Shown here: in pieces, positions 1 to 58,527 of the stretch
Layout: the number at the start of each line of letters is the position of its first letter
Position numbering within the stretch: the stretch's first letter is position 1
Origin: a virus
Strand: one strand, 5' to 3'
Virus record (IMG/VR): IMGVR_UViG_3300021961_000112
Location: 1-58,527 of that record
DNA: 58,527 bases
The notes under the pieces: generated by a model
Told to the model about the DNA's origin: nothing
What the model saw: the letters and a program-made list of their open reading frames with translations, nothing else
Database searches by the model: none
Made by a program: the position numbers and the translations under genes

Positions 1-67
1 CAGCTCTTCCTACAGTTAAATCAACTTCCCTGACGAGTACGCCTGGAGATAATTGAGGAGTCGCCAT
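1..67 (-). CDS. gp18: Tail sheath protein gp18, N-terminal fragment
   Basis: Only the first 22 codons are inside the window; the gene continues past the left edge. The start MATPQLSPGVLVREVDLTVG matches the usual beginning of cyanomyovirus contractile tail sheath proteins. Its position directly downstream of the terminase large subunit is the T4 gene order (17 then 18). The ATG follows a GGAG-type ribosome site (minus strand, about position 77). The family forms the contractile sheath around the tail tube. Identity rests on the N-terminus and synteny only. Confidence 0.85.
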   Translation of the reverse strand, partial: MATPQLSPGVLVREVDLTVGRA

Positions 68-102
68 TTTTTTCTCCGTGAAATCTCAGTTTATCTAAAA
101 AA

Positions 103-110
103 TATTTATT
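103..110 (-). promoter_or_regulatory. Possible late promoter of gp18
   Basis: The minus strand reads AATAAATA, one base away from the T4 late consensus TATAAATA, about 36 nt before the gp18 start. It sits in the short AT-rich gap between the zinc-ribbon-like gene and gp18. The placement is right, but the match is imperfect and the gap is AT-rich throughout. Confidence 0.4.
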
Positions 111-149
111 AAAAAGATACTTTACACGGGGGAAACCTGACGTGAATAT

Positions 150-380
150 CTACCAATCAGGGTATTCCCAATTTATAGATGGCGCTGCGCTTCTTTTAGT
201 TTCAATAATTCTTTTTATAGTACATTCTTTACACTCATAAGAATAAGAAGATGCAACTGGTCCTCTATCTTTTCTTGTTCTATAAAATCCATCTATTAGA
301 TTTTTTATTTCGCCACAGACTCTACATTTTCTATCTGCTAATAACAAATGTCCAAGTTTTATCTGCTTATCTAAATCCAT
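150..380 (-). CDS. Small Cys-rich protein between gp17 and gp18
   Basis: A 76-residue protein with two CxxC pairs (CRVCG near residue 19 and CKEC near residue 50), which together could bind one zinc ion. The middle is basic. It starts immediately after the terminase stop codon, so the two genes are co-transcribed. Short proteins of this kind occur near terminase in cyanomyoviruses, and a role in DNA binding or packaging is only a guess. No enzyme motif is visible. Confidence 0.75.
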   Translation of the reverse strand: MDLDKQIKLGHLLLADRKCRVCGEIKNLIDGFYRTRKDRGPVASSYSYECKECTIKRIIETKRSAAPSINWEYPDW

Positions 381-2027
381 TTACATATATTCCCACATAT
401 AAGCGCGATCTCCATATTCATCAACATACCACCGATCACCGTCTGTATCGACAAAACTACTGGAATCTAATCCATCAGATACAAATCCAAAAGGTGCCAT
501 ATCTTGTTCAATCTGATTCTTTTGTTCTTCATATAATCTTTTTCTCACGTCTTGGTCGGTGAGCTCCTTAAAGTAGTCTTGAGCAACCAACCAAGCATAA
601 ATTACAAGACACATTGCTAAGTCATCATTGCAACCTTCTTCTGCTTCAAAAGAATTATGTTTCTGAATAAAAGTTGTAAGTTCACTGATAATCTCATAAT
701 CATTCAGTAATAACTTACTTTCTTCAATCATTGTCTTTAGATTGAGACAACCAACTTTCTTGACCGTTTTGGACATCTTGACACCGAGTTGCGTTTTCTT
801 CCCAGAAAATCCTTGTCCAACAATCTGACCTGCCCTACCTCTCATAGAGCACATAAGAAGATTATTGTATTCCAAATCATATTGAATAATACTTGCTACT
901 TGATCCCCAACGTCATTAACCTCACATAAAACATAAGCACTATTATATGCAGTTGCTGTTTCATGAATAATGCTTGGGAAAAGCATTGGTTTTATTTCAT
1001 TATTTCGGTACTTTGCAACAACTTTGTGTGGAAATTCAGTGATATCTATGACTGTAAATGCTGAATAGTCGTTTCCCACACCTCTAGCAACGTCTACAGT
1101 GATGAGATAATCATGATTCTCCTCAGGATCAATATAAACATCTAAACCCGCGCTGCGGGTCTTGGGGGCATCGTATACGAGGGTTCTGAGTTTAGATGGT
1201 GCAATAAGAGTATCGACAGAACCTAAGAATTCGCATTCAAACTCAACCTTGAATTGTTGTTCTGACGTGTTTGCAATTGTTTGCTTTTTCCACTCCTCAT
1301 CTCTTCCAGGAACTTCACTCCAATGAACGTCTGTAAAGACATATTCATTTTTACCTTTTTCTGCATCGTGCCACATTCGGTAGAAATGATTCATACCGTG
1401 TGGTGTAGAAACAATTATAACTTTGGTTTGTTTACCTGAAGTAATTGTCGGATAAACTGATGCAAAGAATGAGTCTGCGATGTGATTGGGAACGAACGCA
1501 AATTCATCCAAAAATAAGATATTGAATGACATACCACGAACCGCAGAAGCAGAAGTAGAAGCAGCCAAGATTTTACTTCCATTCTCCAATTCCAAGGAAC
1601 CTTTGTTCCATGATATGATTCCTTGTTGCATCCACTTTGGTAGATTTTCATAAGCGGTTTGCAGTCTGTCTAAGAGCTCTCTTGCTGTTGCTGCTTTGTT
1701 TGCGAGAATACCAATATTTACGTTATCATTAAAAACTGCATAGTGTAATAGAAAAGATATGACAGTCGTTGATTTGCCAGTCTGTCGTGGCATCTTGCAG
1801 ATATTAAATCTATGATTGTGGAAATTATTAATTAACTTCTCTTGAAAATGATATGGTTTGAATGTTTGAAGACCGTGATCCAGGGTCACGATCTTTACAT
1901 AATTATTTGCAAAGTAAACGGGATCATTCTGACACTTAACAAACTCAAGAATTTGTTCTTGAGTAAACTCCATCGGGGTATTTGCTTTTTTTAAAAGCGG
2001 ATTACCGAGATAAACATCATTTGACAT
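381..2027 (-). CDS. gp17: Terminase large subunit gp17 (packaging ATPase/nuclease)
   Basis: This 548-residue protein is the motor that cuts concatemeric phage DNA and pumps it into the prohead. The N-terminal ATPase has a Walker A motif (PRQTGKST, about residues 80-87), a Walker B motif (NILFLDEF, about 169-176) and a TPHG coupling motif near 208. The C-terminal RNase H-like nuclease begins with ITVDVARG near 309, whose Asp is a metal ligand, and a further acidic pair lies in CNDDLAMC near the C-terminus. Length is typical of cyanophage gp17 and slightly below T4 (610). In T4 it lies directly after gp16; here a 679-residue gene and a 51-residue gene separate them. The gene looks intact. Confidence 0.97.
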   Translation of the reverse strand: MSNDVYLGNPLLKKANTPMEFTQEQILEFVKCQNDPVYFANNYVKIVTLDHGLQTFKPYHFQEKLINNFHNHRFNICKMPRQTGKSTTVISFLLHYAVFNDNVNIGILANKAATARELLDRLQTAYENLPKWMQQGIISWNKGSLELENGSKILAASTSASAVRGMSFNILFLDEFAFVPNHIADSFFASVYPTITSGKQTKVIIVSTPHGMNHFYRMWHDAEKGKNEYVFTDVHWSEVPGRDEEWKKQTIANTSEQQFKVEFECEFLGSVDTLIAPSKLRTLVYDAPKTRSAGLDVYIDPEENHDYLITVDVARGVGNDYSAFTVIDITEFPHKVVAKYRNNEIKPMLFPSIIHETATAYNSAYVLCEVNDVGDQVASIIQYDLEYNNLLMCSMRGRAGQIVGQGFSGKKTQLGVKMSKTVKKVGCLNLKTMIEESKLLLNDYEIISELTTFIQKHNSFEAEEGCNDDLAMCLVIYAWLVAQDYFKELTDQDVRKRLYEEQKNQIEQDMAPFGFVSDGLDSSSFVDTDGDRWYVDEYGDRAYMWEYM

Positions 2028-2063
2028 AATAAATCACCTCTATTTTTTAAATATAAAAATAAA

Positions 2064-4103
2064 TTAACACTTCCAACGTCTTCTTGCCGCTAATCCTCTT
2101 TCTCCTTTCCAACTTCTACTGCGAGAGCAAAATGCTTTACGTCGTTTTGCTGCTTTACTTCCTGGTTCTACGTCTCCAGTCACTGGTGCTTGTAAATTGG
2201 AACCCGTAGCACGATTATATTTATCTCTTCCCTTTTTAGTAAGACCTCCACCTCTACTTACTGGAAGTTTTTCTCCCCTACCTACGGACAAAGAAGGACC
2301 TTCTTCCTTTAAATCAACTTCTTCACCCATTGGTTTTACATAATTTTTATTTGGTCCAGGTTTGGCATAACTTCCACCTTGTGGTCCAACCATTTGAATT
2401 AGTGGTTGACCTGGTTGAATCTCTGAGATAGAATGATATACAACTACTGAACCTGGATAAACTTTTTGAATCTCATCATTAATTTCTTTTCTTGAAGGCG
2501 TCTTTACTTGTGGGAAAAACATTTTAAGTGAATAATATTTCCCCCTCCAGGAAAGAACTACTGCAATAACATTTCCAGTTTGTGCTTGAAGTCTTGTTGC
2601 TTCGCTTACCTGAGACTTAAATCCTTTAATTGGTTCTGGTTTAATCAAATCCACAACTTCTGCAAAAGTATTTCCGTTTGCATCTTCAATGGTTTGTTCT
2701 GGAACTATGATCTTTTTAGACTTACTTTTTTTGTTTGAATGTGAACAACCACATTCCTCTAAAATTTTATCAACTATGGATATAGATTCTTTTTTATTTA
2801 AATCCATTGGAGGTAAGTCAGTAAGTCCTATTAACTTACCAACCATTTCTGGGGGAAGTTGTCCTCTTTGTTTTGGAGACATTTTATGAACTTTTATTTG
2901 TGGAGAAGTTAGTGGTTTTTTTTCATTAACTTTAAAACTAATTTCTTCTTCCATTTCGCCACTATTAACATAATCTGCCGCAGTATCAATATAATCAGCT
3001 GCTTTGGTGATTTTTGATTGAACCCATGCTTCCAGTGAACCCTCACCTTTACCAACTCTTGCCTTAAGTCTCTTTACCGCATCTTCAATAGTTTTAAGTT
3101 CTGATCTTGCCATTGAATATTCTTCGTCTTTTACGGAGACTTTATCCCATGCTTTTCCGCCATAAGAACATTCCGATCTTGTTTCTCTCTTATCGCATAA
3201 AGGACAGTATCTTTCTTCTTCGTGCATAATTTCCTCCGATTTAGTTCCCCAGTTTGCAGCACCAACTTGACGACACTTGACTAGTGCTCCAGAAGCATAT
3301 GCACTTGGCCATACATCATATCTAGACTTTACCTTATGATAGCAGGCATCTTTTTTACCGCTACCTTTACCTGGTTTATCCTTTGCTTCTTGTACGTCCA
3401 TCTCTTCTTTCATTTTCTTTTTAGGTGAATCTGTAGAAACATATGTTGGTTTGGCGGCACCAGATTTTTCTGGTTGATTTGGGTCTGTAGCACTTTTTCT
3501 TCTTTGTGCTGATATTCTTTCAGATTTAGTCATACTTGCTCTTTTATCCGAAGAAACGCACTTAGGAGTTTCATCTTCTTCACCTTCTTCGCGGGCACAA
3601 GGTTCTCCGGAGATTACTTCAACCCAACCTGGGGTTTTATCTGTCGATTCTGAATCTTGAAACCATTTATGAAGACTTCCCTTCTTTTTAGTTTCTTCTT
3701 TCAATTTTGAAGGTAAAGAGAATAAATCCCAATATCTAGTTCCATATTGGCAGTCTTCTCTAGTTTCATCTTTTCCACATTTAATACAATATCTTATTTT
3801 TTCTGGATGAATAGGAGTGTCCCATTCATATTTAAGATTTCCATCACTACTATTTTCTTCTTTTACATCTTTAAATTTTTTATGTTCTTTTTTGGCGGAT
3901 GCTTCCATTTTTTTCAAACGAGTGTAATAATCTGGAATTTCGTCAAGATGTTGAAGAGCAATATCCATTGCAAGTTCATGATCTTGAGTGTGTTCATGTT
4001 CGATAGGTTCCCCCATATCAAGTTGCTTTTGTATAAAAGAAGTCTCAAGACGATGCTTCTTTGCAATTTGCTCAACGGTTTTATGCGCTTTAATCTTGGG
4101 CAT
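2064..4103 (-). CDS. Mosaic Cys-rich protein inserted between gp16 and gp17
   Basis: This 679-residue protein appears to be built from several small modules. The N-terminus (about residues 36-70, EHTQDHELAMDIALQHLDE) resembles DUF5661. A motif YCxxCxKxETRxxCxYGxxxWD occurs twice (about residues 105-126 and 299-320). Around residue 254 is CYHKVKSRYDVWPSAY, a signature I know from phage and SAR11-associated proteins. The C-terminus (GGLTKKGRDKYNR through AAKRRKAFCSRS) resembles DUF5872. The protein is rich in Lys, Glu and Cys, so zinc or nucleic-acid binding is likely. It starts on TAATG, overlapping the stop of the preceding 51-residue gene. Its place inside the packaging operon suggests a virion or packaging role, but no function is known to me. 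Confidence 0.85.
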   Translation of the reverse strand: MPKIKAHKTVEQIAKKHRLETSFIQKQLDMGEPIEHEHTQDHELAMDIALQHLDEIPDYYTRLKKMEASAKKEHKKFKDVKEENSSDGNLKYEWDTPIHPEKIRYCIKCGKDETREDCQYGTRYWDLFSLPSKLKEETKKKGSLHKWFQDSESTDKTPGWVEVISGEPCAREEGEEDETPKCVSSDKRASMTKSERISAQRRKSATDPNQPEKSGAAKPTYVSTDSPKKKMKEEMDVQEAKDKPGKGSGKKDACYHKVKSRYDVWPSAYASGALVKCRQVGAANWGTKSEEIMHEEERYCPLCDKRETRSECSYGGKAWDKVSVKDEEYSMARSELKTIEDAVKRLKARVGKGEGSLEAWVQSKITKAADYIDTAADYVNSGEMEEEISFKVNEKKPLTSPQIKVHKMSPKQRGQLPPEMVGKLIGLTDLPPMDLNKKESISIVDKILEECGCSHSNKKSKSKKIIVPEQTIEDANGNTFAEVVDLIKPEPIKGFKSQVSEATRLQAQTGNVIAVVLSWRGKYYSLKMFFPQVKTPSRKEINDEIQKVYPGSVVVYHSISEIQPGQPLIQMVGPQGGSYAKPGPNKNYVKPMGEEVDLKEEGPSLSVGRGEKLPVSRGGGLTKKGRDKYNRATGSNLQAPVTGDVEPGSKAAKRRKAFCSRSRSWKGERGLAARRRWKC

Positions 4104-4258
4104 TATTCAACTGGTTTTGATTTAGTTTGTTCGCCTTTTGCTCTTTTTCTTCTCGCAGCACAGTGAGCACGTTGAGAAAATCCTTTAGGATTGGAGCAAT
4201 CAATACTCTTTTTATATTTATTACTCCAATCTTCTTGAAACTGCTTAAACGTTTTCAT
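4103..4258 (-). CDS. Small basic protein of the MKTFKQF family
   Basis: This 51-residue protein begins MKTFKQFQEDW, a start shared by many small T4-like cyanophage proteins, and contains CSNPKGFSQRAHCAARRKRAK, a two-Cys basic motif widespread in marine phages. Its start overlaps the last 14 nt of gp16 in another frame and its stop overlaps the next start (TAATG), so translation is coupled on both sides. A structural or DNA-associated role is plausible from its location and charge, but it is unproven. Confidence 0.8.
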   Translation of the reverse strand: MKTFKQFQEDWSNKYKKSIDCSNPKGFSQRAHCAARRKRAKGEQTKSKPVE

Positions 4259-4679
4259 TTTCCGTTTGTTGCTTTAAGAGTTTTGCTAGTTCGGCGGTAG
4301 AACCCACAAACAATGCATTATTGACAGTAGTTGGTCCTTTACCCACCTTTTCTTCTTCAATATCTTTGAGTTTCTTTTGTAGATCCATTAATTTATCAGT
4401 TGCATCAGCAACATTCTTAATTAATTGTCCCGCAACCTCATAAGCACGAGGCATCTCACTTTCTTGGGCAAGTTCAAGAATACCATTAATTGCTTCTTGA
4501 CCCTTTTCAATCAATGAATATAAATTTCCTCTAGTGTAATCATAATCTTTTTTAATATCATCAACTGTAGATGCTATTTTTTCAATTTTTTCAATTTCAC
4601 TTTTACTCTCAACTGACACGATTTCTCCTTCAACATTGAAAGCATCATTTAATTTGTCAAATTTCTTTGTCATTTTCAT
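4245..4679 (-). CDS. gp16: Terminase small subunit gp16
   Basis: This 144-residue, mostly helical protein matches T4 gp16 in size (164) and pattern. The central region (YTRGNLYSLIEKGQEAINGI to DKLMDLQKKLKDIEEE) forms the coiled-coil oligomerisation core. It is followed by the conserved motif ALFVGSTAELAKLL, which parallels ATVFMGSPTELMD in T4. The family forms rings that recognise phage DNA and regulate the gp17 motor. It overlaps the end of gp15 by ATGA. The expected next gene, gp17, is displaced by two inserted genes. Confidence 0.9.
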   Translation of the reverse strand: MKMTKKFDKLNDAFNVEGEIVSVESKSEIEKIEKIASTVDDIKKDYDYTRGNLYSLIEKGQEAINGILELAQESEMPRAYEVAGQLIKNVADATDKLMDLQKKLKDIEEEKVGKGPTTVNNALFVGSTAELAKLLKQQTENENV

Positions 4680-5677
4680 AGATTACTACCACTAAATCCA
4701 AAATCATCTCCATCTTCAATTAGAGTAGCATCAGTTGCAGTAATAGACTTGATTGGAGAACCCGCTAAGTGTGAAGTAATAGTAGTATTATCCCTTCCCC
4801 TATCAACAGTAAGAATATTTCCTGCTTTTGATTTTACATAAACTTCTTCACCTTCAATATCTAGATATGTATTTACAAGAATCGAACTTACATTATCTAC
4901 TGCAATTAATGTATCTTCTGACGTAATATCTTTAGTTAAGTTTGTAAGAATAATTCCTGTATAATTTTTGATTGCTCTTGGTTCCGCAGAATATACGATT
5001 TCTCTCATTGGAGTATTTGTAGTATCTCCAGTGATATAACCAATAGTAGTCTTTTTGATAATATCCTTTGTCGCAGAAGAAACAGGGCCAAACAAGTAAG
5101 TTTTTGCAGTAAATCTTAAAGTATAAATTAATACTCTTCTCGTTGTAAAATTGCCTTCATAATCGTCCTGCATTGTTATATTTTCAAGAACAACAGGAAC
5201 GTCCCTCTTTTCGTTGATAATATCGACCAATTCTACACTCATTGCATATGCTGGTTGAAAATATGGCAAAATTTGTTCTATTATTTGTAAAGCATCATCA
5301 TTTAACTTTGACATAATGCTAAGTTCAAATTGCATATTGTAAGGAACAGGGAGATACGTCTTTTTAGTTTCTGTTCCGTCTTCCGTTGATTTTGCAGTAA
5401 ATGTTTGAGTAGTTGTTGATTTTCTTGATGGGTCATAAGTTAAACCAATAAATTCAAAAGACATTCTTGGCAATGTTATTTGAACTGGTTTATTTAAATC
5501 TGGAGACTGTTCTAATCTTGCAAGAAACTTCTGCGTTGGTCCATATGCAAGAGGAACCTTAATGATGTTAGTAACATCTCCACTATTATTGGTGTGCTTG
5601 ATATTTATTTCATTAAATAAAGAACCAAATGCAATAACGGTTTTTCTTAAAATTTCGTGATAAAAATACTCAAACAT
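4676..5677 (-). CDS. gp15: Tail sheath stabiliser/terminator gp15
   Basis: This 333-residue protein begins MFEYFYHEILRKTVIAFGSL, which parallels T4 gp15 (MFGYFYNSSFRRYATLMGDL), and it keeps the motif LSIMSKLNDDALQIIEQILP followed by YFQP. In T4, gp15 caps the tail tube and sheath at the head-proximal end and connects to the neck. The C-terminal part (about 225-333), with TLIAVDNVSS, is absent from T4 and looks like a small beta-rich extension found in cyanophage versions. A consensus late promoter lies 43 nt upstream. Its end overlaps the start of gp16. Confidence 0.93.
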   Translation of the reverse strand: MFEYFYHEILRKTVIAFGSLFNEINIKHTNNSGDVTNIIKVPLAYGPTQKFLARLEQSPDLNKPVQITLPRMSFEFIGLTYDPSRKSTTTQTFTAKSTEDGTETKKTYLPVPYNMQFELSIMSKLNDDALQIIEQILPYFQPAYAMSVELVDIINEKRDVPVVLENITMQDDYEGNFTTRRVLIYTLRFTAKTYLFGPVSSATKDIIKKTTIGYITGDTTNTPMREIVYSAEPRAIKNYTGIILTNLTKDITSEDTLIAVDNVSSILVNTYLDIEGEEVYVKSKAGNILTVDRGRDNTTITSHLAGSPIKSITATDATLIEDGDDFGFSGSNL

Positions 5678-5719
5678 ATACTACAGACCCTTATGATAAT
5701 ATTTAAACATAATAAATTC

Positions 5720-5727
5720 TATTTATA
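5720..5727 (-). promoter_or_regulatory. T4-type late promoter of gp15
   Basis: The minus strand has an exact TATAAATA in the gap between the gp14 stop and the gp15 start. T4-type phages use this -10 box with the gp55 sigma factor for virion genes. There is no -35 element, as expected for this class. Confidence 0.8.
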
Positions 5728-5730
5728 GAA

Positions 5731-7137
5731 TTATGGCATTCCAAAGGGATTTAACTCACTAAAATCTATAATATTATTTGCTTTGGTTTCAATTTCTTCA
5801 TTACTCGAAAATCCATCTTTAGGTGCAAAAACATCGACAGATCTTAAGCGATAAGATGCACTTGATGCTGTTCCTACGACATTTTCTCCGGAAATAAATT
5901 CTCCATTTACATTAGAAACTTCAAGGATATTAGTAATAGAATTCCAGGATCTTACTCTTGCAGTTACTCCACTTTGAGAACCCGTAACAATTTCATTAAA
6001 AACAAATGTTCCTGTGGAAGACAATGATGGATTTCCGATAGTAATTATTGGCGCTTCAGTATATCCAAGACCCGCATTTGTAATTCTGATTTGTGTAATT
6101 GTTCCTGAAGTAGAAACAACAGCAGTAGCAGCAGCAGATACTGAAGAAATGCCACTGAATGTAATTGTTGGTGGAGTTACGTATCCTGAACCAGAATTTG
6201 TAATTGTTATAATTCCAATAATTCCATCACCTAAAGTTGCAGTTGCGGTTGCTCCATTCCCACCCCCACCAATAAATCTAACTCCTGGAGTTATTGTATA
6301 TCCATATCCAGGATTTACTATCTCAACACTCTGAACAGATTGTGCAGAAGGATTTGTATTATCATTACATACTACAATCCCACCAATCATTTTAGCAATT
6401 GCTACTGCAGTTTTTCCTCCAGAAGGTGCTGACGATATTCCTACAGTTGGAGTGCTTGTATATCCGCCACCACGATTTGTGATAGTAATAAATCTAATAC
6501 CACCATTTACAATTTCTGTAATTGCAGATGCGGTAACACCGATTCCGACCATTGTAAGTTTTTGGATTGATCCAATAGGAACTTTATCATCACCCAAACT
6601 TCCACTAATGTTGTCATCAATATCTTCTACATCAGTATCAATAATCTCATCTTCATATCTGAAAAGTTCACACCTCAATTCATACGTGTAATTTTCTTGC
6701 AGTTGATAAAATGGTTTTTCAGGTTCAACATATTTTATTTCAAATAATCTATCGCCAAGAGGAAACCAAACTAAATCTCCCTCTTTGGGTCTTGAGGATA
6801 ATTTAATATTGGGTTGATTTTTTAATAGAGGAGAGATGTAATTTTTAAATCTTTCTCTAGAAATAGTAAGTGTAATTTCGTTGAGTGCTTGAATCCCAAA
6901 CTTTGATAATATTGTTGGATTATCTCCATATCCATCAAAACTATTAACATATGCTTCAATTGGATATGCATTTGTAAATTTGGATTCTATCAATTCTCTT
7001 ATTATTGTTTTTTCAGTAATATACTTTCTCGGCAAATAATAAACTTCAACGCCATACATCCTCAATTGTTCATTAATTAAATCTTGAATAAGACCTTGCT
7101 CTGATTTTGATCCTTGAAGAAAGAATGGATTTAACAT
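5731..7137 (-). CDS. gp14: Neck protein gp14 with glycine-rich insert
   Basis: The N-terminal 180 residues align by eye with T4 gp14: LINEQLRMYGVEVYYLPRKY, VNSFDGYG, KFGIQALNEITLTIS, PKEGDLVWFPLGDRLFEI and the PFYQL motif. The protein is 468 residues long against 256 in T4. The extra length is a block (about 185-430) of repeated units of the type ITNxGxGYTxxPTVxIS, separated by Gly/Ala-rich linkers, ending with a QSGVTARVRSWN module. Similar units recur in the other large structural proteins of this window. gp14 helps to join head and tail; the insert probably adds surface beta-structure. Confidence 0.93.
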   Translation of the reverse strand: MLNPFFLQGSKSEQGLIQDLINEQLRMYGVEVYYLPRKYITEKTIIRELIESKFTNAYPIEAYVNSFDGYGDNPTILSKFGIQALNEITLTISRERFKNYISPLLKNQPNIKLSSRPKEGDLVWFPLGDRLFEIKYVEPEKPFYQLQENYTYELRCELFRYEDEIIDTDVEDIDDNISGSLGDDKVPIGSIQKLTMVGIGVTASAITEIVNGGIRFITITNRGGGYTSTPTVGISSAPSGGKTAVAIAKMIGGIVVCNDNTNPSAQSVQSVEIVNPGYGYTITPGVRFIGGGGNGATATATLGDGIIGIITITNSGSGYVTPPTITFSGISSVSAAATAVVSTSGTITQIRITNAGLGYTEAPIITIGNPSLSSTGTFVFNEIVTGSQSGVTARVRSWNSITNILEVSNVNGEFISGENVVGTASSASYRLRSVDVFAPKDGFSSNEEIETKANNIIDFSELNPFGMP

Positions 7138-7140
7138 ATA

Positions 7141-7989
7141 TTAACCAATCATATCATAGGGTGGAAGTTCGTAAGTGCTAGACATCTTCTCCATTAAAAC
7201 ATCTATCTCTCTTTGTGCATCATCATACATTTGTCTGCCATTTAATTCAACTCCACCTGGAAGTTTAACTCCAGTGAATTTCATCATATTCTGACCCCAC
7301 TGCTTTTTAATTAGTGCAGTCAGATATGGTTTTAGGAAAGAATCATTCCAAACTCTTGAATAATCATTTGGATCTAGAGTTGAATAGCAATCAATAACAA
7401 AATAATGATTTTCTGTTACGGAACCCCAATCAATATCTAAGTATAATCTATCCTGCCTCTTATTAAATCTGATTTGTTTTTGTGTATTTAAGAGAAAATC
7501 TAGGTCTTCTAGATATGTCTTAACCATTGCATAACTCAAAAGTTCAGTTGTTCCCCAGTAGTAAATATCGTTTAGGAACAATTGATATTTAACACTAAAC
7601 ATATTATGAGTGATAGTATTAGCCCCATCAAAAGTAAAAATTTTGTTTACTCCAATGATATTTGGGGGGACTTGGAGATAATTACTATTTTCATAATAAC
7701 TAAAAGTAGTGGCAGTTCCTACTATATTTGTATTGACCGTTGTAGTAACAATGCCAACACTATCCTGACTTAATCCTTTTGCTCTTCCTCTATCAATATC
7801 TGCTTGAGTTACTTTGTACTTATAAAACGTGGGATAAACTCCATCAAAATGACGCTCTTGAAAAAACTGAACTGCATCATCTACTAAGTCTTCAATCTGC
7901 TCATCAGCAACGTTAATTTCCAAAACTGGCGCTCCCAGTTTTCTTTTGCAGTAATCTATGAGTTCCTGTCTAGTAGATGGTTGCGCCAT
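7141..7989 (-). CDS. gp13: Neck protein gp13
   Basis: This 282-residue protein carries the gp13 signature CKRKLGAPVLEINVADEQIE, followed by DDAVQFFQERHFDG, close to T4 gp13 (LGAPVLQINIDESQVED). The C-terminal part keeps the WNDSFLKPYLTALIKKQWG and GQNMMKF motifs and the final DAQREIDVLMEK helix. In T4 it forms the portal-proximal neck connector with gp14. It lies 3 nt upstream of gp14, and a perfect late promoter precedes it. Confidence 0.94.
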   Translation of the reverse strand: MAQPSTRQELIDYCKRKLGAPVLEINVADEQIEDLVDDAVQFFQERHFDGVYPTFYKYKVTQADIDRGRAKGLSQDSVGIVTTTVNTNIVGTATTFSYYENSNYLQVPPNIIGVNKIFTFDGANTITHNMFSVKYQLFLNDIYYWGTTELLSYAMVKTYLEDLDFLLNTQKQIRFNKRQDRLYLDIDWGSVTENHYFVIDCYSTLDPNDYSRVWNDSFLKPYLTALIKKQWGQNMMKFTGVKLPGGVELNGRQMYDDAQREIDVLMEKMSSTYELPPYDMIG

Positions 7990-8010
7990 ATTTAGTTTTA
8001 TTCTTAGAAA

Positions 8011-8018
8011 TATTTATA
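8011..8018 (-). promoter_or_regulatory. T4-type late promoter of gp13-gp14
   Basis: An exact TATAAATA on the minus strand ends 22 nt before the gp13 start, the spacing expected for a late leader. The surrounding gap (7990-8111) is very AT-rich and contains no gene that I can support. Confidence 0.82.
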
Positions 8019-8111
8019 GTATATGAGATGTTATTTTCCTATATTTAAAATAAAATTTTTATATTATTTTGTATAAATTTTTGTGTGTTCCTTTGAAATT
8101 TTGTTAAATTG

Positions 8112-8339
8112 CTATGAAGATTCTTTTATAAAACTCCTTAACATAGATTTAATTTCATTAAGATCATTTTTTATTTCAGAAACTTCGGATTCTAAATTTT
8201 TCATTTTTTCATCTTCTTCACGTTTGAATTTTTTTCTAGAGATGTACTCTTGATATTCTGTCATGTTTTTGTTGATAATGGAGTTTGTATTTGAGTCACG
8301 AAATAGACCTTCATGACCCTCCACCTTTATATAACTCAT
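8112..8339 (-). CDS. Small coiled-coil phage protein (MSYIKVEGH family)
   Basis: This 75-residue protein has the N-terminus MSYIKVEGHEGLFRD and an N-N-N-TEYQEYI segment that I recognise from many T4-like cyanophages, followed by a coiled coil (about 40-70) with heptads of L, I and E/K. The ATG at 8339 directly follows the stop of the large upstream gene; an in-frame upstream ATG at 8348 would lie inside that gene and is less likely. Homologues usually sit among structural genes. The function is unknown. Confidence 0.78.
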   Translation of the reverse strand: MSYIKVEGHEGLFRDSNTNSIINKNMTEYQEYISRKKFKREEDEKMKNLESEVSEIKNDLNEIKSMLRSFIKESS

Positions 8340-8340
8340 A

Positions 8341-11300
8341 TTATGCAAGAGAAATAACTCTTAAATTTCTTATTCTAGGGACAAAAACTTGATTTGTCGA
8401 TGTTCCCAACAATTTAATTCTAAAATTTCTAAATGATGGTAAGTTGTCAGTTGTAAAAACATATTCCTTAAAATCACCATCACTTAAAATATATTCCAAA
8501 GAACTTGTAGGAGTTACGAATGAATCCGATTTTCCATTACTATCTTCTAATGAAATAATTTGAGATTTTTCATTCAAATTATCATATCCAGGAAAAGGAG
8601 TAAAGATTGGAGAAAAACCTGGATTTTGTCCAATAGAGTAAAAAGCTCTTATATCGCAATATGAATTGATATAAGCTTCTAAAATTATTTTGAGAGAAGT
8701 TGCCGAATTTTCTAAGTTTATTTCTTTTGAAATATACTGGAAAGCGGTTGGATCATCTGAAATAGAATTAACTCTATTGTCGGTTGCATAATCTGTTACA
8801 ATGTTATTAACTCTATTTGAAGCAAATTGGGCACTTATTCTTTGAGTATCTATCACCGGAGAAAGATATGGTGTTGTTGTCCCCAGAGTAAGTCTTAAAG
8901 TTAAAGATTTGTTTTCAGGTAAATTTGATAGAAAATTGCTTTCATTAACTTTGGAGCAAACAATTCTTGGTGAAGAAAGATAATTATTTTCTCTTATTGT
9001 TACAGGTTCAAATCCATTATCAATAAATGGTATTTCATTACCACTTATACTCTTCCCTGTAACAGTTCTCAATTCTGCACTCAATGAAGTTCCGTTTACT
9101 GTAACATTATGGACGTTTGGTAAAATAATTTCATATGGAATATTCTGGGATGCTCTTATATTAAAACCACCACCAGATTTAGTTGTATTTTGGTATAGAT
9201 TACTAAATCCTATACCAACAGATCTATCAACACCATCCGAAGACATATCTAGTTTAATATTATAATAGTCAAATCCAATAGGATTTTCTAATGTTACATT
9301 ATTTAAATCATGAATTTTATTAATTCTTCTAAGAGAAATATTATTAATTTCATACTTATAAACTGTAGAATTTATTGGATGAGTTACTGAGGCAGAATTT
9401 GGTCCATATGATAAACCTCTAGATATATCTCCACCAATAGTATTACCTATAACTGAAGTATACTCTATCAATTCATTTCCTATTAGAAGATATCCCGGAT
9501 TAGTTGTTCCAACTCCAACACCTTCAAAATTTGCAAATTTCGATGCATCTTCGACAGTTATTTGTCCAGTGGAGTCTGATGCATATTCTGCGGATAATTT
9601 TGTTGGTTTTACATCAGATTCAACTCCAGATATCTTAACAAAATTATTATCAAAATACATTCCATGATTTTTATGATTTACTTTCACATGCAAACCATCA
9701 CTTTCAGTAATAATCTCATTTGCCAAAATATTTCCACCCAGAGACGCATTTAAAGTGGTAGTAATTCCGGAACTATTGATGTATTGAATTGTCTTTCCTA
9801 CACCAGTTGAAAATTCACCTTGGACATTATCTATAATAATTTGATTTGTATTGCCTATAGAAACTATAGTTAATCTAGCATTTGTTCCTACTGGACTATT
9901 ACCAATGCTACTAATTCCCAAAACATCGCCAGATTGATACCCGCTTCCACCATTAACAATCGTGGCAGCCGCAGCAACTCCATTAGAAATAGTTATATTT
10001 GCTGTAGCTCCTGTACCCTTACCTGTAACTGTAGTTAGACTTACATTATTGAATGCATATCCGCCAGAACTTGGGGTGTATCCAATACCGGGATTACTTA
10101 TAGAAAGAGTTCCTGTTGCACTTCCGGCACTTCCCACATAATTTCCTCTGCCAGTAGTGTTTGCTTGAATTATGGTATTTCCAAGTTTTATTCCAGAGTC
10201 TGAAATGGTTGAAGAAAGACTTACTCTAATTTTTTTAGAATTAAACTGCAAAGAATTGGGCATCAATTTTGCAATTTGTGAATTACCCTCAGTTAAATCT
10301 GGATTGTAAAAATCTATAGAACCATTTTCAATAAAATCCGCTCTATATAAAGTGAACTTGAGGTCTTCCCACTGACTTGCTTCCCATGTAGAGGCATTTT
10401 GGGATTTAAATAATGACCCTAGATATGGTTGATTGGATATGAATGTTTGTGTTAGTAAATCATTTTCACCTATTCTAGAAATATAGACACTATATTTTGT
10501 TGAAATTGATGCGAGACAAATACAATATTCGCCTCCCCCCTCTAAGTAAACAGGTGCTTTAAATGTTACTCTAGTTGGTACAGACCCATCTCCCGATACA
10601 TTAACCTGATCGGGGTTCAGTATAATTTCTGACAATGGAAGAACATATTGAGTGGGAAATCCTCCCCTCATAGTTCTTAACTGGAAAGTAACTGGGATAT
10701 CTGCATCATCTTTTGTTTTGAAGAATACGTCACAACTAGTTAAGAAAACACCTTCTTCATTATCAACCAAAAATGATTGTGCTAATGGATCGTACCACCC
10801 TATAACCCTTGATGATGACGCCGAAGCTATAACTCTAGAATTTATTACCTGAGTACCAGTTGTTCTGGAAACTGCTCTCGAATCAAATTCTTGTTTATTT
10901 TCAACTCTAGCGTTTCTCACTGAAACAATATTTTCTTGAACAGTCTCAATAGTTCCACTGGAGACGAATGCTTCCTCTGCAATAGTAGTTGCTGCGTTTT
11001 GGTCATTATTTGCAGTATTCACTAAAGTAAAGGTTTTTGTTCCAGATTCAAATCTTGGATGTACCTCTGTATTTGGATTTGGAATATAGAAACTTCCTAT
11101 TAAAGTAGCAGATAAATCAGATATTAATCTTAAATTAGAAACAGTTGCCTGGGCCTTGCTGGTATTGCCTATTAAAATCATGCCAGTTTCTACCCATCCA
11201 CCAAATTCTCCTTGAGTTGAATTTGAAAGAGAAAATGTGTCAACATTCAATATTGTTGAAGTTGATGAATATGTTGATGGAAGAACTTGAGAATTGTATG

Positions 11301-14300
11301 GATTTCTTGAATATGTTACTGTAGGTGAGTCATAAGCCCCTTCTCGATGGTTAGTTTGTGCAACTCTAAAAGTAATTTTTGCGGCAATATCATTTTCATT
11401 TTGACCCGTTCCAGTTTGTTGAATATACCCCGTTACAGTTTCTCCAATCTGAAATACTCCAGATGACATAGTAATTTCTAGAAGTTTGGGGACACAGTAT
11501 TTTGTTACATCTTTTCCATCAAAGAATGCATAAATTTGAGTGAGTGGTTTGATTTTTTTGGAAATAAATTGAACATTCCTTGACCTCATGTAAGGAACAA
11601 TATCCCTACTTACAACTCTATCACCAACAGAAGTTCTATCAAATTGCTCAGTGACTACCGTTCTAGTTCCAGTTCTTGACTCAACTCCAGTTTCTGTTAT
11701 ATTTTGTAGTGTTTCTTCAATTGTCGAAGAAGATGAAGTTTCTACCCATGCGGCTGTGCCACTACCACCATTTATCCAACCACCAACACCACGTACACTT
11801 GAAGATCCACTTGATGATATTCTAGTGCTTATGCTAACATTTCTTCCTGTCCAATTTGTTGTCCACGCATTCCAAACAGTTGGTGCAAAACCAGTTTGTG
11901 GATCAACATTTAATCTTCTTACCGAATCCGCTAAAGTTGTTGAGTAATTTCCTTCAACATCAATAATTTTGGCTCTAATTCTAACAGTGTCCATCCAGGT
12001 ATCTGATGCTGGAGTAAGTTCGACCGTTCCCTGCCAAAAACTAATAAGGAATGGTGTTACACTTTCTGACCTTGTTGCAAAAGATTGCTTTAACCATTCA
12101 ACTTCAGCATAATCCAAAGTTATAATATCTCCAGATTTTCTAATATTAATTCCATCTGGATTTTCAAATGCCAAATCTGCAATAGATGTGTTTACTGAGG
12201 AATATCCAGGTTTTAGATCTATTGAGGTTGGATAAGCTTTTGGTCTCAATTCTTTAAATTCAATATCAATAGAATTATTAATATCTACAGCAGATTCTTG
12301 TGGTAAATATGAAGTAAAATTATCCACAAAAAATCCAGATTTAAATCTATTAAATCCACCAGAATCTGAAATGAACAGATTGGAAGTATTTGTCTCCAAT
12401 AAAGAAAGTGAAGTGTAATATTCTAGATTTTTAATTCTATTTTCAAGATTTTTTATATCACTCATTCTATATCTTTTATATTCTAAAAATCTTATAGATG
12501 CTTGGCGATTAGAATATAGATATGGGGGTAAAGAAATTGTTGCTATTTCTAAACAATCATCTACCGATACCGGTCTTTCTGGTTTTTCCGAAGGAGTTCC
12601 ATATTTTACTTGAAACTTTCCATCTTTAGACAAATAAATTGAATCAATTCTTCCCAGATAATATGAGAATGATGCAATCAAAGTTTCATCGGGAGATAAT
12701 ATAGCATTTGATGAATTTGAAACAGAATCAAAAGTTCTTCCATAAAATTCTAAAGGAGAACGAGATCCTTCTGAAACCGAATAATTATTTACTACCGGTC
12801 TAATGTCTATAATATCGGTGTTTCTAATCCCATTTACAATACCAATATCATAGATATAATCAAAAGAATTATATGAATTTACTGTTGTAATATCCCCATC
12901 ATCACTTGATTCATAATATCCATTAGAAAAATATATTTTTAACTTTTTAGTTGGCTCACTTATATTTGGTTTTCTTATCAAATATCCATAATTATAAAAA
13001 CTTCCATTTTGACCTTTATTAAAATTATAATTAAACGAGATCTCAAAACTGGGAGTATCTAGGGTTACTATTTGCGCCTGAATGTTTGACTCTGAGAAAG
13101 TGATTGTTTCTCCTTCATTAAATCTATTTTGATTTTTATATAGTAATGATATTTGTGATGAGGTTAGTTTTTCTGCAACAATAGCAACAGCGCCACTAGT
13201 TGTTCCTAAAATTTCTTCCCCAACTACTAATTCTGAAGTTGTGGAGGATTGACTTGTAATAGATGCAAGAACTGCTTTAGGAGCAGAAGGATTTGATGTG
13301 TCTTCTGACTCGTAAATTCCGTGAATTTCTATAATATCTGCAACATTTAAGCATATATTTTCATCCTGAACTCTGGTTCCATATGGATATTGTCCATATA
13401 CTAATCCATCATTTAGAGTAGTGCCTCCAATTCCAGATCCTTCGTATTTTGAATTTTCAATAATTATAGAATTTACTCTATTCTTTCTCTTAACTTTTGC
13501 TTTTGGTTTTATTTTTTGTAAAGTTGCTACTAAGGTGGCATTTGTATTATTAGAACCAAGATTATAAATTTGCAATTCTGTTCCACCGGAAGTAAATTCA
13601 AATTTATCTGGAGTTAAAACCTCAGTTGTTCCGTCAGATCTAACTAAAGAATATCTTTTTTCTGTAAATGGTAAGAAAGTTTCGTTTGTGCCAGAAGTTA
13701 CAACAGTAGAAAGTTTGTTGTTGGAAATATTGACAGTAAATATTTTTCTTATGTTGAGAGTAGTATTTGAAACATCAACATTAGATATATTATTTTTTGG
13801 GAGACTAGTGTATAATGTATTATCTGTTAACTTTTCCAAATCTGTTTTGAGGACAGTAAAATCAGTCACATTTAAAACAGACGTTGGTAAAGAACCATCT
13901 ACTACTCCACTTACTGTAGTTACTCCAGTTATAGAAATAGTTGACGCTCCTACTCCAATTACTTTTGCTACAACTGGAGAAGTTTTTGTTAAATCTGAAT
14001 ACTTAACTAAATTGCCAACTTTAACAATATTCCCAGGAAAAAGACTGTTAGAACTTCTTACTGTGCTTACTCCACTAGATGCTGCACTTATTGTTGCAAT
14101 GCCAACACTAAAAGCACTCGATTGTATAGTATCTGCAGAAAAAGTTGATGCAGAACTTACTTGACCGTAAATTGATTTTACATCAGAAATTCCATATGAG
14201 GTAACTGCAATACCTATCATCCCAGAATCAATTCCGTTAAACGAAAATGATTCAAATCTACTAAAAGAACCTTTTACCTCATATAGAGTTAAAGCTGTCC

Positions 14301-15822
14301 CTACAACACTATCCCTCAAAAATGCTGTTGCTCCACTATTATTTCCTTTAACAAAAGTTGGAGTTGAGAGTGTGACTGGGTTATTTAAAGTTATATTTGT
14401 AAAAGTTTGAACATCAAATAACGAAATGTTCCACTCGTTTAAATTTGAGTTTGATGTACTATATGAACCAGAATCTAGATAAAAATCATAAACCCTAGCA
14501 AGACCTATCTCCTTTCCCGAACTTACTGCACCAGAAGAACCAACTCTTTCATCCCTCAAACTCAAAATAAAAGTATTTCCTAAACCAACAGGAGTAGAAC
14601 CATAAACTCTGTTTAGTTTTAGAGTTGTTCCTGTGTTATATGTAATTGATTGATTTTCTAAAATTCGAGTAGTTCTTGGTTTATTTACATCCAAAAATGA
14701 AGTAGAAATTGTTTCTACTTCATATCCCCTAATAAATGCTTTTCCTGGAGATATTTTATAAACGCATTTACTTTCACTTGGAGTATCTCCACCGTAAGTA
14801 ATTTGATTTTTATTAAATACCCCATTATTTCCTTTTTGATTATTCAGAGATTCTTCTACTGAAACGTCAAATGGAGAAACTAAATAGTCACCCGATTCTG
14901 CATAAGTTCTTCTTGCAAACTCGTCTTTTATAAATGAATACTTGTCATCATCTTTTTTTGAACGAATTGAACCATTAACAATAGTGGCAAGTTCTACAAA
15001 ATTACCATCATCAAAATCAGTTAATGATTTTTTGAACAAATATATTGATATTTTTAATCTATCTGCTCCCGGAGCAGCATAATTATTAAATCCTTGAGAA
15101 TTATCGTTTAATGTTTCATCTGTATTTGAATTTACTATTTGCTCATCAATAAAAAGTCCAATTCTATAATTTGGGGTATTAGTGTATTGATCAAGTATTA
15201 AAGTTTCTGTTTTTACATTAACAAACTGCCCTCTTATAAAATAAACTCCCTCGGAAATATTAAAAGATGATCCAACAGCAGTGCTGTTAGTTGAAATTGT
15301 TGAAGCAAAAGGTTCTCCTGCTGCAATAGAAGTATTTCCTAAAAGACCTGATGTAATTATAACATTTGAAGTTAATAACTCTCCATCAGAAAATTGTTGA
15401 GTAGAATTATTTTGGGTACTAGAACTTAAATAATTTATGTATAATGTAAGATTTCCTCTTTCTGAATCCTGGGGTAACAATATTTTGTCAACTACAGCGG
15501 TAACACCGGATGTTTGTCCGGTTATTTTTGCACCAATAAGTTGATCGACATATGCTGCAACAGGAACACCTAGATAATTATTTTCTAATTGTACACAGTA
15601 GTATAACTGAGTATATCCGGTATTTCCTGGTATTACTTTTGCACCTTCTTTGAAAAAATGTTGACCAAATTTTTCAATTTGATTTTGTAGTATTGACTGA
15701 AGAGTGGTTAGTTCTCTAGCTTGAACTGGGTATCCTGGTTTAAATAAAACCCTATGATAATCATTATTTGGATTAAAGTCATCAAAATATGGAGCTACGT
15801 TTAGATTAGTTTTCTGAGACAT
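8341..15822 (-). CDS. DUF4815 large virion structural protein
   Basis: This 2,493-residue protein opens with the DUF4815 signature (NVAPYFDDFNPNNDYHRVLF, then KPGYPVQARELTTLQSILQ), a family of phage tail/baseplate-associated proteins that is very long in cyanomyoviruses. It is rich in Ser, Thr, Asn and beta-promoting residues and has no signal peptide or enzyme motif. A region near residues 1,895-1,960 has GxGYxxxxGG repeats like those of gp14 and gp8. In cyanophage gene order it lies between gp13 and gp8, where T4 has the gp9-12 baseplate and short-fibre genes, so it may replace some of them. That replacement is an inference from position. Confidence 0.88.
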   Translation of the reverse strand: MSQKTNLNVAPYFDDFNPNNDYHRVLFKPGYPVQARELTTLQSILQNQIEKFGQHFFKEGAKVIPGNTGYTQLYYCVQLENNYLGVPVAAYVDQLIGAKITGQTSGVTAVVDKILLPQDSERGNLTLYINYLSSSTQNNSTQQFSDGELLTSNVIITSGLLGNTSIAAGEPFASTISTNSTAVGSSFNISEGVYFIRGQFVNVKTETLILDQYTNTPNYRIGLFIDEQIVNSNTDETLNDNSQGFNNYAAPGADRLKISIYLFKKSLTDFDDGNFVELATIVNGSIRSKKDDDKYSFIKDEFARRTYAESGDYLVSPFDVSVEESLNNQKGNNGVFNKNQITYGGDTPSESKCVYKISPGKAFIRGYEVETISTSFLDVNKPRTTRILENQSITYNTGTTLKLNRVYGSTPVGLGNTFILSLRDERVGSSGAVSSGKEIGLARVYDFYLDSGSYSTSNSNLNEWNISLFDVQTFTNITLNNPVTLSTPTFVKGNNSGATAFLRDSVVGTALTLYEVKGSFSRFESFSFNGIDSGMIGIAVTSYGISDVKSIYGQVSSASTFSADTIQSSAFSVGIATISAASSGVSTVRSSNSLFPGNIVKVGNLVKYSDLTKTSPVVAKVIGVGASTISITGVTTVSGVVDGSLPTSVLNVTDFTVLKTDLEKLTDNTLYTSLPKNNISNVDVSNTTLNIRKIFTVNISNNKLSTVVTSGTNETFLPFTEKRYSLVRSDGTTEVLTPDKFEFTSGGTELQIYNLGSNNTNATLVATLQKIKPKAKVKRKNRVNSIIIENSKYEGSGIGGTTLNDGLVYGQYPYGTRVQDENICLNVADIIEIHGIYESEDTSNPSAPKAVLASITSQSSTTSELVVGEEILGTTSGAVAIVAEKLTSSQISLLYKNQNRFNEGETITFSESNIQAQIVTLDTPSFEISFNYNFNKGQNGSFYNYGYLIRKPNISEPTKKLKIYFSNGYYESSDDGDITTVNSYNSFDYIYDIGIVNGIRNTDIIDIRPVVNNYSVSEGSRSPLEFYGRTFDSVSNSSNAILSPDETLIASFSYYLGRIDSIYLSKDGKFQVKYGTPSEKPERPVSVDDCLEIATISLPPYLYSNRQASIRFLEYKRYRMSDIKNLENRIKNLEYYTSLSLLETNTSNLFISDSGGFNRFKSGFFVDNFTSYLPQESAVDINNSIDIEFKELRPKAYPTSIDLKPGYSSVNTSIADLAFENPDGINIRKSGDIITLDYAEVEWLKQSFATRSESVTPFLISFWQGTVELTPASDTWMDTVRIRAKIIDVEGNYSTTLADSVRRLNVDPQTGFAPTVWNAWTTNWTGRNVSISTRISSSGSSSVRGVGGWINGGSGTAAWVETSSSSTIEETLQNITETGVESRTGTRTVVTEQFDRTSVGDRVVSRDIVPYMRSRNVQFISKKIKPLTQIYAFFDGKDVTKYCVPKLLEITMSSGVFQIGETVTGYIQQTGTGQNENDIAAKITFRVAQTNHREGAYDSPTVTYSRNPYNSQVLPSTYSSTSTILNVDTFSLSNSTQGEFGGWVETGMILIGNTSKAQATVSNLRLISDLSATLIGSFYIPNPNTEVHPRFESGTKTFTLVNTANNDQNAATTIAEEAFVSSGTIETVQENIVSVRNARVENKQEFDSRAVSRTTGTQVINSRVIASASSSRVIGWYDPLAQSFLVDNEEGVFLTSCDVFFKTKDDADIPVTFQLRTMRGGFPTQYVLPLSEIILNPDQVNVSGDGSVPTRVTFKAPVYLEGGGEYCICLASISTKYSVYISRIGENDLLTQTFISNQPYLGSLFKSQNASTWEASQWEDLKFTLYRADFIENGSIDFYNPDLTEGNSQIAKLMPNSLQFNSKKIRVSLSSTISDSGIKLGNTIIQANTTGRGNYVGSAGSATGTLSISNPGIGYTPSSGGYAFNNVSLTTVTGKGTGATANITISNGVAAAATIVNGGSGYQSGDVLGISSIGNSPVGTNARLTIVSIGNTNQIIIDNVQGEFSTGVGKTIQYINSSGITTTLNASLGGNILANEIITESDGLHVKVNHKNHGMYFDNNFVKISGVESDVKPTKLSAEYASDSTGQITVEDASKFANFEGVGVGTTNPGYLLIGNELIEYTSVIGNTIGGDISRGLSYGPNSASVTHPINSTVYKYEINNISLRRINKIHDLNNVTLENPIGFDYYNIKLDMSSDGVDRSVGIGFSNLYQNTTKSGGGFNIRASQNIPYEIILPNVHNVTVNGTSLSAELRTVTGKSISGNEIPFIDNGFEPVTIRENNYLSSPRIVCSKVNESNFLSNLPENKSLTLRLTLGTTTPYLSPVIDTQRISAQFASNRVNNIVTDYATDNRVNSISDDPTAFQYISKEINLENSATSLKIILEAYINSYCDIRAFYSIGQNPGFSPIFTPFPGYDNLNEKSQIISLEDSNGKSDSFVTPTSSLEYILSDGDFKEYVFTTDNLPSFRNFRIKLLGTSTNQVFVPRIRNLRVISLA

Positions 15823-15828
15823 AATTCT

Positions 15829-17376
15829 TTAAAACTGCAAAATGACTTTAATATCTTCTTTTTGGTTTGATGATCTAGTTATTGCCGGTCTATTATCAAC
15901 ATAAATGATATTTCCGGAATATTTTTTTACTTCTGGAGAGGAAATTCCATTTGTAAAAGTTTGCCCTAGATAATATATTCTATTATTTATTGTGGTTGAT
16001 ATACCGGTAAAAGATGTATCAACAAATAAAGTTCCACCACTATTTCCGTTAATGACTAAATTTCCTCCAGTGGATGGTGAACTTGTGAATCTATTAAGAT
16101 TAAATCCATAAGTTGGATTAGTTTGTGCAGTTCCTACTGTATTAAATCCGGATAAATTTCTATCTTGCCAATATTTTAAAACACCAGTTGTTGAATTATA
16201 ACTAATAACTCTACCGACAGCAGTTGTTCCAGTAGATATAGTCTGTGTTACATAAGAATCGTAAGCAAAATTTGAACTACTATAACCAGTTCCGGTCAAT
16301 CTTATAGCATAAACGGAACTAGCTTTGTCTAAAGTTAAAATAGTACCTGTAGTTACCTCTGGATTTTCTACTATTCCAATTCTAGCAATTTGATTTCCCG
16401 TAATAAAATCCGGGTTTTCATTATCATTTTCAATTCTAGAGTACATTAATACATTAAAAGCACCAAGTTCTCTATAAATGTCATAACCATGTCCACCTTT
16501 TGGTGAAATAATCACATCAAAGGTTGGTATTATATCGCCTGTGGGGAAATTTCCGCCAGATAAGTCAACATTTCCAAAAGTATATCCAGAACCTTGATTT
16601 GAAACTGTTACTGTGCTCACTTCGCCGTTCTCATCTACCACAATAGTACATGTTGATCCAGATCCATCTCCTTTAATAGGGACATTGAGATATGTATTTG
16701 CCTCACCTAACCCACTTCCTCTATTTTTAATCACTATAGTTTTTATTGAACCATCTATCGCATTATTCCTTATTAATGAAGAATCTGCAGATGTTGCCCA
16801 ATTTTTAGGAACAGGAATAAAATCTGTTGTTTCAAACTTTATAACATCAGCAGGTTTTATAGTATAAAGATATTTCCAAATATATCCATCTCCACTGTCA
16901 CCTGCTGCTCTTGGTTCCAAATCAGTAAAAAGGGGTTCATCTAATGAAGGACCTCCTCCCGGAGTATCTGGATTTGAATTATTTTGCAAACAAATATAAA
17001 CTCTATACTCACTATTAATAATAAAATAAGATGATGAATATAAATTTGTTGCTCCAGAAACTGGAGCTATAGTTGTTCTGCTATAATCGTGCCTATACAT
17101 GTCATATGTTGTTCCGGAAGTCCAAACCCTTTTCGGAACAACTTGACGAACATCTTCTGAGTTTATCTTTTTCAATGCAATCATTGTATCCCAATAGTCA
17201 TCTTCCTGTGTAAAATTATCTTTAGGTACAGGTGGTGACTCATCCCAGTTAGTTTGATAATCATAAGGATTGGGTAATCCAATAAATGAATAATATGAAT
17301 TATTTTCAGAAGAAATTTTTTCTACAAAATTTTTAGCATTTAATATTCTAAGTTGGTCAGTTACAATTGCAGCCAT
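15829..17376 (-). CDS. gp8: Baseplate wedge protein gp8
   Basis: This 515-residue protein keeps the landmark motifs of T4 gp8 (334 residues): DDYWDTMIALKKI near residue 80, VVPKRVW near 100, DSGDGYIWKYLYTIKPADVI near 160, and the terminal IYVDNRPAITRSSNQKEDIK that parallels MENRPPIIMAMDQTEEI in T4. The extra length comes from a GxGYTFGN unit near 255 and a 110-residue Ser/Thr/Gly-rich stretch near the C-terminus. gp8 is a dimer in each wedge. The gene lies 6 nt upstream of the DUF4815 gene and 27 nt downstream of the gp7-like gene. Confidence 0.93.
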   Translation of the reverse strand: MAAIVTDQLRILNAKNFVEKISSENNSYYSFIGLPNPYDYQTNWDESPPVPKDNFTQEDDYWDTMIALKKINSEDVRQVVPKRVWTSGTTYDMYRHDYSRTTIAPVSGATNLYSSSYFIINSEYRVYICLQNNSNPDTPGGGPSLDEPLFTDLEPRAAGDSGDGYIWKYLYTIKPADVIKFETTDFIPVPKNWATSADSSLIRNNAIDGSIKTIVIKNRGSGLGEANTYLNVPIKGDGSGSTCTIVVDENGEVSTVTVSNQGSGYTFGNVDLSGGNFPTGDIIPTFDVIISPKGGHGYDIYRELGAFNVLMYSRIENDNENPDFITGNQIARIGIVENPEVTTGTILTLDKASSVYAIRLTGTGYSSSNFAYDSYVTQTISTGTTAVGRVISYNSTTGVLKYWQDRNLSGFNTVGTAQTNPTYGFNLNRFTSSPSTGGNLVINGNSGGTLFVDTSFTGISTTINNRIYYLGQTFTNGISSPEVKKYSGNIIYVDNRPAITRSSNQKEDIKVILQF

Positions 17377-17403
17377 TTTTTTGGTTTTTTATTTATTTAT
17401 TAA

Positions 17404-20400
17404 TCATATACCATAATTATAATATTTGAGAGGATTAGTTCTCATTATCATAGTTCCAGTTGATATTCCAGAAAAACCAGATTTTGTATAAGAGTTGTAC
17501 TCATTATCTTTTGTTCTAGTTTTTAAGGTAATTTTCCCCCAACTATATTCAGCGAATAAAGAACTGTATCCTATGCCACTTAATCCATTATATCCAGATA
17601 CACTAACAGTAACTCTAGCAACATAAGTTACTCCAAGACCAGGAACTGCAGTTTGTGCTAAAGAAACACTTGCAACTCTATAAATGTTATCTAATCCAGT
17701 AGTTCCTATACCAATAACTTGTAGATTTTCATCTAGAGAAGTTACGCCGTTACCAACTCTGGAATTATACACCGCAAAATAATATCCGGTTTGTATTCCA
17801 CTAATTGTAGTTACCCCAGTTATTGAAGTTGATGCAATACCAACAACTCTAAGAATAGAATCTTTTTCTATGGCGAAATCAAAAATAATGCCAGTTGAAG
17901 CAACTCCAACAGAAGTTGTCGAAATTCCTGAAATAATTCCAAAATCTCCTTCATATTGAACAACATTATTGGTTTCTGACTCAAATGATGGTGGAGAAAT
18001 TAAAACAACGGGTGGATTCTCCTGGGAATATTCTGTTCCTGGACCTGTTATTGTTATTGATGTAACAATTCCGGAAGAAATAGAAGCAGTTGCTTCTGCT
18101 CTACATGTAGTTCCAAATCCAATTGGATTTTGAATTACTACATCAGGAACTGAAAGATATCCAAATCCTCCCGTAGAAATTGCTATAGAACTTATTGTTC
18201 CTGCTACAGAAACAATAGCAGTAGCAAATGCATCTCTTTTTGTTTCTTGTGGAATGAATGTAATTTGTTTTTGGAAACTTAAAAATTCATCTTGGAATGA
18301 TGGAATTAGTGACTTATTTTCATTAACCTGGTTGAAGATTGGTTTTAAATTGTCAACGAAAACTATCGTAGAACCTATTCCAACGGATTTTATAAGATAT
18401 GCCGATGGATTAATAACTGGTTCATATAACATCCTATCTTTAGAAACCTCTTGCTCATCAATAATTTTATCTTCAGTTTGTCTACACCAAGTGATTGGTC
18501 TTGTTAATGTTTCGTCTTTAGTGTTTCCTGGTCCATAGTATGGATTTGTTGATGCTAAATCTGAAGATAAAATTGCATCAACAATTCTTTCATCTTCCTG
18601 AAGACCGTAAGATTGATTTAATGTTGAATCAAATCCAAGTGTTAATCCATCTCCTGGTTTGACAGTTTCTATTATATTTTTATAAACGACATCAACGGAG
18701 GCAGTGCCTTTATAGAATAGTATTTTGCAAGAATCTCCAGTATTTGGAATTTCAAGAACTGGTGGTTTTGGTGGTTCTGTGAAGAATATGTTGCTACCTC
18801 CCCTAAAAGTATAACCTTTTCCTGGTTCTTGTAAAACATCGTTTATAAAGACCAACAATAATTCCTGTGGATTAATGTTAGATCCTCTAGCGGATCTAAT
18901 TGAAATCAATTCTCCAAAATATTTGAGGGGGAATGCGACTCTTTCGCCATCAAATAAGTCTGAAATATCATCAAGTATTTGAAGTTCACCAAAAGCCCAA
19001 CCTGTAAATTTATCATTAAAAACTTCTTGTATCGATATTTGAAACTCTTTGAATGAAGACGTTGTTGGAATACCAGTTAGTCCTCCAATAGGAACGGTTA
19101 GTGTCTGACCTGCTCTATAATTATAACCAGTGTTCTTTATCTCAAAATCAATAACGCTAGATCCTTGTCCAACAACTATGTCAATAGTAGCTGCTGTTCC
19201 CACTCCAGAAATTGAAGATGAACTATAAATCAAAGGAACATCTGAGTATGATAAAGGATCGTCAATTATAACCTGAGGTGGATTTGATGAAGTATATCCA
19301 GAAGCAACTTTTGTTATTGTAACAGATTCTGAAATTTTTCCTTTTATGATTGTGGCAAATCCAACATAAGTTTTTGTAGAATTTTCTGCGGAAGTGCTAG
19401 AAATTCCCACATTTACTATTCCAACTTGTGGGTTTGAAATCTTAATGTTTACTGGAGTTCCAACTGATATCTGATTGGAACTAGTGCTCCCGAAACCAAT
19501 CCTTACAAAAGATGATCCAACTGACACTATATTTGTTGAAAAAATAAATGTTCCAACTCCAATAGAACAATTTGAACCTGTATTAAGTAAATTTAGAAGT
19601 CCAAAAACGCTATTTTTATTTTCAATAAAAATTTCAGTCGAACCTACTCCAACAACCGATGAAATGTTTGTAGGAATATCATAATAAGCACTCGCTCTAT
19701 ATCCAGAACCAGTATTTCCTATAGAAATTGATTGAATTGTTCCTGCTAAAGAAACAATAGCAGTACCGCCGGCAGAAACTAAAGGTTGATATCCAAGACC
19801 TTCAGTAGACCCAACAGAAACTATAATACCACCCTTAGGCAATCCAGATGAATTTATATCATAAGAAACTGAAGTTGCTGAACCGATGAAAGTTGCAGAC
19901 GTTATTCCACTTGATTCTGAAAGAATGAAATTTATACCTTTTCTTTCATTTTCTAAATCACTGGATAAACCTCTTGCTTGAACTATATCATTAATCAATA
20001 TCAAGGCACCTTCTTCAGAAATTCCTGTAATATTTGATTGTGAAGATTTTAGTGTAAAAGTAGAAGTTATTCCATTAAATCCTGTTGCTATATCATCAAA
20101 AATGTAATTTTTGGAATAAGTGTCATTTAAAGAATCTTGTATTCCAGACCTCATAAAACATCTACCGGAAAAACTAGAACCAGTTGATATTCCAACCCAG
20201 TCTTGTTCGTCCGGAGGACTTGTTGTGTATGTCTGTGGAACATTTCCGTATGGTGCTTCAGCAAAACTAATATTATTATTAACAATATTATAAGAACCAA
20301 CTACAGTATTGACTAATGAACCTCCAGAATGATTTGCAATATCCGTTCCCATCCAAGATCTTCTTACATTAACTACATTATTTTTTTGAATAGAAGTGAT

Positions 20401-23400
20401 TCGCATTACCTCATCATTAATTTTTATTAAATCTCCACCATAGAAAGATGTTGAATTGTCCAATTCAATACTTTCATCAGTTAAAAATACTGGAGATGTC
20501 AACGATGCAGTTAATCCTGTGGCCACTATTGGTGATTGAATAATATTATCAATAGCAACTACCAATCTAGAATTTTTATTCTGAGATAAAAATTTATGCT
20601 GTGTTCCACTACCAAGTGAAGTTAGATTTAATACGTTGGGGATTGGTCTTAATGCTTCAGAAGCAGAAGCTGCAACTCTAATTTTATTGTTGTTTAAATT
20701 TACAACATATAATGTGCTTGGAAGTATGGTTGTAGAACCTATTCCTGCAATAGTAGTTGTCGCTATTCCTATTGGATTTCCAAAGTTGGCATCATATGTT
20801 ATTTTTTCTCCAGTTGAATAAAAATGAGATGGAATTTTTATGGTATTTCTTGATAAATCTACAATCGAAGAATCGGATGCTGAAAAATATCTTTCAAAAA
20901 GAGGATATCCTTTGTGAGTTAAATTGAATGTTCTTACTTGGTCAACCTCAGTACCACTATAAGAACCATATTGAGAACTCACATTTAGGTTACTTAATTG
21001 ATATGATTTTATATCGCTACCTTCAAGACCAAGTAAATTTGCATATACTTTTACCTGAACTTGAATATTAGGTAACGGAGTAAATAACAGTTGAGTTGTC
21101 GATCCAATTCCAGTTACTGATGCGCCAATTGTACCAAGACCAGCAAAAGTCTGAACATTGCCATATTCTGTTATTAAAGGTTCTGAAGTTACATCATCAA
21201 CTATCAAAATAACTTCGGAAAAGGAACAGCGATTATTTGTAATGTCAGAAACTTGAACTAAACAATATGCACAATCATGCTCCCCAGTAAAACTCAAAAT
21301 GGTTGATGCAGTCGGTGTTGGAGAGCTTGGTATAGAAACACTATTTGCTCTTATTTCTCCATATTCTAGTTCAATTGTCCCAATTCCTGATGAATTTGTA
21401 TCACCAAGAGCAACATTTGCAGTGTTTATATAGAAAGTATTTCCAACAGAAACATTTGGTATAAAGTCTATTTTTAGATTTCCACCAGAAATGTATGGGT
21501 AATATGTGCCATAACCAGATGACTCTGTAGTCCTTGTCTTTGTTGATAATTCTCCATATTCAATAAAATCAATAGATGCATTAGTTCCTGTGTGAACTAC
21601 ATTTAGCTCATTAAATTGATAATTTAAACTGTCTCTGTATATCTGTACTAAAATTTTAGCCGAAGTGTATGAAGTTGCCAAACTAACAACATTTATTGTA
21701 GAGGCAGTTGAAGATATATTACTTGTATCTACTTTAACAATTGAACCAATTGTTGTTGTTCCAACTCCAGTAAAAGCATCGTCTAAATTGTATGATAATA
21801 AAGCAACATCATAATTATTAATAGTATACCTTGTAGGATAAAAACGAACAATTCCAAATGGTTGATCAACTATAAAATCAAAAGAACCCAAATCATATGC
21901 AGTTTCAATCCTTCCATATTGGTTTATGGCACCGTATGAATCGTTATGAATAAGAGATGTCAACATTACTTGCCTTTGTCCAGTAAATTGTTTATCTCTA
22001 ATATATGAAAGAAACTTTAAAGATCTAGTTGTGTTAATATTAAACTTGTAAACATTGGAGTATTTTTCTGGTCTTTCTCCACTATTAAAATATGGACTAA
22101 TATCATCTATTAGTAAAACCCTATTTCCTCTCGCCTCATAATAATCAGTAAGAGGTATGTTATCAAAATATATTTTATTACTTGCAATTTTTGAATTTAG
22201 ATTCAAATAATTTTCTCTTCCCAAATCAAAATCCGTCACACAATTTAAATCGCCATAACTAATCAGTTCTACTTTAACATCAGTGGCAGTTGTATCTGTA
22301 GAAAGACCCACAAACAAATTACTAAAATCATTATCTAGTTTGGACTCCATTTGAAAATCTGAGTATTTTTTAAATCCGACAGTATGATTTAAAGCACTGA
22401 CAGCATCATTCCAAGTATCATAGTCAACTCTTGATTTTAATGAATATGAAAAATTCTGATAGTACAAACTATCTTGAATTCTCTGTGCATTATCATTTAA
22501 AAATCCAGCATTAGACTCCCATCCACCAAGTACTTTAATTGAAAAATCAGTTTTTGCATGAGAATTAAAATCGACTATTGATGATGCAGTTCCTATTGTT
22601 TTTGAAGACAATCCTTCTATAATGCTACCAATTTTAAAGTCGCTTTTTGATGATATTTTTAAATATTTGGTAATTGGATCCCAGTTTTCAACAACTCCAA
22701 GAGAACCGTTAGATCTTACGGTTTCTCCTTTTTTATATTCATCTTGTTTAATTGTTGGTACAAATGTAGGAAAATTTCTCTCTGGAACTATTCTTCCCGA
22801 AGAATTGATTGGGTCATATATGCCTGGAGATTCAGAATCTGAGAGATATCCATCCAAACTATAAGTTACCGCGCTAACACCACCAATATTTAAGTCTATA
22901 CTTTTTATTGCGAATAAAGAATATTCATAATTTGAAGAATTAAATCCCTTAGATGTAGAATTTACACCCACACTAATATTTTCAATTAAAACTTTATCAC
23001 CGACTCTAATTGGATATGTATTGGCATCGAAGTTTCCAATATCGCTGAAAGAAAATGGCAAATAAACTTTTGCTTCTTTAGTAGTTGGATTATATGTTAT
23101 GTCCGTTATTCCTATACCATTTGAATTTTGTGTTGGGATTATTGTTGGGATAGAATCAGTTAATCCTTTGGCATTGATTTTAATCGTTACTTTATTATCT
23201 CCAAGTTTATAACTCAAATCAGATGGTATTACTTTTTTAGTTCTTCCATCCAAAACTAGAAGTTTCGGTGCAGTTGTGTATCCTCTTCCTTGGGAAGATA
23301 TTCCAATATTGTCAATGGAAAATAAATTATCAATTTTTATATTCTCTGGAAATTCTGCATATGGTCTTAAAGTTTTATCTGAGGTGAAATCAAATCCACC

Positions 23401-26400
23401 ATCTACTATTTTTATTTTTATTTTTTTAATTTTTCCAATTGTATTAGTTTCTGCATTTAATATACACCCGCTACCCTTTAAAGAACTTACTGAAGTTATT
23501 CCTGGTAAAGAATAATAATTTGTTCCTTTATTTGCAATTTTTATCTTAGAAATTGCACCTGATGCAGTTAAAGATTCTGTCGTGTATTTCAGATACGATG
23601 ATAATGTAGATGTAGGAGAAATTTCAGATGTATATGATTGGACTTCTGGAGTTGTGGGAAGAAAATATTCGAAATAATTTGGATCAGAAACTCTTATTTT
23701 ATAAGTGCCATTATAAACGCTATTTCTTATTCTGAGTTGATTGTAAGAATTTACAATTTCATCTTTTACAATTTCTTTCTGTGCTTCGGGTAAGAAGAGA
23801 CCATTAGAATCTAATGGAACTAAATCATAGTATAAAATATTTGGCGTAAATTCATCAATTTTTAAAGTTAGCGCAGATCCAGGAGTTCCAACTACTCCAT
23901 TTCTTTGCACATTAAAACTACTATCTCTTTGATCGGAGTCAAAAACTTTTCTAAATTGTTCATCTACATACAATTCAAACTTAAATGATGGGTATGTTTT
24001 AAGTGCATTAACGTATGATAGAGATGAATCAGATAAGTCAAATGTTACTGTAGAATTTTTATAAAGATCTATAGGTGGATTTATTGGTGATATAGTTCCA
24101 TCCGATGAACTTGTAATATTAATAGTACTTGGCCTTTCAATAGTAGAATCGTAATAAGAATTTGAAAGTTTAATAATATCCTTATTAATCGAAACAACAT
24201 AATACATTTGATTACTGACTAATCCCCCAGAAGGAGAATCTGAAGTATAAATCACTCTTTGCCCATTAATATATCCATGATTTAAAATAGTAATTGTACT
24301 ATTTGCTGTACTTATATTTGCTCCAGTAAAATCTCTAGGATTTACTACAATTCTTCTATTAAAGTTATTATATTTTACAATAACAGTTGTAGAAGATGCA
24401 CTTACCATTACATTAACAACATCATCAGTTGTTAATCCATGAGTTTGTGCAGTAGAAACTGTGACAACATGTTTTGATAAATCGCATTTAATTTCTGGAT
24501 AATTTGTTTTGAAACTATGATAAGTTCCTGTGCCTATTCCTGTAAAAAATAGTAATCCAATATTTTTTGTGGATGTTGTTATGCCAGAGAAAAATCCAGT
24601 GCTCCCTAAACCAACTTGTACTGTAGAAATACCAATTAAATTCTCATTTATTTTTGCAACGTATAAAGATGAATTGTTAGATAAAGATGTAGTTCCTATC
24701 CCTGTAGATGAAACAACAATGGGACTTCCATTATTAACTTCGTAAGTTAATAAATCTCCGGTGTTTAATCCATGTTCTGGTAAATAAATCGTTCTGAGTG
24801 GTATGAATACTTGTGTTGCACCAGCTCCAGGATTGGAAAAATAAATTGTTGTCCCTATCCCTACATTACCATTAGTTCCTATTCCCAGAGATTCTTTTGG
24901 ATTAAAATAAATTTGTTTATTTTCTAAGTATGAACTATAATTTGTTATGTCATTTTCTTTAGAAACTTTCACAAATAACTTTCTAGGATCTTCATATAAA
25001 AGTGTTGTAATACTATGAGATAATCCAGGAGTTCCCTCTATTTGTCTCAATATTCTTAATCTTGAAGATTTTCTATCAACATTTAAAATTTTTACTTTTT
25101 CACTATCAATGCTATAAATATCATTCTCCCTTATACTTAGAAAATCTAAATTTCCTCTAACCGATATGTAAGTAACTATTCCAGTTACATTTGCAGAGGC
25201 AATTCCTACCGTTGTAGTTCCCAAACCAACTAAAACTAATCTATTTGTTGCAACTCCTACAATATAATTTCCAGCAACTATATTTGAAGTTGTATTTAAT
25301 CCGGATATTTTAACTAAATCATAAGTGTTAATATTGTGTGGAAAATTGTTATATAAAACATATTCTCCTTTTTTGTTTGATGGATATATTGGAACACTAT
25401 AAAAGTGAGTACTTGCAGTGCTCACTGTAGAAATAAATTTTCCGACTAGTTCAGAAACAACTGCCGATGCAGAACTTCCTAAGGTTCTAGGATTTCCCTC
25501 AGAATCTATGTTATTAAATATTAATTTGTCATTTACTTTATAATTGTTTCCCCCAGAAGATATTCCAATACTATCAATTGAACCAGGAGAAACTCCGTCA
25601 ATATCTATCGATTGGTTTAAATTATTTGGTAAAGTTATATATTCATATCTAGAATTAGTTTTTGTTATATTATAAGCATAAGTATTTCTAATCCAATCAG
25701 TTTTATTGAGATCTATATCATCTTGATTGGATTTTTTCTTAAAATTAAAATCATTTGGTTTTGAATTAAAGAAATTTCCTATTAGGTAAGGAAATTTTGG
25801 TCTATAATATCTCTTAAATGGTCCTGAAGAATCTACTGAAGATTCTTCAAATGTTGCAAAATACGCATAAGTTCCGTTTGGAAATTCTGGAGTTATACAA
25901 AATCTTCCATTATTTTCATCCAATACAGATTCGTCATTTGATTTTTGGTATTTAAAATCCTCAACAAAGAATCCTGGTTGAAAATACTTTGCAGATGGTC
26001 TAGTTTGATCTATGAATAAGTTATATCCACTTTTTATTTGAGAAACAACGCCACCAGATTTTTTGGAATAACCATATGGACCATAAATTGGATGTCCATC
26101 ATAAGACCATCCAATTATTGGAGAATGATCCGTTGATTTTATTTCTTTGTTTCTGGAAAACTTTAAGTCTGGATTTGAAAATAAAATTTTTCCTGATTGA
26201 TCTCTAGAATATAAGATTTGTCTTAATTTTCTTGGAGCGTATAGATGGCAATATTGAATTTCATATTGATCGTTTAATCCACTACTTAAAAATCCATCAT
26301 CTTCTGTAAATGTGTTCAAATATTTTGCAAATAAATTTACAGTCCATGTTTTAATTTTTGAAGCGAATTTTGCACCACTTCCCGGATGAAAAACGATTAT

Positions 26401-29400
26401 TCTTGTATTGTTGGGAGAATATCCTGCACCTGGTTCAATAATTTTAACATCAACTATTTGATTATTTAAAACTACTGGAGTTAATACTGCACCATTTCCA
26501 TCTCCAACTACAATTAAATCTGGCGAACACGTATAATTTTGACCAACAGAATTAATGAGAACTTTTTGTATACGTCCACCTGAAACTACTACATCAAATT
26601 CTGATCCGGAACCAGACAAAATGTTAAGAGAAGGTTGTCTTTCAATATTAAATACTTCTTCAAGACCATAAGAAGAACCTTTTGATTCTAAATGAAATGA
26701 AGTTATTTCACCTCTAAAAATGGGATCAATTTGCGCTTTATATTGTGAAGATAATCCAACGTTTCCAATTATTTCAACCTCAATATCTGGATAATTAAAT
26801 ACATGAATGTCAGAATTTTTTGAAGTAAGATTTACAAATTGACTTGTATTATAAAAATAATCTTGAACATAACTACCAGTTCCAATTTCGCATAGTTTGA
26901 ACTGATTATCATCTATTTTTAATACATAATAATTTTTATTTTGTACCAATCCACCGATAACAGTTCCTGTAGTGGTGTACTTTACAACTTCCCCAGAAAG
27001 AAAACCATGATTTTCTATTGTTATTATATCTGAGGCAATATTAATACCCGAATATGAAACCGTTCTTTTTTTATTTTGGTATCCACTTCCCGTATTTTCT
27101 ACGCTTATGGACGATAAAATTCTTTTCCGATTTACAGATTCAAAATCATGATTTCCTATTCCGTGATTAGTCAATGTTATTGTGTTTATTCCTGAAATAG
27201 AATCACCTAGCGTTTTGTGTAATTTTATTTTTGTCGTTGAAACTGTGGAAACATAATATTTTGAATCTGTAGATAATCCACCAACTGCAGTATGAGAGTT
27301 GGTTTTATATATTACTTCTTCTCCATTTTTAAATTTATGATAAGTAGAAAATCCAATAGTAGAAATAGTGCTACCAATCCCAACTAATCCAGAACTTTTT
27401 TCCGAATTAAACGTGGATTTGTGTGTGATTAATTTGGTATTACATTTAGCTACGGCACCAATTCCATTACCTCCGGTAATTTTGACAATTGGGTCTTCCA
27501 AATAATCAAAACCAGGGTTTAATATGCGAATTTCTTTTAAAGATCCAGAAACTGAGCAATGTCCAGTAGCACCACTTCCCACTGAGTCTGAGATTATTAA
27601 TGTTGGAGGATTTATTATGTCATAATCGGATCCTCCCGAAATTACATCAATCTTTTCTAAGGGTCCAAAGAAGATTTTATCCTTTGACTTATAATTTAAA
27701 ATTTCCGTACCATTGATTAAAATACCAGTAAATCCGTGAGATGTTGGTTCTAATTTTTCTGATGCAATTGGAGTAGAAATTTTTCTCAATAATTTTTGCG
27801 ATTTTATCGTTTTACCGCTAAATTGTATAGGTTCTATTTTATTATTATTAATTACAATATCATTTTCTGGAGATACATATTTTTCATATAGAATATCGGA
27901 TTTACTCTTCGATAGTTTAATATTGTTTTTATCAATTCTTTTAATAAAATAAATTCCTTCATCGAATAGAGAAGATGATATTATTTCAAAATTGTTTATA
28001 CTTCCATCAATATCTCTAGATTGTATTGTTTCTTTTTCTGGCGTATAATAGACACAATCTCCCGTATAAAATCCATGATCAATAGTAGACGTTAATTTGA
28101 AGATTGTGGATCCTGCAATGTAAGATCCAGAAAAATAAACAGATCTATTGTTTGAATTTAATTCAGTGTTTGGATAATATGGAATAGATGGAGATGATAT
28201 TAATAGGTCATTGTTTTTATTTGTATAGACATTTTGAATATCGGTCGATGTTTCTCCAATATATGAATATTTTGAAGAATTTCCTTTTAAAATATTTCTT
28301 TTTACTGTGTACAAACCTTGTGGTAAAAATCCCTGCCCGGAAATAACAATAGTTTTATCTGAAGTTACATCAATTATAGTGGATTGCTTTTTGTTACCTA
28401 AATTATCAATAATTTGTAAAGTATCGCCGACTTTTAAATTATGATTATCTTTTAAAGTTAATGAATAAGTATTATCAAAATCATCAATTATATTATAAGA
28501 CTCTACATCATAAACAATAGGTAAGTTAAATATCCATTCATTTGACCTTGCATCACCATCTTCAAAACCAAGTGTTTTTATTCTAATAGTATCTCCTTCA
28601 CTGAACAAAATATTATCATTGGGAATTTCTACATCATTTAAAGTAGAAACAATTCTTACTCTAATTTCTTCACCATCTTCTGTGTTGGCATATGCATAGG
28701 TGTTAACTCCAATTGTGGAATTATCTAAAATATTTTTTGTAATGTCAGAGCATCCAATAAACTGAGTTAAACTTTTAGAATTATATGAAACTACACCTTG
28801 TGTACCATCTTCATAATTTACTAAAAATTCACCTTTATTTGGAAATCCTACAGTAGAATCAACATCTATTGTAGTTGATTGTGTATTATAGTTTCCAATA
28901 ACTCTAGTTTTTGGATGTACAGAAAACCCTCCATAAATGGCACCGTCATATATTAGGTCTCTATTATATCCCCCATCAATTTTTAACTTATAAAATATTT
29001 TACCATCGCTTGTAACTATTTCTTCGAGAGGTTCAGTTATTGTACCATAAGCTTTTGTAATATTTAAATATTCATTTTGGAATAATGTAAGATTTCTAAT
29101 TTTTTCTATCGGACCAGATATCTTTTCTATAATAAAATCATTTGTTATTTTATACTGAGCGTCTGAAGGTCTAAAAAGGAAATTTTTTGGACGCAATACT
29201 TCTACATCTTCACCATATAAAGATCTGAACAGAATTTCAAACGATTGATCTGTACCTTTACTTCTATAAAAATCTTTTATTTGTTTAATAATAGTTGCTT
29301 CGTTCGCTCTTTCAACAAAACTTCTATTCTCAAATCCTGGTGTTAATTGATATTTTAATTTGAGTAGAAATTCTTTTAAAAATAAAGAACTTAAATTATA

Positions 29401-29898
29401 AATCTTTGCACCGGATTTATGTGAAGATGAATCTGATTTTTTGAAAATTAATTCGTCAGAGGGACGAAGCCTGTAAGTAGAAGCTATTCCAACATTTACA
29501 TTTTTATGAGATATTATACCACTAAATCCTCTATGGCAATTTTCAAATCCAGTTTGAGTTTTATTTTCATATAAAATTAATTCATCATCTATTGATATTA
29601 AACCATAATTGTTTGGAAAATCAATTTGATTTTGTTCAAAATTTAAAAAATCTACTGATATGTTTTCTTCTATACTAGAAATATCGGATTGTAAAAGAAC
29701 AAAATCTGTCAGTTCTGTTGTGTTATCTACTTTTACGTATCTATCAATATTTTGTATTAAATCTGCAGGACCACCCGGAAATTCCTGGGACAAATAATAC
29801 TGTTTAAGAAATTCTGCAACAAGAGGATAATCTTCTTTCACATACTGTGGAAGTTGATTACTTACAATGTCTTTGATTTGAATTCTTTTTTCTAGCAT
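17404..29898 (-). CDS. gp7: Giant baseplate wedge protein, gp7-like, with YHYH domain
   Basis: At 4,164 residues this is four times the size of T4 gp7 (1,032). A stretch near residues 196-240 (IIKQIKDFYRSKGTDQSFEI, LFRSLYGEDVEV) parallels the C-terminal gp7 motif RSYDFYSTKGIEASYKFLFK. Position between gp6 and gp8 also fits gp7. Residues of about 1,250-1,375 carry the features of a YHYH domain (HSPIIGWSYDGHPIYGPYGY, NNGRFCITPEFPNGTYAYF). Many short GxGYxxxPxVxI units and SxTHGFxTG-type beta repeats fill the rest, for example near 750-800 and 3,850-3,910. It probably forms the wedge hub contact and large peripheral baseplate structures. The reading frame is uninterrupted across 12.5 kb. Confidence 0.87.
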   Translation of the reverse strand: MLEKRIQIKDIVSNQLPQYVKEDYPLVAEFLKQYYLSQEFPGGPADLIQNIDRYVKVDNTTELTDFVLLQSDISSIEENISVDFLNFEQNQIDFPNNYGLISIDDELILYENKTQTGFENCHRGFSGIISHKNVNVGIASTYRLRPSDELIFKKSDSSSHKSGAKIYNLSSLFLKEFLLKLKYQLTPGFENRSFVERANEATIIKQIKDFYRSKGTDQSFEILFRSLYGEDVEVLRPKNFLFRPSDAQYKITNDFIIEKISGPIEKIRNLTLFQNEYLNITKAYGTITEPLEEIVTSDGKIFYKLKIDGGYNRDLIYDGAIYGGFSVHPKTRVIGNYNTQSTTIDVDSTVGFPNKGEFLVNYEDGTQGVVSYNSKSLTQFIGCSDITKNILDNSTIGVNTYAYANTEDGEEIRVRIVSTLNDVEIPNDNILFSEGDTIRIKTLGFEDGDARSNEWIFNLPIVYDVESYNIIDDFDNTYSLTLKDNHNLKVGDTLQIIDNLGNKKQSTIIDVTSDKTIVISGQGFLPQGLYTVKRNILKGNSSKYSYIGETSTDIQNVYTNKNNDLLISSPSIPYYPNTELNSNNRSVYFSGSYIAGSTIFKLTSTIDHGFYTGDCVYYTPEKETIQSRDIDGSINNFEIISSSLFDEGIYFIKRIDKNNIKLSKSKSDILYEKYVSPENDIVINNNKIEPIQFSGKTIKSQKLLRKISTPIASEKLEPTSHGFTGILINGTEILNYKSKDKIFFGPLEKIDVISGGSDYDIINPPTLIISDSVGSGATGHCSVSGSLKEIRILNPGFDYLEDPIVKITGGNGIGAVAKCNTKLITHKSTFNSEKSSGLVGIGSTISTIGFSTYHKFKNGEEVIYKTNSHTAVGGLSTDSKYYVSTVSTTKIKLHKTLGDSISGINTITLTNHGIGNHDFESVNRKRILSSISVENTGSGYQNKKRTVSYSGINIASDIITIENHGFLSGEVVKYTTTGTVIGGLVQNKNYYVLKIDDNQFKLCEIGTGSYVQDYFYNTSQFVNLTSKNSDIHVFNYPDIEVEIIGNVGLSSQYKAQIDPIFRGEITSFHLESKGSSYGLEEVFNIERQPSLNILSGSGSEFDVVVSGGRIQKVLINSVGQNYTCSPDLIVVGDGNGAVLTPVVLNNQIVDVKIIEPGAGYSPNNTRIIVFHPGSGAKFASKIKTWTVNLFAKYLNTFTEDDGFLSSGLNDQYEIQYCHLYAPRKLRQILYSRDQSGKILFSNPDLKFSRNKEIKSTDHSPIIGWSYDGHPIYGPYGYSKKSGGVVSQIKSGYNLFIDQTRPSAKYFQPGFFVEDFKYQKSNDESVLDENNGRFCITPEFPNGTYAYFATFEESSVDSSGPFKRYYRPKFPYLIGNFFNSKPNDFNFKKKSNQDDIDLNKTDWIRNTYAYNITKTNSRYEYITLPNNLNQSIDIDGVSPGSIDSIGISSGGNNYKVNDKLIFNNIDSEGNPRTLGSSASAVVSELVGKFISTVSTASTHFYSVPIYPSNKKGEYVLYNNFPHNINTYDLVKISGLNTTSNIVAGNYIVGVATNRLVLVGLGTTTVGIASANVTGIVTYISVRGNLDFLSIRENDIYSIDSEKVKILNVDRKSSRLRILRQIEGTPGLSHSITTLLYEDPRKLFVKVSKENDITNYSSYLENKQIYFNPKESLGIGTNGNVGIGTTIYFSNPGAGATQVFIPLRTIYLPEHGLNTGDLLTYEVNNGSPIVVSSTGIGTTSLSNNSSLYVAKINENLIGISTVQVGLGSTGFFSGITTSTKNIGLLFFTGIGTGTYHSFKTNYPEIKCDLSKHVVTVSTAQTHGLTTDDVVNVMVSASSTTVIVKYNNFNRRIVVNPRDFTGANISTANSTITILNHGYINGQRVIYTSDSPSGGLVSNQMYYVVSINKDIIKLSNSYYDSTIERPSTINITSSSDGTISPINPPIDLYKNSTVTFDLSDSSLSYVNALKTYPSFKFELYVDEQFRKVFDSDQRDSSFNVQRNGVVGTPGSALTLKIDEFTPNILYYDLVPLDSNGLFLPEAQKEIVKDEIVNSYNQLRIRNSVYNGTYKIRVSDPNYFEYFLPTTPEVQSYTSEISPTSTLSSYLKYTTESLTASGAISKIKIANKGTNYYSLPGITSVSSLKGSGCILNAETNTIGKIKKIKIKIVDGGFDFTSDKTLRPYAEFPENIKIDNLFSIDNIGISSQGRGYTTAPKLLVLDGRTKKVIPSDLSYKLGDNKVTIKINAKGLTDSIPTIIPTQNSNGIGITDITYNPTTKEAKVYLPFSFSDIGNFDANTYPIRVGDKVLIENISVGVNSTSKGFNSSNYEYSLFAIKSIDLNIGGVSAVTYSLDGYLSDSESPGIYDPINSSGRIVPERNFPTFVPTIKQDEYKKGETVRSNGSLGVVENWDPITKYLKISSKSDFKIGSIIEGLSSKTIGTASSIVDFNSHAKTDFSIKVLGGWESNAGFLNDNAQRIQDSLYYQNFSYSLKSRVDYDTWNDAVSALNHTVGFKKYSDFQMESKLDNDFSNLFVGLSTDTTATDVKVELISYGDLNCVTDFDLGRENYLNLNSKIASNKIYFDNIPLTDYYEARGNRVLLIDDISPYFNSGERPEKYSNVYKFNINTTRSLKFLSYIRDKQFTGQRQVMLTSLIHNDSYGAINQYGRIETAYDLGSFDFIVDQPFGIVRFYPTRYTINNYDVALLSYNLDDAFTGVGTTTIGSIVKVDTSNISSTASTINVVSLATSYTSAKILVQIYRDSLNYQFNELNVVHTGTNASIDFIEYGELSTKTRTTESSGYGTYYPYISGGNLKIDFIPNVSVGNTFYINTANVALGDTNSSGIGTIELEYGEIRANSVSIPSSPTPTASTILSFTGEHDCAYCLVQVSDITNNRCSFSEVILIVDDVTSEPLITEYGNVQTFAGLGTIGASVTGIGSTTQLLFTPLPNIQVQVKVYANLLGLEGSDIKSYQLSNLNVSSQYGSYSGTEVDQVRTFNLTHKGYPLFERYFSASDSSIVDLSRNTIKIPSHFYSTGEKITYDANFGNPIGIATTTIAGIGSTTILPSTLYVVNLNNNKIRVAASASEALRPIPNVLNLTSLGSGTQHKFLSQNKNSRLVVAIDNIIQSPIVATGLTASLTSPVFLTDESIELDNSTSFYGGDLIKINDEVMRITSIQKNNVVNVRRSWMGTDIANHSGGSLVNTVVGSYNIVNNNISFAEAPYGNVPQTYTTSPPDEQDWVGISTGSSFSGRCFMRSGIQDSLNDTYSKNYIFDDIATGFNGITSTFTLKSSQSNITGISEEGALILINDIVQARGLSSDLENERKGINFILSESSGITSATFIGSATSVSYDINSSGLPKGGIIVSVGSTEGLGYQPLVSAGGTAIVSLAGTIQSISIGNTGSGYRASAYYDIPTNISSVVGVGSTEIFIENKNSVFGLLNLLNTGSNCSIGVGTFIFSTNIVSVGSSFVRIGFGSTSSNQISVGTPVNIKISNPQVGIVNVGISSTSAENSTKTYVGFATIIKGKISESVTITKVASGYTSSNPPQVIIDDPLSYSDVPLIYSSSSISGVGTAATIDIVVGQGSSVIDFEIKNTGYNYRAGQTLTVPIGGLTGIPTTSSFKEFQISIQEVFNDKFTGWAFGELQILDDISDLFDGERVAFPLKYFGELISIRSARGSNINPQELLLVFINDVLQEPGKGYTFRGGSNIFFTEPPKPPVLEIPNTGDSCKILFYKGTASVDVVYKNIIETVKPGDGLTLGFDSTLNQSYGLQEDERIVDAILSSDLASTNPYYGPGNTKDETLTRPITWCRQTEDKIIDEQEVSKDRMLYEPVINPSAYLIKSVGIGSTIVFVDNLKPIFNQVNENKSLIPSFQDEFLSFQKQITFIPQETKRDAFATAIVSVAGTISSIAISTGGFGYLSVPDVVIQNPIGFGTTCRAEATASISSGIVTSITITGPGTEYSQENPPVVLISPPSFESETNNVVQYEGDFGIISGISTTSVGVASTGIIFDFAIEKDSILRVVGIASTSITGVTTISGIQTGYYFAVYNSRVGNGVTSLDENLQVIGIGTTGLDNIYRVASVSLAQTAVPGLGVTYVARVTVSVSGYNGLSGIGYSSLFAEYSWGKITLKTRTKDNEYNSYTKSGFSGISTGTMIMRTNPLKYYNYGI

Positions 29899-29902
29899 TT
29901 TA

Positions 29903-31828
29903 TTATGATCTTACTAAATTTCCGTTGTTATAACTTGATGATATAATGTAATTTGATGCTGAGGGGTCCAATCCAGATGAAATATTATCAATAACAGTAT
30001 CAAAAATACTGTTATTAATATCTAGTTGTAAATAAAGATCTTGTTTTCCCACAACATCATTTGATTTTGGGACAGCAGATATTTCGATAATTGTTTGACC
30101 ATCTTTTATCTTTCCAGATAAAATATTAATTGGATTTATCGTCAATATACCTTTTTTATAATCAATATTTCCAATATTTCTTCTTAAAATTATTGGGGAA
30201 GTTGAATTTATAGAATTTATCGTAAATAAAAACAAAGACCCTGTAGTTTGGTCTGTATTGGGAATATCTCCTATATAAACAGTTTGAGATAATCCATCAA
30301 TTTTGAATCCCGATGTTTTAATGTTATAACCATTTTGGTTTTTTATATGAAATTCGTTTCCAAATCCAATTTGATATTCTGCATAAGTATTTAAAGATAC
30401 TCTCAAATCCCTTCTCATTTGAAGTGTTGTTATATTTGAAGTAACTGATTCGTGACTATCATCTATTATTTTTAAAAATTTACTATATTTAAATCTTGCT
30501 CCATATTGATTCAATTCCGTAGACTTTGAGTATTTTAATGCATTTTGCTGAACAATGCTTGATATATATTCGGAAGATGGTGATAAGTTTGTATTATAAT
30601 AAACTTTTGAATTTACCTCAAGATAAATATATTTGAGATCTAGTATTTCCGGAACTATACCAGATATTGCATATTTTTTTAACTTTAACTTAATTTCTTC
30701 TTTTATAAGATTTGGAATAAAATCGCCAAATTTTGGTTTGATACTTATAAAAACCTTTCCGTATTGTGGCGGCACCAAATCTTCCCCACCAAAAACTGAT
30801 ATAGATTCCGTTTCTTTGTATATTCTGGAAGGTATTAAAGTTTCGTAATCATTTATTGTGACAGCTCTATTTTGAGAGGCATATATTCTAGGTGCATATT
30901 TTTTTATTGATTCTACCGATTCTATATTTTCTCCGCCAGACGATGGTAAGATAGTGGTTATTAGAGAAATTCCCGTTGATACCGTATATTCTATGGAATT
31001 TCTTGTATATGTTAATCTACCAGAAAAAGCGAACTGAGAAACTCCATTTGCACTATCGCCGTTTGAAGTAATATAATTGATAGTTATGTAATTTCCTTCA
31101 TCAAGTTTTTTCCCAAATACTCCATCACCAAAAATAATTTCATATCTTTCGTCTTCTATTTCTTGTAAAAAATATATTCTAGATTCTTTATTAATATCAA
31201 AAAGACTATCTTGAAATGTGTATTTTTGAACTATTGATGATTGCTCATTATTTCTAACACTTATGGATATTAAATCTGTGTCTATACCGAGATTTTGTAG
31301 AATAAATCTTTGATATTGATTTCTAGAAGAGTATGTAAAATTATTTGATATGAGAATTCCCTGGTAAACTTTTATATTGTCAAAGGAAGCAATTCCATTA
31401 ACAACTGGAACTGTAATATCATCTAATATTGAAAAAACAAATGAGTTATTTTCAAAGGAATTGGTGGATGTTGCAACTGGACCTTTTTTTAAGGTAAGAG
31501 AAGATAGTTTTGGAAAAATATTCGATACATCAACAAAGAAACTCACCGTTGCAGATGCTGCCTTTCTAGACCTTGGTACATATCCTATATTTTTAGCAAG
31601 AGAAACCACATTTTCTCTAAGAGTTGCGCTGTCTATAAAAACTTCATTTGCAACCATGTTCGCATTATATGAAGTTATATAGGTATTGTACGCCAAAACA
31701 TCAAGAATTGTTGAAAGATTAGATCCCTCAAAATCATAATCAATAAAATTAGAATTTGCTTTTAAATAATCTTTAAGTGTTGTTTTAATCTGGTCAAAGT
31801 CCAGATTTGAAAAATTTATTAATGACAT
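29903..31828 (-). CDS. gp6: Baseplate wedge protein gp6
   Basis: This 641-residue protein matches T4 gp6 (660) over its length: IDYDFEGSNLSTILDVLAYN, then TLRENVVSLAKNIGYVPRSR, FGDGVFGKKLDEGNYITINY, SNGDSANG, GGENIESVESIKKYAPR and AVTINDYETLIPSRI. gp6 belongs to the J-like baseplate family and forms the continuous ring that holds the wedges together in the contractile baseplate. It is separated from the gp7-like gene by 4 nt and starts right after gp25, so gp25-gp6-gp7-gp8 form one operon as in T4. Confidence 0.96.
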   Translation of the reverse strand: MSLINFSNLDFDQIKTTLKDYLKANSNFIDYDFEGSNLSTILDVLAYNTYITSYNANMVANEVFIDSATLRENVVSLAKNIGYVPRSRKAASATVSFFVDVSNIFPKLSSLTLKKGPVATSTNSFENNSFVFSILDDITVPVVNGIASFDNIKVYQGILISNNFTYSSRNQYQRFILQNLGIDTDLISISVRNNEQSSIVQKYTFQDSLFDINKESRIYFLQEIEDERYEIIFGDGVFGKKLDEGNYITINYITSNGDSANGVSQFAFSGRLTYTRNSIEYTVSTGISLITTILPSSGGENIESVESIKKYAPRIYASQNRAVTINDYETLIPSRIYKETESISVFGGEDLVPPQYGKVFISIKPKFGDFIPNLIKEEIKLKLKKYAISGIVPEILDLKYIYLEVNSKVYYNTNLSPSSEYISSIVQQNALKYSKSTELNQYGARFKYSKFLKIIDDSHESVTSNITTLQMRRDLRVSLNTYAEYQIGFGNEFHIKNQNGYNIKTSGFKIDGLSQTVYIGDIPNTDQTTGSLFLFTINSINSTSPIILRRNIGNIDYKKGILTINPINILSGKIKDGQTIIEISAVPKSNDVVGKQDLYLQLDINNSIFDTVIDNISSGLDPSASNYIISSSYNNGNLVRS

Positions 31829-32230
31829 TTACCTGGTAGATTGCAATACAAATTGTAATTGTTGTGAAGCAACGTCCACTCCTATAATATTATATAAAAT
31901 ACTCACATCAAAAGAACCATTATCATAGTCTGGAAAAATTTGAACATCAATCAGTCTAACTCTTGGTTCATAATTTATTATCGATTGCCTAATTTCATCT
32001 GCAATGATTGATGACGTAATCTCATCTATATTTTCAAAGAGAACTTTTGAAATGTTGGAACCAAAATTTTCATTAAAAAACTTTTCTCCCCGAAGAGTAA
32101 AAACAATATTCTTAATAGAACGGGAGATTGCAGTTTCATTTTTTAGTGCAATGAGATCATTATTCAGAGGATTGGTCTGAAAAGTCATACTAACGTCTTT
32201 AAATCCTTGACTTACCCGTTCTAGAGGCAT
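31829..32230 (-). CDS. gp25: Baseplate wedge protein gp25 (lysozyme-like GPW/gp25 family)
   Basis: This 133-residue protein has the same length as T4 gp25 (132) and the family pattern: SRSIKNIVFTLRGEKFFNEN, FGSNISKVLFENID, then IIADEIRQSIINYEPRVRLI and a DGSFDVSILY strand. gp25 is a conserved core-wedge component of contractile injection systems and binds the tip-sheath interface with gp6. The stop is adjacent to the gp6 start. An AT-rich TAATAAATAA sequence just upstream (near 32,250) could act as a weak late promoter. Confidence 0.95.
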   Translation of the reverse strand: MPLERVSQGFKDVSMTFQTNPLNNDLIALKNETAISRSIKNIVFTLRGEKFFNENFGSNISKVLFENIDEITSSIIADEIRQSIINYEPRVRLIDVQIFPDYDNGSFDVSILYNIIGVDVASQQLQFVLQSTR

Positions 32231-32256
32231 GAATTATTTTAAATCTATCTTATTTA

Positions 32257-32511
32257 TTAGGAATTTTTTGATTCATAAAGTGGTTCAGTGCCATATTCCC
32301 AATCATCATAGTCAGAATCATTTCTAATTTTGGCATGAATTTCGTTTTGATGATAAAAATCGTGTTTTTTGGGAGTTAGATCATCGTTTGCAATCTCACG
32401 AAGCATCTTTTGCTTATTAATTTGGTCTTCCCAACCATATTCACTACTCAAATATCGAGTTCCCCACTCATTTTTCATAAAATTTTGATCTTTATCAATT
32501 TTTTTGGACAT
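32257..32511 (-). CDS. Small charged protein upstream of gp25
   Basis: This 84-residue hydrophilic protein is rich in Lys, Asp, Glu and aromatic residues (WGTRYLSSEYGWEDQINKQ, DYDDWEYGTEP). It has no Cys pair, membrane segment or known motif. It overlaps the end of the upstream 222-residue gene by 17 nt and precedes gp25 by 27 nt, so it belongs to the baseplate operon. Similar short proteins occur at this place in cyanomyoviruses; I do not know a function. Confidence 0.7.
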   Translation of the reverse strand: MSKKIDKDQNFMKNEWGTRYLSSEYGWEDQINKQKMLREIANDDLTPKKHDFYHQNEIHAKIRNDSDYDDWEYGTEPLYESKNS

Positions 32512-33163
32512 TGTGCGCTCCTGATTCGTTAAAATCAGAACTTTTTACGGGGTTACTATCCCGGGTATTGATGTAAAACCCTTTTCTTAGATAGTCTTCG
32601 TCTTTAACAAAGGTATAATTTTCTATTTTTTCTATCTTATCACCTTTCCAAACAGGAATTGCAACAGTATTGCCATATCGAAAGTCTGGATTTTGGCGAA
32701 AATGTACTTCGATAAGTTTATTTCCGATAAATTCGCAGTTAATCCACTCATAATTCCCTTTCAAATTGTTTAAAGTTGAAGGAAATTCAATATCTCTATC
32801 AATCTTAGTCCATTTTTTCCATTTGTACAATGATTTATTATCATATCTATCACCCAAAACAACTAATTGTGCCTTTTTATCTCTAAAATCAACACTAATG
32901 TGTTCTCCATGAAATATTTCACACCAAAACTCTGATGGATGGAAATGATCGGTATATCTATCAATCCACTCTATACGAGAAAATCGTCCCATACCGAGTA
33001 AATTAATACTTGGTCGGACGATATAATGGTCTGGAGATGGTACAGAAGTCCCTACAGGACCACACAGATACCTTAGAGAGTGTGATAGAAAGAGTTTATT
33101 ATATACCCATAAATCCTCTATATGAATGGAACTCAATTCATATAGAGGATTGAAATGGTACAT
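32495..33163 (-). CDS. Conserved cyanophage hypothetical protein (MYHFNPL)
   Basis: This 222-residue protein begins MYHFNPLYELSSIHIEDLWV, continues YNKLFLS and contains CGPVGTSVPSPDHYIVRPSI and LGMGRFSRIEWI. I recognise the pattern from cyanomyovirus proteins located upstream of gp25. The IVRPxxNLLGMG segment recalls an ATP-grasp-like nucleotide-binding strand, but I cannot confirm a catalytic site. It is not hydrophobic and has no signal peptide. Confidence 0.78.
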   Translation of the reverse strand: MYHFNPLYELSSIHIEDLWVYNKLFLSHSLRYLCGPVGTSVPSPDHYIVRPSINLLGMGRFSRIEWIDRYTDHFHPSEFWCEIFHGEHISVDFRDKKAQLVVLGDRYDNKSLYKWKKWTKIDRDIEFPSTLNNLKGNYEWINCEFIGNKLIEVHFRQNPDFRYGNTVAIPVWKGDKIEKIENYTFVKDEDYLRKGFYINTRDSNPVKSSDFNESGAHNVQKN

Positions 33164-33193
33164 AATTTTTTCTAGTCCATATTATGATTTATC

Positions 33194-33370
33194 TTAAATT
33201 TTAGTTTCATAGTTTTGTCTTTCCATTGTATAGTTTCTTTGTATTTTAATTTGGGAATTGGTAAAAGTCCAACATTCACCTGTGTCATCTAAAAAGACAA
33301 CCCATTCTAAATTGTGTTCCTGAGAACGATCAATTACAAAAAAAGCCCAGCCAAGACCCTTTGGGGTAAT
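33194..33370 (-). CDS. Conserved small protein with non-canonical (ATT) start
   Basis: The frame encodes ITPKGLGWAFFVIDRSQEHN, then LEWVVFLDDTGECWTF, a sequence of cyanophage type (an acidic pair and aromatic-rich strands). No ATG, GTG or TTG lies between the upstream in-frame stop (33380-33382) and the conserved part. The only plausible initiation codon is ATT at 33370, giving 58 residues. The first third of the gene coincides with a strong terminator hairpin. It may use an AUU start (known from infC), be translated by coupling, or be a decaying gene that lost its start. Confidence 0.55.
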   Translation of the reverse strand: MTPKGLGWAFFVIDRSQEHNLEWVVFLDDTGECWTFTNSQIKIQRNYTMERQNYETKI

Positions 33371-33381
33371 GACTGGGCTTT
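33338..33381 (-). terminator. Rho-independent terminator overlapping the start of the next gene
   Basis: On the minus strand AAAGCCCAG pairs with CTGGGCTTT across a 26-nt loop that itself contains a CCCAAAGGG hairpin, and the stem is followed by seven T. It would end the transcripts that carry the glycosyltransferase and the two small genes downstream of it. The T-tract lies inside the following ATT-start reading frame. Confidence 0.75.
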
Positions 33382-33400
33382 ATGGATCTAATTGGAGCAT

Positions 33401-33541
33401 TTATTTTCCTTGACCTCTATACTTTTTCTTTCGTCCATTGCGAGAGGTTGCACTGAGTAGTGTGCGAGGAGAACGTCCTTGACGTGTTTTCTTAGGTGCT
33501 CCAGGTTCAAACACCGTCTTATTACTTCCACCTTTAGCCAT
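33401..33541 (-). CDS. Small basic protein MAKGGSNKTVFEPG
   Basis: This 46-residue, strongly basic protein begins MAKGGSNKTVFEPGAPKKTR, continues QGRSPRTLLS and ends KKKYRGQGK. I recognise it as a small conserved protein of T4-like cyanophages. A GGAGG ribosome site precedes its ATG, which overlaps the end of the preceding small gene. The charge suggests nucleic-acid or ribosome binding, but nothing more can be said. Confidence 0.82.
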   Translation of the reverse strand: MAKGGSNKTVFEPGAPKKTRQGRSPRTLLSATSRNGRKKKYRGQGK

Positions 33542-33689
33542 AAATTTCCTCCAGTTCAATTAAATTTGGATCAATATCTTCACCTAAGTAAAAACGCTCA
33601 GCGAAGTCTTGAATGATCTCACTGCATTCTTCTGCAGTGAGATCTGTATAAATTTTACGTGCTTGATAAAGTACGTTGTATTTTATCAT
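33534..33689 (-). CDS. Small conserved cyanophage protein MIKYNVLYQARKIY
   Basis: This 51-residue acidic protein has the sequence type MIKYxVLxxARxIYTDLTAEEC followed by an IIQDFAERFY helix, familiar from cyanomyoviruses. Its ATG overlaps the stop of the glycosyltransferase-like gene (ATGA), and its end overlaps the start of the next gene by 8 nt. Translation of the three genes is therefore likely to be coupled. The function is unknown. Confidence 0.82.
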   Translation of the reverse strand: MIKYNVLYQARKIYTDLTAEECSEIIQDFAERFYLGEDIDPNLIELEEIYG

Positions 33690-34459
33690 CAGATAATACG
33701 AGTTTTCTCATGTCCGACTCTAATGCGAGGATCGCACCAAATCTTAAATCCTGCATCAATTGCATCAAGACAGAATGATACATCTTCACCACACATATCT
33801 TGAACGGCACCAGACTCAAAGACTTGCATCTTTGGAGCAAACCAAGGATATTCTAGATTTTCAAAGACACCTTTCTTAATCAAAACCCAACCAAAACCTG
33901 TATAATCTACAGTGAATGGCTTACGACGCTTTGAGATAGATTCAACGGTCTCATGATTCATGACTCCACCGTTCTTACGGAAGTCATCTTCTTCTAACCA
34001 GTGTGCGACAGAGGTTGTGTGTCCGTCTTCAGTTGCATACCAACCAGCGACAATTTCACGCTCCTCCTCTTCTTCTGCGGGGAAAGCAATATCACAGAGT
34101 TGCCAGAACTTGTTAGAATCGAAAACAATATCACTATCAATCCAGAGTTGATAATCATATTCAAGTTTTCCATCCCAAGGTACTTGCTTTGGACCTCTGA
34201 GTACATTCGCGCCAAGACACTTGCATCGTGCAAAGTTTACCATTGAAGAGTAGTCTTGAGAAATCTGAATACTCATTCCATTTTGTACTAGATCAAAACA
34301 AAGTTGTACGAATGCTTTTAGAAAGATGAAAGAACATCCTCTTCCAGGAAGACAAAAGACAATGCTCTTACCTCTCATTCTTTTTTTAATAGCATCATAG
34401 TCCCACTCTTCTGCTGATTTTTGAGGGGATGCAGCCTTAACAGTAAATCCTTTGGACAT
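33689..34459 (-). CDS. GT-A-like glycosyltransferase
   Basis: This 256-residue protein has a Rossmann-like start (KSIVFCLPGRGCSFIFLKAF), the metal-binding DxD motif in QLWIDSDIVFDS near residue 108, and a C-terminal CGEDVSFCLDAIDAGFKIW with CDPRIRVGHEKT. This order fits a GT-A fold that uses a nucleotide sugar and Mn2+. The GED motif and the final His are usual catalytic or binding positions in GT2-like enzymes. The acceptor is unknown and could be virion protein, DNA or host surface sugar. It heads a three-gene coupled unit. Confidence 0.75.
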   Translation of the reverse strand: MSKGFTVKAASPQKSAEEWDYDAIKKRMRGKSIVFCLPGRGCSFIFLKAFVQLCFDLVQNGMSIQISQDYSSMVNFARCKCLGANVLRGPKQVPWDGKLEYDYQLWIDSDIVFDSNKFWQLCDIAFPAEEEEEREIVAGWYATEDGHTTSVAHWLEEDDFRKNGGVMNHETVESISKRRKPFTVDYTGFGWVLIKKGVFENLEYPWFAPKMQVFESGAVQDMCGEDVSFCLDAIDAGFKIWCDPRIRVGHEKTRII

Positions 34460-34509
34460 AAAAATTAATAAACCTTCATTTCAATTTTAACATTGTATAT
34501 ATGTGATTG

Positions 34510-34710
34510 TCAATGTGAGGAATTTAAAACTGCTTCCATATTAAGATAAAGTTCTTCATAATTTAAATCATCCTTTGTAAGATTTAAATCAAGTAAATCA
34601 ACCATTCTGTGCAGCATCTCCCAAGTCTCGGAAAACTTTTCTTCCGATAGACTGTGATATATGCACTTATCCTTTGCGTATATGTGATATATTCTCTCTT
34701 GGTTTTTCAT
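34510..34710 (-). CDS. Small conserved cyanophage protein (IYAKDKCIYHSL)
   Basis: This 66-residue acidic, helical protein contains RIYHIYAKDKCIYHSLSEEK, continues FSETWEMLHRMVDLL, and is of a type I know from cyanomyoviruses, where it is annotated only as hypothetical. It stands alone between the glycosyltransferase and the small membrane protein gene. A start at the second residue group (MKNQ) is the only ATG available. Confidence 0.75.
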   Translation of the reverse strand: MKNQERIYHIYAKDKCIYHSLSEEKFSETWEMLHRMVDLLDLNLTKDDLNYEELYLNMEAVLNSSH

Positions 34711-34746
34711 AAAAAAATTTTTTTCGAAAATTTTTTGTGGTAAAAC

Positions 34747-34887
34747 TTAATTTACTATCGACTTATATATTATAACAATTAAAATCCCCAGAGGAACTCC
34801 AATGATCTTAAAGCATTTTGCGGGATGGCGAATTAACCAACCAGCAAAAACTACTCTCCAAAAATTCCAATATGGGTGAGATCTCAT
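34747..34887 (-). CDS. Small single-pass membrane protein
   Basis: This 46-residue protein begins MRSHPYWNFWRVVFAGWLIR and has one hydrophobic segment near the C-terminus (IIGVPLGILIVIIYKSIV). The ATG at 34887 overlaps the stop of the upstream basic protein (ATGA), which supports this start over a longer reading that would lie inside that gene. The basic N-terminus suggests that it stays in the cytoplasm. Role unknown; it could act on the host membrane. Confidence 0.75.
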   Translation of the reverse strand: MRSHPYWNFWRVVFAGWLIRHPAKCFKIIGVPLGILIVIIYKSIVN

Positions 34888-35021
34888 TTCCTTTTTCTTT
34901 TTGATGATACTCTTTTTTGTGCAGGCGTCCGAAATATTCCAGTGGCACAACTTTTATTTCTTTTGTGCTTTCCTCCGAATATTCCCCAACCGTGACAATT
35001 TGCTTTCTTCTTTGGTGCCAT
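34884..35021 (-). CDS. Small basic protein MAPKKKANCHGWGIFGG
   Basis: This 45-residue protein is Lys/Arg-rich at both ends (MAPKKKANCHGWGIFGGKHK and VSSKRKRK) with two isolated Cys. Its stop overlaps the next ATG. It is the last minus-strand gene before the long non-coding region to the right. Proteins of this type occur in cyanophages and may bind nucleic acid, judged only from charge. Confidence 0.72.
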   Translation of the reverse strand: MAPKKKANCHGWGIFGGKHKRNKSCATGIFRTPAQKRVSSKRKRK

Positions 35022-35195
35022 TTTTTTCTGGGAATTTTTTTTTTTATGAAAGTGAAATAGAGGTCGAAAAAGACATACAGTGTAGGTTAGGGACTTATCG
35101 ATTTTTTATAAACGGGGGCGGCAACGCAAAATATAAACAATCAACAATAAAATCAAATAACTGCTATAACGAATAACAAACTGACAACGAATAAC

Positions 35196-35357
35196 TATCA
35201 TTATTCGTCTATTTTATATTAACTGCCCCAAATCACTGCGTTATTCTAATAAAACAACGCAGTTCTTTATACGAATCCCCAACAATTACGCTACTTATAC
35301 AATAAGAATTGCCTATTCTTTATACGAACTGCTGCCAATTAACGACGAATAATGATA
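35196..35357. repeat. 14-nt perfect inverted repeat pair with nested hairpins
   Basis: TATCATTATTCGTC at 35196-35209 is the exact reverse complement of GACGAATAATGATA at 35344-35357. Between them TTCTTTATACGAA occurs twice in direct orientation (about 35263 and 35317), and GTATAAAGAA just to the right of the second arm is the inverse of TTCTTTATAC. The pair could form a large cruciform or bind a dimeric protein. Confidence 0.7.
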
Positions 35358-35495
35358 AGTATAAAGAATTAAGTTGCTCTGAGAGAATATAAACAATCAG
35401 ACAAAGTAATAATAATAAACGAATACATTTACCAAGCGATGTATCTTACTGTCGTTGAGTATAATACACTCAGAGAAACTACAAGTGTATTCTAA

Positions 35496-35663
35496 TTACC
35501 AACGCACGTTAAGATCTTCTACATAACTCTTAACGTATTCATTACTCTCAAGGTCAAAGAGTTTATTCCAATCAATCTGATGAGGATTAAAATCTTCATT
35601 CACGTTGAGTTCTAACGTGATACGATACTTATTCTTTTGTGCTGTGAGAGAAGAAGTTGCCAT
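35496..35663 (-). CDS. Small protein within the regulatory hub
   Basis: The frame encodes 55 residues, MATSSLTAQKNKYRITLELN, then VNEDFNPHQIDWNKLF, ending EDLNVRW. The alternating strand pattern (YRITLELNVNEDF) and absence of rare composition make it look real. It is the only gene that I can support in the hub. It resembles small early cyanophage proteins in style, but I cannot name a family. A late-type promoter lies about 560 nt upstream beyond the repeat array. Confidence 0.7.
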   Translation of the reverse strand: MATSSLTAQKNKYRITLELNVNEDFNPHQIDWNKLFDLESNEYVKSYVEDLNVRW

Positions 35664-35737
35664 AAGACGGAAGAACGAATAAACTCTACTTGTAAATTCT
35701 ACCAGACCTTATTACCCCTGTCAAGGAATTCTCTACA

Positions 35738-36096
35738 ACGAATCTTAATTATACACGAATCTTTTTATTTGCAAATGCTCTGATAATCCTATCAAATTAA
35801 ATTGCAATACGAATCTTATCTAAACACGAATGAATTTTTGATTTCATTCTGCTTAGTCTTGTAAGTGATGATTGTTCTGTACGAATCTTATCTAATCACG
35901 AACAAACTTTGAGTTGTTATCTCATTGTGTGTTTGATATTATAAAAAGCCATACGAAATCTATCTAAACACGAATGAATTTTTGATTCTTTATGTTTAGC
36001 ATTGATTGTAAGTAATTCAATGGCACGGAAAGTACCTAATCACGAAAGAGTTTGATATTCTTCATCGGGCATTTGGCACATCGGGAAATCTTATAT
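35738..36096. repeat. Five-unit degenerate repeat array with 72-nt period
   Basis: Units begin at 35738, 35809, 35881, 35953 and 36025, that is at steps of 71, 72, 72 and 72 nt. The conserved head is ACGAATCTTATCTAA followed by a/t and CACGAA; the remaining 50 nt differ between units except for a TTTGAT-type element. Units 2 and 4 also share the following GAATGAATTTTTGATT, and in unit 2 this forms a GAATGAA/TTCATTC hairpin. The last unit is the most diverged. No reading frame follows the period. Confidence 0.75.
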
Positions 36097-36223
36097 TAAA
36101 CCCTGTTCGCCTTTCATATAAACCATCAGTGTTTGATGTTTCTATTCTCTTTCTGTCAGTTTGTTACCTTTTGATCCCGTAGGAAAGTTCAAGAGCTGCT
36201 CTATTGAATTTGAATAGGTGATT

Positions 36224-36231
36224 TATTTATA
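36224..36231 (-). promoter_or_regulatory. T4-type late promoter inside the hub
   Basis: An exact TATAAATA occurs on the minus strand, pointing toward the 72-nt repeat array and the 55-residue gene. Two weaker TATAAACA-like sites lie upstream in the GAGTGTTTATAAGT repeats at 36316 and 36359. A late transcript from here would include the whole array. Confidence 0.6.
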
Positions 36232-36315
36232 AGTCTTATTTTCACATTTGCATCTTATGTCAGGTCTTTATGACAAAAGATTGAATTAAGTCTTATTAGG
36301 TACTCTGACCCCTGA

Positions 36316-36372
36316 GAGTGTTTATAAGTGCCTTGCAGGGGCATACAGAGGTGTCTGGGAGTGTTTATAAGT
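36316..36372. repeat. Two direct copies of GAGTGTTTATAAGT
   Basis: The 14-nt sequence is identical at 36316-36329 and 36359-36372. Between the copies, CCCTG and CAGGG arms could form a hairpin (about 36310-36341). The TTTATA cores read as late-promoter-like TATAAACA on the minus strand. Confidence 0.6.
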
Positions 36373-36483
36373 ATTACCCGATATCTGGGAAATCTTATAG
36401 ATAACCCATTCTCATAAGTTATAACAGTATCGTTATATTATGTTTATGTGAGGTGTGCCAGTATTTTATGTGTCTTCCCGGTA

Positions 36484-36512
36484 TTGACAAAATCACCGAG
36501 TGCTGGTATAAT
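36484..36512 (+). promoter_or_regulatory. Perfect consensus sigma70 promoter on the plus strand
   Basis: TTGACA at 36484-36489 and TATAAT at 36507-36512 are separated by exactly 17 nt and the -10 is preceded by TGCTGG. This is the only perfect bacterial consensus promoter that I found, and it faces right, opposite to almost every gene in the window. No protein gene follows it before the convergent minus-strand genes. Confidence 0.8.
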
Positions 36513-36526
36513 GCAAGCCAAGACCG

Positions 36527-36601
36527 CGATAAGAACCGGCATTTAATTAACTTTAAGACCGCGATAAGAACTGGCATTTAACGATAAGAACCGGCATTTA
36601 A
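36527..36601 (+). repeat. Three copies of CGATAAGAACYGGCATTTAA
   Basis: The 20-nt unit is at 36527-36546, 36562-36581 and 36582-36601; the last two are directly adjacent. The first two are also preceded by AAGACCG, making a 27-nt unit. The only variable base is C/T at the position marked Y. In one frame each unit ends with a stop codon. Confidence 0.85.
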
Positions 36602-36611
36602 TAAGGTTTAG

Positions 36612-36698
36612 AACAACTAATAAGAATTCATATCAATATCAACAACTAATAAGAATTCATATCAATATCAACAACTAATAAGAATTCATATCAATACC
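36612..36698 (+). repeat. Three tandem copies of a 29-bp repeat
   Basis: The unit AACAACTAATAAGAATTCAT followed by ATCAATATC occurs at 36612-36640, 36641-36669 and 36670-36698. The third copy differs only near its last base. Each contains the palindrome GAATTC. The copies are head to tail with no spacer, as in iterons or repeat-bearing small RNAs. Confidence 0.9.
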
Positions 36699-36780
36699 AT
36701 TATTCAATACTAATCATTATACAAACAATCATCACATATATGTTTTTTAATACATTTTTTAATATAACGATAATATTATA

Positions 36781-37053
36781 TTAAATAAACTCCATCACAT
36801 AGTAATCAACAGTTACTTCTAATTCTGCTGCTTTCCTTTCTAATTCCATTGCATATTCATCAGCATAATTTTCATCTTCATGCTGACAGAAAAGATCAAG
36901 TGTTGAATCGTGCATTACAATAAACCTTTCAAGTGTTCTAAGTTCAGTATCATTCAATGAACTCACATATTCATCCAATACTTGTTGAAGTACATTCTCA
37001 TCAGTATTGCAGATTTGAAACAGAGTTGAATGAAGTTTTACTGAATCAATCAT
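36781..37053 (-). CDS. Acidic hypothetical protein, last gene of an early operon
   Basis: This 90-residue, mostly helical, acidic protein ends in ERKAAELEVTVDYYVMEFI. The same ending type (ERLASEKEVTVEYFLMEFY) occurs in a 45-residue protein at 56342-56479, so the two share a C-terminal module. Its ATG overlaps the stop of a 27-residue upstream gene. No motif of known function is present. Confidence 0.78.
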   Translation of the reverse strand: MIDSVKLHSTLFQICNTDENVLQQVLDEYVSSLNDTELRTLERFIVMHDSTLDLFCQHEDENYADEYAMELERKAAELEVTVDYYVMEFI

Positions 37054-37133
37054 TTGAAGTAATTGAGAATAATAAGAAGTTCATTTCCTGTTTGTGCTTT
37101 TGAGAGCAGTTCGATTTTGGTTTTCTTTTTCAT
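37050..37133 (-). CDS. Tiny protein MKKKTKIELLSKAQ
   Basis: The frame encodes 27 residues (MKKKTKIELLSKAQTGNELL then IILNYFK). It is accepted because both ends are coupled: its ATG overlaps the upstream stop (TGATG) and its stop overlaps the next ATG (ATGA). The repeated precise overlaps make a chance frame less likely. Function unknown. Confidence 0.55.
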   Translation of the reverse strand: MKKKTKIELLSKAQTGNELLIILNYFK

Positions 37134-37276
37134 CAGTTACTCATTACCTTATTGAATAATGAATCATAAGCATTTTGATTGATGTGGTCAGGAATACCTA
37201 CATCATCAATGAATGAAATGATTGATTGAAGAACTTCTAATTCTTCAGGTGTGAAATTAAAAATCAATTCAGTCAT
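37133..37276 (-). CDS. Small acidic protein MTELIFNFTPEELEVL
   Basis: This 47-residue protein begins MTELIFNFTPEELEVLQSII and is predicted to be helical and acidic. Small proteins of this design are frequent in the early regions of cyanomyoviruses. It is coupled to the 27-residue gene downstream by TGATG and starts 1 nt before the stop of the gene to its right. Confidence 0.68.
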   Translation of the reverse strand: MTELIFNFTPEELEVLQSIISFIDDVGIPDHINQNAYDSLFNKVMSN

Positions 37277-37277
37277 T

Positions 37278-37436
37278 TCAGTTACTTACTTTATGTTTAA
37301 TCAGTTTAGCAGGTGATCCACAAGATCTATAAAACTCTACCATTGATTGCGCTTTTTCTTTAGTGTTAAAGTATTGACTTCTCCACTCTTGATTGTTGTA
37401 AGGAGTTTGATAAGTAACTTCGTACATTTCAGGCAT
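37278..37436 (-). CDS. Small hypothetical protein MPEMYEVTYQTPYNNQ
   Basis: The 52-residue reading starting at 37436 is preferred because this ATG overlaps the stop of the preceding gene; a longer frame would overlap that gene by 67 nt. The sequence MPEMYEVTYQTPYNNQEWRS, then QYFNTKEKAQSMVEFYRSCG looks like a small alpha/beta protein of the kind that binds a peptide or sugar, but no family is recognised. Confidence 0.7.
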   Translation of the reverse strand: MPEMYEVTYQTPYNNQEWRSQYFNTKEKAQSMVEFYRSCGSPAKLIKHKVSN

Positions 37437-37590
37437 TGATGAGTTGTTGCAGTTGTGCGAAATCCTTACATTGTGCTGCTTGAATTGCTTTTGTAATATC
37501 ATAAGTCACATAACCACATTGATGTTGATGATTACAAATTGCATATGCAGGTTGTTGAGTTTCAATGTCGAAAGTGTACTTAATGATCAT
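37429..37590 (-). CDS. Small protein with His/Cys segment
   Basis: The 53-residue reading from ATG 37590 is MIIKYTFDIETQQPAYAICN, then HQHQCGYVTYDITKA. The CNHQHQC segment could bind a metal. An upstream in-frame ATG (37632) would add a proline-rich stretch with no support. Its end overlaps the next start. No named family. Confidence 0.66.
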   Translation of the reverse strand: MIIKYTFDIETQQPAYAICNHQHQCGYVTYDITKAIQAAQCKDFAQLQQLINA

Positions 37591-37628
37591 TTTGTTTGTT
37601 GTTTGGATGTTATGGGGTGGGGTAAAAA

Positions 37629-37805
37629 TCAAACGCGGGACAGAGCATCAACTTTCTGTCGGGGATTGTGATTTTGTTTTACCCATGCAGACTTTTTGTA
37701 AGACTTAACTTGTGAAGGAAGTTTAGTCTTTGCACTTTGGACTTCATTTACAAGTTCAATGAAAGAAATAAAGAATTGACGTTCCATCCGTTGAGCAGTA
37801 GTCAT
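37629..37805 (-). CDS. Small basic protein MTTAQRMERQFF
   Basis: This 58-residue protein (MTTAQRMERQFFISFIELVN, then EVQSAKTKLPSQVKSYKKSA) has an amphipathic N-terminal helix and a basic tail. It is the first gene after a TATGAT promoter box 23 nt upstream, with a ribosome site AAGGA just before the ATG. It is not a shadow of another frame. Function unknown. Confidence 0.7.
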   Translation of the reverse strand: MTTAQRMERQFFISFIELVNEVQSAKTKLPSQVKSYKKSAWVKQNHNPRQKVDALSRV

Positions 37806-37827
37806 TCCTTAACTCTGAACTCCGTTC

Positions 37828-37880
37828 ATCATAGCATGGGGGTAGGGTGTGCCGTAGTTCGCCCTGATACACTTTGGGTT
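37828..37880 (-). promoter_or_regulatory. Early-type promoter cassette 1
   Basis: The minus strand reads ATGC-TATGAT, a -10 box that directly precedes the 58-residue gene. Upstream is a C-rich spacer and the sequence CGGCACACC. An inverted repeat of the kind seen in the other cassettes is not clear here (only GGCGAAC and CGGCACA fragments remain). Confidence 0.5.
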
Positions 37881-37916
37881 CTTCTAACTATCAGCATCCC
37901 TTATGGGTATGCCGTC

Positions 37917-38147
37917 TCACCCTTGAAAGAGTAGAGAACTCAACAGAGTTTTAAGATTACTCAGATGTTCTTGTTTCTCTTCATACTCATCATTTAATTG
38001 CTCCATATGAGTTTCATGCCAACCATCATCATTATCATCTAAACAATGAGCATCAACTTCATCATTCATTTGAATTGCAAGATCATTTAGATCTGCTTCC
38101 AGTTCTTCAATCAAATGCTTGAGAGTTTGAGTGGTTGTGATTTTCAT
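37917..38147 (-). CDS. Acidic coiled-coil protein
   Basis: This 76-residue protein is two acidic helices (LKHLIEELEADLNDLAIQMN and EYEEKQEHLSNLKTLLSSLL) separated by an Asp/His-rich loop (DDNDDGWHETH). A helical hairpin is likely. It is the last gene before promoter cassette 1, and 6 nt separate it from the upstream gene. Confidence 0.72.
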   Translation of the reverse strand: MKITTTQTLKHLIEELEADLNDLAIQMNDEVDAHCLDDNDDGWHETHMEQLNDEYEEKQEHLSNLKTLLSSLLFQG

Positions 38148-38153
38148 GTGTGT

Positions 38154-38372
38154 TTAACAATCCCAGTAATGCTTCCAGTTATACTCTTCATAAAATCCAC
38201 TCTTCACAATATCATCATAAACAGTGGGAAGAGAGTTGATTTTTGCTTTTTCCCGATTGCTCAGTTGTACTTCATCATCATGCAACAATGTTTCTAACTG
38301 TTTGCGCTCATTGAATGTTTTTGGTTTGCGATAAGGATATTTGTTACCGTAGTTGCGATGAGTTTTGGACAT
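38154..38372 (-). CDS. Small basic hypothetical protein MSKTHRNYGNKYPY
   Basis: The 72-residue reading from ATG 38372 (MSKTHRNYGNKYPYRKPKTF) is chosen over a 93-residue reading because the longer N-terminus would lie inside the upstream gene. The chain has a basic, aromatic start and an acidic end (YEEYNWKHYWDC). It overlaps the end of the upstream gene by 29 nt. Function unknown. Confidence 0.7.
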   Translation of the reverse strand: MSKTHRNYGNKYPYRKPKTFNERKQLETLLHDDEVQLSNREKAKINSLPTVYDDIVKSGFYEEYNWKHYWDC

Positions 38373-38529
38373 TTTCAGTGAGTAAAAAGTTAATTTGATT
38401 CTGATAGTAATTGATGTCTTCAGTAATAGATTCAATTACCTGAACTTGATGTTTAGGTACATTGTCCCTCTCTTTCTGAAGTTCTCGAATCCGTTGCATT
38501 AACAGTTTAACCTGGTCTTCTGTGTTCAT
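38344..38529 (-). CDS. Small coiled-coil protein
   Basis: This 61-residue protein (MNTEDQVKLLMQRIRELQKE continuing with ITEDINYYQNQINFLL) is a predicted coiled coil almost throughout. Its ATG overlaps the preceding stop (ATGA), so it is translationally coupled. No known motif. Confidence 0.7.
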   Translation of the reverse strand: MNTEDQVKLLMQRIRELQKERDNVPKHQVQVIESITEDINYYQNQINFLLTENVQNSSQLR

Positions 38530-38774
38530 AATTGCACAAGAACTTTCATCATTGCAGAAACTTCATCTTTAGTATTCCATCCAATTACATCTTCAGTCAT
38601 ATTACCATTCGGTCGAATAATTGCAACTTCAAAAGTGCCATCAAATACACTACCATACAATCCACAACCAGGAAGTCCAGCAACAACAGAAATACTCCAT
38701 CCATTGCTGAACTTATACCTTCCTTGAATTGCACCAGGAAGATGATGTGCTTTGAATTGAAGTTGATCGAACAT
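38526..38774 (-). CDS. Conserved cyanophage protein (GAIQGRYKFSNGWSISVV)
   Basis: The reading from ATG 38774 gives 82 residues. The pattern MFDQLQFKAHHLPGAIQGRY, KFSNGWSISVVAG, TFEVAIIRPNGNMTEDVIGW is one that I recognise as conserved among cyanomyoviruses. A longer reading from 38831 would overlap the next gene and adds an unrelated start. Beta-rich, soluble; function unknown. Confidence 0.8.
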   Translation of the reverse strand: MFDQLQFKAHHLPGAIQGRYKFSNGWSISVVAGLPGCGLYGSVFDGTFEVAIIRPNGNMTEDVIGWNTKDEVSAMMKVLVQL

Positions 38775-38809
38775 TGGAGTTGTGGTTATGTGGGACAGAT
38801 GAATAAGAA

Positions 38810-39388
38810 CTAGGCAAGGCGCTTTGCACAAATAGGACCAATTCCCATTTGCACCGAGAGAGGATCATTCAATGTGCGACTACAAATGGAACAAGAACCA
38901 GTCTCGTGACCATAAATCTTTGCCAGTTGCAGAAGATTATCATTGGCATCTTCCAGCAGATTCAGCACATCTTCCGAAGCATTACCTTTCAGATCACCAG
39001 TAGCAGTAATCTTACCCACATAGTTGTTGTTCTCGAAGACATAAACACAACCAATGTTGGCACCTTTAGTTACCGTGGAAAGAGTAATTCCAGGCAGTCG
39101 CACTTGAAACTTAGTCGCACGATATGCACCTGCATCATACATCTTATTTACCAGTTGCTTGTAAGGACCAAACTCAACAGGAGTTTGAGCATCAATCACA
39201 TCTTGAGTTGCAAGATAGTGAACCCAAGCAACTTGCTTTTCAGAAAGTTTCTTCTTCTCCACCAGTTGCATTGCAAAGTCATTGAAAGACATATGCTTAC
39301 TCAGATAATCTTTCGCCTCATTCACATCAGCAAAAGAAGAATCAAACTGAATCTCTTCGCCTTTCTTAACAACAGTGAAAGAAGTCAT
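38810..39388 (-). CDS. Protein with C-terminal zinc-binding DUF6011-like motif
   Basis: The reading from MTSFTVVKKG (ATG 39388) gives 192 residues. The C-terminus CSICSRTLNDPLSVQMGIGP, then ICAKRL has the Cys pattern and the LxDPxSVxxGxGPxC motif of DUF6011, often found with DNA-processing domains. A preceding beta-rich region (TKFQVRLPGITLSTV) is unassigned. Single-strand nucleic-acid binding is possible. The promoter of this gene is cassette 2, 58 nt upstream. Confidence 0.8.
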   Translation of the reverse strand: MTSFTVVKKGEEIQFDSSFADVNEAKDYLSKHMSFNDFAMQLVEKKKLSEKQVAWVHYLATQDVIDAQTPVEFGPYKQLVNKMYDAGAYRATKFQVRLPGITLSTVTKGANIGCVYVFENNNYVGKITATGDLKGNASEDVLNLLEDANDNLLQLAKIYGHETGSCSICSRTLNDPLSVQMGIGPICAKRLA

Positions 39389-39445
39389 AAAGAATAAACA
39401 ATGGGACTCGGGTGGGACAGTGAGACCTGCTCCCTCCACCCTTTA

Positions 39446-39503
39446 AGAATACCACAATTTGACCCCCGTGCTCTTTTACTGTGCCACCAGTACAAGTGGC
39501 ACA
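39446..39503 (-). promoter_or_regulatory. Promoter cassette 2 (type A inverted repeat)
   Basis: The inverted repeat TGTGCCAC-N8-GTGGCACA (39480-39503) is followed on the minus strand by a 28-nt spacer and the -10 box TATTCT (39446-39451). The spacer holds GAGCAC at the -35 position. The box is followed by AAAGGGTGGAGGGAGC, a purine-rich leader. Confidence 0.75.
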
Positions 39504-39517
39504 GCGTATCATTGGAC

Positions 39518-39847
39518 TCAGATGATTTGATGCGAGAGTGCATACTTCACCATCTCAGTGCGATTATTCTTAAACTCAAGAATCAGATTTACAATACTTC
39601 TCATATCATTTTCATCAACTTCACGTTCATTGAACGTAGATGCAATTTCGCGGAAAATACTTGCAATTTCATAATCGCTTGAGAAAAGTAAGTCTACATC
39701 ACGGTCAATTTCAATAAAAATATCAATTGCATCAGCAGTGAGTCGAGTTGGAATATCGGGTGAAAGTAGTCCCAGAGTTGCAAGTCGTTCCAATGCACCA
39801 ACGACCCACATCACTTTACACTCATCAACAGTCAGTTGTGCGTTCAT
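39518..39847 (-). CDS. Helical hypothetical protein
   Basis: This 109-residue, acidic and mostly helical protein begins MNAQLTVDECKVMWVVGALE. No catalytic or binding motif is visible. It is followed downstream by promoter cassette 2 and preceded, 9 nt away, by the 78-residue acidic gene. Confidence 0.72.
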   Translation of the reverse strand: MNAQLTVDECKVMWVVGALERLATLGLLSPDIPTRLTADAIDIFIEIDRDVDLLFSSDYEIASIFREIASTFNEREVDENDMRSIVNLILEFKNNRTEMVKYALSHQII

Positions 39848-39856
39848 TTTGTAATC

Positions 39857-40093
39857 TCAGGAAAGGACGTAATCAAAGTTAATCAGGTTGATATACAAAC
39901 CTGATTGATTGGCAATCTCTTGAACTAAACAATCACATACAGTCTCATCATTCACTTCCTCATAACAACACATATCGAGGTCATATATTTGCCCCACATA
40001 CTCTTCTTGCAGCGATTCTTTCATATTCGGTTGTTGGATACTATCAAGTGTGTCCAGGTCGAACTCAATTTCAGTAATCTGTACTTGTGGCAT
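39857..40093 (-). CDS. Acidic small protein, paralogue of 42156-42395
   Basis: This 78-residue protein begins MPQVQITEIEFDLDTLDSIQ and contains YVGQIYDLD and LVQEIANQSGLYINLINFDY VL. The same frame (VTEIEFDFD, IGQIWEADDEDDLVEEITTA, KSLDYRHVL) occurs at 42156-42395, so the two are diverged duplicates. The copy here has lost the CPYC motif of the other. Very acidic; function unknown. Confidence 0.78.
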   Translation of the reverse strand: MPQVQITEIEFDLDTLDSIQQPNMKESLQEEYVGQIYDLDMCCYEEVNDETVCDCLVQEIANQSGLYINLINFDYVLS

Positions 40094-40130
40094 TTTGAAT
40101 TAAGAAGGAATGAGAATGGAGGTGTATAAC

Positions 40131-40805
40131 TCACACACCGCACAGTTGCTTTGCAACAGAACCAGATGCTTGACGGTTCAAAGAAACACCAGCACCAACA
40201 TTAGAACCAGCATAAGCACCAGCACCACTTGCGCCATTCATTTTCTTTGCGCGACCGAATCGCATAGCAGAGAGTTTGGTTTTCACTGCATCAGCATCAT
40301 CATGAACTCGACCCTCTTCCTGTTTCATTTCTTGCAGTCGCAGAGATACTTTCTCAGCAAATGCTTTGCGGAAGTTAATCTTGAAACTGCGAGAAACAGT
40401 ATCACCGCGCAGAGAAGAAAGAATCTTTTCTGCTTTATGTGCAACTTCTACTTCTTTCTCCATCACCTGCACCAGGTAATCATAATAGAGGCGCACTTGG
40501 ATTTGTTGTGCCTCAGAACCGATTACCTGAATGGATTTAGTATCGCCATTCTTCAGATATGCTTTTGCATCATAGAAGTTTGCAACAGCATTAAGCAGAA
40601 GACTCAGTGCAGCATTAACACGCTTGAAAGTGAGAAACTCTTCATCAATAACTTGAGTTTCAGTTGCCTCATTGATTGTAATACCATACTGTTTGCACAG
40701 TTTATCAATCATTGCAGCGGCAGCGGATGCCTCACCATCAAAAGTGGTATTTTCTTGCAGTTTCAGAATGGACTGAATCTTTGCAATAACTTGTGCGCGA
40801 TCCAT
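40131..40805 (-). CDS. DUF2786 protein
   Basis: The N-terminal 45 residues (VIAKIQSILKLQEN, then EASAAAAMIDKLCKQYGIT) match the DUF2786 pattern, a helical domain frequent in phages and plasmids. The middle (about 55-170) resembles the accompanying DUF7168. The C-terminal 40 residues are Gly/Ala-rich (GASGAGAYAGSNVGAGV). Its role is unknown; a DNA-associated function is sometimes suggested. It is the only gene of cassette 3 and has a good ribosome context. Confidence 0.78.
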   Translation of the reverse strand: MDRAQVIAKIQSILKLQENTTFDGEASAAAAMIDKLCKQYGITINEATETQVIDEEFLTFKRVNAALSLLLNAVANFYDAKAYLKNGDTKSIQVIGSEAQQIQVRLYYDYLVQVMEKEVEVAHKAEKILSSLRGDTVSRSFKINFRKAFAEKVSLRLQEMKQEEGRVHDDADAVKTKLSAMRFGRAKKMNGASGAGAYAGSNVGAGVSLNRQASGSVAKQLCGV

Positions 40806-40855
40806 AATAAAATGAAGAATTGGACTCGGGAGGGACTCACTCCCTCCACCTTCTT

Positions 40856-40913
40856 AATCTACCACACTTTGGGCACCGTGCTCATTTACTGTGCCACCAG
40901 TACAAGTGGTACA
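40856..40913 (-). promoter_or_regulatory. Promoter cassette 3 (type A inverted repeat)
   Basis: The repeat TGTACCAC-N8-GTGGCACA (40890-40913, one mismatch between the arms) precedes a 28-nt spacer and the -10 box TAGATT (40856-40861). The spacer again carries TGAGCAC at the -35 position. Confidence 0.72.
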
Positions 40914-40927
40914 TCTCAACACTAGAC

Positions 40928-41080
40928 TCACCGAGTTGTGCTTATAATGTCAGCAACAGTGTAAAGTGTATTTGCAGTTAGATTCCTTATACTTGGAGAC
41001 AATATAAACGAAACAACAAAAATCAGTGCAATAACTTTCATTCGATCTGGCGATTTGAATGTGAGTGTTTTAGTTCTCAT
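40928..41080 (-). CDS. Small membrane protein
   Basis: The frame encodes 50 residues, MRTKTLTFKSPDRMKVIALI, then FVVSFILSPSI, with one hydrophobic segment (about 15-30) after a basic N-terminus. It is coupled to the upstream gene by ATGA. It may be a single-pass inner-membrane protein; function unknown. Confidence 0.68.
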   Translation of the reverse strand: MRTKTLTFKSPDRMKVIALIFVVSFILSPSIRNLTANTLYTVADIISTTR

Positions 41081-41277
41081 CAAGCACAAATAGAATATCG
41101 TTTCTGAAAGTCATAAGCACCTTCATCTTCTTCGATTGCTTCATATACAATTACATCTTCACCAGCAAGTTCAACACTCCAATCAAGTGCCTCTTCCTTT
41201 GCTTCATAAAAATTATCAAACCACTCTGCATCAATCAAATCAAAAGACTTGGGGCAAATAACAAACATTGGAATCAA
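41080..41277 (-). CDS. Small acidic hypothetical protein
   Basis: This 65-residue protein begins MIPMFVICPKSFDLIDAEWF and is rich in Glu, Asp and aromatic residues. It may start at the internal ATG (MFVICPK), three residues later. It is followed by the ATGA-coupled membrane protein gene and lies just downstream of the CAT-anticodon tRNA gene. Confidence 0.72.
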   Translation of the reverse strand: MIPMFVICPKSFDLIDAEWFDNFYEAKEEALDWSVELAGEDVIVYEAIEEDEGAYDFQKRYSICA

Positions 41278-41293
41278 AAGTAAAAGAATAAAG

Positions 41294-41365
41294 TAGCAAT
41301 TGGTGGAATCGAACCACCGACATAGAGGGTATGAATCTCTTGTTCCACCACTGAACTAAATTGCC
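41294..41365 (-). tRNA. tRNA with CAT anticodon (Met or Ile2)
   Basis: The sequence folds as a tRNA of 72 nt: acceptor GGCAATT/AATTGCT (first pair G-T), D-stem GTTC/GAAC, anticodon loop TTCATAC, T-arm GGTGG-TTCGATT-CCACC, discriminator A. The anticodon stem has an A-C mismatch at its base (31-39). The acceptor lacks initiator features, so it is an elongator Met or, if the C is modified, an Ile tRNA. No CCA is encoded. It sits inside the early minus-strand operon. Confidence 0.88.
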
Positions 41366-41401
41366 CCACAGAGGGGAGAATAATCTCCCCCCAAATTAAA
41401 C

Positions 41402-41599
41402 TCAGACCGCTGCCATATAAGCAGCAATCTCATCATCATTCTCAGGACAATCAGCAATTCCTAGTTGCTCACAAACATACTCACGGGTGAGTTCAATTTG
41501 CTCAGGAACCAGGACATTCAGAATATCCAGGAGTTGAGTGCCAGTAGCACCTTTGCGGAGCATACCGAGCATAACATCCTTAGAGAAATCAACAGTCAT
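41402..41599 (-). CDS. Small hypothetical protein MTVDFSKDVMLGMLRKGATG
   Basis: This 65-residue helical, acidic protein includes KGATGTQLLDILNVLV and CEQLGIADCPENDDEI. The GATGTQLLDIL segment recalls small proteins encoded in cyanophages. It is expressed from cassette 4 (56 nt upstream) and is followed by the tRNA gene and a GGGGAGA/TCTCCCC stem-loop (about 41371-41390). Confidence 0.75.
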   Translation of the reverse strand: MTVDFSKDVMLGMLRKGATGTQLLDILNVLVPEQIELTREYVCEQLGIADCPENDDEIAAYMAAV

Positions 41600-41654
41600 T
41601 GTAGTTTGTGTTAGTTTGACGTTTGAGGCGGGGCGTGACTCCCTCCACCCTTTT

Positions 41655-41712
41655 AATATAGCACTTTTTGGGGTCTGTGCTCATTTAGTGTGCCACAAGA
41701 ACAAGTGGCACA
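41655..41712 (-). promoter_or_regulatory. Promoter cassette 4 (type A inverted repeat)
   Basis: TGTGCCAC-N8-GTGGCACA (41689-41712) is followed by a 28-nt spacer and the -10 box TATATT (41655-41660). TGAGCAC stands at the -35 position. The layout is the same as in cassettes 2, 3, 6 and 7. Confidence 0.78.
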
Positions 41713-41788
41713 TCTCATAATTGGACTTATTGAGACTGGATTTTGCTTGAAAGCACCAACCCCCCTGAGTCCTATGCGGGACACATAG

Positions 41789-41975
41789 TGAAACCGTTGA
41801 AAAACTTTGGTTTTTCTGCGATTCCGCCTGCAACCCAGGCACCCCCCACCGCAGGATGCCGTCCCATTGCAGTCTCGTGTGAAACTGTTGATTTGGGATT
41901 TTCCTGCAATTTAGGGGTCCAGGTGTCCTAGGTCATCCGCCGCAATCTCATCGACGGTCCATCTGAAACTGTTGA
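41789..41975. repeat. Three spaced TGAAACYGTTGA repeats in a GC-rich gap
   Basis: TGAAACYGTTGA occurs at 41789-41800, 41880-41891 and 41964-41975 (91 and 84 nt apart). The first two copies share a longer pattern (TTTGG, then TTTTC and TGC a few bases later). The spacers are clearly more GC-rich than the surrounding genes and contain possible hairpins (CTATG/CATAG, GCCTG/CAGGC). I see no convincing gene in the gap 41713-41982. Confidence 0.6.
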
Positions 41976-41982
41976 GAATCGC

Positions 41983-42159
41983 TCAGACTACCAGGTATGG
42001 GTAATCTTTATCAATGACCGTTGGAGTTTCATATGCGGTAATTCGCAAAGAAGTTGCATCCTTTAGCAAATCACACTCTTCATCATAAATTGCAACTTGA
42101 CGTTTGAGTTGCTGATGATCAAGAGTTTGAAGAAAGAAAAGCAAATCCTGATAGGTCAT
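41983..42159 (-). CDS. Small hypothetical protein MTYQDLLFFLQTLD
   Basis: This 58-residue protein begins MTYQDLLFFLQTLDHQQLKR and ends with DKDYPYLVV. Its ATG overlaps the stop of the upstream acidic gene (ATGA). It is the last gene of a seven-gene coupled series that starts at the ArdA-like gene. Function unknown. Confidence 0.72.
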   Translation of the reverse strand: MTYQDLLFFLQTLDHQQLKRQVAIYDEECDLLKDATSLRITAYETPTVIDKDYPYLVV

Positions 42160-42395
42160 TTCAGAACGTGACGATAATCAAGAGATTTGATACACCAACC
42201 GTAGGCAGTTGTGATCTCTTCAACTAGATCATCTTCATCATCTGCCTCCCAGATTTGACCGATTGTTGCTTGAGTGACATAATCAAACTCCAAGAATCCA
42301 TCACATTCGGCATCATGTTCTGGAGATTGATTCTCGCCACAATACGGACATTCATCATCAAAATCAAACTCAATTTCAGTAACTTGGAATTGCAT
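42156..42395 (-). CDS. Acidic protein with CPYC zinc-ribbon-like segment
   Basis: This 79-residue protein begins MQFQVTEIEFDFDDECPYCG, with a possible zinc site (CPYC and C at residue 34, with His). It is very acidic (ADDEDDLVEEI). It is a paralogue of the gene at 39857-40093, which lacks the Cys residues. Its start overlaps the preceding stop by TAATG. Confidence 0.78.
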   Translation of the reverse strand: MQFQVTEIEFDFDDECPYCGENQSPEHDAECDGFLEFDYVTQATIGQIWEADDEDDLVEEITTAYGWCIKSLDYRHVLK

Positions 42396-42529
42396 TATTT
42401 GCAGTAGTTAGGGTCAATTTGACAGAAGCGATCTGCTTGATGTTCTTGATACTCATTCACGGTAGCATGAGCAGCAAGACCAACGCGAAGTCCTAATGCT
42501 AGAGTAGCAATCAGAAATGCAATTCTCAT
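42395..42529 (-). CDS. Small secreted or membrane-anchored protein
   Basis: The frame encodes 44 residues with a hydrophobic start MRIAFLIATLALGLRVGLAA, then HATVNEYQEHQADRFC, which looks like a signal peptide followed by a short soluble tail with two Cys. It is coupled at both ends (ATGA upstream, TAATG downstream). A periplasmic location is inferred from the N-terminus. Confidence 0.65.
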   Translation of the reverse strand: MRIAFLIATLALGLRVGLAAHATVNEYQEHQADRFCQIDPNYCK

Positions 42530-42660
42530 TTGTTTGATTTTTTGTGTCGATAAGATGCAGATGGGTCGGGATCATAAAGACCACCACCATCTCTATCTTC
42601 AAGATAAAACATTGTTGCAAAGGTGGAAAGAATAACTCCACCAATTACCAAAGTAATCAT
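42526..42660 (-). CDS. Tiny membrane protein MITLVIGGVILSTF
   Basis: The frame encodes 44 residues with one N-terminal hydrophobic segment (MITLVIGGVILSTFATMFYL) followed by an acidic, Gly-rich tail (EDRDGGGLYDPDPS). It overlaps both neighbours by ATGA, which is the main support. It probably sits in the inner membrane with the tail in the cytoplasm. Confidence 0.65.
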   Translation of the reverse strand: MITLVIGGVILSTFATMFYLEDRDGGGLYDPDPSASYRHKKSNK

Positions 42661-42908
42661 CAAACCTCAGCGAAAGGATTGGTAAGTTGAGGAATCGTAT
42701 TGAAGTCCACAACTTCATACGGAATAGTGTGATTGAGATACTCTTGAACCTCAAGATTCATTTCAACTCGGTTGAGAAACTTCTTGGATTGACTTTTACC
42801 CATAAATGTCAAAGTCTTCAAGAACCACTCTTTAGATACATCACCCATCGGAGTTTTGATGGGGTAGAAATCCACCACCATATTTCCATCTTTAGATTGA
42901 AGTTTCAT
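42660..42908 (-). CDS. Small hypothetical protein
   Basis: This 82-residue, soluble alpha/beta-type protein begins MKLQSKDGNMVVDFYPIKTP. It lies 44 nt downstream of the ArdA-like gene and overlaps the next gene by ATGA. No recognised motif. Confidence 0.72.
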   Translation of the reverse strand: MKLQSKDGNMVVDFYPIKTPMGDVSKEWFLKTLTFMGKSQSKKFLNRVEMNLEVQEYLNHTIPYEVVDFNTIPQLTNPFAEV

Positions 42909-42952
42909 TGAGTGATTAAATCGAAGTGAATTGGAGTTGAGAAACTAATGTA

Positions 42953-43348
42953 TCAGAATTGAGTATCGAACACAAATCCATCGACATAAACACAATCCAT
43001 ATTGTCGAAAGTTGCTTCCCAATCAATCTCAACAAAACCAGGCAGATTGGTAGTATAACAATCAGTTACAAAGTTTTCTGCATACTCACTTTTAGAACTC
43101 CATTCACCGCGATAAGCATCTTCAAAGTTGTCAAGATCTTGCAGAGAAAACTCAGCAATGAAAGCATCAACTGCACCGTAGGAGTTCTCTTCACCGAGTT
43201 CTACATATTGCTCGTAGTACTCAACAAAGTTATCTTCACCGTGCTCGTTGATGAACTCATAAATGTCTTCATCACCATAGTTTTCTTCAAGAAGATGAGT
43301 GATGAAGTCTTCAGTTTCAACTTTCAGTTGGATTTGAGTTGCAGTCAT
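42953..43348 (-). CDS. ardA: ArdA-like antirestriction protein
   Basis: This 131-residue, very acidic protein has the ArdA-type core: NFEDAYRGEWSSKSEYAENF, CYTT, then VEIDWEATFDNMDCVYVDGF VFD. ArdA proteins mimic B-form DNA and block type I restriction enzymes. It is shorter than plasmid ArdA (165) because the first domain is reduced. It heads a coupled operon of at least seven small genes driven by cassette 5. Its presence together with a restriction-like pair at 48.7-50.4 kb suggests that both host defences and phage-own modification are handled in this region. Confidence 0.78.
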   Translation of the reverse strand: MTATQIQLKVETEDFITHLLEENYGDEDIYEFINEHGEDNFVEYYEQYVELGEENSYGAVDAFIAEFSLQDLDNFEDAYRGEWSSKSEYAENFVTDCYTTNLPGFVEIDWEATFDNMDCVYVDGFVFDTQF

Positions 43349-43375
43349 TTGGTGTTTAACCTTGATTACTTCGTA

Positions 43376-43435
43376 ATTGTAGCACCCCCAGAGGGGGTTT
43401 GGGGAGTGTATTGTGCCACAAGGATTAGTGGCACA
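43376..43435 (-). promoter_or_regulatory. Promoter cassette 5 (type A inverted repeat)
   Basis: TGTGCCAC-N8-GTGGCACA (43412-43435) is followed by a 30-nt spacer and the extended -10 box TGC-TACAAT (43376-43381). The spacer contains a CCCC-rich hairpin instead of the GAGCAC element of the other type A cassettes. It precedes the ArdA-like operon. Confidence 0.7.
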
Positions 43436-43441
43436 TCAGCG

Positions 43442-43723
43442 TCAAAATTTCACAGAATCCTGATAGATTTCCATACCCTTACGGAGACGAATTGCTTCAT
43501 CAATCATCTCACCAACCTGTTCGTAAATGTAGGAAGAACCACCTACATCAGCGAGCACATCTTGAGTGAAAAGTGTAGAGAAATAGTCCTCTTGATTAGT
43601 TTCCTCATTGAACTCAAAGACATCGTGTTGAGTGAATACAAACGCAGCACAGGGAGCGTTCTCACCTTGACTCTCAATCATACGGTTGATAGAGTCACGA
43701 AGTTCAGAAAGTGTGCGGAACAT
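43442..43723 (-). CDS. Conserved cyanophage hypothetical protein
   Basis: This 93-residue acidic protein begins MFRTLSELRDSINRMIESQG and contains GGSSYIYEQVGEMIDEAIRL, a small two-part alpha/beta protein type seen in cyanomyovirus early regions. It starts shortly after the stop of its 48-residue neighbour. No enzymatic motif visible. Confidence 0.75.
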   Translation of the reverse strand: MFRTLSELRDSINRMIESQGENAPCAAFVFTQHDVFEFNEETNQEDYFSTLFTQDVLADVGGSSYIYEQVGEMIDEAIRLRKGMEIYQDSVKF

Positions 43724-43725
43724 AA

Positions 43726-43872
43726 TCAGTTTTTGTTGCGAGGGTTAATGTCAATCAGTCGGTCAAGTGCATCACCAAGAGTAGAGCGAACTTGCTCATC
43801 TTTCAGTGACACAAACTCATACGCTTCGTAGAGTTTGATGTAAAGATCATCCCATTGAGTTTGTGTCATCAT
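43726..43872 (-). CDS. Small helical protein MMTQTQWDDLYIK
   Basis: The frame encodes 48 residues (MMTQTQWDDLYIKLYEAYEF, then VSLKDEQVRSTLGDALDRLI), probably two helices. The start can be either of two adjacent ATG codons (43872 or 43869). It overlaps the upstream membrane protein gene by 1 nt. Function unknown. Confidence 0.68.
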   Translation of the reverse strand: MMTQTQWDDLYIKLYEAYEFVSLKDEQVRSTLGDALDRLIDINPRNKN

Positions 43873-44201
43873 CAAGCGAAAGTGTATTGGAAGAACAGAG
43901 CATCAACCAAGCGATTGCTATTCAGTTTCACCCAACGATAAACTTTGGGAGTAGCAATCACAATCGCAGCGATGAAGTCAATTACATTCACAACAAAGCG
44001 AATGAGATTAACTTGCGTTGCTTCACCATTGTCATCCCACCACAGTTGAAATGCAGTCCAAACATAGGAGAACACACCAACTACAATGGCATAAGCAGTG
44101 GCAGAAAACTCAACTACATTATCACAAAACTTCACATAATCAAACTCTTGGATTTTCTTTACCATTGCGTCCACAGGAGGAAAAGAATTAGTCAGTTGCA
44201 T
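43872..44201 (-). CDS. Small membrane protein with two to three helices
   Basis: This 109-residue protein has hydrophobic stretches at about 34-55 (ATAYAIVVGVFSYVWTAFQL) and 68-88 (FVVNVIDFIAAIVIATPKVY). The loop between them is acidic. It is the first gene of cassette 6. It may alter the host membrane; no known family. Confidence 0.72.
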   Translation of the reverse strand: MQLTNSFPPVDAMVKKIQEFDYVKFCDNVVEFSATAYAIVVGVFSYVWTAFQLWWDDNGEATQVNLIRFVVNVIDFIAAIVIATPKVYRWVKLNSNRLVDALFFQYTFA

Positions 44202-44254
44202 TGTTGTAGAGAATAGAGAACTGGTGGATCAGGTCCGTCCCTCACCACCCATAT

Positions 44255-44312
44255 ACAATACCACACTTTGGGGTCTGTGCTCATTTAGTGTGCCACTACT
44301 ACAAGTGGCACA
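44255..44312 (-). promoter_or_regulatory. Promoter cassette 6 (type A inverted repeat)
   Basis: TGTGCCAC-N8-GTGGCACA (44289-44312) is followed by a 28-nt spacer with TGAGCAC at the -35 position and the -10 box TATTGT (44255-44260). The leader is purine-rich (GGGTGGTGAGGGACGG). Confidence 0.78.
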
Positions 44313-44330
44313 TCTCAACACTAGACTCAC

Positions 44331-44723
44331 TCACAGTTGCGCTTCAATTAGTTTAGAAAGGTCATTGAAAGTATAACCTGAATCGTTCAGTTCTGCAAGT
44401 CCCTCATTATAAAACCAAGGGTCTTCATCATCTTCTTCAACATCAATTTTCACCACAAGACAATTAAGACTAAGACCTGCCCAATCCATTACTGATTCAG
44501 GCAGAAACTCACTCTGGTCATCAAAATACCAATAGTCCATTGGTTGAAGATTAGTTTCTTCATTACCTCGGAACTCCCACTCAGTATTGGTTTCCTTTGC
44601 ATAAATGTCGCAAAGAACACCAAGACAACAATAACCACTCACACTGCGGAGTTTCTCACTGCCTTGCTCGTATTCACCAGAACGCAGAGCATCAATCCAC
44701 TTTTGCTTAACTTCGGGATTCAT
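44331..44723 (-). CDS. Widespread phage protein (GYCCLGVLCD family)
   Basis: The reading from ATG 44723 gives 130 residues. It has the well-known pattern MNPEVKQKWIDALRSGEYEQ, GYCCLGVLCDIYAK, FLPESVMDWAGL and LAELNDSGYTFNDLSKLIEA. Proteins of this type are common in phages of many hosts, and their function is not established. The start at 44723 follows the stop of the upstream gene by 1 nt (TAAAATG), which favours it over upstream in-frame ATG codons. Confidence 0.85.
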   Translation of the reverse strand: MNPEVKQKWIDALRSGEYEQGSEKLRSVSGYCCLGVLCDIYAKETNTEWEFRGNEETNLQPMDYWYFDDQSEFLPESVMDWAGLSLNCLVVKIDVEEDDEDPWFYNEGLAELNDSGYTFNDLSKLIEAQL

Positions 44724-44724
44724 T

Positions 44725-44913
44725 TTAGTTTTCAACATCATTTACATCCTCAAACCAAGTGTCAAGTGAATTAAAGATTTCGGTCACGATGCTATCAGTA
44801 ATAGCATCAATGTGTGGTTCTGGATTATGCTTGAAAGCACGGTTGTATCCGAACCTAACACCTTCCTCGATTGCCATTTCTAATACAGCACGGAATCTAG
44901 GTTTCATAGTCAT
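44725..44913 (-). CDS. Small conserved cyanophage protein MKPRFRAVLEM
   Basis: The 62-residue reading from ATG 44913 (TGATG overlap with the gene upstream) contains MKPRFRAVLEMAIEEGVRFG, then YNRAFKHNPEPH, a pattern that I know from cyanomyoviruses. It is helical and ends in an acidic tail. The true start could be the internal MKPRF. Confidence 0.78.
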   Translation of the reverse strand: MTMKPRFRAVLEMAIEEGVRFGYNRAFKHNPEPHIDAITDSIVTEIFNSLDTWFEDVNDVEN

Positions 44914-45119
44914 CAATTCACAGCAAGGACAAGATTAGCAACTCGGTTTTCAGGAACAAACTCTTGGAGTTTATCGTAAATCTTTTGGAATTGATTTCCA
45001 AGATTCATGTAATAAGCAGCAAGATGTTTATCATCTGCATCATAGAGAGCATTTTCTTTCTCTTCAAGTGTAGAGATAATGTCCAGCAACTCACCAGAGG
45101 TAAAAGAAACTTGCGTCAT
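44913..45119 (-). CDS. Small helical hypothetical protein
   Basis: This 68-residue protein (MTQVSFTSGELLDIISTLEE) is a likely helical hairpin with a Leu-rich second helix. It is coupled to its neighbours by a TGATG junction downstream and a 4-nt overlap upstream. Function unknown. Confidence 0.74.
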   Translation of the reverse strand: MTQVSFTSGELLDIISTLEEKENALYDADDKHLAAYYMNLGNQFQKIYDKLQEFVPENRVANLVLAVN

Positions 45120-45322
45120 TGTGCAGAATTAGGAATAGAAACTGTGTATTCTTTTAGAACATCAAATGAAGGTGAGAATTGAACATAGTTCCAATCATTT
45201 TCATCCTCGCCCTCTTGGTAGCAATGAATAATGCCATCAAGATCTTGTTTTACATAACAACCATCATAATCTTCATCATCAAAGACATAACCTTCGGAAA
45301 TAAGTGTTTCAGCAAAAGTCAT
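45116..45322 (-). CDS. Small acidic hypothetical protein
   Basis: This 68-residue protein begins MTFAETLISEGYVFDDEDYD and is rich in Asp, Glu and Tyr, giving a beta-rich acidic domain. It overlaps both neighbours by 4 nt (ATGA). Acidic DNA-mimic function is conceivable but only from composition. Confidence 0.74.
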   Translation of the reverse strand: MTFAETLISEGYVFDDEDYDGCYVKQDLDGIIHCYQEGEDENDWNYVQFSPSFDVLKEYTVSIPNSAQ

Positions 45323-45513
45323 TTGATGTCGAAAATGTCAAAGATTTCAAATTGAGTTTGAGTGAAGAGGGTATCTTCAGGGGGATAGTTATGAACCTCA
45401 CTTTGAAGATCTTTATACACATAAAGCATATCACGAAGAGCAGTGAGTTGCTTTTCGTTGAGCAATTCTTCAGTCATCAGAACTTTATTGAGCATTGTGT
45501 TGGTGTTGTTCAT
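45319..45513 (-). CDS. Small helical hypothetical protein
   Basis: This 64-residue protein (MNNTNTMLNKVLMTEELLNE) is helical with an acidic C-terminus (FEIFDIFDIK). The start could also be the internal MLNKVL. It is separated from the gene upstream by 3 nt and overlaps the one downstream by ATGA. Confidence 0.7.
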   Translation of the reverse strand: MNNTNTMLNKVLMTEELLNEKQLTALRDMLYVYKDLQSEVHNYPPEDTLFTQTQFEIFDIFDIK

Positions 45514-45516
45514 TAT

Positions 45517-45684
45517 TCAGTAATCACTCCCATCATTTTCACACTTTTGAATCCAATAAGCATAAGCAGGAAAGTTCATTGGATGGTCTTGCTTTCTTTG
45601 ATACCAACCAAAAGCATTGTTCACTCGGTTCTCAGGAACAAGCAAATAAGGAATGTCGTGTGGAATGTGTGGAACGTAAGTCAT
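45517..45684 (-). CDS. Small hypothetical protein MTYVPHIPHDIPYLL
   Basis: The reading from ATG 45684 gives 55 residues. It is preferred because a GAGG ribosome site lies 8 nt upstream and because earlier in-frame ATG codons lie within or beside the -10 box of cassette 7. The sequence is aromatic and proline-rich (PHIPHDIPYLLVPENRVNNA). Function unknown. Confidence 0.7.
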   Translation of the reverse strand: MTYVPHIPHDIPYLLVPENRVNNAFGWYQRKQDHPMNFPAYAYWIQKCENDGSDY

Positions 45685-45708
45685 TGGGTCTTCCTCAACC
45701 ATAGAACT

Positions 45709-45766
45709 ACTATACCACAACCAGGGCACTGTGCTCTTTTACTGTGCCACCAGTACAAGTGGCACA
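45709..45766 (-). promoter_or_regulatory. Promoter cassette 7 (type A inverted repeat)
   Basis: TGTGCCAC-N8-GTGGCACA (45743-45766) is followed by a 28-nt spacer with AGAGCAC at the -35 position and the -10 box TATAGT (45709-45714). It drives the run of six coupled small genes to its left. Confidence 0.8.
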
Positions 45767-45780
45767 GTCTCAACTGAAAC

Positions 45781-45945
45781 TCAACTAAGATTGCTTATAT
45801 ATTTCTTCAGCAGATGTTTTCCCTTCTCTGATTCAAATTTACTTTCAAAGAGTTCCATAAGTTCTAATACTAGATCAGCATAAACAACTGGAACTCTAAT
45901 GTGCTTTGTTTCACCTGAATTAGGAAACTTTTTTGTGAAAGGCAT
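45781..45945 (-). CDS. Small helical protein MPFTKKFPNSGETKHIRVPV
   Basis: The frame encodes 54 residues. A beta strand (TKHIRVPVVYADLV) is followed by an amphipathic helix (LELMELFESKFESEK). The pattern resembles small ribbon-helix-helix or anti-repressor-like proteins, but the match is too weak to name. It follows the helicase gene by 26 nt and lies just before cassette 7. Confidence 0.65.
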   Translation of the reverse strand: MPFTKKFPNSGETKHIRVPVVYADLVLELMELFESKFESEKGKHLLKKYISNLS

Positions 45946-45971
45946 TATATTCAATTAAAGAGTATAGTGAT

Positions 45972-47207
45972 TTATGCAGCAAGCACCTCTCCTTTCACAA
46001 AGATGGTATCAATCACATTTTGAAGTTGTCGGGCAATCTTATCACCATAGTTGTTGTTGACAGGAATAGTAATCGTACCAAAGGGTTTCTTATAGAAAGC
46101 AAATTGTCCGGGTTTCATAGTTCCATCCTGGAGTGCTTTACGATCATCTTTATGAACGCGAATAATTCTACCCACAGTCTGTGCCATTTCAATCAAAGGA
46201 AGATTGCGAAGCATAATACAATGCGTCAGACCGTGAATACTAATACCCTCACTCATAATAGAATAATGAAACACAATGAACTTCTTGTCTGGGTCAGCAC
46301 CAAACTCATTCATCGTATCAAAGAATACCTCACGGGATACTTTCTTCTTATCAATGTATGCACCGTGTTTAGAAGTGATGTGCATAATGGTATAACCCAT
46401 CTCATTGAGTTGTTGAAGCAAATCACTCTCAGTAAACATTGCCCAGATTACTTTGGTGCTAGGTGCAGCAACAAGAACTTTAGGAGCATCACAATCAGAA
46501 ATCTGAGAGAGAATACCTACAATGTTCTCTGCATCTACAAAAGGAGCATTTTCCTTAGTGCGGATGGTCTCTGCTTCATAAGGCACAACCCGAGGAGGAA
46601 TGATACTACCTGCCTCAATCAGTTCTTTTGCAGGAATACTGATGATGTTGTTGCCATACACATCAGTATTGTTCATCGACTCCTTGCTGTTATTGAACTT
46701 CGGAGTTGCAGTGAAAAAATAGGCATTATCTGCAACTGCTGAAGTGTGAGCAATACCCACAAAGTTAGAAGGTTTCACACAGTGATGCGCTTCATCAAAG
46801 AAAACTACATCAATGTTAATATCTGCTTCATTTACCCGATGAATAGAATTGTAAGTGGTGAAGATAATATGATGCTTACCACTTCCGATTGCAGTATCAT
46901 TGTACTCTGCAATCACTGAAGGACGTGTAGAGGATTGATGAGTAGTTTCTCCACTATGAACGTGCATATAAGAAACATTATGACCCTTAAGGTATTCTTC
47001 AAACTCAGAACAGAGTTGATTTGCAAGAAGAATACGAGGAGCAACTACAACAAACGTCATTGGTTCTTTTGCATTAAGAATCCTCTGACGCGTATCCTCC
47101 ATCATCACTACTGTTTTACCTGCACCAGTAGGAAGATAACAAGTTCCCTTAATTGCTTTTTGAATAGCATTAAGAGCACGTTGCTGGTAGGGATAGAGTT
47201 GCATCAT
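45972..47207 (-). CDS. Superfamily II DNA/RNA helicase (DEAH type)
   Basis: The reading from ATG 47207 gives 411 residues. It has motif I PTGAGKTVVMM near residue 26, motif Ia VVVAPRILLANQL, motif II DVVFFDEAHH near 133, motif III YFFTATP near 160, and motifs V/VI in FHYSIMSEGISIHGLTH and MAQTVGRIIRVHKDDRK. The order is that of the UvsW/RecG-like or restriction-subunit-like SF2 helicases. At 411 residues it is shorter than T4 UvsW (503) and lacks its N-terminal wedge domain, so it may be a second cyanophage helicase. It is the only gene of cassette 8 apart from the 54-residue gene. Confidence 0.9.
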   Translation of the reverse strand: MMQLYPYQQRALNAIQKAIKGTCYLPTGAGKTVVMMEDTRQRILNAKEPMTFVVVAPRILLANQLCSEFEEYLKGHNVSYMHVHSGETTHQSSTRPSVIAEYNDTAIGSGKHHIIFTTYNSIHRVNEADINIDVVFFDEAHHCVKPSNFVGIAHTSAVADNAYFFTATPKFNNSKESMNNTDVYGNNIISIPAKELIEAGSIIPPRVVPYEAETIRTKENAPFVDAENIVGILSQISDCDAPKVLVAAPSTKVIWAMFTESDLLQQLNEMGYTIMHITSKHGAYIDKKKVSREVFFDTMNEFGADPDKKFIVFHYSIMSEGISIHGLTHCIMLRNLPLIEMAQTVGRIIRVHKDDRKALQDGTMKPGQFAFYKKPFGTITIPVNNNYGDKIARQLQNVIDTIFVKGEVLAA

Positions 47208-47227
47208 CAATCAATTTGTATTCATAC

Positions 47228-47284
47228 AGTATAGCACCCCTCCCGTGAGTTTGGGAGAGATGCTGGACGGTTCCACAAGTGTCC
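47228..47284 (-). promoter_or_regulatory. Promoter cassette 8 (type B repeat)
   Basis: GGACGGTTCCACAAGTGTCC (47265-47284) is followed by a 31-nt spacer and the -10 box TGC-TATACT (47228-47233). The arms GGAC/GTCC are shorter than in type A. The same 20-nt sequence recurs, with two-base changes, in cassettes 9 and 14. Confidence 0.75.
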
Positions 47285-47285
47285 C

Positions 47286-47591
47286 TTAGAACACAATAGG
47301 GTCTAGAGTAGGTTCTTTGAATACCTTAGAAGTTTCTACACTATTCCTATCAACCTCAACAAAGGTATTATACTTACTTTCTTCTACCTTGTCAACTACT
47401 TCATCAAAGATGATTAGATTGATACAAGCATTCTTTGCATCTTTGAGAGTCTTTGTAACGTGTTGAGGAGTATCTACAACATCAGCAACAATCCACTTTG
47501 ATGCAGTTGCTTTACGAATAAAACCAACTGTATTAGAATCCTTCTGGACTTCGTAGATACCAACAGACAAACGGGTGAAGTTGATGGTCAT
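47286..47591 (-). CDS. Hypothetical protein MTINFTRLSVGIYEV
   Basis: This 101-residue protein starts with a beta-rich domain (FTRLSVGIYEVQKDSNTVGF, IRKATASKWIVADV) followed by a helix with paired acidic residues. It resembles small phage proteins of unknown role that bind a partner through a beta sheet. It lies 1 nt upstream of the cassette 8 repeat, and 2 nt separate it from the gene to its right. Confidence 0.74.
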   Translation of the reverse strand: MTINFTRLSVGIYEVQKDSNTVGFIRKATASKWIVADVVDTPQHVTKTLKDAKNACINLIIFDEVVDKVEESKYNTFVEVDRNSVETSKVFKEPTLDPIVF

Positions 47592-47593
47592 AA

Positions 47594-47776
47594 TCAGTTA
47601 GCGTAATCAATCAACAGTTGTTCAAGTGTGTGGAGTGTCTTTACATTCCAGTTCTCTTTATCACCAAAAGGAGGATACAGTTTACTATACCAAACACCAT
47701 AACGTTCTGGATTTAACTCTTGCAACTTCTCAAGAGTTTGTGCAATTAAAACGTTAATTTGTTGGGTGTAAGTCAT
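47594..47776 (-). CDS. Small helical hypothetical protein
   Basis: The 60-residue reading from ATG 47776 (MTYTQQINVLIAQTLEKLQE, then LNPERYGVWYSKLYPPFG) is chosen because the earlier in-frame initiator would be TTG. It is a soluble protein with one long helix. It lies 6 nt downstream of its neighbour. Function unknown. Confidence 0.7.
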   Translation of the reverse strand: MTYTQQINVLIAQTLEKLQELNPERYGVWYSKLYPPFGDKENWNVKTLHTLEQLLIDYAN

Positions 47777-47782
47777 AACCAA

Positions 47783-48034
47783 TCAAACAGCAACAGAGAA
47801 CTCAGGAAGGATGCAGAAAGAATTGCACCAACTACGAACCCATTGAAGAGTATCAGCATAGCAACGAGGTTCAGACATTACTATACCTACATCCTTACGA
47901 GGATTGTAAGCAACAGCAACGTATCTGTAGCAATCAGGAGATTCCTCAATCTCTTGAATCCACATCTGATTCACATTACCTTCAATCCAATCCCAACGGG
48001 AAGTAGTGTAATAGAATACCTCAGAAACAATCAT
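47783..48034 (-). CDS. Small hypothetical protein rich in Trp and Cys
   Basis: This 83-residue protein (MIVSEVFYYTTSRWDWIEGN, then CYADTLQWVRSWCNSFCILP) contains six Trp/Cys-type residues in the last third. It is coupled to the upstream gene by TGATG. The function is not recognised. Confidence 0.72.
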   Translation of the reverse strand: MIVSEVFYYTTSRWDWIEGNVNQMWIQEIEESPDCYRYVAVAYNPRKDVGIVMSEPRCYADTLQWVRSWCNSFCILPEFSVAV

Positions 48035-48183
48035 CAGACTTCATCCCTCATTTCAGAAAGTTTTTCATACAGTGCAGGTACATCTGTACCTACAATTTCA
48101 CTCACTTCGTCCCAATCATCGTGAAACTCAATAAGTGCAAGAATTGCATCTAATTCTTCAAAAGACAGTGAAGTTGGGGTCAT
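48034..48183 (-). CDS. Small acidic protein MTPTSLSFEELDAIL
   Basis: The frame encodes 49 residues (MTPTSLSFEELDAILALIEF, HDDWDEVSEIVGTD), an acidic helical protein. A good ribosome site (AAAGGAA) lies before the ATG, 22 nt after the -10 box of cassette 9. The next gene starts on the stop of this one. Confidence 0.72.
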   Translation of the reverse strand: MTPTSLSFEELDAILALIEFHDDWDEVSEIVGTDVPALYEKLSEMRDEV

Positions 48184-48204
48184 TTCCTTTGCTTGTGTCT
48201 CTGT

Positions 48205-48261
48205 ATTATAGGGGATAAAAGGGCACTGTGGGGGGTGTTATGGACGGTTCCGCAAGTGTCC
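48205..48261 (-). promoter_or_regulatory. Promoter cassette 9 (type B repeat)
   Basis: GGACGGTTCCGCAAGTGTCC (48242-48261) is followed by a 31-nt spacer and an exact TATAAT (48205-48210). The leader to the next ATG is about 22 nt and contains a ribosome site. The repeat lies flush against the stop of the 129-residue gene on its right. Confidence 0.8.
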
Positions 48262-48651
48262 TCAGGCGTATAGATGTGCTCCTGCCCAATCAGCACGTTT
48301 ATACATTTCTTCCTTTGACTTATCATCAAGGAGATTGTAACGAATACCTTTTGCTGGACCCTTCCAAGATGCTGCCTTATACACATCGGCAGTATTCATA
48401 TCTACAAATGCGTGAGCACTTCTCTGTCCTTCTGGCGTTTGCATTATGATTCGTGCATACTTCCTACCTTTTTCAAAGTAGTATCTGTATAGACCTTCTC
48501 CTTCACATAGTTTATCAATCTGTTTTTGATGATACTCTACATTTTCACCAAGTTCAATTTTATTATGGTGCTGTTTAATTGAATAAGTTTGGAAATTAGT
48601 ACGAAGAACATCACAATACTGTTGGATTAGATCGAGGACTTGTTCTTTCAT
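48262..48651 (-). CDS. Conserved cyanophage protein (SWKGPAKGIRYNLLD)
   Basis: The reading from ATG 48651 (MKEQVLDLIQQYCDVLRTNF) gives 129 residues. The pattern ARIIMQTPEGQRSAHAFVDM, NTADVYKAASWKGPAKGIRY NLLD is one that I know from cyanomyoviruses. Earlier ATG codons (48669 and 48687) lie within about 6 nt of, or inside, the cassette 10 -10 box and would give a leaderless message. Soluble mixed alpha/beta protein; function unknown. Confidence 0.78.
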   Translation of the reverse strand: MKEQVLDLIQQYCDVLRTNFQTYSIKQHHNKIELGENVEYHQKQIDKLCEGEGLYRYYFEKGRKYARIIMQTPEGQRSAHAFVDMNTADVYKAASWKGPAKGIRYNLLDDKSKEEMYKRADWAGAHLYA

Positions 48652-48675
48652 AAGAGTGGTGTTGTTCATATCCCT

Positions 48676-48740
48676 ATTATAGGGCATCAGGTGAGTCTCT
48701 GAGAGGTGTTATGGACGGTGCTACGACTGGCACATGATGT
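48676..48740 (-). promoter_or_regulatory. Promoter cassette 10 (hybrid repeat)
   Basis: An exact TATAAT (48676-48681), preceded by GATGCCC, lies upstream of the 129-residue gene. The repeat region (48713-48733) reads GGACGGTGCTACGACTGGCA, whose left arm is of type B and right arm of type A. The repeat overlaps the last codons of the methyltransferase gene. Confidence 0.68.
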
Positions 48741-49803
48741 AATCTTCTATATTCATTTTTGGTCTCTTTGCTTCATCGGGAAGATGATTCCAAATACTTC
48801 TTCCAATCAAATCAAACCTAAGATTATAGGCACCGTTTGTTGATTCAAATGCTACTGAAGACCAATCAATAGTATTAATTATCTCATCAAGTAATTGTTT
48901 ATGATTTTGTATTACAATTCCATATCCTCTTCTATGGGGCAGTGATTCAAAATTATCATAAACTTTCATTGTTTCTTTACCGAAACAAGTCGAAGGAAGA
49001 TAATAGTCACAACTATACAAATGTTTCTTATTTCTAGTGCTTGATGGTGTTCCTCCATCAGACAAAGAATAAAGTTTAACAATATCAGTTAAGTCAATAT
49101 TATCTTCAGATACTTTATGGTGTTTAGACCAAATTTGAAAAACTACGTTTACTTTAACTTCCTTTCCTTTTGGATAATAAAAATCACTATCAATTACTTC
49201 TGAATATATTAAATTTAATCCTTTTACCCTAGATTTACAACTTCCTTTGCCGTTGCTATCAAATAATTTGGGTAGAATAAAACATACAAAATCAGAAAAC
49301 TCTGCTGCATAATTGATAAACTTTAGAGCAAGGTTTCCTCTTAATCCAAATGGAGGATTGCCAATACAGATATTTTTATTTCCATTAGGTTTCCATGCCA
49401 AAAAGTCAGATTGAATTATCCCATCACATCTTGGTTCAATATCAATTCCGATTCTTTTATTTGTAGGAAAAAGATTGTAAAAACTTCCATCTCCAGCAGA
49501 TGGTTCAATAATAGTATAGTCTTCAAAATTACAAAATGATGATATAATTTTGATTGCTTTATTGTAGCAATACTTTGCTGTCTCATTACAGGTAAAGAAT
49601 TGATCTTTGTCTTTCTCATTATACTGAGAATAGTCTATTTTAGTTCCAGATATACGACATAGATCAAAATAATACTGTGGTGGTACTTCTTTTTTCTCTA
49701 TCCATCTTTGAACTGTACCTTTGTGAACGTACAGTTCATTACAAATGACTGACATGCCATACTTATTATAGATGGGAAGAAAAAAGTCGTAGATATTATT
49801 CAT
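48721..49803 (-). CDS. HTH-containing DNA adenine methyltransferase
   Basis: The N-terminal 60 residues form an HTH-like domain (GMSVICNELYVHKGTVQRWI). The methyltransferase part has the S-adenosylmethionine motif EPSAGDGSF (about 100-108), the second acidic motif GIDIEP (about 119-124) and the catalytic NPPF (149-152), the signature of N6-adenine (or N4-cytosine) amino-methyltransferases. At 360 residues it is complete. The ATG overlaps the stop of the nuclease gene (ATGA). HTH-bearing methyltransferases in type II systems often repress their own operon, which fits the absence of a separate controller. The recognition sequence cannot be read. Confidence 0.85.
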   Translation of the reverse strand: MNNIYDFFLPIYNKYGMSVICNELYVHKGTVQRWIEKKEVPPQYYFDLCRISGTKIDYSQYNEKDKDQFFTCNETAKYCYNKAIKIISSFCNFEDYTIIEPSAGDGSFYNLFPTNKRIGIDIEPRCDGIIQSDFLAWKPNGNKNICIGNPPFGLRGNLALKFINYAAEFSDFVCFILPKLFDSNGKGSCKSRVKGLNLIYSEVIDSDFYYPKGKEVKVNVVFQIWSKHHKVSEDNIDLTDIVKLYSLSDGGTPSSTRNKKHLYSCDYYLPSTCFGKETMKVYDNFESLPHRRGYGIVIQNHKQLLDEIINTIDWSSVAFESTNGAYNLRFDLIGRSIWNHLPDEAKRPKMNIEDYIMCQS

Positions 49804-50408
49804 GCAAGTTTACTGAGAAGAAAGAAACCAAGAAGGTCATCATTAGGATTGTTAAAATCATACTTGAATGTTACTCCTTTGGCAATACCATTCTCAATGG
49901 ACCTCATACTAAAGTCAACCTTTGCTTTGCCATCTTCATTCTTACGGCAGTGACCGTTCTTACCAAACAAAGAAAGATCGATCATATCATTTGTCACTAC
50001 TTGATCGTAATTAACAATCGTAATATACATTACATCATTTGCATCATAGTCAATAAAGACCATCTTATCCCATTTGTCATCACAGAAGTAAACATTCTCA
50101 TGTTGCCAACCTTTTGCTACACCTTTGGAAACAGTGCGCCCAGAAGTTTTTACTTCAATGCGAAGTTTTTTACCATTATGAAGATACCAAAACAAATCAT
50201 AAACGCCATCATTGTTAGATGTATTAGAATCCTCGTCCCACTGAACTGGAATATCAGTATATTTCAAAAGAATATCACGAAAAAGTTCTTCTCCCCACTT
50301 ACCCTTATAATCTGTGGAAAGATTAACAACATCCGCAAACAAAGAACCAGACCAATAGGTTGCTTGTTTCTTGTAGTTTTCAGTCAGTTCAGTGACAAGT
50401 GATTTCAT
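49800..50408 (-). CDS. PD-(D/E)XK restriction endonuclease-like protein
   Basis: This 202-residue protein has the order of the PD-(D/E)XK fold: an N-terminal helix with KGKWGEELF (Glu near 40-41), then NNDGVYDLFWYL (Asp 67 or 71) and RIEVKTSGRT (Glu85-x-Lys87). This suits a Mg2+-dependent endonuclease. It is immediately upstream of, and overlaps, an amino-methyltransferase gene, the classic arrangement of a type II restriction-modification system. It could cut host or rival phage DNA while the methyltransferase protects the phage. Nuclease activity and specificity are inferred. Confidence 0.75.
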   Translation of the reverse strand: MKSLVTELTENYKKQATYWSGSLFADVVNLSTDYKGKWGEELFRDILLKYTDIPVQWDEDSNTSNNDGVYDLFWYLHNGKKLRIEVKTSGRTVSKGVAKGWQHENVYFCDDKWDKMVFIDYDANDVMYITIVNYDQVVTNDMIDLSLFGKNGHCRKNEDGKAKVDFSMRSIENGIAKGVTFKYDFNNPNDDLLGFFLLSKLA

Positions 50409-50533
50409 TACTTAACTTTTAATTTTAGTTTGAGTGCTTGCAATGCTTGTTTCCTTGCTTTGAGTTTCCCCTTGCAAGTTCCTTTTGTAGTCTTATCCTT
50501 TCCTGAATTGTGTTGCCAATTTGGAGTAGTCAT
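50408..50533 (-). CDS. 41-residue basic protein, first gene of the nuclease-methylase operon
   Basis: The frame encodes MTTPNWQHNSGKDKTTKGTC followed by a Lys/Leu-rich helix (KGKLKARKQALQALKLKLKV). The last codon overlaps the nuclease start (TAATG). It is not HTH-like, so it is not a typical controller protein. A nucleic-acid-binding or toxin-like peptide is possible from composition. It follows cassette 11 by 23 nt. Confidence 0.68.
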   Translation of the reverse strand: MTTPNWQHNSGKDKTTKGTCKGKLKARKQALQALKLKLKVK

Positions 50534-50555
50534 TGCCTTGATGTCTCATAAGACT

Positions 50556-50614
50556 ATAATAGGGCATCAGAGGGCACTGTGCGGGTCTGTAGGGACACTA
50601 GAAGAAGTGTCCCT
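50556..50614 (-). promoter_or_regulatory. Promoter cassette 11 of the nuclease-methylase operon
   Basis: AGGGACAC-N8-GTGTCCCT (50591-50614) is a perfect inverted repeat with 8-nt arms, followed by a 29-nt spacer and the -10 box TATTAT (50556-50561). This arm sequence (GGGACAC) is unlike the type A cassettes but corresponds to the GTGTCC half of type B. The whole repeat is translated as part of the 47-residue gene. Confidence 0.75.
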
Positions 50615-50710
50615 AGCATCACCCTCTTGCTGTTGTTTTAGTAGTGCTTCGTTTGCTGCTTCTCTTTCCGCAGCAATTTCAAGCATTTCATCTAGCGTTA
50701 GATCCTTCAT
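50567..50710 (-). CDS. Small acidic protein MKDLTLDEMLEIAAERE
   Basis: The frame encodes 47 residues: a helical, acidic N-terminal part (MKDLTLDEMLEIAAEREAAN, EALLKQQQ) of a type known in cyanophages, then a Ser/Thr/Pro-rich tail. The tail codons coincide with the inverted repeat of cassette 11, and the stop lies 5 nt before its -10 box. The gene therefore reads through a regulatory element of the next operon. Confidence 0.72.
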   Translation of the reverse strand: MKDLTLDEMLEIAAEREAANEALLKQQQEGDARDTSSSVPTDPHSAL

Positions 50711-50718
50711 TGTTTTAC

Positions 50719-50979
50719 TCAGTAATCGCTAGTATCTATAATAATCCAATCTAAATCAAGGTCTTCCAGATATTGAATCAAATCAGAGTCATTATCAGGA
50801 AGAACTGAAATATATTCTTCTTTACTTAATTCAAATGACGCTTCACATAAAGCAGGTCCATATTCTGGTGGATCATAAAGAGTTTGTTCATAAACTAATG
50901 CAGCATCTTCAATAATTGCCGATACTGTGACTAAACCTGACTGATTGTAGCTAATACTTTCAATTTGTTGAATAGTCAT
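50719..50979 (-). CDS. Acidic small protein MTIQQIESISYNQSG
   Basis: The reading from ATG 50979 gives 86 residues. A longer reading from 51030 would run into the tRNA gene and is rejected. The protein is strongly acidic and beta-rich (SKEEYISVLPDNDSDLIQYL). It follows the Arg tRNA gene by 21 nt. A DNA-mimic role is conceivable from the charge; no family recognised. Confidence 0.72.
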   Translation of the reverse strand: MTIQQIESISYNQSGLVTVSAIIEDAALVYEQTLYDPPEYGPALCEASFELSKEEYISVLPDNDSDLIQYLEDLDLDWIIIDTSDY

Positions 50980-51000
50980 TTTTGAATGAATAAAGTGTAG

Positions 51001-51072
51001 CAGGCACACCTGGAATCGAACCAGAGACATTCGCTTCGTAGGCGAAGATTATATCCGCTTAACTATGTGCCC
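51001..51072 (-). tRNA. tRNA-Arg (ACG)
   Basis: The sequence folds as a tRNA of 72 nt: acceptor GGGCACA/TGTGCCT, D-stem GTTA/TAAT, anticodon stem TTCGC/GCGAA with loop CTACGAA, T-arm TCTGG-TTCGATT-CCAGG, discriminator G. Anticodon ACG reads Arg CGN codons after inosine modification. CCA is not encoded. A terminator hairpin precedes it on the minus strand, so it may rely on processing from a readthrough RNA. Confidence 0.92.
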
Positions 51073-51074
51073 AT

Positions 51075-51096
51075 AAAAAAGGGAGCAATGCTCCCT
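51075..51096 (-). terminator. Rho-independent terminator before tRNA-Arg
   Basis: On the minus strand GGGAGCA pairs with TGCTCCC (51081-51096 with a two-base loop) and is followed by six T. It ends the transcript of the 60-residue gene and leaves the Arg tRNA to be made by readthrough or from another promoter. Confidence 0.8.
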
Positions 51097-51101
51097 AGTA
51101 A

Positions 51102-51284
51102 TCAAACAGCAACAGTATCTTCTACGGGTTGAGTGTAGTTCTCAAGAACAGTGGAATCATAATTATCCAGTGCTTCAAGGATTTCTTCACCAGTTGCTGC
51201 TTTGACCAAATTAACAATCAGTTGAGCACCAGCAGGATTTTCATCAATGATTTCAGCAGCGAACTCAATCAGTTTAGCAGACAT
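51102..51284 (-). CDS. Small helical protein MSAKLIEFAAEIIDENPAGA
   Basis: The reading from ATG 51284 gives 60 residues. A longer frame upstream would cross the Ala tRNA gene and is rejected. The protein is two helices (KLIEFAAEIIDENPAGAQLI, NLVKAATGEEILEALD) with an acidic tail. It ends just before a terminator. Function unknown. Confidence 0.74.
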   Translation of the reverse strand: MSAKLIEFAAEIIDENPAGAQLIVNLVKAATGEEILEALDNYDSTVLENYTQPVEDTVAV

Positions 51285-51325
51285 AGTAAAAATGTAAATG
51301 GGTAATTTGGGAATACTATTCCCAA

Positions 51326-51397
51326 TGGAGCGTAAGGAAATCGAATCCTTATTTCTGAATTGCAAATCCAGGGTAATAACCGTTATACTAACGCCCC
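51326..51397 (-). tRNA. tRNA-Ala (TGC)
   Basis: The sequence folds as a tRNA of 72 nt: acceptor GGGGCGT/ACGCTCC (one G-T pair), D-arm GTATAACGGTTATTAC, anticodon stem CTGGA/TTCAG with loop TTTGCAA, T-arm AAGGA-TTCGATT-TCCTT, discriminator A. Anticodon TGC reads Ala codons GCA/GCG. An alternative reading as Cys (GCA) would break the anticodon stem. Confidence 0.87.
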
Positions 51398-51440
51398 AGA
51401 ACAGTTTATGTTTAGAGACCGAACTGCGGCGGTCTAAGTA

Positions 51441-51584
51441 TCAAACACTCAAAGAGTAATCAAGTTCCTCATCTTTGACTTCACAATCGCTAATGAGTTC
51501 AATATAATCCTCAAGATCAATTCCAAGATAATTCAAAGCAAACTCTCCATAAGCATCTATGGTATTCTGATTTTTAATAACCAT
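51441..51584 (-). CDS. Small acidic protein MVIKNQNTIDAYGEFALN
   Basis: The frame encodes 47 residues (MVIKNQNTIDAYGEFALNYL, then GIDLEDYIELISDCEV). It has one of the best ribosome sites in the window (AAGGAGG, 7 nt before the ATG) and follows cassette 12 by 27 nt. Acidic and helical; function unknown. Confidence 0.76.
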   Translation of the reverse strand: MVIKNQNTIDAYGEFALNYLGIDLEDYIELISDCEVKDEELDYSLSV

Positions 51585-51610
51585 TGAAACCTCCTTGACT
51601 TGATGTGTGT

Positions 51611-51669
51611 ATCATAGCACGATTGTTGTGCCCCGTAAAGGTTATTGTGCCAGAAAAAGTAGTGGCACA
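51611..51669 (-). promoter_or_regulatory. Promoter cassette 12 (imperfect type A repeat)
   Basis: TGTGCCAC-N8-TGGCACA with one unpaired base (51646-51669) precedes a 29-nt spacer and the extended -10 box TGC-TATGAT (51611-51616). It faces the 47-residue gene, which begins 27 nt beyond the box. Confidence 0.75.
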
Positions 51670-51687
51670 GTAGTATTAGTTATACAA

Positions 51688-51876
51688 TCAGGGAGAAGGA
51701 TCGTAATAAACAATCTCTTCTAATGCAGGAAGAATCTCATACTGAATATCATCAAGATGCTGAGACATAATAGTCATATCCATCTCGTGAAGTTTATTTT
51801 CACGAGTCACCATCTCTTTGAGAATCTTATATGCTTTTTCAATCTCAGCATAAGCATAAACAACTTTAGTCACCAT
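51688..51876 (-). CDS. Small helical protein
   Basis: This 62-residue protein (MVTKVVYAYAEIEKAYKILK, then EMVTRENKLHEMDMTIMSQH) forms one or two amphipathic helices with an acidic C-terminus. It overlaps the upstream gene by 7 nt. Function unknown. Confidence 0.73.
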   Translation of the reverse strand: MVTKVVYAYAEIEKAYKILKEMVTRENKLHEMDMTIMSQHLDDIQYEILPALEEIVYYDPSP

Positions 51877-52145
51877 TCACCTCGTTGAACGTGGATTTTG
51901 CGGATTTCAGTGTAAATGAACTTCTTCAGTTTAGGATCTTCAGTAGCATCAAATGCTTTGTAAAGACGATTAAGATAATCATCTTGTTTGGTGCATTTAA
52001 CTACTTTAACATTAGTAATCCCAAGTTCTTTAAGAGGAGAACCTGATTTTACTTTTGCTTTTCCAAAATTGCCAGATACAACTCCTTGTGTGCGAAGTTT
52101 AGGGCGAATTTTAGAAAGATTAGAAGTTGTGAAGTCAGTAGTCAT
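51870..52145 (-). CDS. Small basic hypothetical protein
   Basis: The 91-residue reading from ATG 52145 (MTTDFTTSNLSKIRPKLRTQ) is preferred over a GTG start three codons earlier because the ATG comes 5 nt after the upstream stop. Its first half is basic and low in structure (GVVSGNFGKAKVKSGSPLKE), its second half helical. A nucleic-acid-binding role is possible. Confidence 0.72.
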   Translation of the reverse strand: MTTDFTTSNLSKIRPKLRTQGVVSGNFGKAKVKSGSPLKELGITNVKVVKCTKQDDYLNRLYKAFDATEDPKLKKFIYTEIRKIHVQRGEW

Positions 52146-52150
52146 TGAAC

Positions 52151-52294
52151 TCACTTGAAAGTTGCATTAACACCAACAACTTTTGCTGTAGGATTTCTTG
52201 CGGTTGCCGTAGCACGGGCATCTTTAGGAGAGTTTGCATAAACCTCTTCCTTGAAGACTTTACCACCAACATAAAGTTCAACAATGTACTTCAT
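52151..52294 (-). CDS. Small basic protein MKYIVELYVGGKVFKEE
   Basis: The reading from ATG 52294 gives 47 residues. It is a compact beta-alpha-beta type (MKYIVELYVGGKVFKEEVYA, NSPKDARATATARNP). The leader from the cassette 13 -10 box is about 25 nt. A longer frame from 52345 would start upstream of the promoter and is rejected. Confidence 0.75.
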   Translation of the reverse strand: MKYIVELYVGGKVFKEEVYANSPKDARATATARNPTAKVVGVNATFK

Positions 52295-52319
52295 AGGACT
52301 GGTTCGTTTCAACAAGGTT

Positions 52320-52380
52320 ATTATAGCAGGGTCAGCAGTCCCCACGATAGGGGACTGTGCCAGTTCAGGGAGTGTCCGCC
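52320..52380 (-). promoter_or_regulatory. Promoter cassette 13
   Basis: An exact TATAAT (52320-52325), extended by TGC, is preceded by a perfect hairpin GTCCCC-N6-GGGGAC (52338-52355) and a GGAC...GTCC repeat (52352-52377) with GTGCCAGTTC inside. The hairpin lies 12 nt from the box, closer than in other cassettes, so regulation may differ. Confidence 0.7.
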
Positions 52381-52556
52381 TTAGTGCGACCTTTACTAAC
52401 TCTACCTTCAGAGTAAAACCATTTTACTCTCTCTCGCCGTGCTTGAAGTAGCATTTCATATTGCTCTTTTTGCGATTGATTTAAAATAAAATCTTGCCGC
52501 CTCCAAGTTTGTTGAAGTTCTTGAAGATGTGGAAGAACATTTACAGTATCAGTCAT
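52365..52556 (-). CDS. Small basic coiled-coil protein
   Basis: This 63-residue protein (MTDTVNVLPHLQELQQTWRR) is a long helix with Arg and Lys at its C-terminus (RRERVKWFYSEGRVSKGRTK). It overlaps the upstream membrane protein gene by 8 nt. Its last codons lie within the repeat of cassette 13. Confidence 0.72.
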   Translation of the reverse strand: MTDTVNVLPHLQELQQTWRRQDFILNQSQKEQYEMLLQARRERVKWFYSEGRVSKGRTKADTP

Positions 52557-52782
52557 TGGTTTCGGTATAAAGTTCAGGGGTTTCGTTGGAAGTTTGAGTC
52601 TTTACGCGAACATTGTAAGGAGAATTATAAAAACGCTTGAAGGAAGTATAAACAATAACAAACGTCGAAAGAACACCAACAAAACCAAGGATTGTGGTAT
52701 AATCACCTGCGAAGTTAAGAGTATCGGGGGTCATAGTTGCAAGTTTATTAAAGTGATGACGAATAAGAATTGATGCAAACAT
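52549..52782 (-). CDS. Small membrane protein
   Basis: The 77-residue reading from ATG 52782 overlaps the upstream stop by TGATG. It has one hydrophobic segment (TILGFVGVLSTFVIVYTSF, about 31-49) and a polar tail. An internal ATG (52734, MTPDTLNFAGDY) could be the real start, since that is the form I know from cyanophages; the coupled start is kept because of the overlap. Confidence 0.68.
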   Translation of the reverse strand: MFASILIRHHFNKLATMTPDTLNFAGDYTTILGFVGVLSTFVIVYTSFKRFYNSPYNVRVKTQTSNETPELYTETND

Positions 52783-52919
52783 CAATAGTCGTAATTAGAT
52801 TTCAAAAAAGAGTTAAATGATTGCTCCTCAGTTTCTTCATCAAAGAGACCATCGAAAGATTCTTCTGCAAAATCAAAACCAGAGATCTCTTCAATTTGAA
52901 AATCATCAAAATCGTCCAT
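52782..52919 (-). CDS. Small acidic protein MDDFDDFQIEEISGFDF
   Basis: The frame encodes 45 residues with a strikingly acidic, Phe-rich sequence (MDDFDDFQIEEISGFDFAEE, then SFDGLFDEETEEQSFNSF). A ribosome site (GAGAGG) precedes the ATG. Such composition recalls DNA mimics or anti-sigma-like peptides, but the match is only compositional. Confidence 0.72.
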   Translation of the reverse strand: MDDFDDFQIEEISGFDFAEESFDGLFDEETEEQSFNSFLKSNYDY

Positions 52920-52944
52920 TGACCTCTCTCATTTGAACTTAAGT

Positions 52945-53001
52945 ATCATACACCAGAACGGGCGGTCTGGGAAGGGGTGATGGACGGTTCTCAAGGTGTC
53001 C
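52945..53001 (-). promoter_or_regulatory. Promoter cassette 14 (type B repeat)
   Basis: GGACGGTTCTCAAGGTGTCC (52982-53001) is followed by a 31-nt spacer and the -10 box TATGAT (52945-52950). It faces the 45-residue acidic gene. The spacer contains a GC-rich palindrome (CCAGAC/GTTCTGG-like). Confidence 0.77.
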
Positions 53002-53013
53002 CAGTAAGTTTGC

Positions 53014-53223
53014 TTAATCTTTTCTTTGTCTTCTTAATTCTGCTTGCTGCTCTTGATATTTCTTTTGTCTTTGTTTTTCTGCTTTATGAAGTTGTCTTGT
53101 TCTTTCTAGTGCTGCTCTTCTTCTTGCAGCAAGTCTTTGTCTTGGTGCAGATTGACGCTCAAGAGTTTCAAGTTCTCCTTGAAGCTTTCTCAAATCTTCA
53201 TTGAATTGTTGAAAGGTCTTCAT
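53014..53223 (-). CDS. Basic coiled-coil protein MKTFQQFNEDL
   Basis: This 69-residue protein begins MKTFQQFNEDLRKLQGELET, as do many small T4-like cyanophage proteins, and continues with a long Arg/Gln-rich helix (RQRLAARRRAALERTRQLHK). Its upstream region contains AATAAATA, close to a late promoter, overlapping the plus-strand promoter of the divergent neighbour. A virion or DNA-binding role is possible. Confidence 0.75.
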   Translation of the reverse strand: MKTFQQFNEDLRKLQGELETLERQSAPRQRLAARRRAALERTRQLHKAEKQRQKKYQEQQAELRRQRKD

Positions 53224-53229
53224 TATCTC

Positions 53230-53257
53230 TTGACTTTTTGATTATTTATTGTATAAT
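53230..53257 (+). promoter_or_regulatory. Plus-strand sigma70-like promoter
   Basis: TTGACT (53230-53235), a 16-nt spacer and an exact TATAAT (53252-53257) lie 49 nt before the only plus-strand gene in the window. The -35 differs from the consensus by one base. It is divergent from the gene to its left. Confidence 0.78.
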
Positions 53258-53305
53258 ATCCCTTGAGTATTACACTCACACATCACACACATTAGGAGAA
53301 TACCT

Positions 53306-53509
53306 ATGACACCATATGAACTTCGATTTGAAATCTTTAAGCAAGCATATAATATGCTCAATGATCAATTTTGTGTAGAACACGATACTGCTGTTCGTTG
53401 GAATGAAGTTGAGAAAAAAGAAGTGCCGATGGACTATCCAGAGTTTCCAACTTTAGAAAATGTCCTAAAGCAGGCAGAAATCATCAATGATTTCGTAAGT
53501 TCCAAATAA
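53306..53509 (+). CDS. Conserved cyanophage small protein on the plus strand
   Basis: This 67-residue protein (MTPYELRFEIFKQAYNMLND, ending LKQAEIINDFVSSK) is of a type that I know from cyanomyoviruses. It has a strong ribosome site (TTAGGAG), its own promoter and its own terminator, so it is a complete monocistronic unit opposite to all neighbours. Acidic, helical; function unknown. The conserved HDTAVRWNE segment is a possible interaction site. Confidence 0.85.
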   Translation: MTPYELRFEIFKQAYNMLNDQFCVEHDTAVRWNEVEKKEVPMDYPEFPTLENVLKQAEIINDFVSSK

Positions 53510-53514
53510 AGTTA

Positions 53515-53540
53515 AAGGAGGGATAAAACCCTCCTTTTTT
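53515..53540 (+). terminator. Rho-independent terminator of the plus-strand gene
   Basis: AAGGAGGG pairs with CCCTCCTT across a six-base loop and is followed by six T, beginning 6 nt after the stop codon of the plus-strand gene. On the minus strand it has a weaker A-rich/T-poor flank, so it mainly works rightward. Confidence 0.88.
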
Positions 53541-53561
53541 ATTATATTTTATTTTAAGATA

Positions 53562-53648
53562 CTATGGGACTTTCTTGTGCTCCACCACAAGGTCTTCAGT
53601 AGCCAGCAGTTTGGCGAGTTGGGACTTGATTTCGTGAGAGACTGCCAT
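53562..53648 (-). pseudogene. Truncated N-terminal remnant of a conserved cyanophage protein
   Basis: The frame encodes MAVSHEIKSQLAKLLATEDL VVEHKKVP and then a TAG stop. In other cyanomyoviruses the same beginning continues into a protein of several hundred residues with an HEVGHALYTP-type metallopeptidase motif, as far as I recall. Here only 28 residues remain, ending beside the terminator of the plus-strand gene. A second in-frame ATG at 53672 would add eight residues. It may be a remnant left by a rearrangement. Confidence 0.5.
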
Positions 53649-53677
53649 GAGGTTTGTTTCGTATGAGACCATTATAC

Positions 53678-53702
53678 AAAAAAAGGAGGTCCGAAGACCC
53701 CC
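53678..53702 (-). terminator. Terminator with UUCG tetraloop
   Basis: On the minus strand GGGGGTC-TTCG-GACCTCC is followed by seven T. It lies 24 nt after the end of the 246-residue structural gene and would stop its late transcript. The stem has six or seven pairs and the stable UUCG loop. Confidence 0.88.
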
Positions 53703-53725
53703 CAGTGGACAGTTTGAAAAGTGGT

Positions 53726-54466
53726 TCAGTCCTCTCTATAAGTTCCTGCTCTTCTTGCTGCTCTATTACCAGACCCTCTATCACCAGCACCAAAATCACT
53801 TTCACCACCTCTACCACCTCTTGTAGCACGTTTGGATGGGTCTGCGCTTACCTTACGACTATATGCAGTTCCACCTGGTTTTTTCATTACCTTCTTATAA
53901 CGCTCACCAGTTAGTGCTTCATCAAGCATTTCTTCAACGATACTCTCTCTCCACTCTTCACTCATATTCACCATAATGACTTCTGCTGCTTCTGGTGTTT
54001 CAGCATATCCTTCATCAAGAAGGTGTGAGAGAATGATGTCGTAGAGGTCATACTCTTCTCTTTGAAGTGCTGCTGCTCTTTTTGCTGCTTTACTACCTCT
54101 ACCGTGCTTCAGATCAGCACCATACTTACTATAACCTGCTTTCAAATAACGATCGTGTGCGTCTGCTGATTGTTGAGCAACTGATTTGGAATACTTAGAA
54201 CCACCATAGTCTCTTTTGTCTCTTTCTGCTCTTGCACCAGATCTGTTTAGAATTTGTCTCTTTGCAGATGTATCACTTCTTTCTGGTCCAACATTATATT
54301 TTCTACGGAGATATGCACCTCTACTTTCTGGTTCTGATGTTTCAGTTTCTTTTTTCTTACCACCAAGAAGTCTTTTCATTGCTGAGCGAATACCTTCTTC
54401 AAGTGAATTTGATTCATAAACACTTAGGTATGCTTCTTGAAGATTGTGAATGTCTTGAGAGTTCAT
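53726..54466 (-). CDS. Putative virion protein (conserved in cyanomyoviruses)
   Basis: This 246-residue protein is rich in Arg, Lys, Gly and Ser at both ends (KRLLGGKKKETETSEPESRG and RGGRGGESDFGAGDRGSGNR), with a central acidic helical part (YDLYDIILSHLLDEGYAETP, EAAEVIMVNMSEEWRESIVE) that is strongly conserved in cyanomyoviruses. A late promoter and a terminator bracket it, so it is expressed late as a single gene. Structural or internal head protein is the likely role, without direct proof. Confidence 0.82.
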   Translation of the reverse strand: MNSQDIHNLQEAYLSVYESNSLEEGIRSAMKRLLGGKKKETETSEPESRGAYLRRKYNVGPERSDTSAKRQILNRSGARAERDKRDYGGSKYSKSVAQQSADAHDRYLKAGYSKYGADLKHGRGSKAAKRAAALQREEYDLYDIILSHLLDEGYAETPEAAEVIMVNMSEEWRESIVEEMLDEALTGERYKKVMKKPGGTAYSRKVSADPSKRATRGGRGGESDFGAGDRGSGNRAARRAGTYRED

Positions 54467-54488
54467 TTTTTTACAAATACTTTTTAGA

Positions 54489-54496
54489 TATTTATA
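54489..54496 (-). promoter_or_regulatory. T4-type late promoter of the putative virion protein
   Basis: An exact TATAAATA on the minus strand ends 23 nt before the start of the 246-residue gene. It overlaps the end of the neighbouring small membrane-protein gene by no more than a few bases, in the expected position for a late leader. Confidence 0.85.
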
Positions 54497-54498
54497 GT

Positions 54499-54762
54499 CT
54501 ATTCAAACTCAAAAGATCTATTTGATGCTTTCATCGTAGGAGTTTGATATTCTGGAGCAGAAGTCTCAACAAATACTTCTATTTTAGTGCCATCATTCCA
54601 ATGACGAATCACACCAGCAACAATAAAAGCATTAGTAATCAAATAGGTCGCAAAAATAAAAGTTCGGATAAGAGCGATCTTATCCGATTCACGATCACAT
54701 TTACTTGCCTTCTCCCCAATCGCTTTTGCCCACCATCGCCAGGCAGTTTTGTTCTTCTTCAT
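54499..54762 (-). CDS. Small membrane protein MKKNKTAWRWWAKAIGEKAS
   Basis: The reading from ATG 54762 gives 87 residues. The start MKKNKTAWRWWAKAIGEKAS and a hydrophobic segment (TFIFATYLITNAFIVAGVIR) are typical of a conserved cyanomyovirus protein. Its first 62 nt overlap the end of the upstream gene in another frame. One membrane helix, basic N-terminus; role unknown. Confidence 0.8.
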   Translation of the reverse strand: MKKNKTAWRWWAKAIGEKASKCDRESDKIALIRTFIFATYLITNAFIVAGVIRHWNDGTKIEVFVETSAPEYQTPTMKASNRSFEFE

Positions 54763-54988
54763 ATTTTGATTTTCTTGATTTAACATACTCTAACTGATTC
54801 CACTGATGATGGTAGCAAATCACAAGAACTCTTTCATTCTTATGAATAGAACAAGCAAGATAATTTTGTTTATTCTTTGGGCGAACATTGTATTCAATTG
54901 TGATATACTCTTTGCCCTTAAAGTAAACCCATCCTTCAACACTTTTAGACCATTTTACATAATCATTAACCTGTGGTTCATAACTCAT
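54701..54988 (-). CDS. Conserved cyanophage protein (DYVKW...GWVYF)
   Basis: The reading from MSYEPQVNDYVKWSKSVEGW (ATG 54988) gives 95 residues. The pattern DYVKW, GWVYFKGKEYITIEY and LVICYHHQWNQLEYV is familiar from cyanomyoviruses; it looks like a small SH3-like barrel. The C-terminal 20 residues overlap the next gene. An ATG four codons earlier is also possible. Confidence 0.8.
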   Translation of the reverse strand: MSYEPQVNDYVKWSKSVEGWVYFKGKEYITIEYNVRPKNKQNYLACSIHKNERVLVICYHHQWNQLEYVKSRKSKYEEEQNCLAMVGKSDWGEGK

Positions 54989-54993
54989 ATTGA

Positions 54994-55149
54994 TTAGCAA
55001 TCGTAAAATTTGTCTCTTGACATATATTCGATTTGTTTTTGCAGTTGTGAGATTTCGTGCTCTTGTTCTGCAATTTTTCTTTGTAGTTGCTCAATTCGTT
55101 CTTGGTATTGTACCTTTAGGTCAAATACCATTTTGTTGGTGTTTGTCAT
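54994..55149 (-). CDS. Small coiled-coil protein
   Basis: The frame encodes 51 residues (MTNTNKMVFDLKVQYQERIE, then QLQRKIAEQEHEISQLQKQI), a strong coiled coil ending in a short aromatic tail. It lies 5 nt upstream of the SH3-like gene and shares its transcript. No other motif. Confidence 0.74.
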   Translation of the reverse strand: MTNTNKMVFDLKVQYQERIEQLQRKIAEQEHEISQLQKQIEYMSRDKFYDC

Positions 55150-55201
55150 TAGGTTTTAACAACTATCCAATAGTAACAGAGAAATAATCAAAAGTCAACA
55201 T

Positions 55202-55870
55202 CTAGTGGTCAGTTTTAGAATTGTCTACTGTAGATTTTTTTCTGGAGATTCTTCCTCTTTTCCACCCGTCACCAGGACACTCAAAATCAATTTTTTCAAT
55301 TTTACCATCAGTCCACCATTTTTTTCCTTTTAAAAAATTACTTTGGTATTCACTCTTTTGTTTTTTATAATTTGGATTCTGTTCATAAAATTTTTTCATA
55401 CTGTCACTAAGATTTTCTTTGTGTTCCTCAGTAAGTCTTTTATTCTTAAATGACTCGATAATTTTATTTCTTATTTTTGGATTTTGCCAAGATTTTTTAA
55501 TTGAGTCACTTAGTTTTTTTCTTTGTTCTGGACTTTTGAATCGAATTTTTTGTGATTTATGTTGATTTTCTTTCCATTCCTCATTACGAATAATGCCACT
55601 AGTGCCTTCACCTCCATTAGTCTTATTTCGAAGAATACCAGCGTCTAAATCTTTTCTTCCAAACACAGCAATCATATAGATTTCGTGCTTAAATGCTTCC
55701 TCTTCAGTTAAATTCTGTTTGAGAAATATTATTCTAGATTTATCTTTTGGTGGTTTTATCTCACTTTTATTTTTTCTGTATAATCTATCACCGACTCCTT
55801 TACCTATGTAATAAGGAGTTTTATCCTCACGCAAATATGCGTAGGTATAAAATCGGTTAGGATTTACCAT
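55202..55870 (-). CDS. GIY-YIG homing endonuclease 1
   Basis: The reading from ATG 55870 gives 222 residues. The N-terminal catalytic module is a GIY-YIG variant (TYAYLREDKTPYYIGKGVGD RLY, residues about 8-31) and is followed by NUMOD-like repeats (SPEQRKKLSDSIKKSWQNPK, LTEEHKENLSDSMKKFYEQ). Such enzymes nick or cut DNA at homing sites and spread between phages. The gene has its own late promoter 27 nt upstream. Longer in-frame starts lie beyond that promoter and a terminator. Confidence 0.85.
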   Translation of the reverse strand: MVNPNRFYTYAYLREDKTPYYIGKGVGDRLYRKNKSEIKPPKDKSRIIFLKQNLTEEEAFKHEIYMIAVFGRKDLDAGILRNKTNGGEGTSGIIRNEEWKENQHKSQKIRFKSPEQRKKLSDSIKKSWQNPKIRNKIIESFKNKRLTEEHKENLSDSMKKFYEQNPNYKKQKSEYQSNFLKGKKWWTDGKIEKIDFECPGDGWKRGRISRKKSTVDNSKTDH

Positions 55871-55896
55871 AACTGCTCTTTTGTTGGGTGCAGTAG

Positions 55897-55904
55897 TATT
55901 TATA
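55897..55904 (-). promoter_or_regulatory. T4-type late promoter of the homing endonuclease
   Basis: An exact TATAAATA on the minus strand is followed by CTACTGCACCCAAC and the endonuclease leader. A second copy of the same promoter plus a similar downstream sequence lies at 55968-55975. Confidence 0.82.
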
Positions 55905-55906
55905 CA

Positions 55907-55929
55907 AGAAAAGGAGCATCTCTGCTCCT
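55907..55929 (-). terminator. Weak terminator between two late promoters
   Basis: On the minus strand GGAGCA-GAGA-TGCTCC is followed by four T and a C, so it is a modest terminator. It lies between the late promoters at 55968 and 55897 and would end an RNA of about 50 nt from the first. Confidence 0.6.
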
Positions 55930-55967
55930 CCTCTACCTGTGAAGATTGCACCCAACGCAGGCATCAG

Positions 55968-55975
55968 TATTTATA
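55968..55975 (-). promoter_or_regulatory. Second late promoter upstream of the homing endonuclease
   Basis: An exact TATAAATA overlaps the region just after the stop of the 79-residue gene. Downstream of it is CTGATGCCTGCGTTGGGTGC, and GTTGGGTGCA there is the inverse of TGCACCCAAC after the other promoter. Confidence 0.7.
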
Positions 55976-55977
55976 AC

Positions 55978-56217
55978 CTATGTTGTAAATGCCTCCACCA
56001 CTCGGGATTCTACATCCTCAGCAAGAGCATAGGTTCTTGCATTAACTACTTTTTCACGAAGATTTACATAATAATCATCATTATATCCATCATCATATTG
56101 TTTAATCAAATCAAAACATTCATCATCGTCCTCTGCAATTACATTCCAGATTCCTCCATATTCTGAACGGGGAAAGTTTGCAAAGTGGTCAACGATATAC
56201 AAGAACTTTTGTGCCAT
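55978..56217 (-). CDS. Conserved cyanophage protein (GGIWNVIAEDDDECFDLI)
   Basis: This 79-residue acidic protein (MAQKFLYIVDHFANFPRSEY, then GGIWNVIAEDDDECFDLI) is of a type that I recognise from cyanomyoviruses. It has a compact strand-helix pattern with a conserved EDD cluster. It is separated from the membrane-protein gene by 32 nt. Function unknown. Confidence 0.8.
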   Translation of the reverse strand: MAQKFLYIVDHFANFPRSEYGGIWNVIAEDDDECFDLIKQYDDGYNDDYYVNLREKVVNARTYALAEDVESRVVEAFTT

Positions 56218-56249
56218 TTGTTTGTGTAAGTTACCTCTTTAGTTTAAGA

Positions 56250-56342
56250 TTAGTCGTCGTCGTTGTCAAGATCGGAAAAGACTATAAACGAAGTTCCGAT
56301 AGTCAAAAGGATGCCAAGTCCCATACCAAGAATAAAAGTCAT
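56250..56342 (-). CDS. Tiny membrane protein MTFILGMGLGILLTIGT
   Basis: The frame encodes 30 residues: one hydrophobic segment (FILGMGLGILLTIGTSFIVF) and an acidic tail (SDLDNDDD). It overlaps the upstream stop by ATGA. It is the last of a chain of five tightly coupled tiny genes. It probably spans the membrane once. Confidence 0.68.
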   Translation of the reverse strand: MTFILGMGLGILLTIGTSFIVFSDLDNDDD

Positions 56343-56479
56343 CAATAAAACTCCATCAGGAAATATTCAACTGTAACCTCTTTTTCGGAGGCAAGTCGCT
56401 CAATCTCTTTCCAAAAGTCTTGGGCAACTTTTTCTTGTTCTGCTTTCATAATCAGGTCTTTAATGCGTTGCGAAATCAT
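56342..56479 (-). CDS. Small acidic helical protein, relative of 36781-37053
   Basis: The frame encodes 45 residues, MISQRIKDLIMKAEQEKVAQ, ending ERLASEKEVTVEYFLMEFY. The end matches the C-terminus of the 90-residue gene at 36781 (ERKAAELEVTVDYYVMEFI). Both ends overlap neighbours by ATGA. Function unknown. Confidence 0.72.
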   Translation of the reverse strand: MISQRIKDLIMKAEQEKVAQDFWKEIERLASEKEVTVEYFLMEFY

Positions 56480-56589
56480 TTAAGTTGCTCCTCATCTTTA
56501 GGACGAATAACCCTGAAATAATATACCACGATTGATACTACCGTGGCAATCATTGCAGTGTAGATAGAAATTGCAAGTGCTATTGTCAT
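56476..56589 (-). CDS. Tiny membrane protein MTIALAISIYTAMIATVV
   Basis: The frame encodes 37 residues with one hydrophobic segment (LAISIYTAMIATVVSIVVYY) and a short basic-acidic tail (FRVIRPKDEEQLK). It is coupled to its neighbours by ATGA overlaps on both sides. It is likely a single-pass inner-membrane peptide. Confidence 0.68.
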   Translation of the reverse strand: MTIALAISIYTAMIATVVSIVVYYFRVIRPKDEEQLK

Positions 56590-56744
56590 CGGATTTGAGA
56601 ACTTGGAGGTTTCTTGAGATTCTCTATCTCTTGCTGAGGATAGTATGCTTTATACATTGCATCATCGCGTTGGATTAGAAAGACATTCCATCCAAGAATG
56701 ACTGCAAAACCAATCAATCCAGCGACAACATACTTGCGGTTCAT
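56586..56744 (-). CDS. Small membrane protein MNRKYVVAGLIGFAVILGWN
   Basis: The frame encodes 52 residues with an N-terminal hydrophobic segment (VVAGLIGFAVILGWNVFLI) after a basic start, then an amphipathic acidic tail. Start and stop both overlap coupled neighbours. It likely sits in the inner membrane with the tail in the cytoplasm. Confidence 0.7.
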   Translation of the reverse strand: MNRKYVVAGLIGFAVILGWNVFLIQRDDAMYKAYYPQQEIENLKKPPSSQIR

Positions 56745-56788
56745 TTGTTCATCTGAAGTGTAGGAACAGGCATACCACCTTCAATCAT
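56741..56788 (-). CDS. Possible 15-residue peptide gene
   Basis: The frame MIEGGMPVPTLQMNK ends with an ATGA overlap onto the next gene and starts 2 nt after the upstream stop. The same spacing occurs in the neighbouring coupled genes, but the peptide is too short to be sure. The GMPVPTL segment resembles the LPVPTL near the end of the band-7-like protein at 57736. Confidence 0.35.
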   Translation of the reverse strand: MIEGGMPVPTLQMNK

Positions 56789-56790
56789 TT

Positions 56791-56997
56791 TCAATCTCCA
56801 AGAATACCAGACCTTGCACTATCCACACCATCACTCCAACCATCATTATATCCTTCCTGATATTCAATTTCCATAACCTTAGTAGCAAACCTCATAGCAA
56901 CCTCACGGAATGCGTTGTTCATAGCACCAATCATATCGGGAGACATACCAAATTCAGTTCCGTCTCCCCAGAGTTCCATTAGTCGTTGGTCAGTCAT
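56791..56997 (-). CDS. Small acidic protein with EGYNDGWSDG motif
   Basis: This 68-residue protein begins MTDQRLMELWGDGTEFGMSP and contains EIEYQEGYNDGWSDGVDSAR, a Gly/Asp-rich motif typical of a short helix-loop-helix. It follows cassette 15 by 23 nt. Small cyanophage proteins often have this motif. Function unknown. Confidence 0.74.
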   Translation of the reverse strand: MTDQRLMELWGDGTEFGMSPDMIGAMNNAFREVAMRFATKVMEIEYQEGYNDGWSDGVDSARSGILGD

Positions 56998-57020
56998 CAG
57001 GTGTCTTTGTGTATGAAAGT

Positions 57021-57080
57021 ATTATAGGGCATCCAGCAGGGAATAGGAGGTGCCTTGTGCCAGTTCTCAAAGTGTCACCT
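57021..57080 (-). promoter_or_regulatory. Promoter cassette 15 (hybrid repeat)
   Basis: An exact TATAAT (57021-57026) preceded by GATGCCC faces the 68-residue gene. The repeat (57057-57078) is TGTGCCAGTTCTCAAAGTGT then CAC, mixing a type A left arm with a type B centre (TTCTCAA). It overlaps the end of the second homing endonuclease gene. Confidence 0.68.
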
Positions 57081-57642
57081 TACTAACCATTCTAAAACCT
57101 TTATGTTGTTTATATTTTCCAGTAAAAGTTCTGGCGAGATTTACTCTTTTCAAATCATATCTTTTACAAAAGTCTCTCAAACTATTTGTTTTGTAAAAGA
57201 TATTAGTATTAAGTTCTAAAATTGTATATTCAAATTTGGAATTTGAATTTTTTATTTTTTCTTTTAATTCATCATCTAATTTTACTCCATATCTTGGATT
57301 ATTATGTTTAGATGTTTTTTGTTGTATTTTACTTTTGGTTTCTTCAGACAATAATCTTCCATTCATTCCCCCAGTATCACTATTGTATCCATTCTCAAAT
57401 GTATCAAATACATTTATCCAATACATTTCTCTATCATTAATGATACTAAAATCACACTCTTCAATTACACCATAAATGAAGTTATTTTTTCCATATTTTC
57501 TTATGGCACGATGAAACTTATATTGTGAATTTGAAGACCTACAAAAGTGATCATTTATTCTATATTGTAATTTTTGTATTGTTTGACCTATGTATTTCTT
57601 TCCTGTAGAAATACAATGGACACAATAGATAGTGCCTTTCAT
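57067..57642 (-). CDS. GIY-YIG homing endonuclase 2 with NUMOD domains
   Basis: This 191-residue protein starts with a full GIY-YIG module (TIYCVHCISTGKKYIGQTIQ, residues about 4-23, then the catalytic Glu region REMYWINVFDTF near 72). It continues with NUMOD3-like (LSEETKSKIQQKTSKHNNPR) and NUMOD1-like (YKTNSLRDFCKRYDL) DNA-binding segments. The gene sits between two transcription units and looks intact. It belongs to the mobile-element class found in T4-like phages. Confidence 0.88.
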   Translation of the reverse strand: MKGTIYCVHCISTGKKYIGQTIQKLQYRINDHFCRSSNSQYKFHRAIRKYGKNNFIYGVIEECDFSIINDREMYWINVFDTFENGYNSDTGGMNGRLLSEETKSKIQQKTSKHNNPRYGVKLDDELKEKIKNSNSKFEYTILELNTNIFYKTNSLRDFCKRYDLKRVNLARTFTGKYKQHKGFRMVSKVTL

Positions 57643-57676
57643 ACTACTCTAATTTGACCGCATATTTATTTATGCT

Positions 57677-57702
57677 AAAAAGGAGGGATTTTCACCCTCC
57701 TC
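57677..57702 (-). terminator. Rho-independent terminator
   Basis: On the minus strand GGAGGG pairs with CCCTCC across a 7-nt loop, followed by five T. It is placed 30 nt after the band-7-like gene and 35 nt before the second homing endonuclease, so it separates the two transcripts. Confidence 0.8.
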
Positions 57703-57735
57703 CTGACAGATTGCGGTCAAATCAGGTATTATTAT

Positions 57736-58146
57736 TTATTTCCTATCATAAGAAAGAGTTGGCACAGGAAGTCCATTTTCTGTAGGAACATAGATCGTAA
57801 CATTACCTTTGTTAGATCCTTCTTCCAGACCAGTGATATACAGATACTGAAGATACTCACGGTTGTCCTTTAGACTGTCACCGATGATTTGGTTTGCTTT
57901 GGCAACACCAGTAGCACGGATGATCTCAGCATCAGCAAGTTGTTGTGCCGAATCTTTCTTTGCTTGTGCTTCCAGCACTGCTACCTGGCGAGTATATTCT
58001 GCTTTTTGCAGTTCTGCTTTACCAGCAAGAGATTGCTGCCACACATTATACTGAGGACCACCAATAAAGATGAGACCACCCAAAGCAATTACACCGATTG
58101 CGACGATAGCAATACCAGGGTCAATAAAACCGTTTTGTTGTTTCAT
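57736..58146 (-). CDS. Band-7/prohibitin-like membrane protein
   Basis: This 136-residue protein has an N-terminal membrane segment (IDPGIAIVAIGVIALGGLIF), then a coiled coil (AGKAELQKAEYTRQVAVLEA QAKKDSAQQLADAEIIRATG) and a C-terminal NREYLQYLYITGLEEG and YVPTENGLPVPTL. The AEIIRATGVAKANQI segment is typical of the C-terminal part of SPFH proteins. It lacks the globular band-7 domain, so it is a shortened form. It may form membrane-bound oligomers that affect host quality control or phage assembly. Confidence 0.8.
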   Translation of the reverse strand: MKQQNGFIDPGIAIVAIGVIALGGLIFIGGPQYNVWQQSLAGKAELQKAEYTRQVAVLEAQAKKDSAQQLADAEIIRATGVAKANQIIGDSLKDNREYLQYLYITGLEEGSNKGNVTIYVPTENGLPVPTLSYDRK

Positions 58147-58334
58147 TTTGAAGAACCTCCAGTGGGTTTGAAGATAAGATTAGCAAGAACAATCATAACG
58201 AAGTTCTGCCAGAATGACAAGGTTACACCAAACCAAGACAAAATCAGTCCAACCAACCATGCCTCAAAGAATAGACTGGCGGTTACAATAACAAGAGCAC
58301 CAAAAGCAACACCAAGAGCAGTAGAAGTTTTCAT
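58143..58334 (-). CDS. Small membrane protein
   Basis: This 63-residue protein has two hydrophobic segments (about 5-25, ALGVAFGALVIVTASLFFEA; about 27-56) and a short basic tail. Its stop overlaps the start of the band-7-like gene. It is probably a two-pass inner-membrane protein, perhaps a partner of the band-7-like protein. Confidence 0.75.
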   Translation of the reverse strand: MKTSTALGVAFGALVIVTASLFFEAWLVGLILSWFGVTLSFWQNFVMIVLANLIFKPTGGSSK

Positions 58335-58337
58335 AGG

Positions 58338-58527
58338 TCAAACAGCAAGAGCAGCAGAGGGGATTTCAACGATTTCGGGAAGTTTGCTATCATCAAACTG
58401 GTGCATATTATAGCATACCCACTCACCATTACGGAAGACATAGGCAAACTCTTCGCTGTGATCGGGGAGCAGATACTCACAGAGATCAGCATCAAGACGC
58501 GGAGGGCAATCTTCACCCCTTTGACTA
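58338..58527 (-). CDS. Conserved small cyanophage protein, cut by the right edge
   Basis: The open frame at the edge reads SQRGEDCPPRLDADLCEYLL, then PDHSEEFAYVFRNGEWVCYN MHQFDDSKLPEIVEIPSAAL AV and a stop. It has a protein-like pattern (FAYVFRNGEWVCYN) and is the correct frame; the overlapping hydrophobic frame is a shadow. Its start lies beyond the window. A TATAAT inside it (minus strand, about 58407) may be a promoter for the next gene. Confidence 0.75.
   Translation of the reverse strand, partial: SQRGEDCPPRLDADLCEYLLPDHSEEFAYVFRNGEWVCYNMHQFDDSKLPEIVEIPSAALAV

Follow-up and report, generated by a model that had tools for sequence, protein, structure and literature searches.

How is a gene started whose frame is intact, offers no standard start codon and begins inside a strong hairpin? 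The question is raised by positions 33194 to 33381 of a 58,527-nt viral sequence (IMG/VR record IMGVR_UViG_3300021961_000112, positions 1 to 58,527), the whole of which we call the window. On the minus strand, the frame is open from 33381 to the TAA at 33196-33194, and its first ATG, GTG or TTG is codon 59. An earlier note on this DNA had described it as a frame without a standard start that offers only ATT as an initiator. The open frame is as described, but an in-frame ATG exists at 33400-33398. It abuts the TAA of the upstream gene (33403-33401), and a Shine-Dalgarno-like AAGGA (33407-33411, minus strand) can be read directly 6 nt before it.

From 33400 down, the codons are ATG CTC CAA TTA GAT CCA TAA AGC CCA GTC ATT ACC CCA AAG, followed by GGT CTT GGC TGG GCT TTT TTT GTA. 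The broken gene (33194-33400, minus strand) thus comprises the ATG, six codons in all for MLQLDP, an in-frame TAA (33382-33380) and an intact homologous frame that runs to the final TAA. The frame looks startless because codon 7 is TAA. In L003, L004 and most close relatives this codon is CAA (Gln); the gene therefore has a standard start and a nonsense codon. Close relatives initiate at the position of the window's ATG, with ATG or GTG (TTG in two), and several distant ones begin a few codons further upstream. Homologues starting at a downstream ATG would have spoken against a gene deprived of its start; their N-termini lie upstream instead. For this family, of the type MIQLNP..GWAFF..GECWTF, we find both homology to intact genes and a disabling change, as expected of a pseudogene. 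Altogether, the small gene looks to have been lost recently through a nonsense codon and not through a lost start. A more general caution follows: an apparently startless ORF can be a nonsense allele.

The stop is carried by one sequence type alone, as an error of sequencing or assembly would be. A pattern scan found the window-type stop in one other contig, IMGVR_UViG_3300021960_010404, which matches the window over 4602 columns except for a single gap and probably represents the same phage assembled separately. That this second IMG/VR contig agrees over its length, and that the neighbouring changes coherently strengthen the stem (see below), makes an artefact extremely unlikely.

It is also conceivable that the TAA is decoded, by suppression or by reassignment to Gln, and that the gene works as it does in the relatives. 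The stop does replace exactly a Gln codon, CAA. However, of the window's 22 open stretches exceeding 200 codons, 8 end in TAA. An Rfam scan of the window returned three tRNAs only, for Met, Arg and Ala, and no suppressor was found there. We therefore give decoding of the stop next to no credence.

We compiled 115 distinct haplotypes of the gene from loci with at least 200 nt upstream among the matches listed, a set enriched for the GWAFF type. Two of them are interrupted by a stop after codon 1 and before the hairpin region, the window's and that of a distant homologue, L058/L095 (IMGVR_UViG_3300019886_000016). The latter reads ATG ATT CTC TAG, with TAG at Gln4. Reassignment of TAG to Gln in that phage was considered and is not supported: over 18 kb, and for ORFs of 80 aa or more, ORF cover rises from 77% to no more than 80% when TAG is read through, and large genes do not become joined. 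We leave this TAG as a second natural nonsense allele. ARAGORN reports on the same contig (L095, 1446-1534) a tRNA with anticodon tta, which would read TAA.

When the window's gene was lost can be approached through its branch, taking L003 as sister (82% DNA identity over 3.2 kb) and L004 as outgroup. Within codons 9-58, this branch has 5 synonymous changes and none that alters an amino acid, small numbers both. The changed codons on it are 5 (Asn to Asp), 7 (Gln to stop) and 8 (Ile or Val to Ser); codon 8 differs among all three sequences and was scored as complex, since L003 and L004 disagree. Codons 35 and 45 were scored as complex too, yet are synonymous. The pattern in codons 9-58 suggests that they were constrained until recently, the change then being too young to show, or are constrained still. 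The unspoilt frame after the stop may be expressed by another route.

The earlier note had proposed one route, a form of control in which the terminator is read through and translation begins at AUU. Autoregulation through an AUU start is known from infC, with which the window shares only the presence of an ATT, here neither accompanied by a Shine-Dalgarno sequence nor placed at a homologous start. The intact frame and its purely synonymous changes would suit this proposal. Against it, the ATT (33368-33370, minus strand) is codon 11 of the homologous protein, 10 codons downstream of the start of close relatives, and lies in the 5' arm of the stem. It is preceded by TAAAGCCCAGTC, in which no Shine-Dalgarno sequence was seen by eye 5-10 nt upstream. 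Initiation there would drop residues 1-10 and with them most of the predicted first strand. Such a start is thus most improbable, and we retain the reading of a standard start followed by a nonsense codon.

In viral contigs, homologues of the small protein were found in 228 stretches, all in uncultivated contigs, and the best 80 were taken for analysis. They follow the pattern M[IL]QLNP[QPT]IPV.TPKG.GWAFF.IDRSQEHDLEWVVFLD..GECWTF and similar ones. Three sequences with fitting N-termini (L156, L189 and L210) fell outside the family filter; all three are intact in the N-terminal region. Scanning 30 viral members against Pfam, NCBIfam and PHROGs gave nothing better than E 0.037, and the PDB chain sequences held no match at E 1. 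The small protein's best viral hit is to an uncharacterized phage protein (E 8e-7).

The product had previously been described as a cyanophage-type protein. Its neighbourhood fits this: the upstream gene, of the phrog_516 family, has matches in 375 phage records, every one of which is named Synechococcus, Cyanophage, Prochlorococcus or Marine. The small protein itself, however, matches one of 50,697 phage records, a sewage phage. No homologue was found in the cyanophage records S-SCSM2R, S-RIM8 and DSL-LC02, in a search run without a positive control. In bacterial genomes 46 loci match, mostly in Alphaproteobacteria, and the family was seen in many alphaproteobacterial genomes (L294-L339), among them Azospirillum, Bradyrhizobium and Erythrobacteraceae. 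Inspecting the neighbours of three bacterial homologues by eye, in ORF lists, suggested no function. As to the phages, we infer a T4-like group of freshwater or estuarine cyanophages.

An AlphaFold2 model made with 30 family members reaches a mean pLDDT of 86, with strands at residues 2-12, 15-25, 30-37 and 43-47. By fold comparison with VIA-align, the best Z is 6.5 over 51 residues (rmsd 1.7), a Z below 8 being one that may reflect a common arrangement only; the best Foldseek hit in the PDB has E 0.1. The predicted fold is like that of SH3/Tudor/KOW-like small beta barrels, with no sequence match behind the likeness, and an assignment to them is suggestive only. Among the top 20 Foldseek hits are domains of polymerase-associated proteins, namely Mfd, CarD, the Tudor domain of PcrA/UvrD and an RfaH-bound elongation complex, none of them significant, together with many unrelated Tudor and myosin matches. 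From these hits one might imagine a polymerase-binding factor of the SH3/Tudor/KOW type that acts on the terminator in its own gene, so that readthrough and product would form one loop; the window's stop would then have cut an autogenous circuit, with the stronger terminator as compensation. We consider this highly improbable.

The earlier note was right that a hairpin covers the beginning of the frame. The predicted intrinsic terminator (33338-33381, minus strand) consists of a stem at 33381-33342 with an internal 2x2 loop and of seven T at 33344-33338, and it lies inside codons 7-21. It begins about 19 nt past the phrog_516 stop and reaches the end of its T-run 62 nt from the ATG's first base, and the nonsense TAA overlaps the base of its stem. 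Its folding energy is -25 to -26.5 kcal/mol. When both strands of the window were scanned for stems of 18-44 nt with at least 6 T of 8, this was the only site at -14 kcal/mol or better; six dinucleotide shuffles, one strand each, gave 0, 0, 0, 1, 0 and 1 such sites, the best at -18.5. A simple pattern scan of the window did not list the hairpin. The G+C-rich stem is directly followed by the T-run on the same strand, and compensatory change is found in relatives, mostly at one pair.

Most close relatives carry a hairpin and a T-run within the first ~21 codons of the intact gene. Because these intact relatives have the hairpin in the same codons, the terminator is older than the loss of the gene. 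The idea that the gene recently lost its start when the terminator formed is therefore half right: the gene does look recently lost, but by a nonsense codon, and the terminator was already there, its stem only strengthened.

Is the hairpin more than a by-product of the codons? In 21 distinct sequences with phrog_516 adjacent, the fold energy lies at z -2.3 to -6.8 relative to 1000 synonymous recodings. With no phrog_516 nearby, 19 of 24 distinct sequences are above z -2. The other five (L061, L067, L068, L078 and L079) have z -2.6 to -4.2 and no T-run, and the AT-rich codon table used for recoding is ill-suited to them. For an 18-pair stem aligned over 25 haplotypes, 88% of cells are paired against 84.6% after shuffling, and the covariation score is 0.198 against 0.126; in neither case did any of 500 shuffles do as well. 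Three pairs are changed on both sides, which is not unusual, as 83 of 500 shuffles reach this number.

The chief covarying pair joins base 1 of the second codon after Pro9 with base 3 of the seventh codon after Pro9. It runs through AU, UA, GU, UG and CG, and the residues encoded there go together: Ile with Asn, Phe and Leu with Lys, Val with Asn. The two bases match in 66 of 84 haplotypes, compared with a mean of 34 and a maximum of 50 in 5000 permutations. C opposite A accounts for 14 of the 18 unpaired exceptions, and in Leu-Ser and Leu-Pro examples a register shifted by one base pairs that part of the stem instead. On a tree of the gene's remainder, parsimony counts 25 and 21 changes at the two bases, and of the 15 pairs that six variable N-terminal positions can form, that of the corresponding residues ranks first in excess mutual information. 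An alternative build is seen in L045-L050, where a flipped loop makes TPKG into TFWG with a 13-pair stem; L225, L186 and L168 have other 5' arms. The hairpin thus appears to be under selection within the coding sequence, with amino-acid changes following the stem. It would be a natural case of protein residues that covary to keep an RNA stem.

The upstream gene to which this terminator may belong, a cyanophage protein of the phrog_516 family whose function is unknown, occupies 33401-33541 on the minus strand (stop TAA 33403-33401; PHROGs hit 4.5e-16), the start at 33541 having been picked from the alignment. In the set of 115 haplotypes, with a hairpin cut-off of -10 kcal/mol or better and a T-run of at least 6 of 8, phrog_516 ends within 20 nt of the small gene's start in 72, and all 72 have the hairpin and the T-run; the haplotypes are related, and 72/72 does not stand for 72 independent events. 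Where phrog_516 lies farther upstream the count is 5 of 7 haplotypes, and where none is found within 240 nt it is still 9 of 36. Contig L126, outside this set with its requirement of 200 nt upstream, has phrog_516 upstream, a T-run broken by one C and no fixed-register hairpin.

We also sought phrog_516 loci independently of the small gene and retained 80 of 347, those among the matches listed, 77 of them distinct; cut-offs here were laxer (-8 kcal/mol, 5 T of 8). The small gene is present at two of the 77, one being the window's sequence type, and in both the hairpin lies inside it. Where the small gene is absent, 39 of 75 loci have a hairpin and T-run no more than 110 nt from the stop. Five shuffles of these 75 gave 3 to 8 such loci each, and the interval from 495 to 610 nt downstream gave 3 of 74. 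Among the 29 loci with 87% or more identity to the window's phrog_516 protein over the matched stretch, a free-standing terminator is found in 21 and is absent in 8. In the lake-water Synechococcus phage DSL-LC02, the free-standing terminator leads straight into the next gene's ATG. Out of ten cyanophage records examined after phrog_516, two (L090 and L092) have a hairpin and T-run within 61 nt of the stop; the other eight have none that near, five of them with candidates farther on. The near terminator is therefore typical of the window's closer relatives rather than of cyanophages at large.

The tie to phrog_516, together with the free-standing terminators where the small gene is absent, points to the embedded hairpin as the terminator of the upstream unit: most likely, it takes the place of that unit's terminator and is written into the coding sequence of the next gene. 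By all the evidence of the sequence, a single stretch of DNA would then serve twice, ending one transcription unit and encoding the N-terminus of the following gene's product.

Hairpins near gene starts can also be processing sites, and the element could in principle be a determinant of mRNA processing or stability, such as an RNase site or a guard of the 3' end, rather than a terminator. What argues for termination is the T-run at fixed spacing, the two Phe codons before it being TTT TTT in 82 of 87 haplotypes; this conservation is partly a matter of AT-rich codon usage, TTT making up 83% of Phe codons in five window genes. Free-standing hairpins with T-runs at the same spot, where the gene is absent, also point away from a processing role. 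We hold such a role to be unlikely and keep to the reading of a terminator.

The small gene lies directly behind phrog_516, and its first codons would double as the intrinsic terminator of the upstream unit. A polymerase leaving phrog_516 would make the hairpin and the U-tract before a ribosome on the small gene catches up. Many transcripts would be expected to end at the U-tract, and the intact small gene of the relatives would be expressed from readthrough. This order of events has a precedent in the excerpted text of Li et al. (PMC4824070), where in E. coli a terminator placed 30 bp after the AUG loses only about 10% of its efficiency to translation, the ribosome lagging behind. According to the same excerpts, a ribosome represses a terminator lying a few bp past a stop codon, efficiency falling from about 90% to under 10% when the stop is 5 bp before the terminator (PMC4824070). 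With a hairpin starting ~19 nt past the phrog_516 stop and a T-run ending 62 nt into the gene, termination is therefore expected to work. The locus seems a clean place to study how translation and termination coexist within a gene's first 100 bp.

Attenuators with leader peptides are familiar from trp. MLQLDP could be read as such a peptide, a ribosome on the stem base setting the readthrough into phrog_3577, gp25 and gp6. The overlap of the stop with the base of the stem is in keeping with this, as is the repression of terminators by stops a few nt before them in the excerpted text of PMC4824070; a ribosome paused at the codon-7 stop could indeed weaken termination. In opposition, translation has little effect on terminators placed early in a coding region, according to those same excerpts (PMC4824070), and the window-type stop is known from one other, near-identical contig only. 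Both the trp attenuator and that of pyrBI, as the latter is described in the excerpts of PMC4824070, have a short ORF beside a terminator. The phage locus, unlike them, shows no pausing logic, and its short ORF arose from a nonsense codon in one lineage. Attenuation is thus quite unlikely here, and we return to simple loss of the gene.

After that loss, the hairpin of the window seems to have improved. Codon 8, AGC (Ser, 33377-33379, minus strand), has a G that pairs with a position forming a T-C mismatch in relatives with a GCT arm. The second base of this codon is T, for a hydrophobic residue, in 114 of 115 haplotypes and G in the window alone. For hairpin-bearing haplotypes whose Ala codon is GCT, the count is 42 with T facing C against the window alone with G. 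Not every relative has the mismatch: in those with GCA at the Ala codon, the T can pair with A in another register. The G of codon 8 and a synonymous change in codon 17 jointly stabilize the 40-nt stem from -14.9 to -26.5 kcal/mol, with codon 8 contributing about 6 kcal/mol of the gain. In the window lineage, the stop at codon 7 would inactivate the gene while the terminator is kept, a stronger stem being gained once the constraint from the protein is gone. The simplest account is that loss of the protein freed the position and that the terminator then improved, in this presumed order. The conflict between the two uses of the sequence would thus be visible in the window: the protein is lost, and a position mismatched in 42 hairpin-bearing haplotypes with the same arm is now paired. 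Altogether, we think it likely that the gene was recently lost by nonsense mutation and that the embedded terminator of the phrog_516 unit was kept and strengthened.

The nearest likeness is an engineered one. In the portions of Li et al. that describe it, tR2 was placed in the first 100 bp of a coding region in E. coli, likewise giving a hairpin and U-tract tens of nt after the AUG (PMC4824070). Unlike that construct as so described, the phage arrangement occurs in nature, is kept across a gene family and shows up in the covariation of amino acids (PMC4824070). RNA 3' ends inside ORFs of E. coli, some with intrinsic-terminator scores, are reported in the excerpts of PMC7815308; there they concern regulation or small RNAs of the host gene, whereas the phage element tracks the upstream phrog_516. 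Internal terminators of clostridial ABC transporter operons set gene ratios, by the partial description in PMC9045158, and readthrough would likewise set the downstream-to-upstream ratio here. The phage terminator, for its part, lies inside a coding sequence. Among the listed titles and abstract openings of open-licence PMC papers, we found no terminator embedded in a phage gene start.

Downstream of the broken gene lies phrog_3577 (32495-33163, minus strand), and the next two ORFs are gp25 and gp6 by synteny with Synechococcus phages. The start of phrog_3577 has a structure of its own, a perfect 16-bp inverted repeat with an 8-nt loop and no T-run, in its first codons (33112-33151, minus strand); the first 72 nt fold at -27.9 kcal/mol, z -6.3 relative to synonymous recodings. 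Such a structure is no general feature: among 13 distinct sequences tested, the window (z -6.3) and L003 (z -4.7) are the only outliers, followed by one at z -2.3.

The motif NATAAATA, which we take to be that of T4-type late promoters, occurs 18 times on the minus strand of the window and twice on the plus strand. On the minus strand, 11 of the 18 are within 60 nt of an ORF of at least 45 aa (e.g. at 55975, 54496, 32258 and 8018). None stands directly before the small gene; the nearest one listed ahead of an ORF is AATAAATA at 32258, before gp25.

Finally, two Synechococcus phages have a hairpin with a T-rich tail about 92 nt into a gene downstream of phrog_516 (L085, 1746-1790; L086, 1919-1962). 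This gene is annotated as purM in one and as hypothetical in the other, with similar coding sequence. Perhaps these hairpins are another terminator placed in a coding region.

Follow-up and report, generated by a model that had tools for sequence, protein, structure and literature searches.

Why should a T4-like cyanophage keep, in the gap between its early and its late genes, a row of five similar units at a pitch of about 72 bp? The window analysed here is the whole of the 58,527-nt IMG/VR fragment IMGVR_UViG_3300021961_000112, a T4-like cyanophage by its terminase, tail sheath stabilizer and baseplate genes, and the nearest isolate proteins are those of Synechococcus phages of the Kyanoviridae, e.g. 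Bellamy. All genes identified in the window lie on the minus strand, and between the late block on the left and the many small early-type genes on the right there is a gap at 34711-36780. T4-like cyanophages are major viruses of abundant primary producers, and little is known of how they keep early and late transcription apart.

Unit starts are spaced by 71, 72, 72 and 72 nt (Table 1), which agrees with an earlier, sequence-only reading of this DNA, and the five-unit array is real: four 22-nt copies compared at period 72 gave 56 matches out of 66, whereas 200 dinucleotide shuffles of the 2-kb gap reached at most 41 over all periods from 20 to 300 (mean 36.5, SD 1.1). The conserved head proposed in that reading stands only in part, since ACGAATCTTATCTAANCACGAA is exact in two heads; the mismatches in units 1 to 5 number 3, 0, 0, 3 and 5, and unit 5 is degenerate. 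The boxes read ACGAA, or TTCGT on the gene strand, and continue in the same orientation past the left end of the array to 35173. The window's ORF list has no entry of 60 aa or more inside the array, and a coding array (72 nt being 24 codons) was rejected on this ground and on the spacings of 71-73; the array gave neither a tRNA nor an Rfam match. The sequence-only reading had missed the sigma70 promoter and small gene beside the array, the further one-way boxes outside it and the intrinsic terminators of many relatives, all of which are considered below.

Table 1. Positions of the array units and of neighbouring features in the window
Feature	Position	Strand	Description
Unit 1	35738..35808	-	71 bp; two boxes 17 bp apart, minus-strand TATAAT between them
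Unit 2	35809..35880	-	72 bp; exact core ACGAATCTTATCTAAACACGAA
Unit 3	35881..35952	-	72 bp; exact core ACGAATCTTATCTAATCACGAA
Unit 4	35953..36024	-	72 bp; core with 3 mismatches; minus-strand TATAAT 9 nt past the core
Unit 5	36025..36096	-	Degenerate core ACGGAAAGTACCTAATCACGAA; continues into a block conserved in relatives
Weak sigma70-like promoter in unit 1	35748..35775	-	TTTGCA-16-TATAAT
Sigma70 promoter adjoining the array, left-facing	35696..35724	-	TTGACA-17-TAGAAT; kept with or without the array
55-aa ORF, phrog_12516	35496..35663	-	Purifying selection by codon position; isolate homologues include Bellamy gp103
Second cluster of one-way TTCGT boxes	35173..35427	-	Includes a pair spaced 18 bp
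Conserved inverted repeat	35187..35208	none	ACGAATAA-N(4-7)-TTATTCGT
T4-type late promoter element	36224..36231	-	Exact TATAAATA; upstream of the array

Scanning IMG/VR twice with exact patterns returned 28 and 53 stretches, and chaining and dereplication yielded 25 non-redundant arrays of 2-6 units each in T4-like cyanophage contigs. The array is a feature of the early/late boundary in a group of uncultured T4-like cyanophages, and each array-bearing record searched has it at a single locus. The consensus core, CnATACGAA(A/T)CTTATCTAATCACGAATGAA(T/C)TTT, contains two ACGAA boxes 17 bp apart; across the 25 arrays this 22-nt core is near-invariant, the remaining half of the unit is low in information, and the end cores of arrays are degenerate. 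In the diverged arrays L042 (intervals of 69, 69 and 70) and L069 (72, 71 and 71), boxes and layout are kept while the core is altered. The isolate phages checked carry no array by blastn or by pattern and gave no meaningful match to array queries, and literature searches turned up no description of such an array. The core was found in 0 of 84,980 GTDB prokaryote representative genomes, and a host-derived motif was rejected on this ground.

The period is kept in relatives: all 80 intervals in the 25 arrays fall within 69-73 bp, with 51 at exactly 72, 12 at 69, 10 at 70, 5 at 71 and 2 at 73. Comparison of homologous units reveals indels that cancel. L145 and L107 differ by -3/+3 in one unit (95% identity) and by -4/+1+3 in the next (93%), and the pairs L001/L147 and L144/L104 carry indels of -1/+1. 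In a gapped alignment of L144 and L145, the left non-coding flank is 85% identical, as against 66% for the interiors of the array units, and all four interval lengths agree despite the diverged interiors. Since homologous units carry cancelling indels, we conclude that the spacing is under selection, as had been supposed from the window alone. The supposed constraint of about seven DNA turns fails, however, as 72 bp corresponds to 6.86 turns at 10.5 bp each and spacings of 69-71 bp occur in other clades. Because one clade uses 69-70 bp, no exact or universal helical phase applies, and the constraint appears from these alignments to be a preferred distance, held to within about 1 bp in each clade.

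These comparisons also bear on the possibility that the array arose by neutral tandem duplication or is a CRISPR-like mini-array, either of which would provide repeats of constant length, variable interiors and a varying number of units. Compensating indels and near-invariant cores speak against both, as do the lack of a meaningful match of array queries in isolate phages and the unit interiors, which are homologous between phages and drift. Nor is the repeat/spacer organization of a CRISPR array found, given the degenerate end cores and the homologous, drifting interiors, and no cas genes occur among the annotated ORFs of the window, a fragment in which part of the ORFs was scanned. We consider this explanation very improbable.

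A promoter adjoins the array on one side only. A search for TTGACN-17-TA(N)3T that required at least 5/6 matches at the -10 gave 25 hits on the minus strand and 0 on the plus strand to the left of the 25 arrays, and 0 to their right. A sigma70 promoter ahead of the 55-aa gene is present in 55/55 array-bearing loci and in 16/17 array-less relatives (17/18 before removal of L157, a mislabelled array-bearing piece), and its sequence is that expected of a strong, early-type promoter. Differences in the 55-aa gene are distributed over the codon positions as 942:1032:2170, indicating purifying selection; homologues of the phrog_12516 family are found in isolates including Bellamy, S-SM2, SynMITS9220M01 and S-SCSM1 and in many Kyanoviridae. 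Since isolates and other array-less relatives keep the promoter but not the array, the array is probably a later addition in front of an older promoter. In the counterparts of the unit 1 promoter in L126, L129, L131 and L106 (TTGACA-17-TATAAT) and in L124 (TTGACT-17-TATAAT), a box in register with the array lies between the -35 and the TATAAT -10, as an operator would. The idea that the 55-aa protein is a ribbon-helix-helix autoregulator was unsupported, the structural model being strand-helix-strand (pLDDT 75, pTM 0.46, moderate confidence).

Promoters might also lie within the units themselves. Each unit could be a leftward, activator-dependent promoter in which the core replaces the -35 and a -10 follows about 9 nt later, so that polymerases would sit side by side at 70-72 bp; the footprint of RNA polymerase is close to 72 bp, as is the unit pitch. 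The sole non-edge -10 peak in the variable part of the unit is indeed located at minus-strand offset 9 and persists after dereplication (p<1/300), with an exact TATAAT at this offset in 4/28 dereplicated units. A good -10 score is reached, however, in only 10/28 dereplicated units (4.1 ± 1.8 expected), no TTGACN-17 promoter is found on the minus strand in array interiors, and a polymerase footprint needs no spacing held to ±1 bp. Counts of -35/-10 pairs in array interiors were 0 on the minus and 4 on the plus strand. We regard a promoter in every unit as unlikely; since the offset-9 peak is real but confined to a minority of units, this reading was retained as a rival rather than as the main one. 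A plus-strand sigma70 promoter per unit (TTGACATTC...TATGAT in one unit type) was discarded with only 4 cases. One unit type with a plus-strand TTGACA...TATGAT promoter-like pair is seen in the arrays of L138 (at 7457), L126, L129, L131, L133 and L122.

The orientation of the boxes extends well beyond the units. In all 25 arrays, nearly every ACGAA between about -650 and +310 relative to the array start, a region of ~900 bp, has the same orientation, and the 600 nt to the right of the box region hold 0 TTCGT and 2 ACGAA when summed over all 25 arrays. Near the left end of the one-way region is one conserved inverted ACGAA copy, which gives rise to the conserved inverted repeat in Table 1, with its loop of 4-7 nt. 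The left cluster of the window also has a second motif, CAGTT(A/C)GTATAAAGAA, which recurs at 35173-35330 (minus strand), is near-invariant in relatives and resembles a promoter element, perhaps a middle or late one.

One-way boxes, an inverted repeat with a variable loop and an exact TATAAATA upstream would suit an array acting at the RNA level, with UUCGU elements in a leftward late transcript that bind a protein, are processed or terminate. The late promoter previously placed at 36224 is borne out by this exact match, which runs on the minus strand from 36231 to 36224, and the array may be transcribed from it, as had been suggested. The idea of repeated RNA elements was not supported: the units fold no better than the flanks (mean z of -0.45 versus -0.54 on the plus strand and -0.33 versus -0.32 on the minus strand). 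Hairpins following each ACGAAT box, convincing by eye, were dropped when the folding energies of the units equalled those of flanking DNA on both strands. In addition to the lack of an Rfam match, the array would be present in RNA only late or by read-through because it is upstream of the early promoter. An RNA-level array thus seems to us improbable, more so than tandem promoters.

Direct repeats in two clusters, found once per array-bearing record searched and located in AT-rich DNA at the early/late boundary, could alternatively mark a replication origin, as had also been proposed, with the boxes serving as iterons for an initiator and AT-rich DNA and a promoter nearby. The pitch of 72 bp is long for iterons, however, and isolates have the same locus without the array. 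Moreover, in a 156-kb relative the cumulative skew runs monotonically, without turning at the array, and the search for an origin by GC/AT skew was abandoned for want of an inflection. An origin appears to us slightly less probable still than an RNA-level array.

Many array-less relatives, but none of the array-bearing loci scanned, have a terminator at this place. An intrinsic terminator is located at the position of the array, 340-436 nt upstream of the 55-aa gene, in 11/16 array-less loci, whereas 0/24 array-bearing loci have one within 800 nt; both counts come from a home-made scan, by which 5/16 array-less loci have no terminator. A tool scan of the window from 34400 to 37200 likewise found no intrinsic terminator (GC-rich stem plus T-run). 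In Bellamy, S-SM2 and other array-less relatives, the terminators are stem-loops with a T-run at the same place, between the early genes and the 55-aa promoter. The contrast is strong by count, yet it may rest on few events since the array-bearing phages are related: in a phrog_1574 tree, grouping of the array-bearing phages as one clade is not rejected (p-AU 0.12), but 5 changes are needed. The same tree places L032, which has no array, close to array-bearing L096, a grouping that a recombinational swap would explain.

From the architecture, the one-way boxes and the selected spacing, and from the place of the array by a conserved promoter where relatives have a terminator, we infer that a protein binds the units. 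The reading that we retain as best, a repeated protein-binding array, was among those first proposed, and we give about even chances to the array being an operator and roadblock, that is, a row of sites for a sequence-specific DNA-binding protein at the early/late boundary. Each unit would be one site, made up on the gene strand of a direct pair of TTCGT boxes spaced by 17 bp, and proteins on neighbouring units, ~70-72 bp apart, could form a cooperative, directional complex. Such a complex would span the boundary, with the early genes to its right and the sigma70 promoter, the 55-aa gene and the late genes to its left. It could stop leftward read-through from the early side, substituting for the intrinsic terminator of relatives, and it could occlude the promoter within unit 1 and affect the one adjoining the array; its effect might be blocking, repression or activation. 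More tentatively, and with a clearly lower probability, a ruler-like one-way nucleoprotein barrier with a selected ~72-bp pitch may have replaced the terminator, making the insulation of the late genes regulated rather than fixed.

Several observations count against a roadblock. With its variable loop of 4-7 nt, the inverted repeat fits an RNA hairpin more readily than the operator of a dimer, and late transcripts from 36224 would also be stopped unless the block were relieved. Furthermore, because a -10-like hexamer recurs at a constant position in about a third of the units, some units may be promoters. As for the binding partner, a phage-encoded protein is likelier than a host protein because the core occurs in none of the prokaryote genomes searched. 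Among the early ORFs tested against Pfam there was no clear DNA-binding regulator, and none of HTH type among the ORFs so tested in the window, which is a fragment. A pitch-selected array in the place of a terminator points to a regulator, and the array offers a compact DNA bait for finding it.

Among known systems, the closest functional analogy to the array would be the stoperators of cluster A mycobacteriophages (L5-type repressor sites), which are many short asymmetric sites whose orientation follows transcription; they are found at promoters and between genes and have been proposed to block both initiation and elongation (PMC9283540). Asymmetric one-way boxes are likewise found in 25/25 arrays, and the genes of the window run the same way. 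Stoperators, however, are 13-mers that lie dispersed in the genome of a temperate phage, and their repressor is known and monomeric (PMC9283540), whereas the array comprises two-box sites with a ~72 bp period at one locus per record in T4-like phages; with its single periodic locus and paired boxes, and without a known repressor, it falls outside this class. Rows of non-palindromic repeats that overlap promoters and are bound cooperatively are also known from omega/parS of plasmid pSM19035, where contiguous 7-bp heptads of mixed orientation are bound by an RHH protein (PMC9499535). The array differs in having 17-bp pairs every 72 bp in one orientation. Its core is also distinct from the adjoining T4-type late promoter element TATAAATA.

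Other conserved elements lie between the array and the late promoter and further to the right. In the window (36048-36220) and in relatives, short conserved blocks alternate, namely CCGTAGGAAAGTTCAA; CATCGGGCATT...CCTGTTCGCC; GCCGGAGACCG; CCTTCGGTCGTGTTGTCCTTCGG; and GACTTATCTCATC. They sit between the array and TATAAATA, with TATAAATA often at a fixed 199 nt, and S-SRM01 has a block similar to them; these blocks are possibly late small RNAs. The stretch 36484-36755 has on the plus strand, opposite to the genes, a perfect sigma70 promoter (TTGACA-17-TATAAT), and more than half of the non-redundant loci have similar plus-strand promoters, located +459 to +1125 past the array. Downstream of these promoters come GGCCAAGACCGCGA..AAGAAC, tandem repeats that are phage-specific (about 27 and 29 nt in the window) and a short hairpin with T-runs, a candidate for a ~240-nt repeat-bearing small RNA.

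A 90-aa ORF at 36781-37053 (minus strand) is present in 18 array-bearing loci and in 0 of the array-less loci compared; it was dropped as a factor co-occurring with the array since part of it is present in the array-less isolate DSL-LC03. The same isolate carries an annotated type II restriction endonuclease beside a Mom-like DNA modification protein (L165:1808-2978). In the window, an ORF at 42953-43348 (minus strand) has a weak match to the antirestriction protein ArdA (E = 0.00057, under the curated cut-off).
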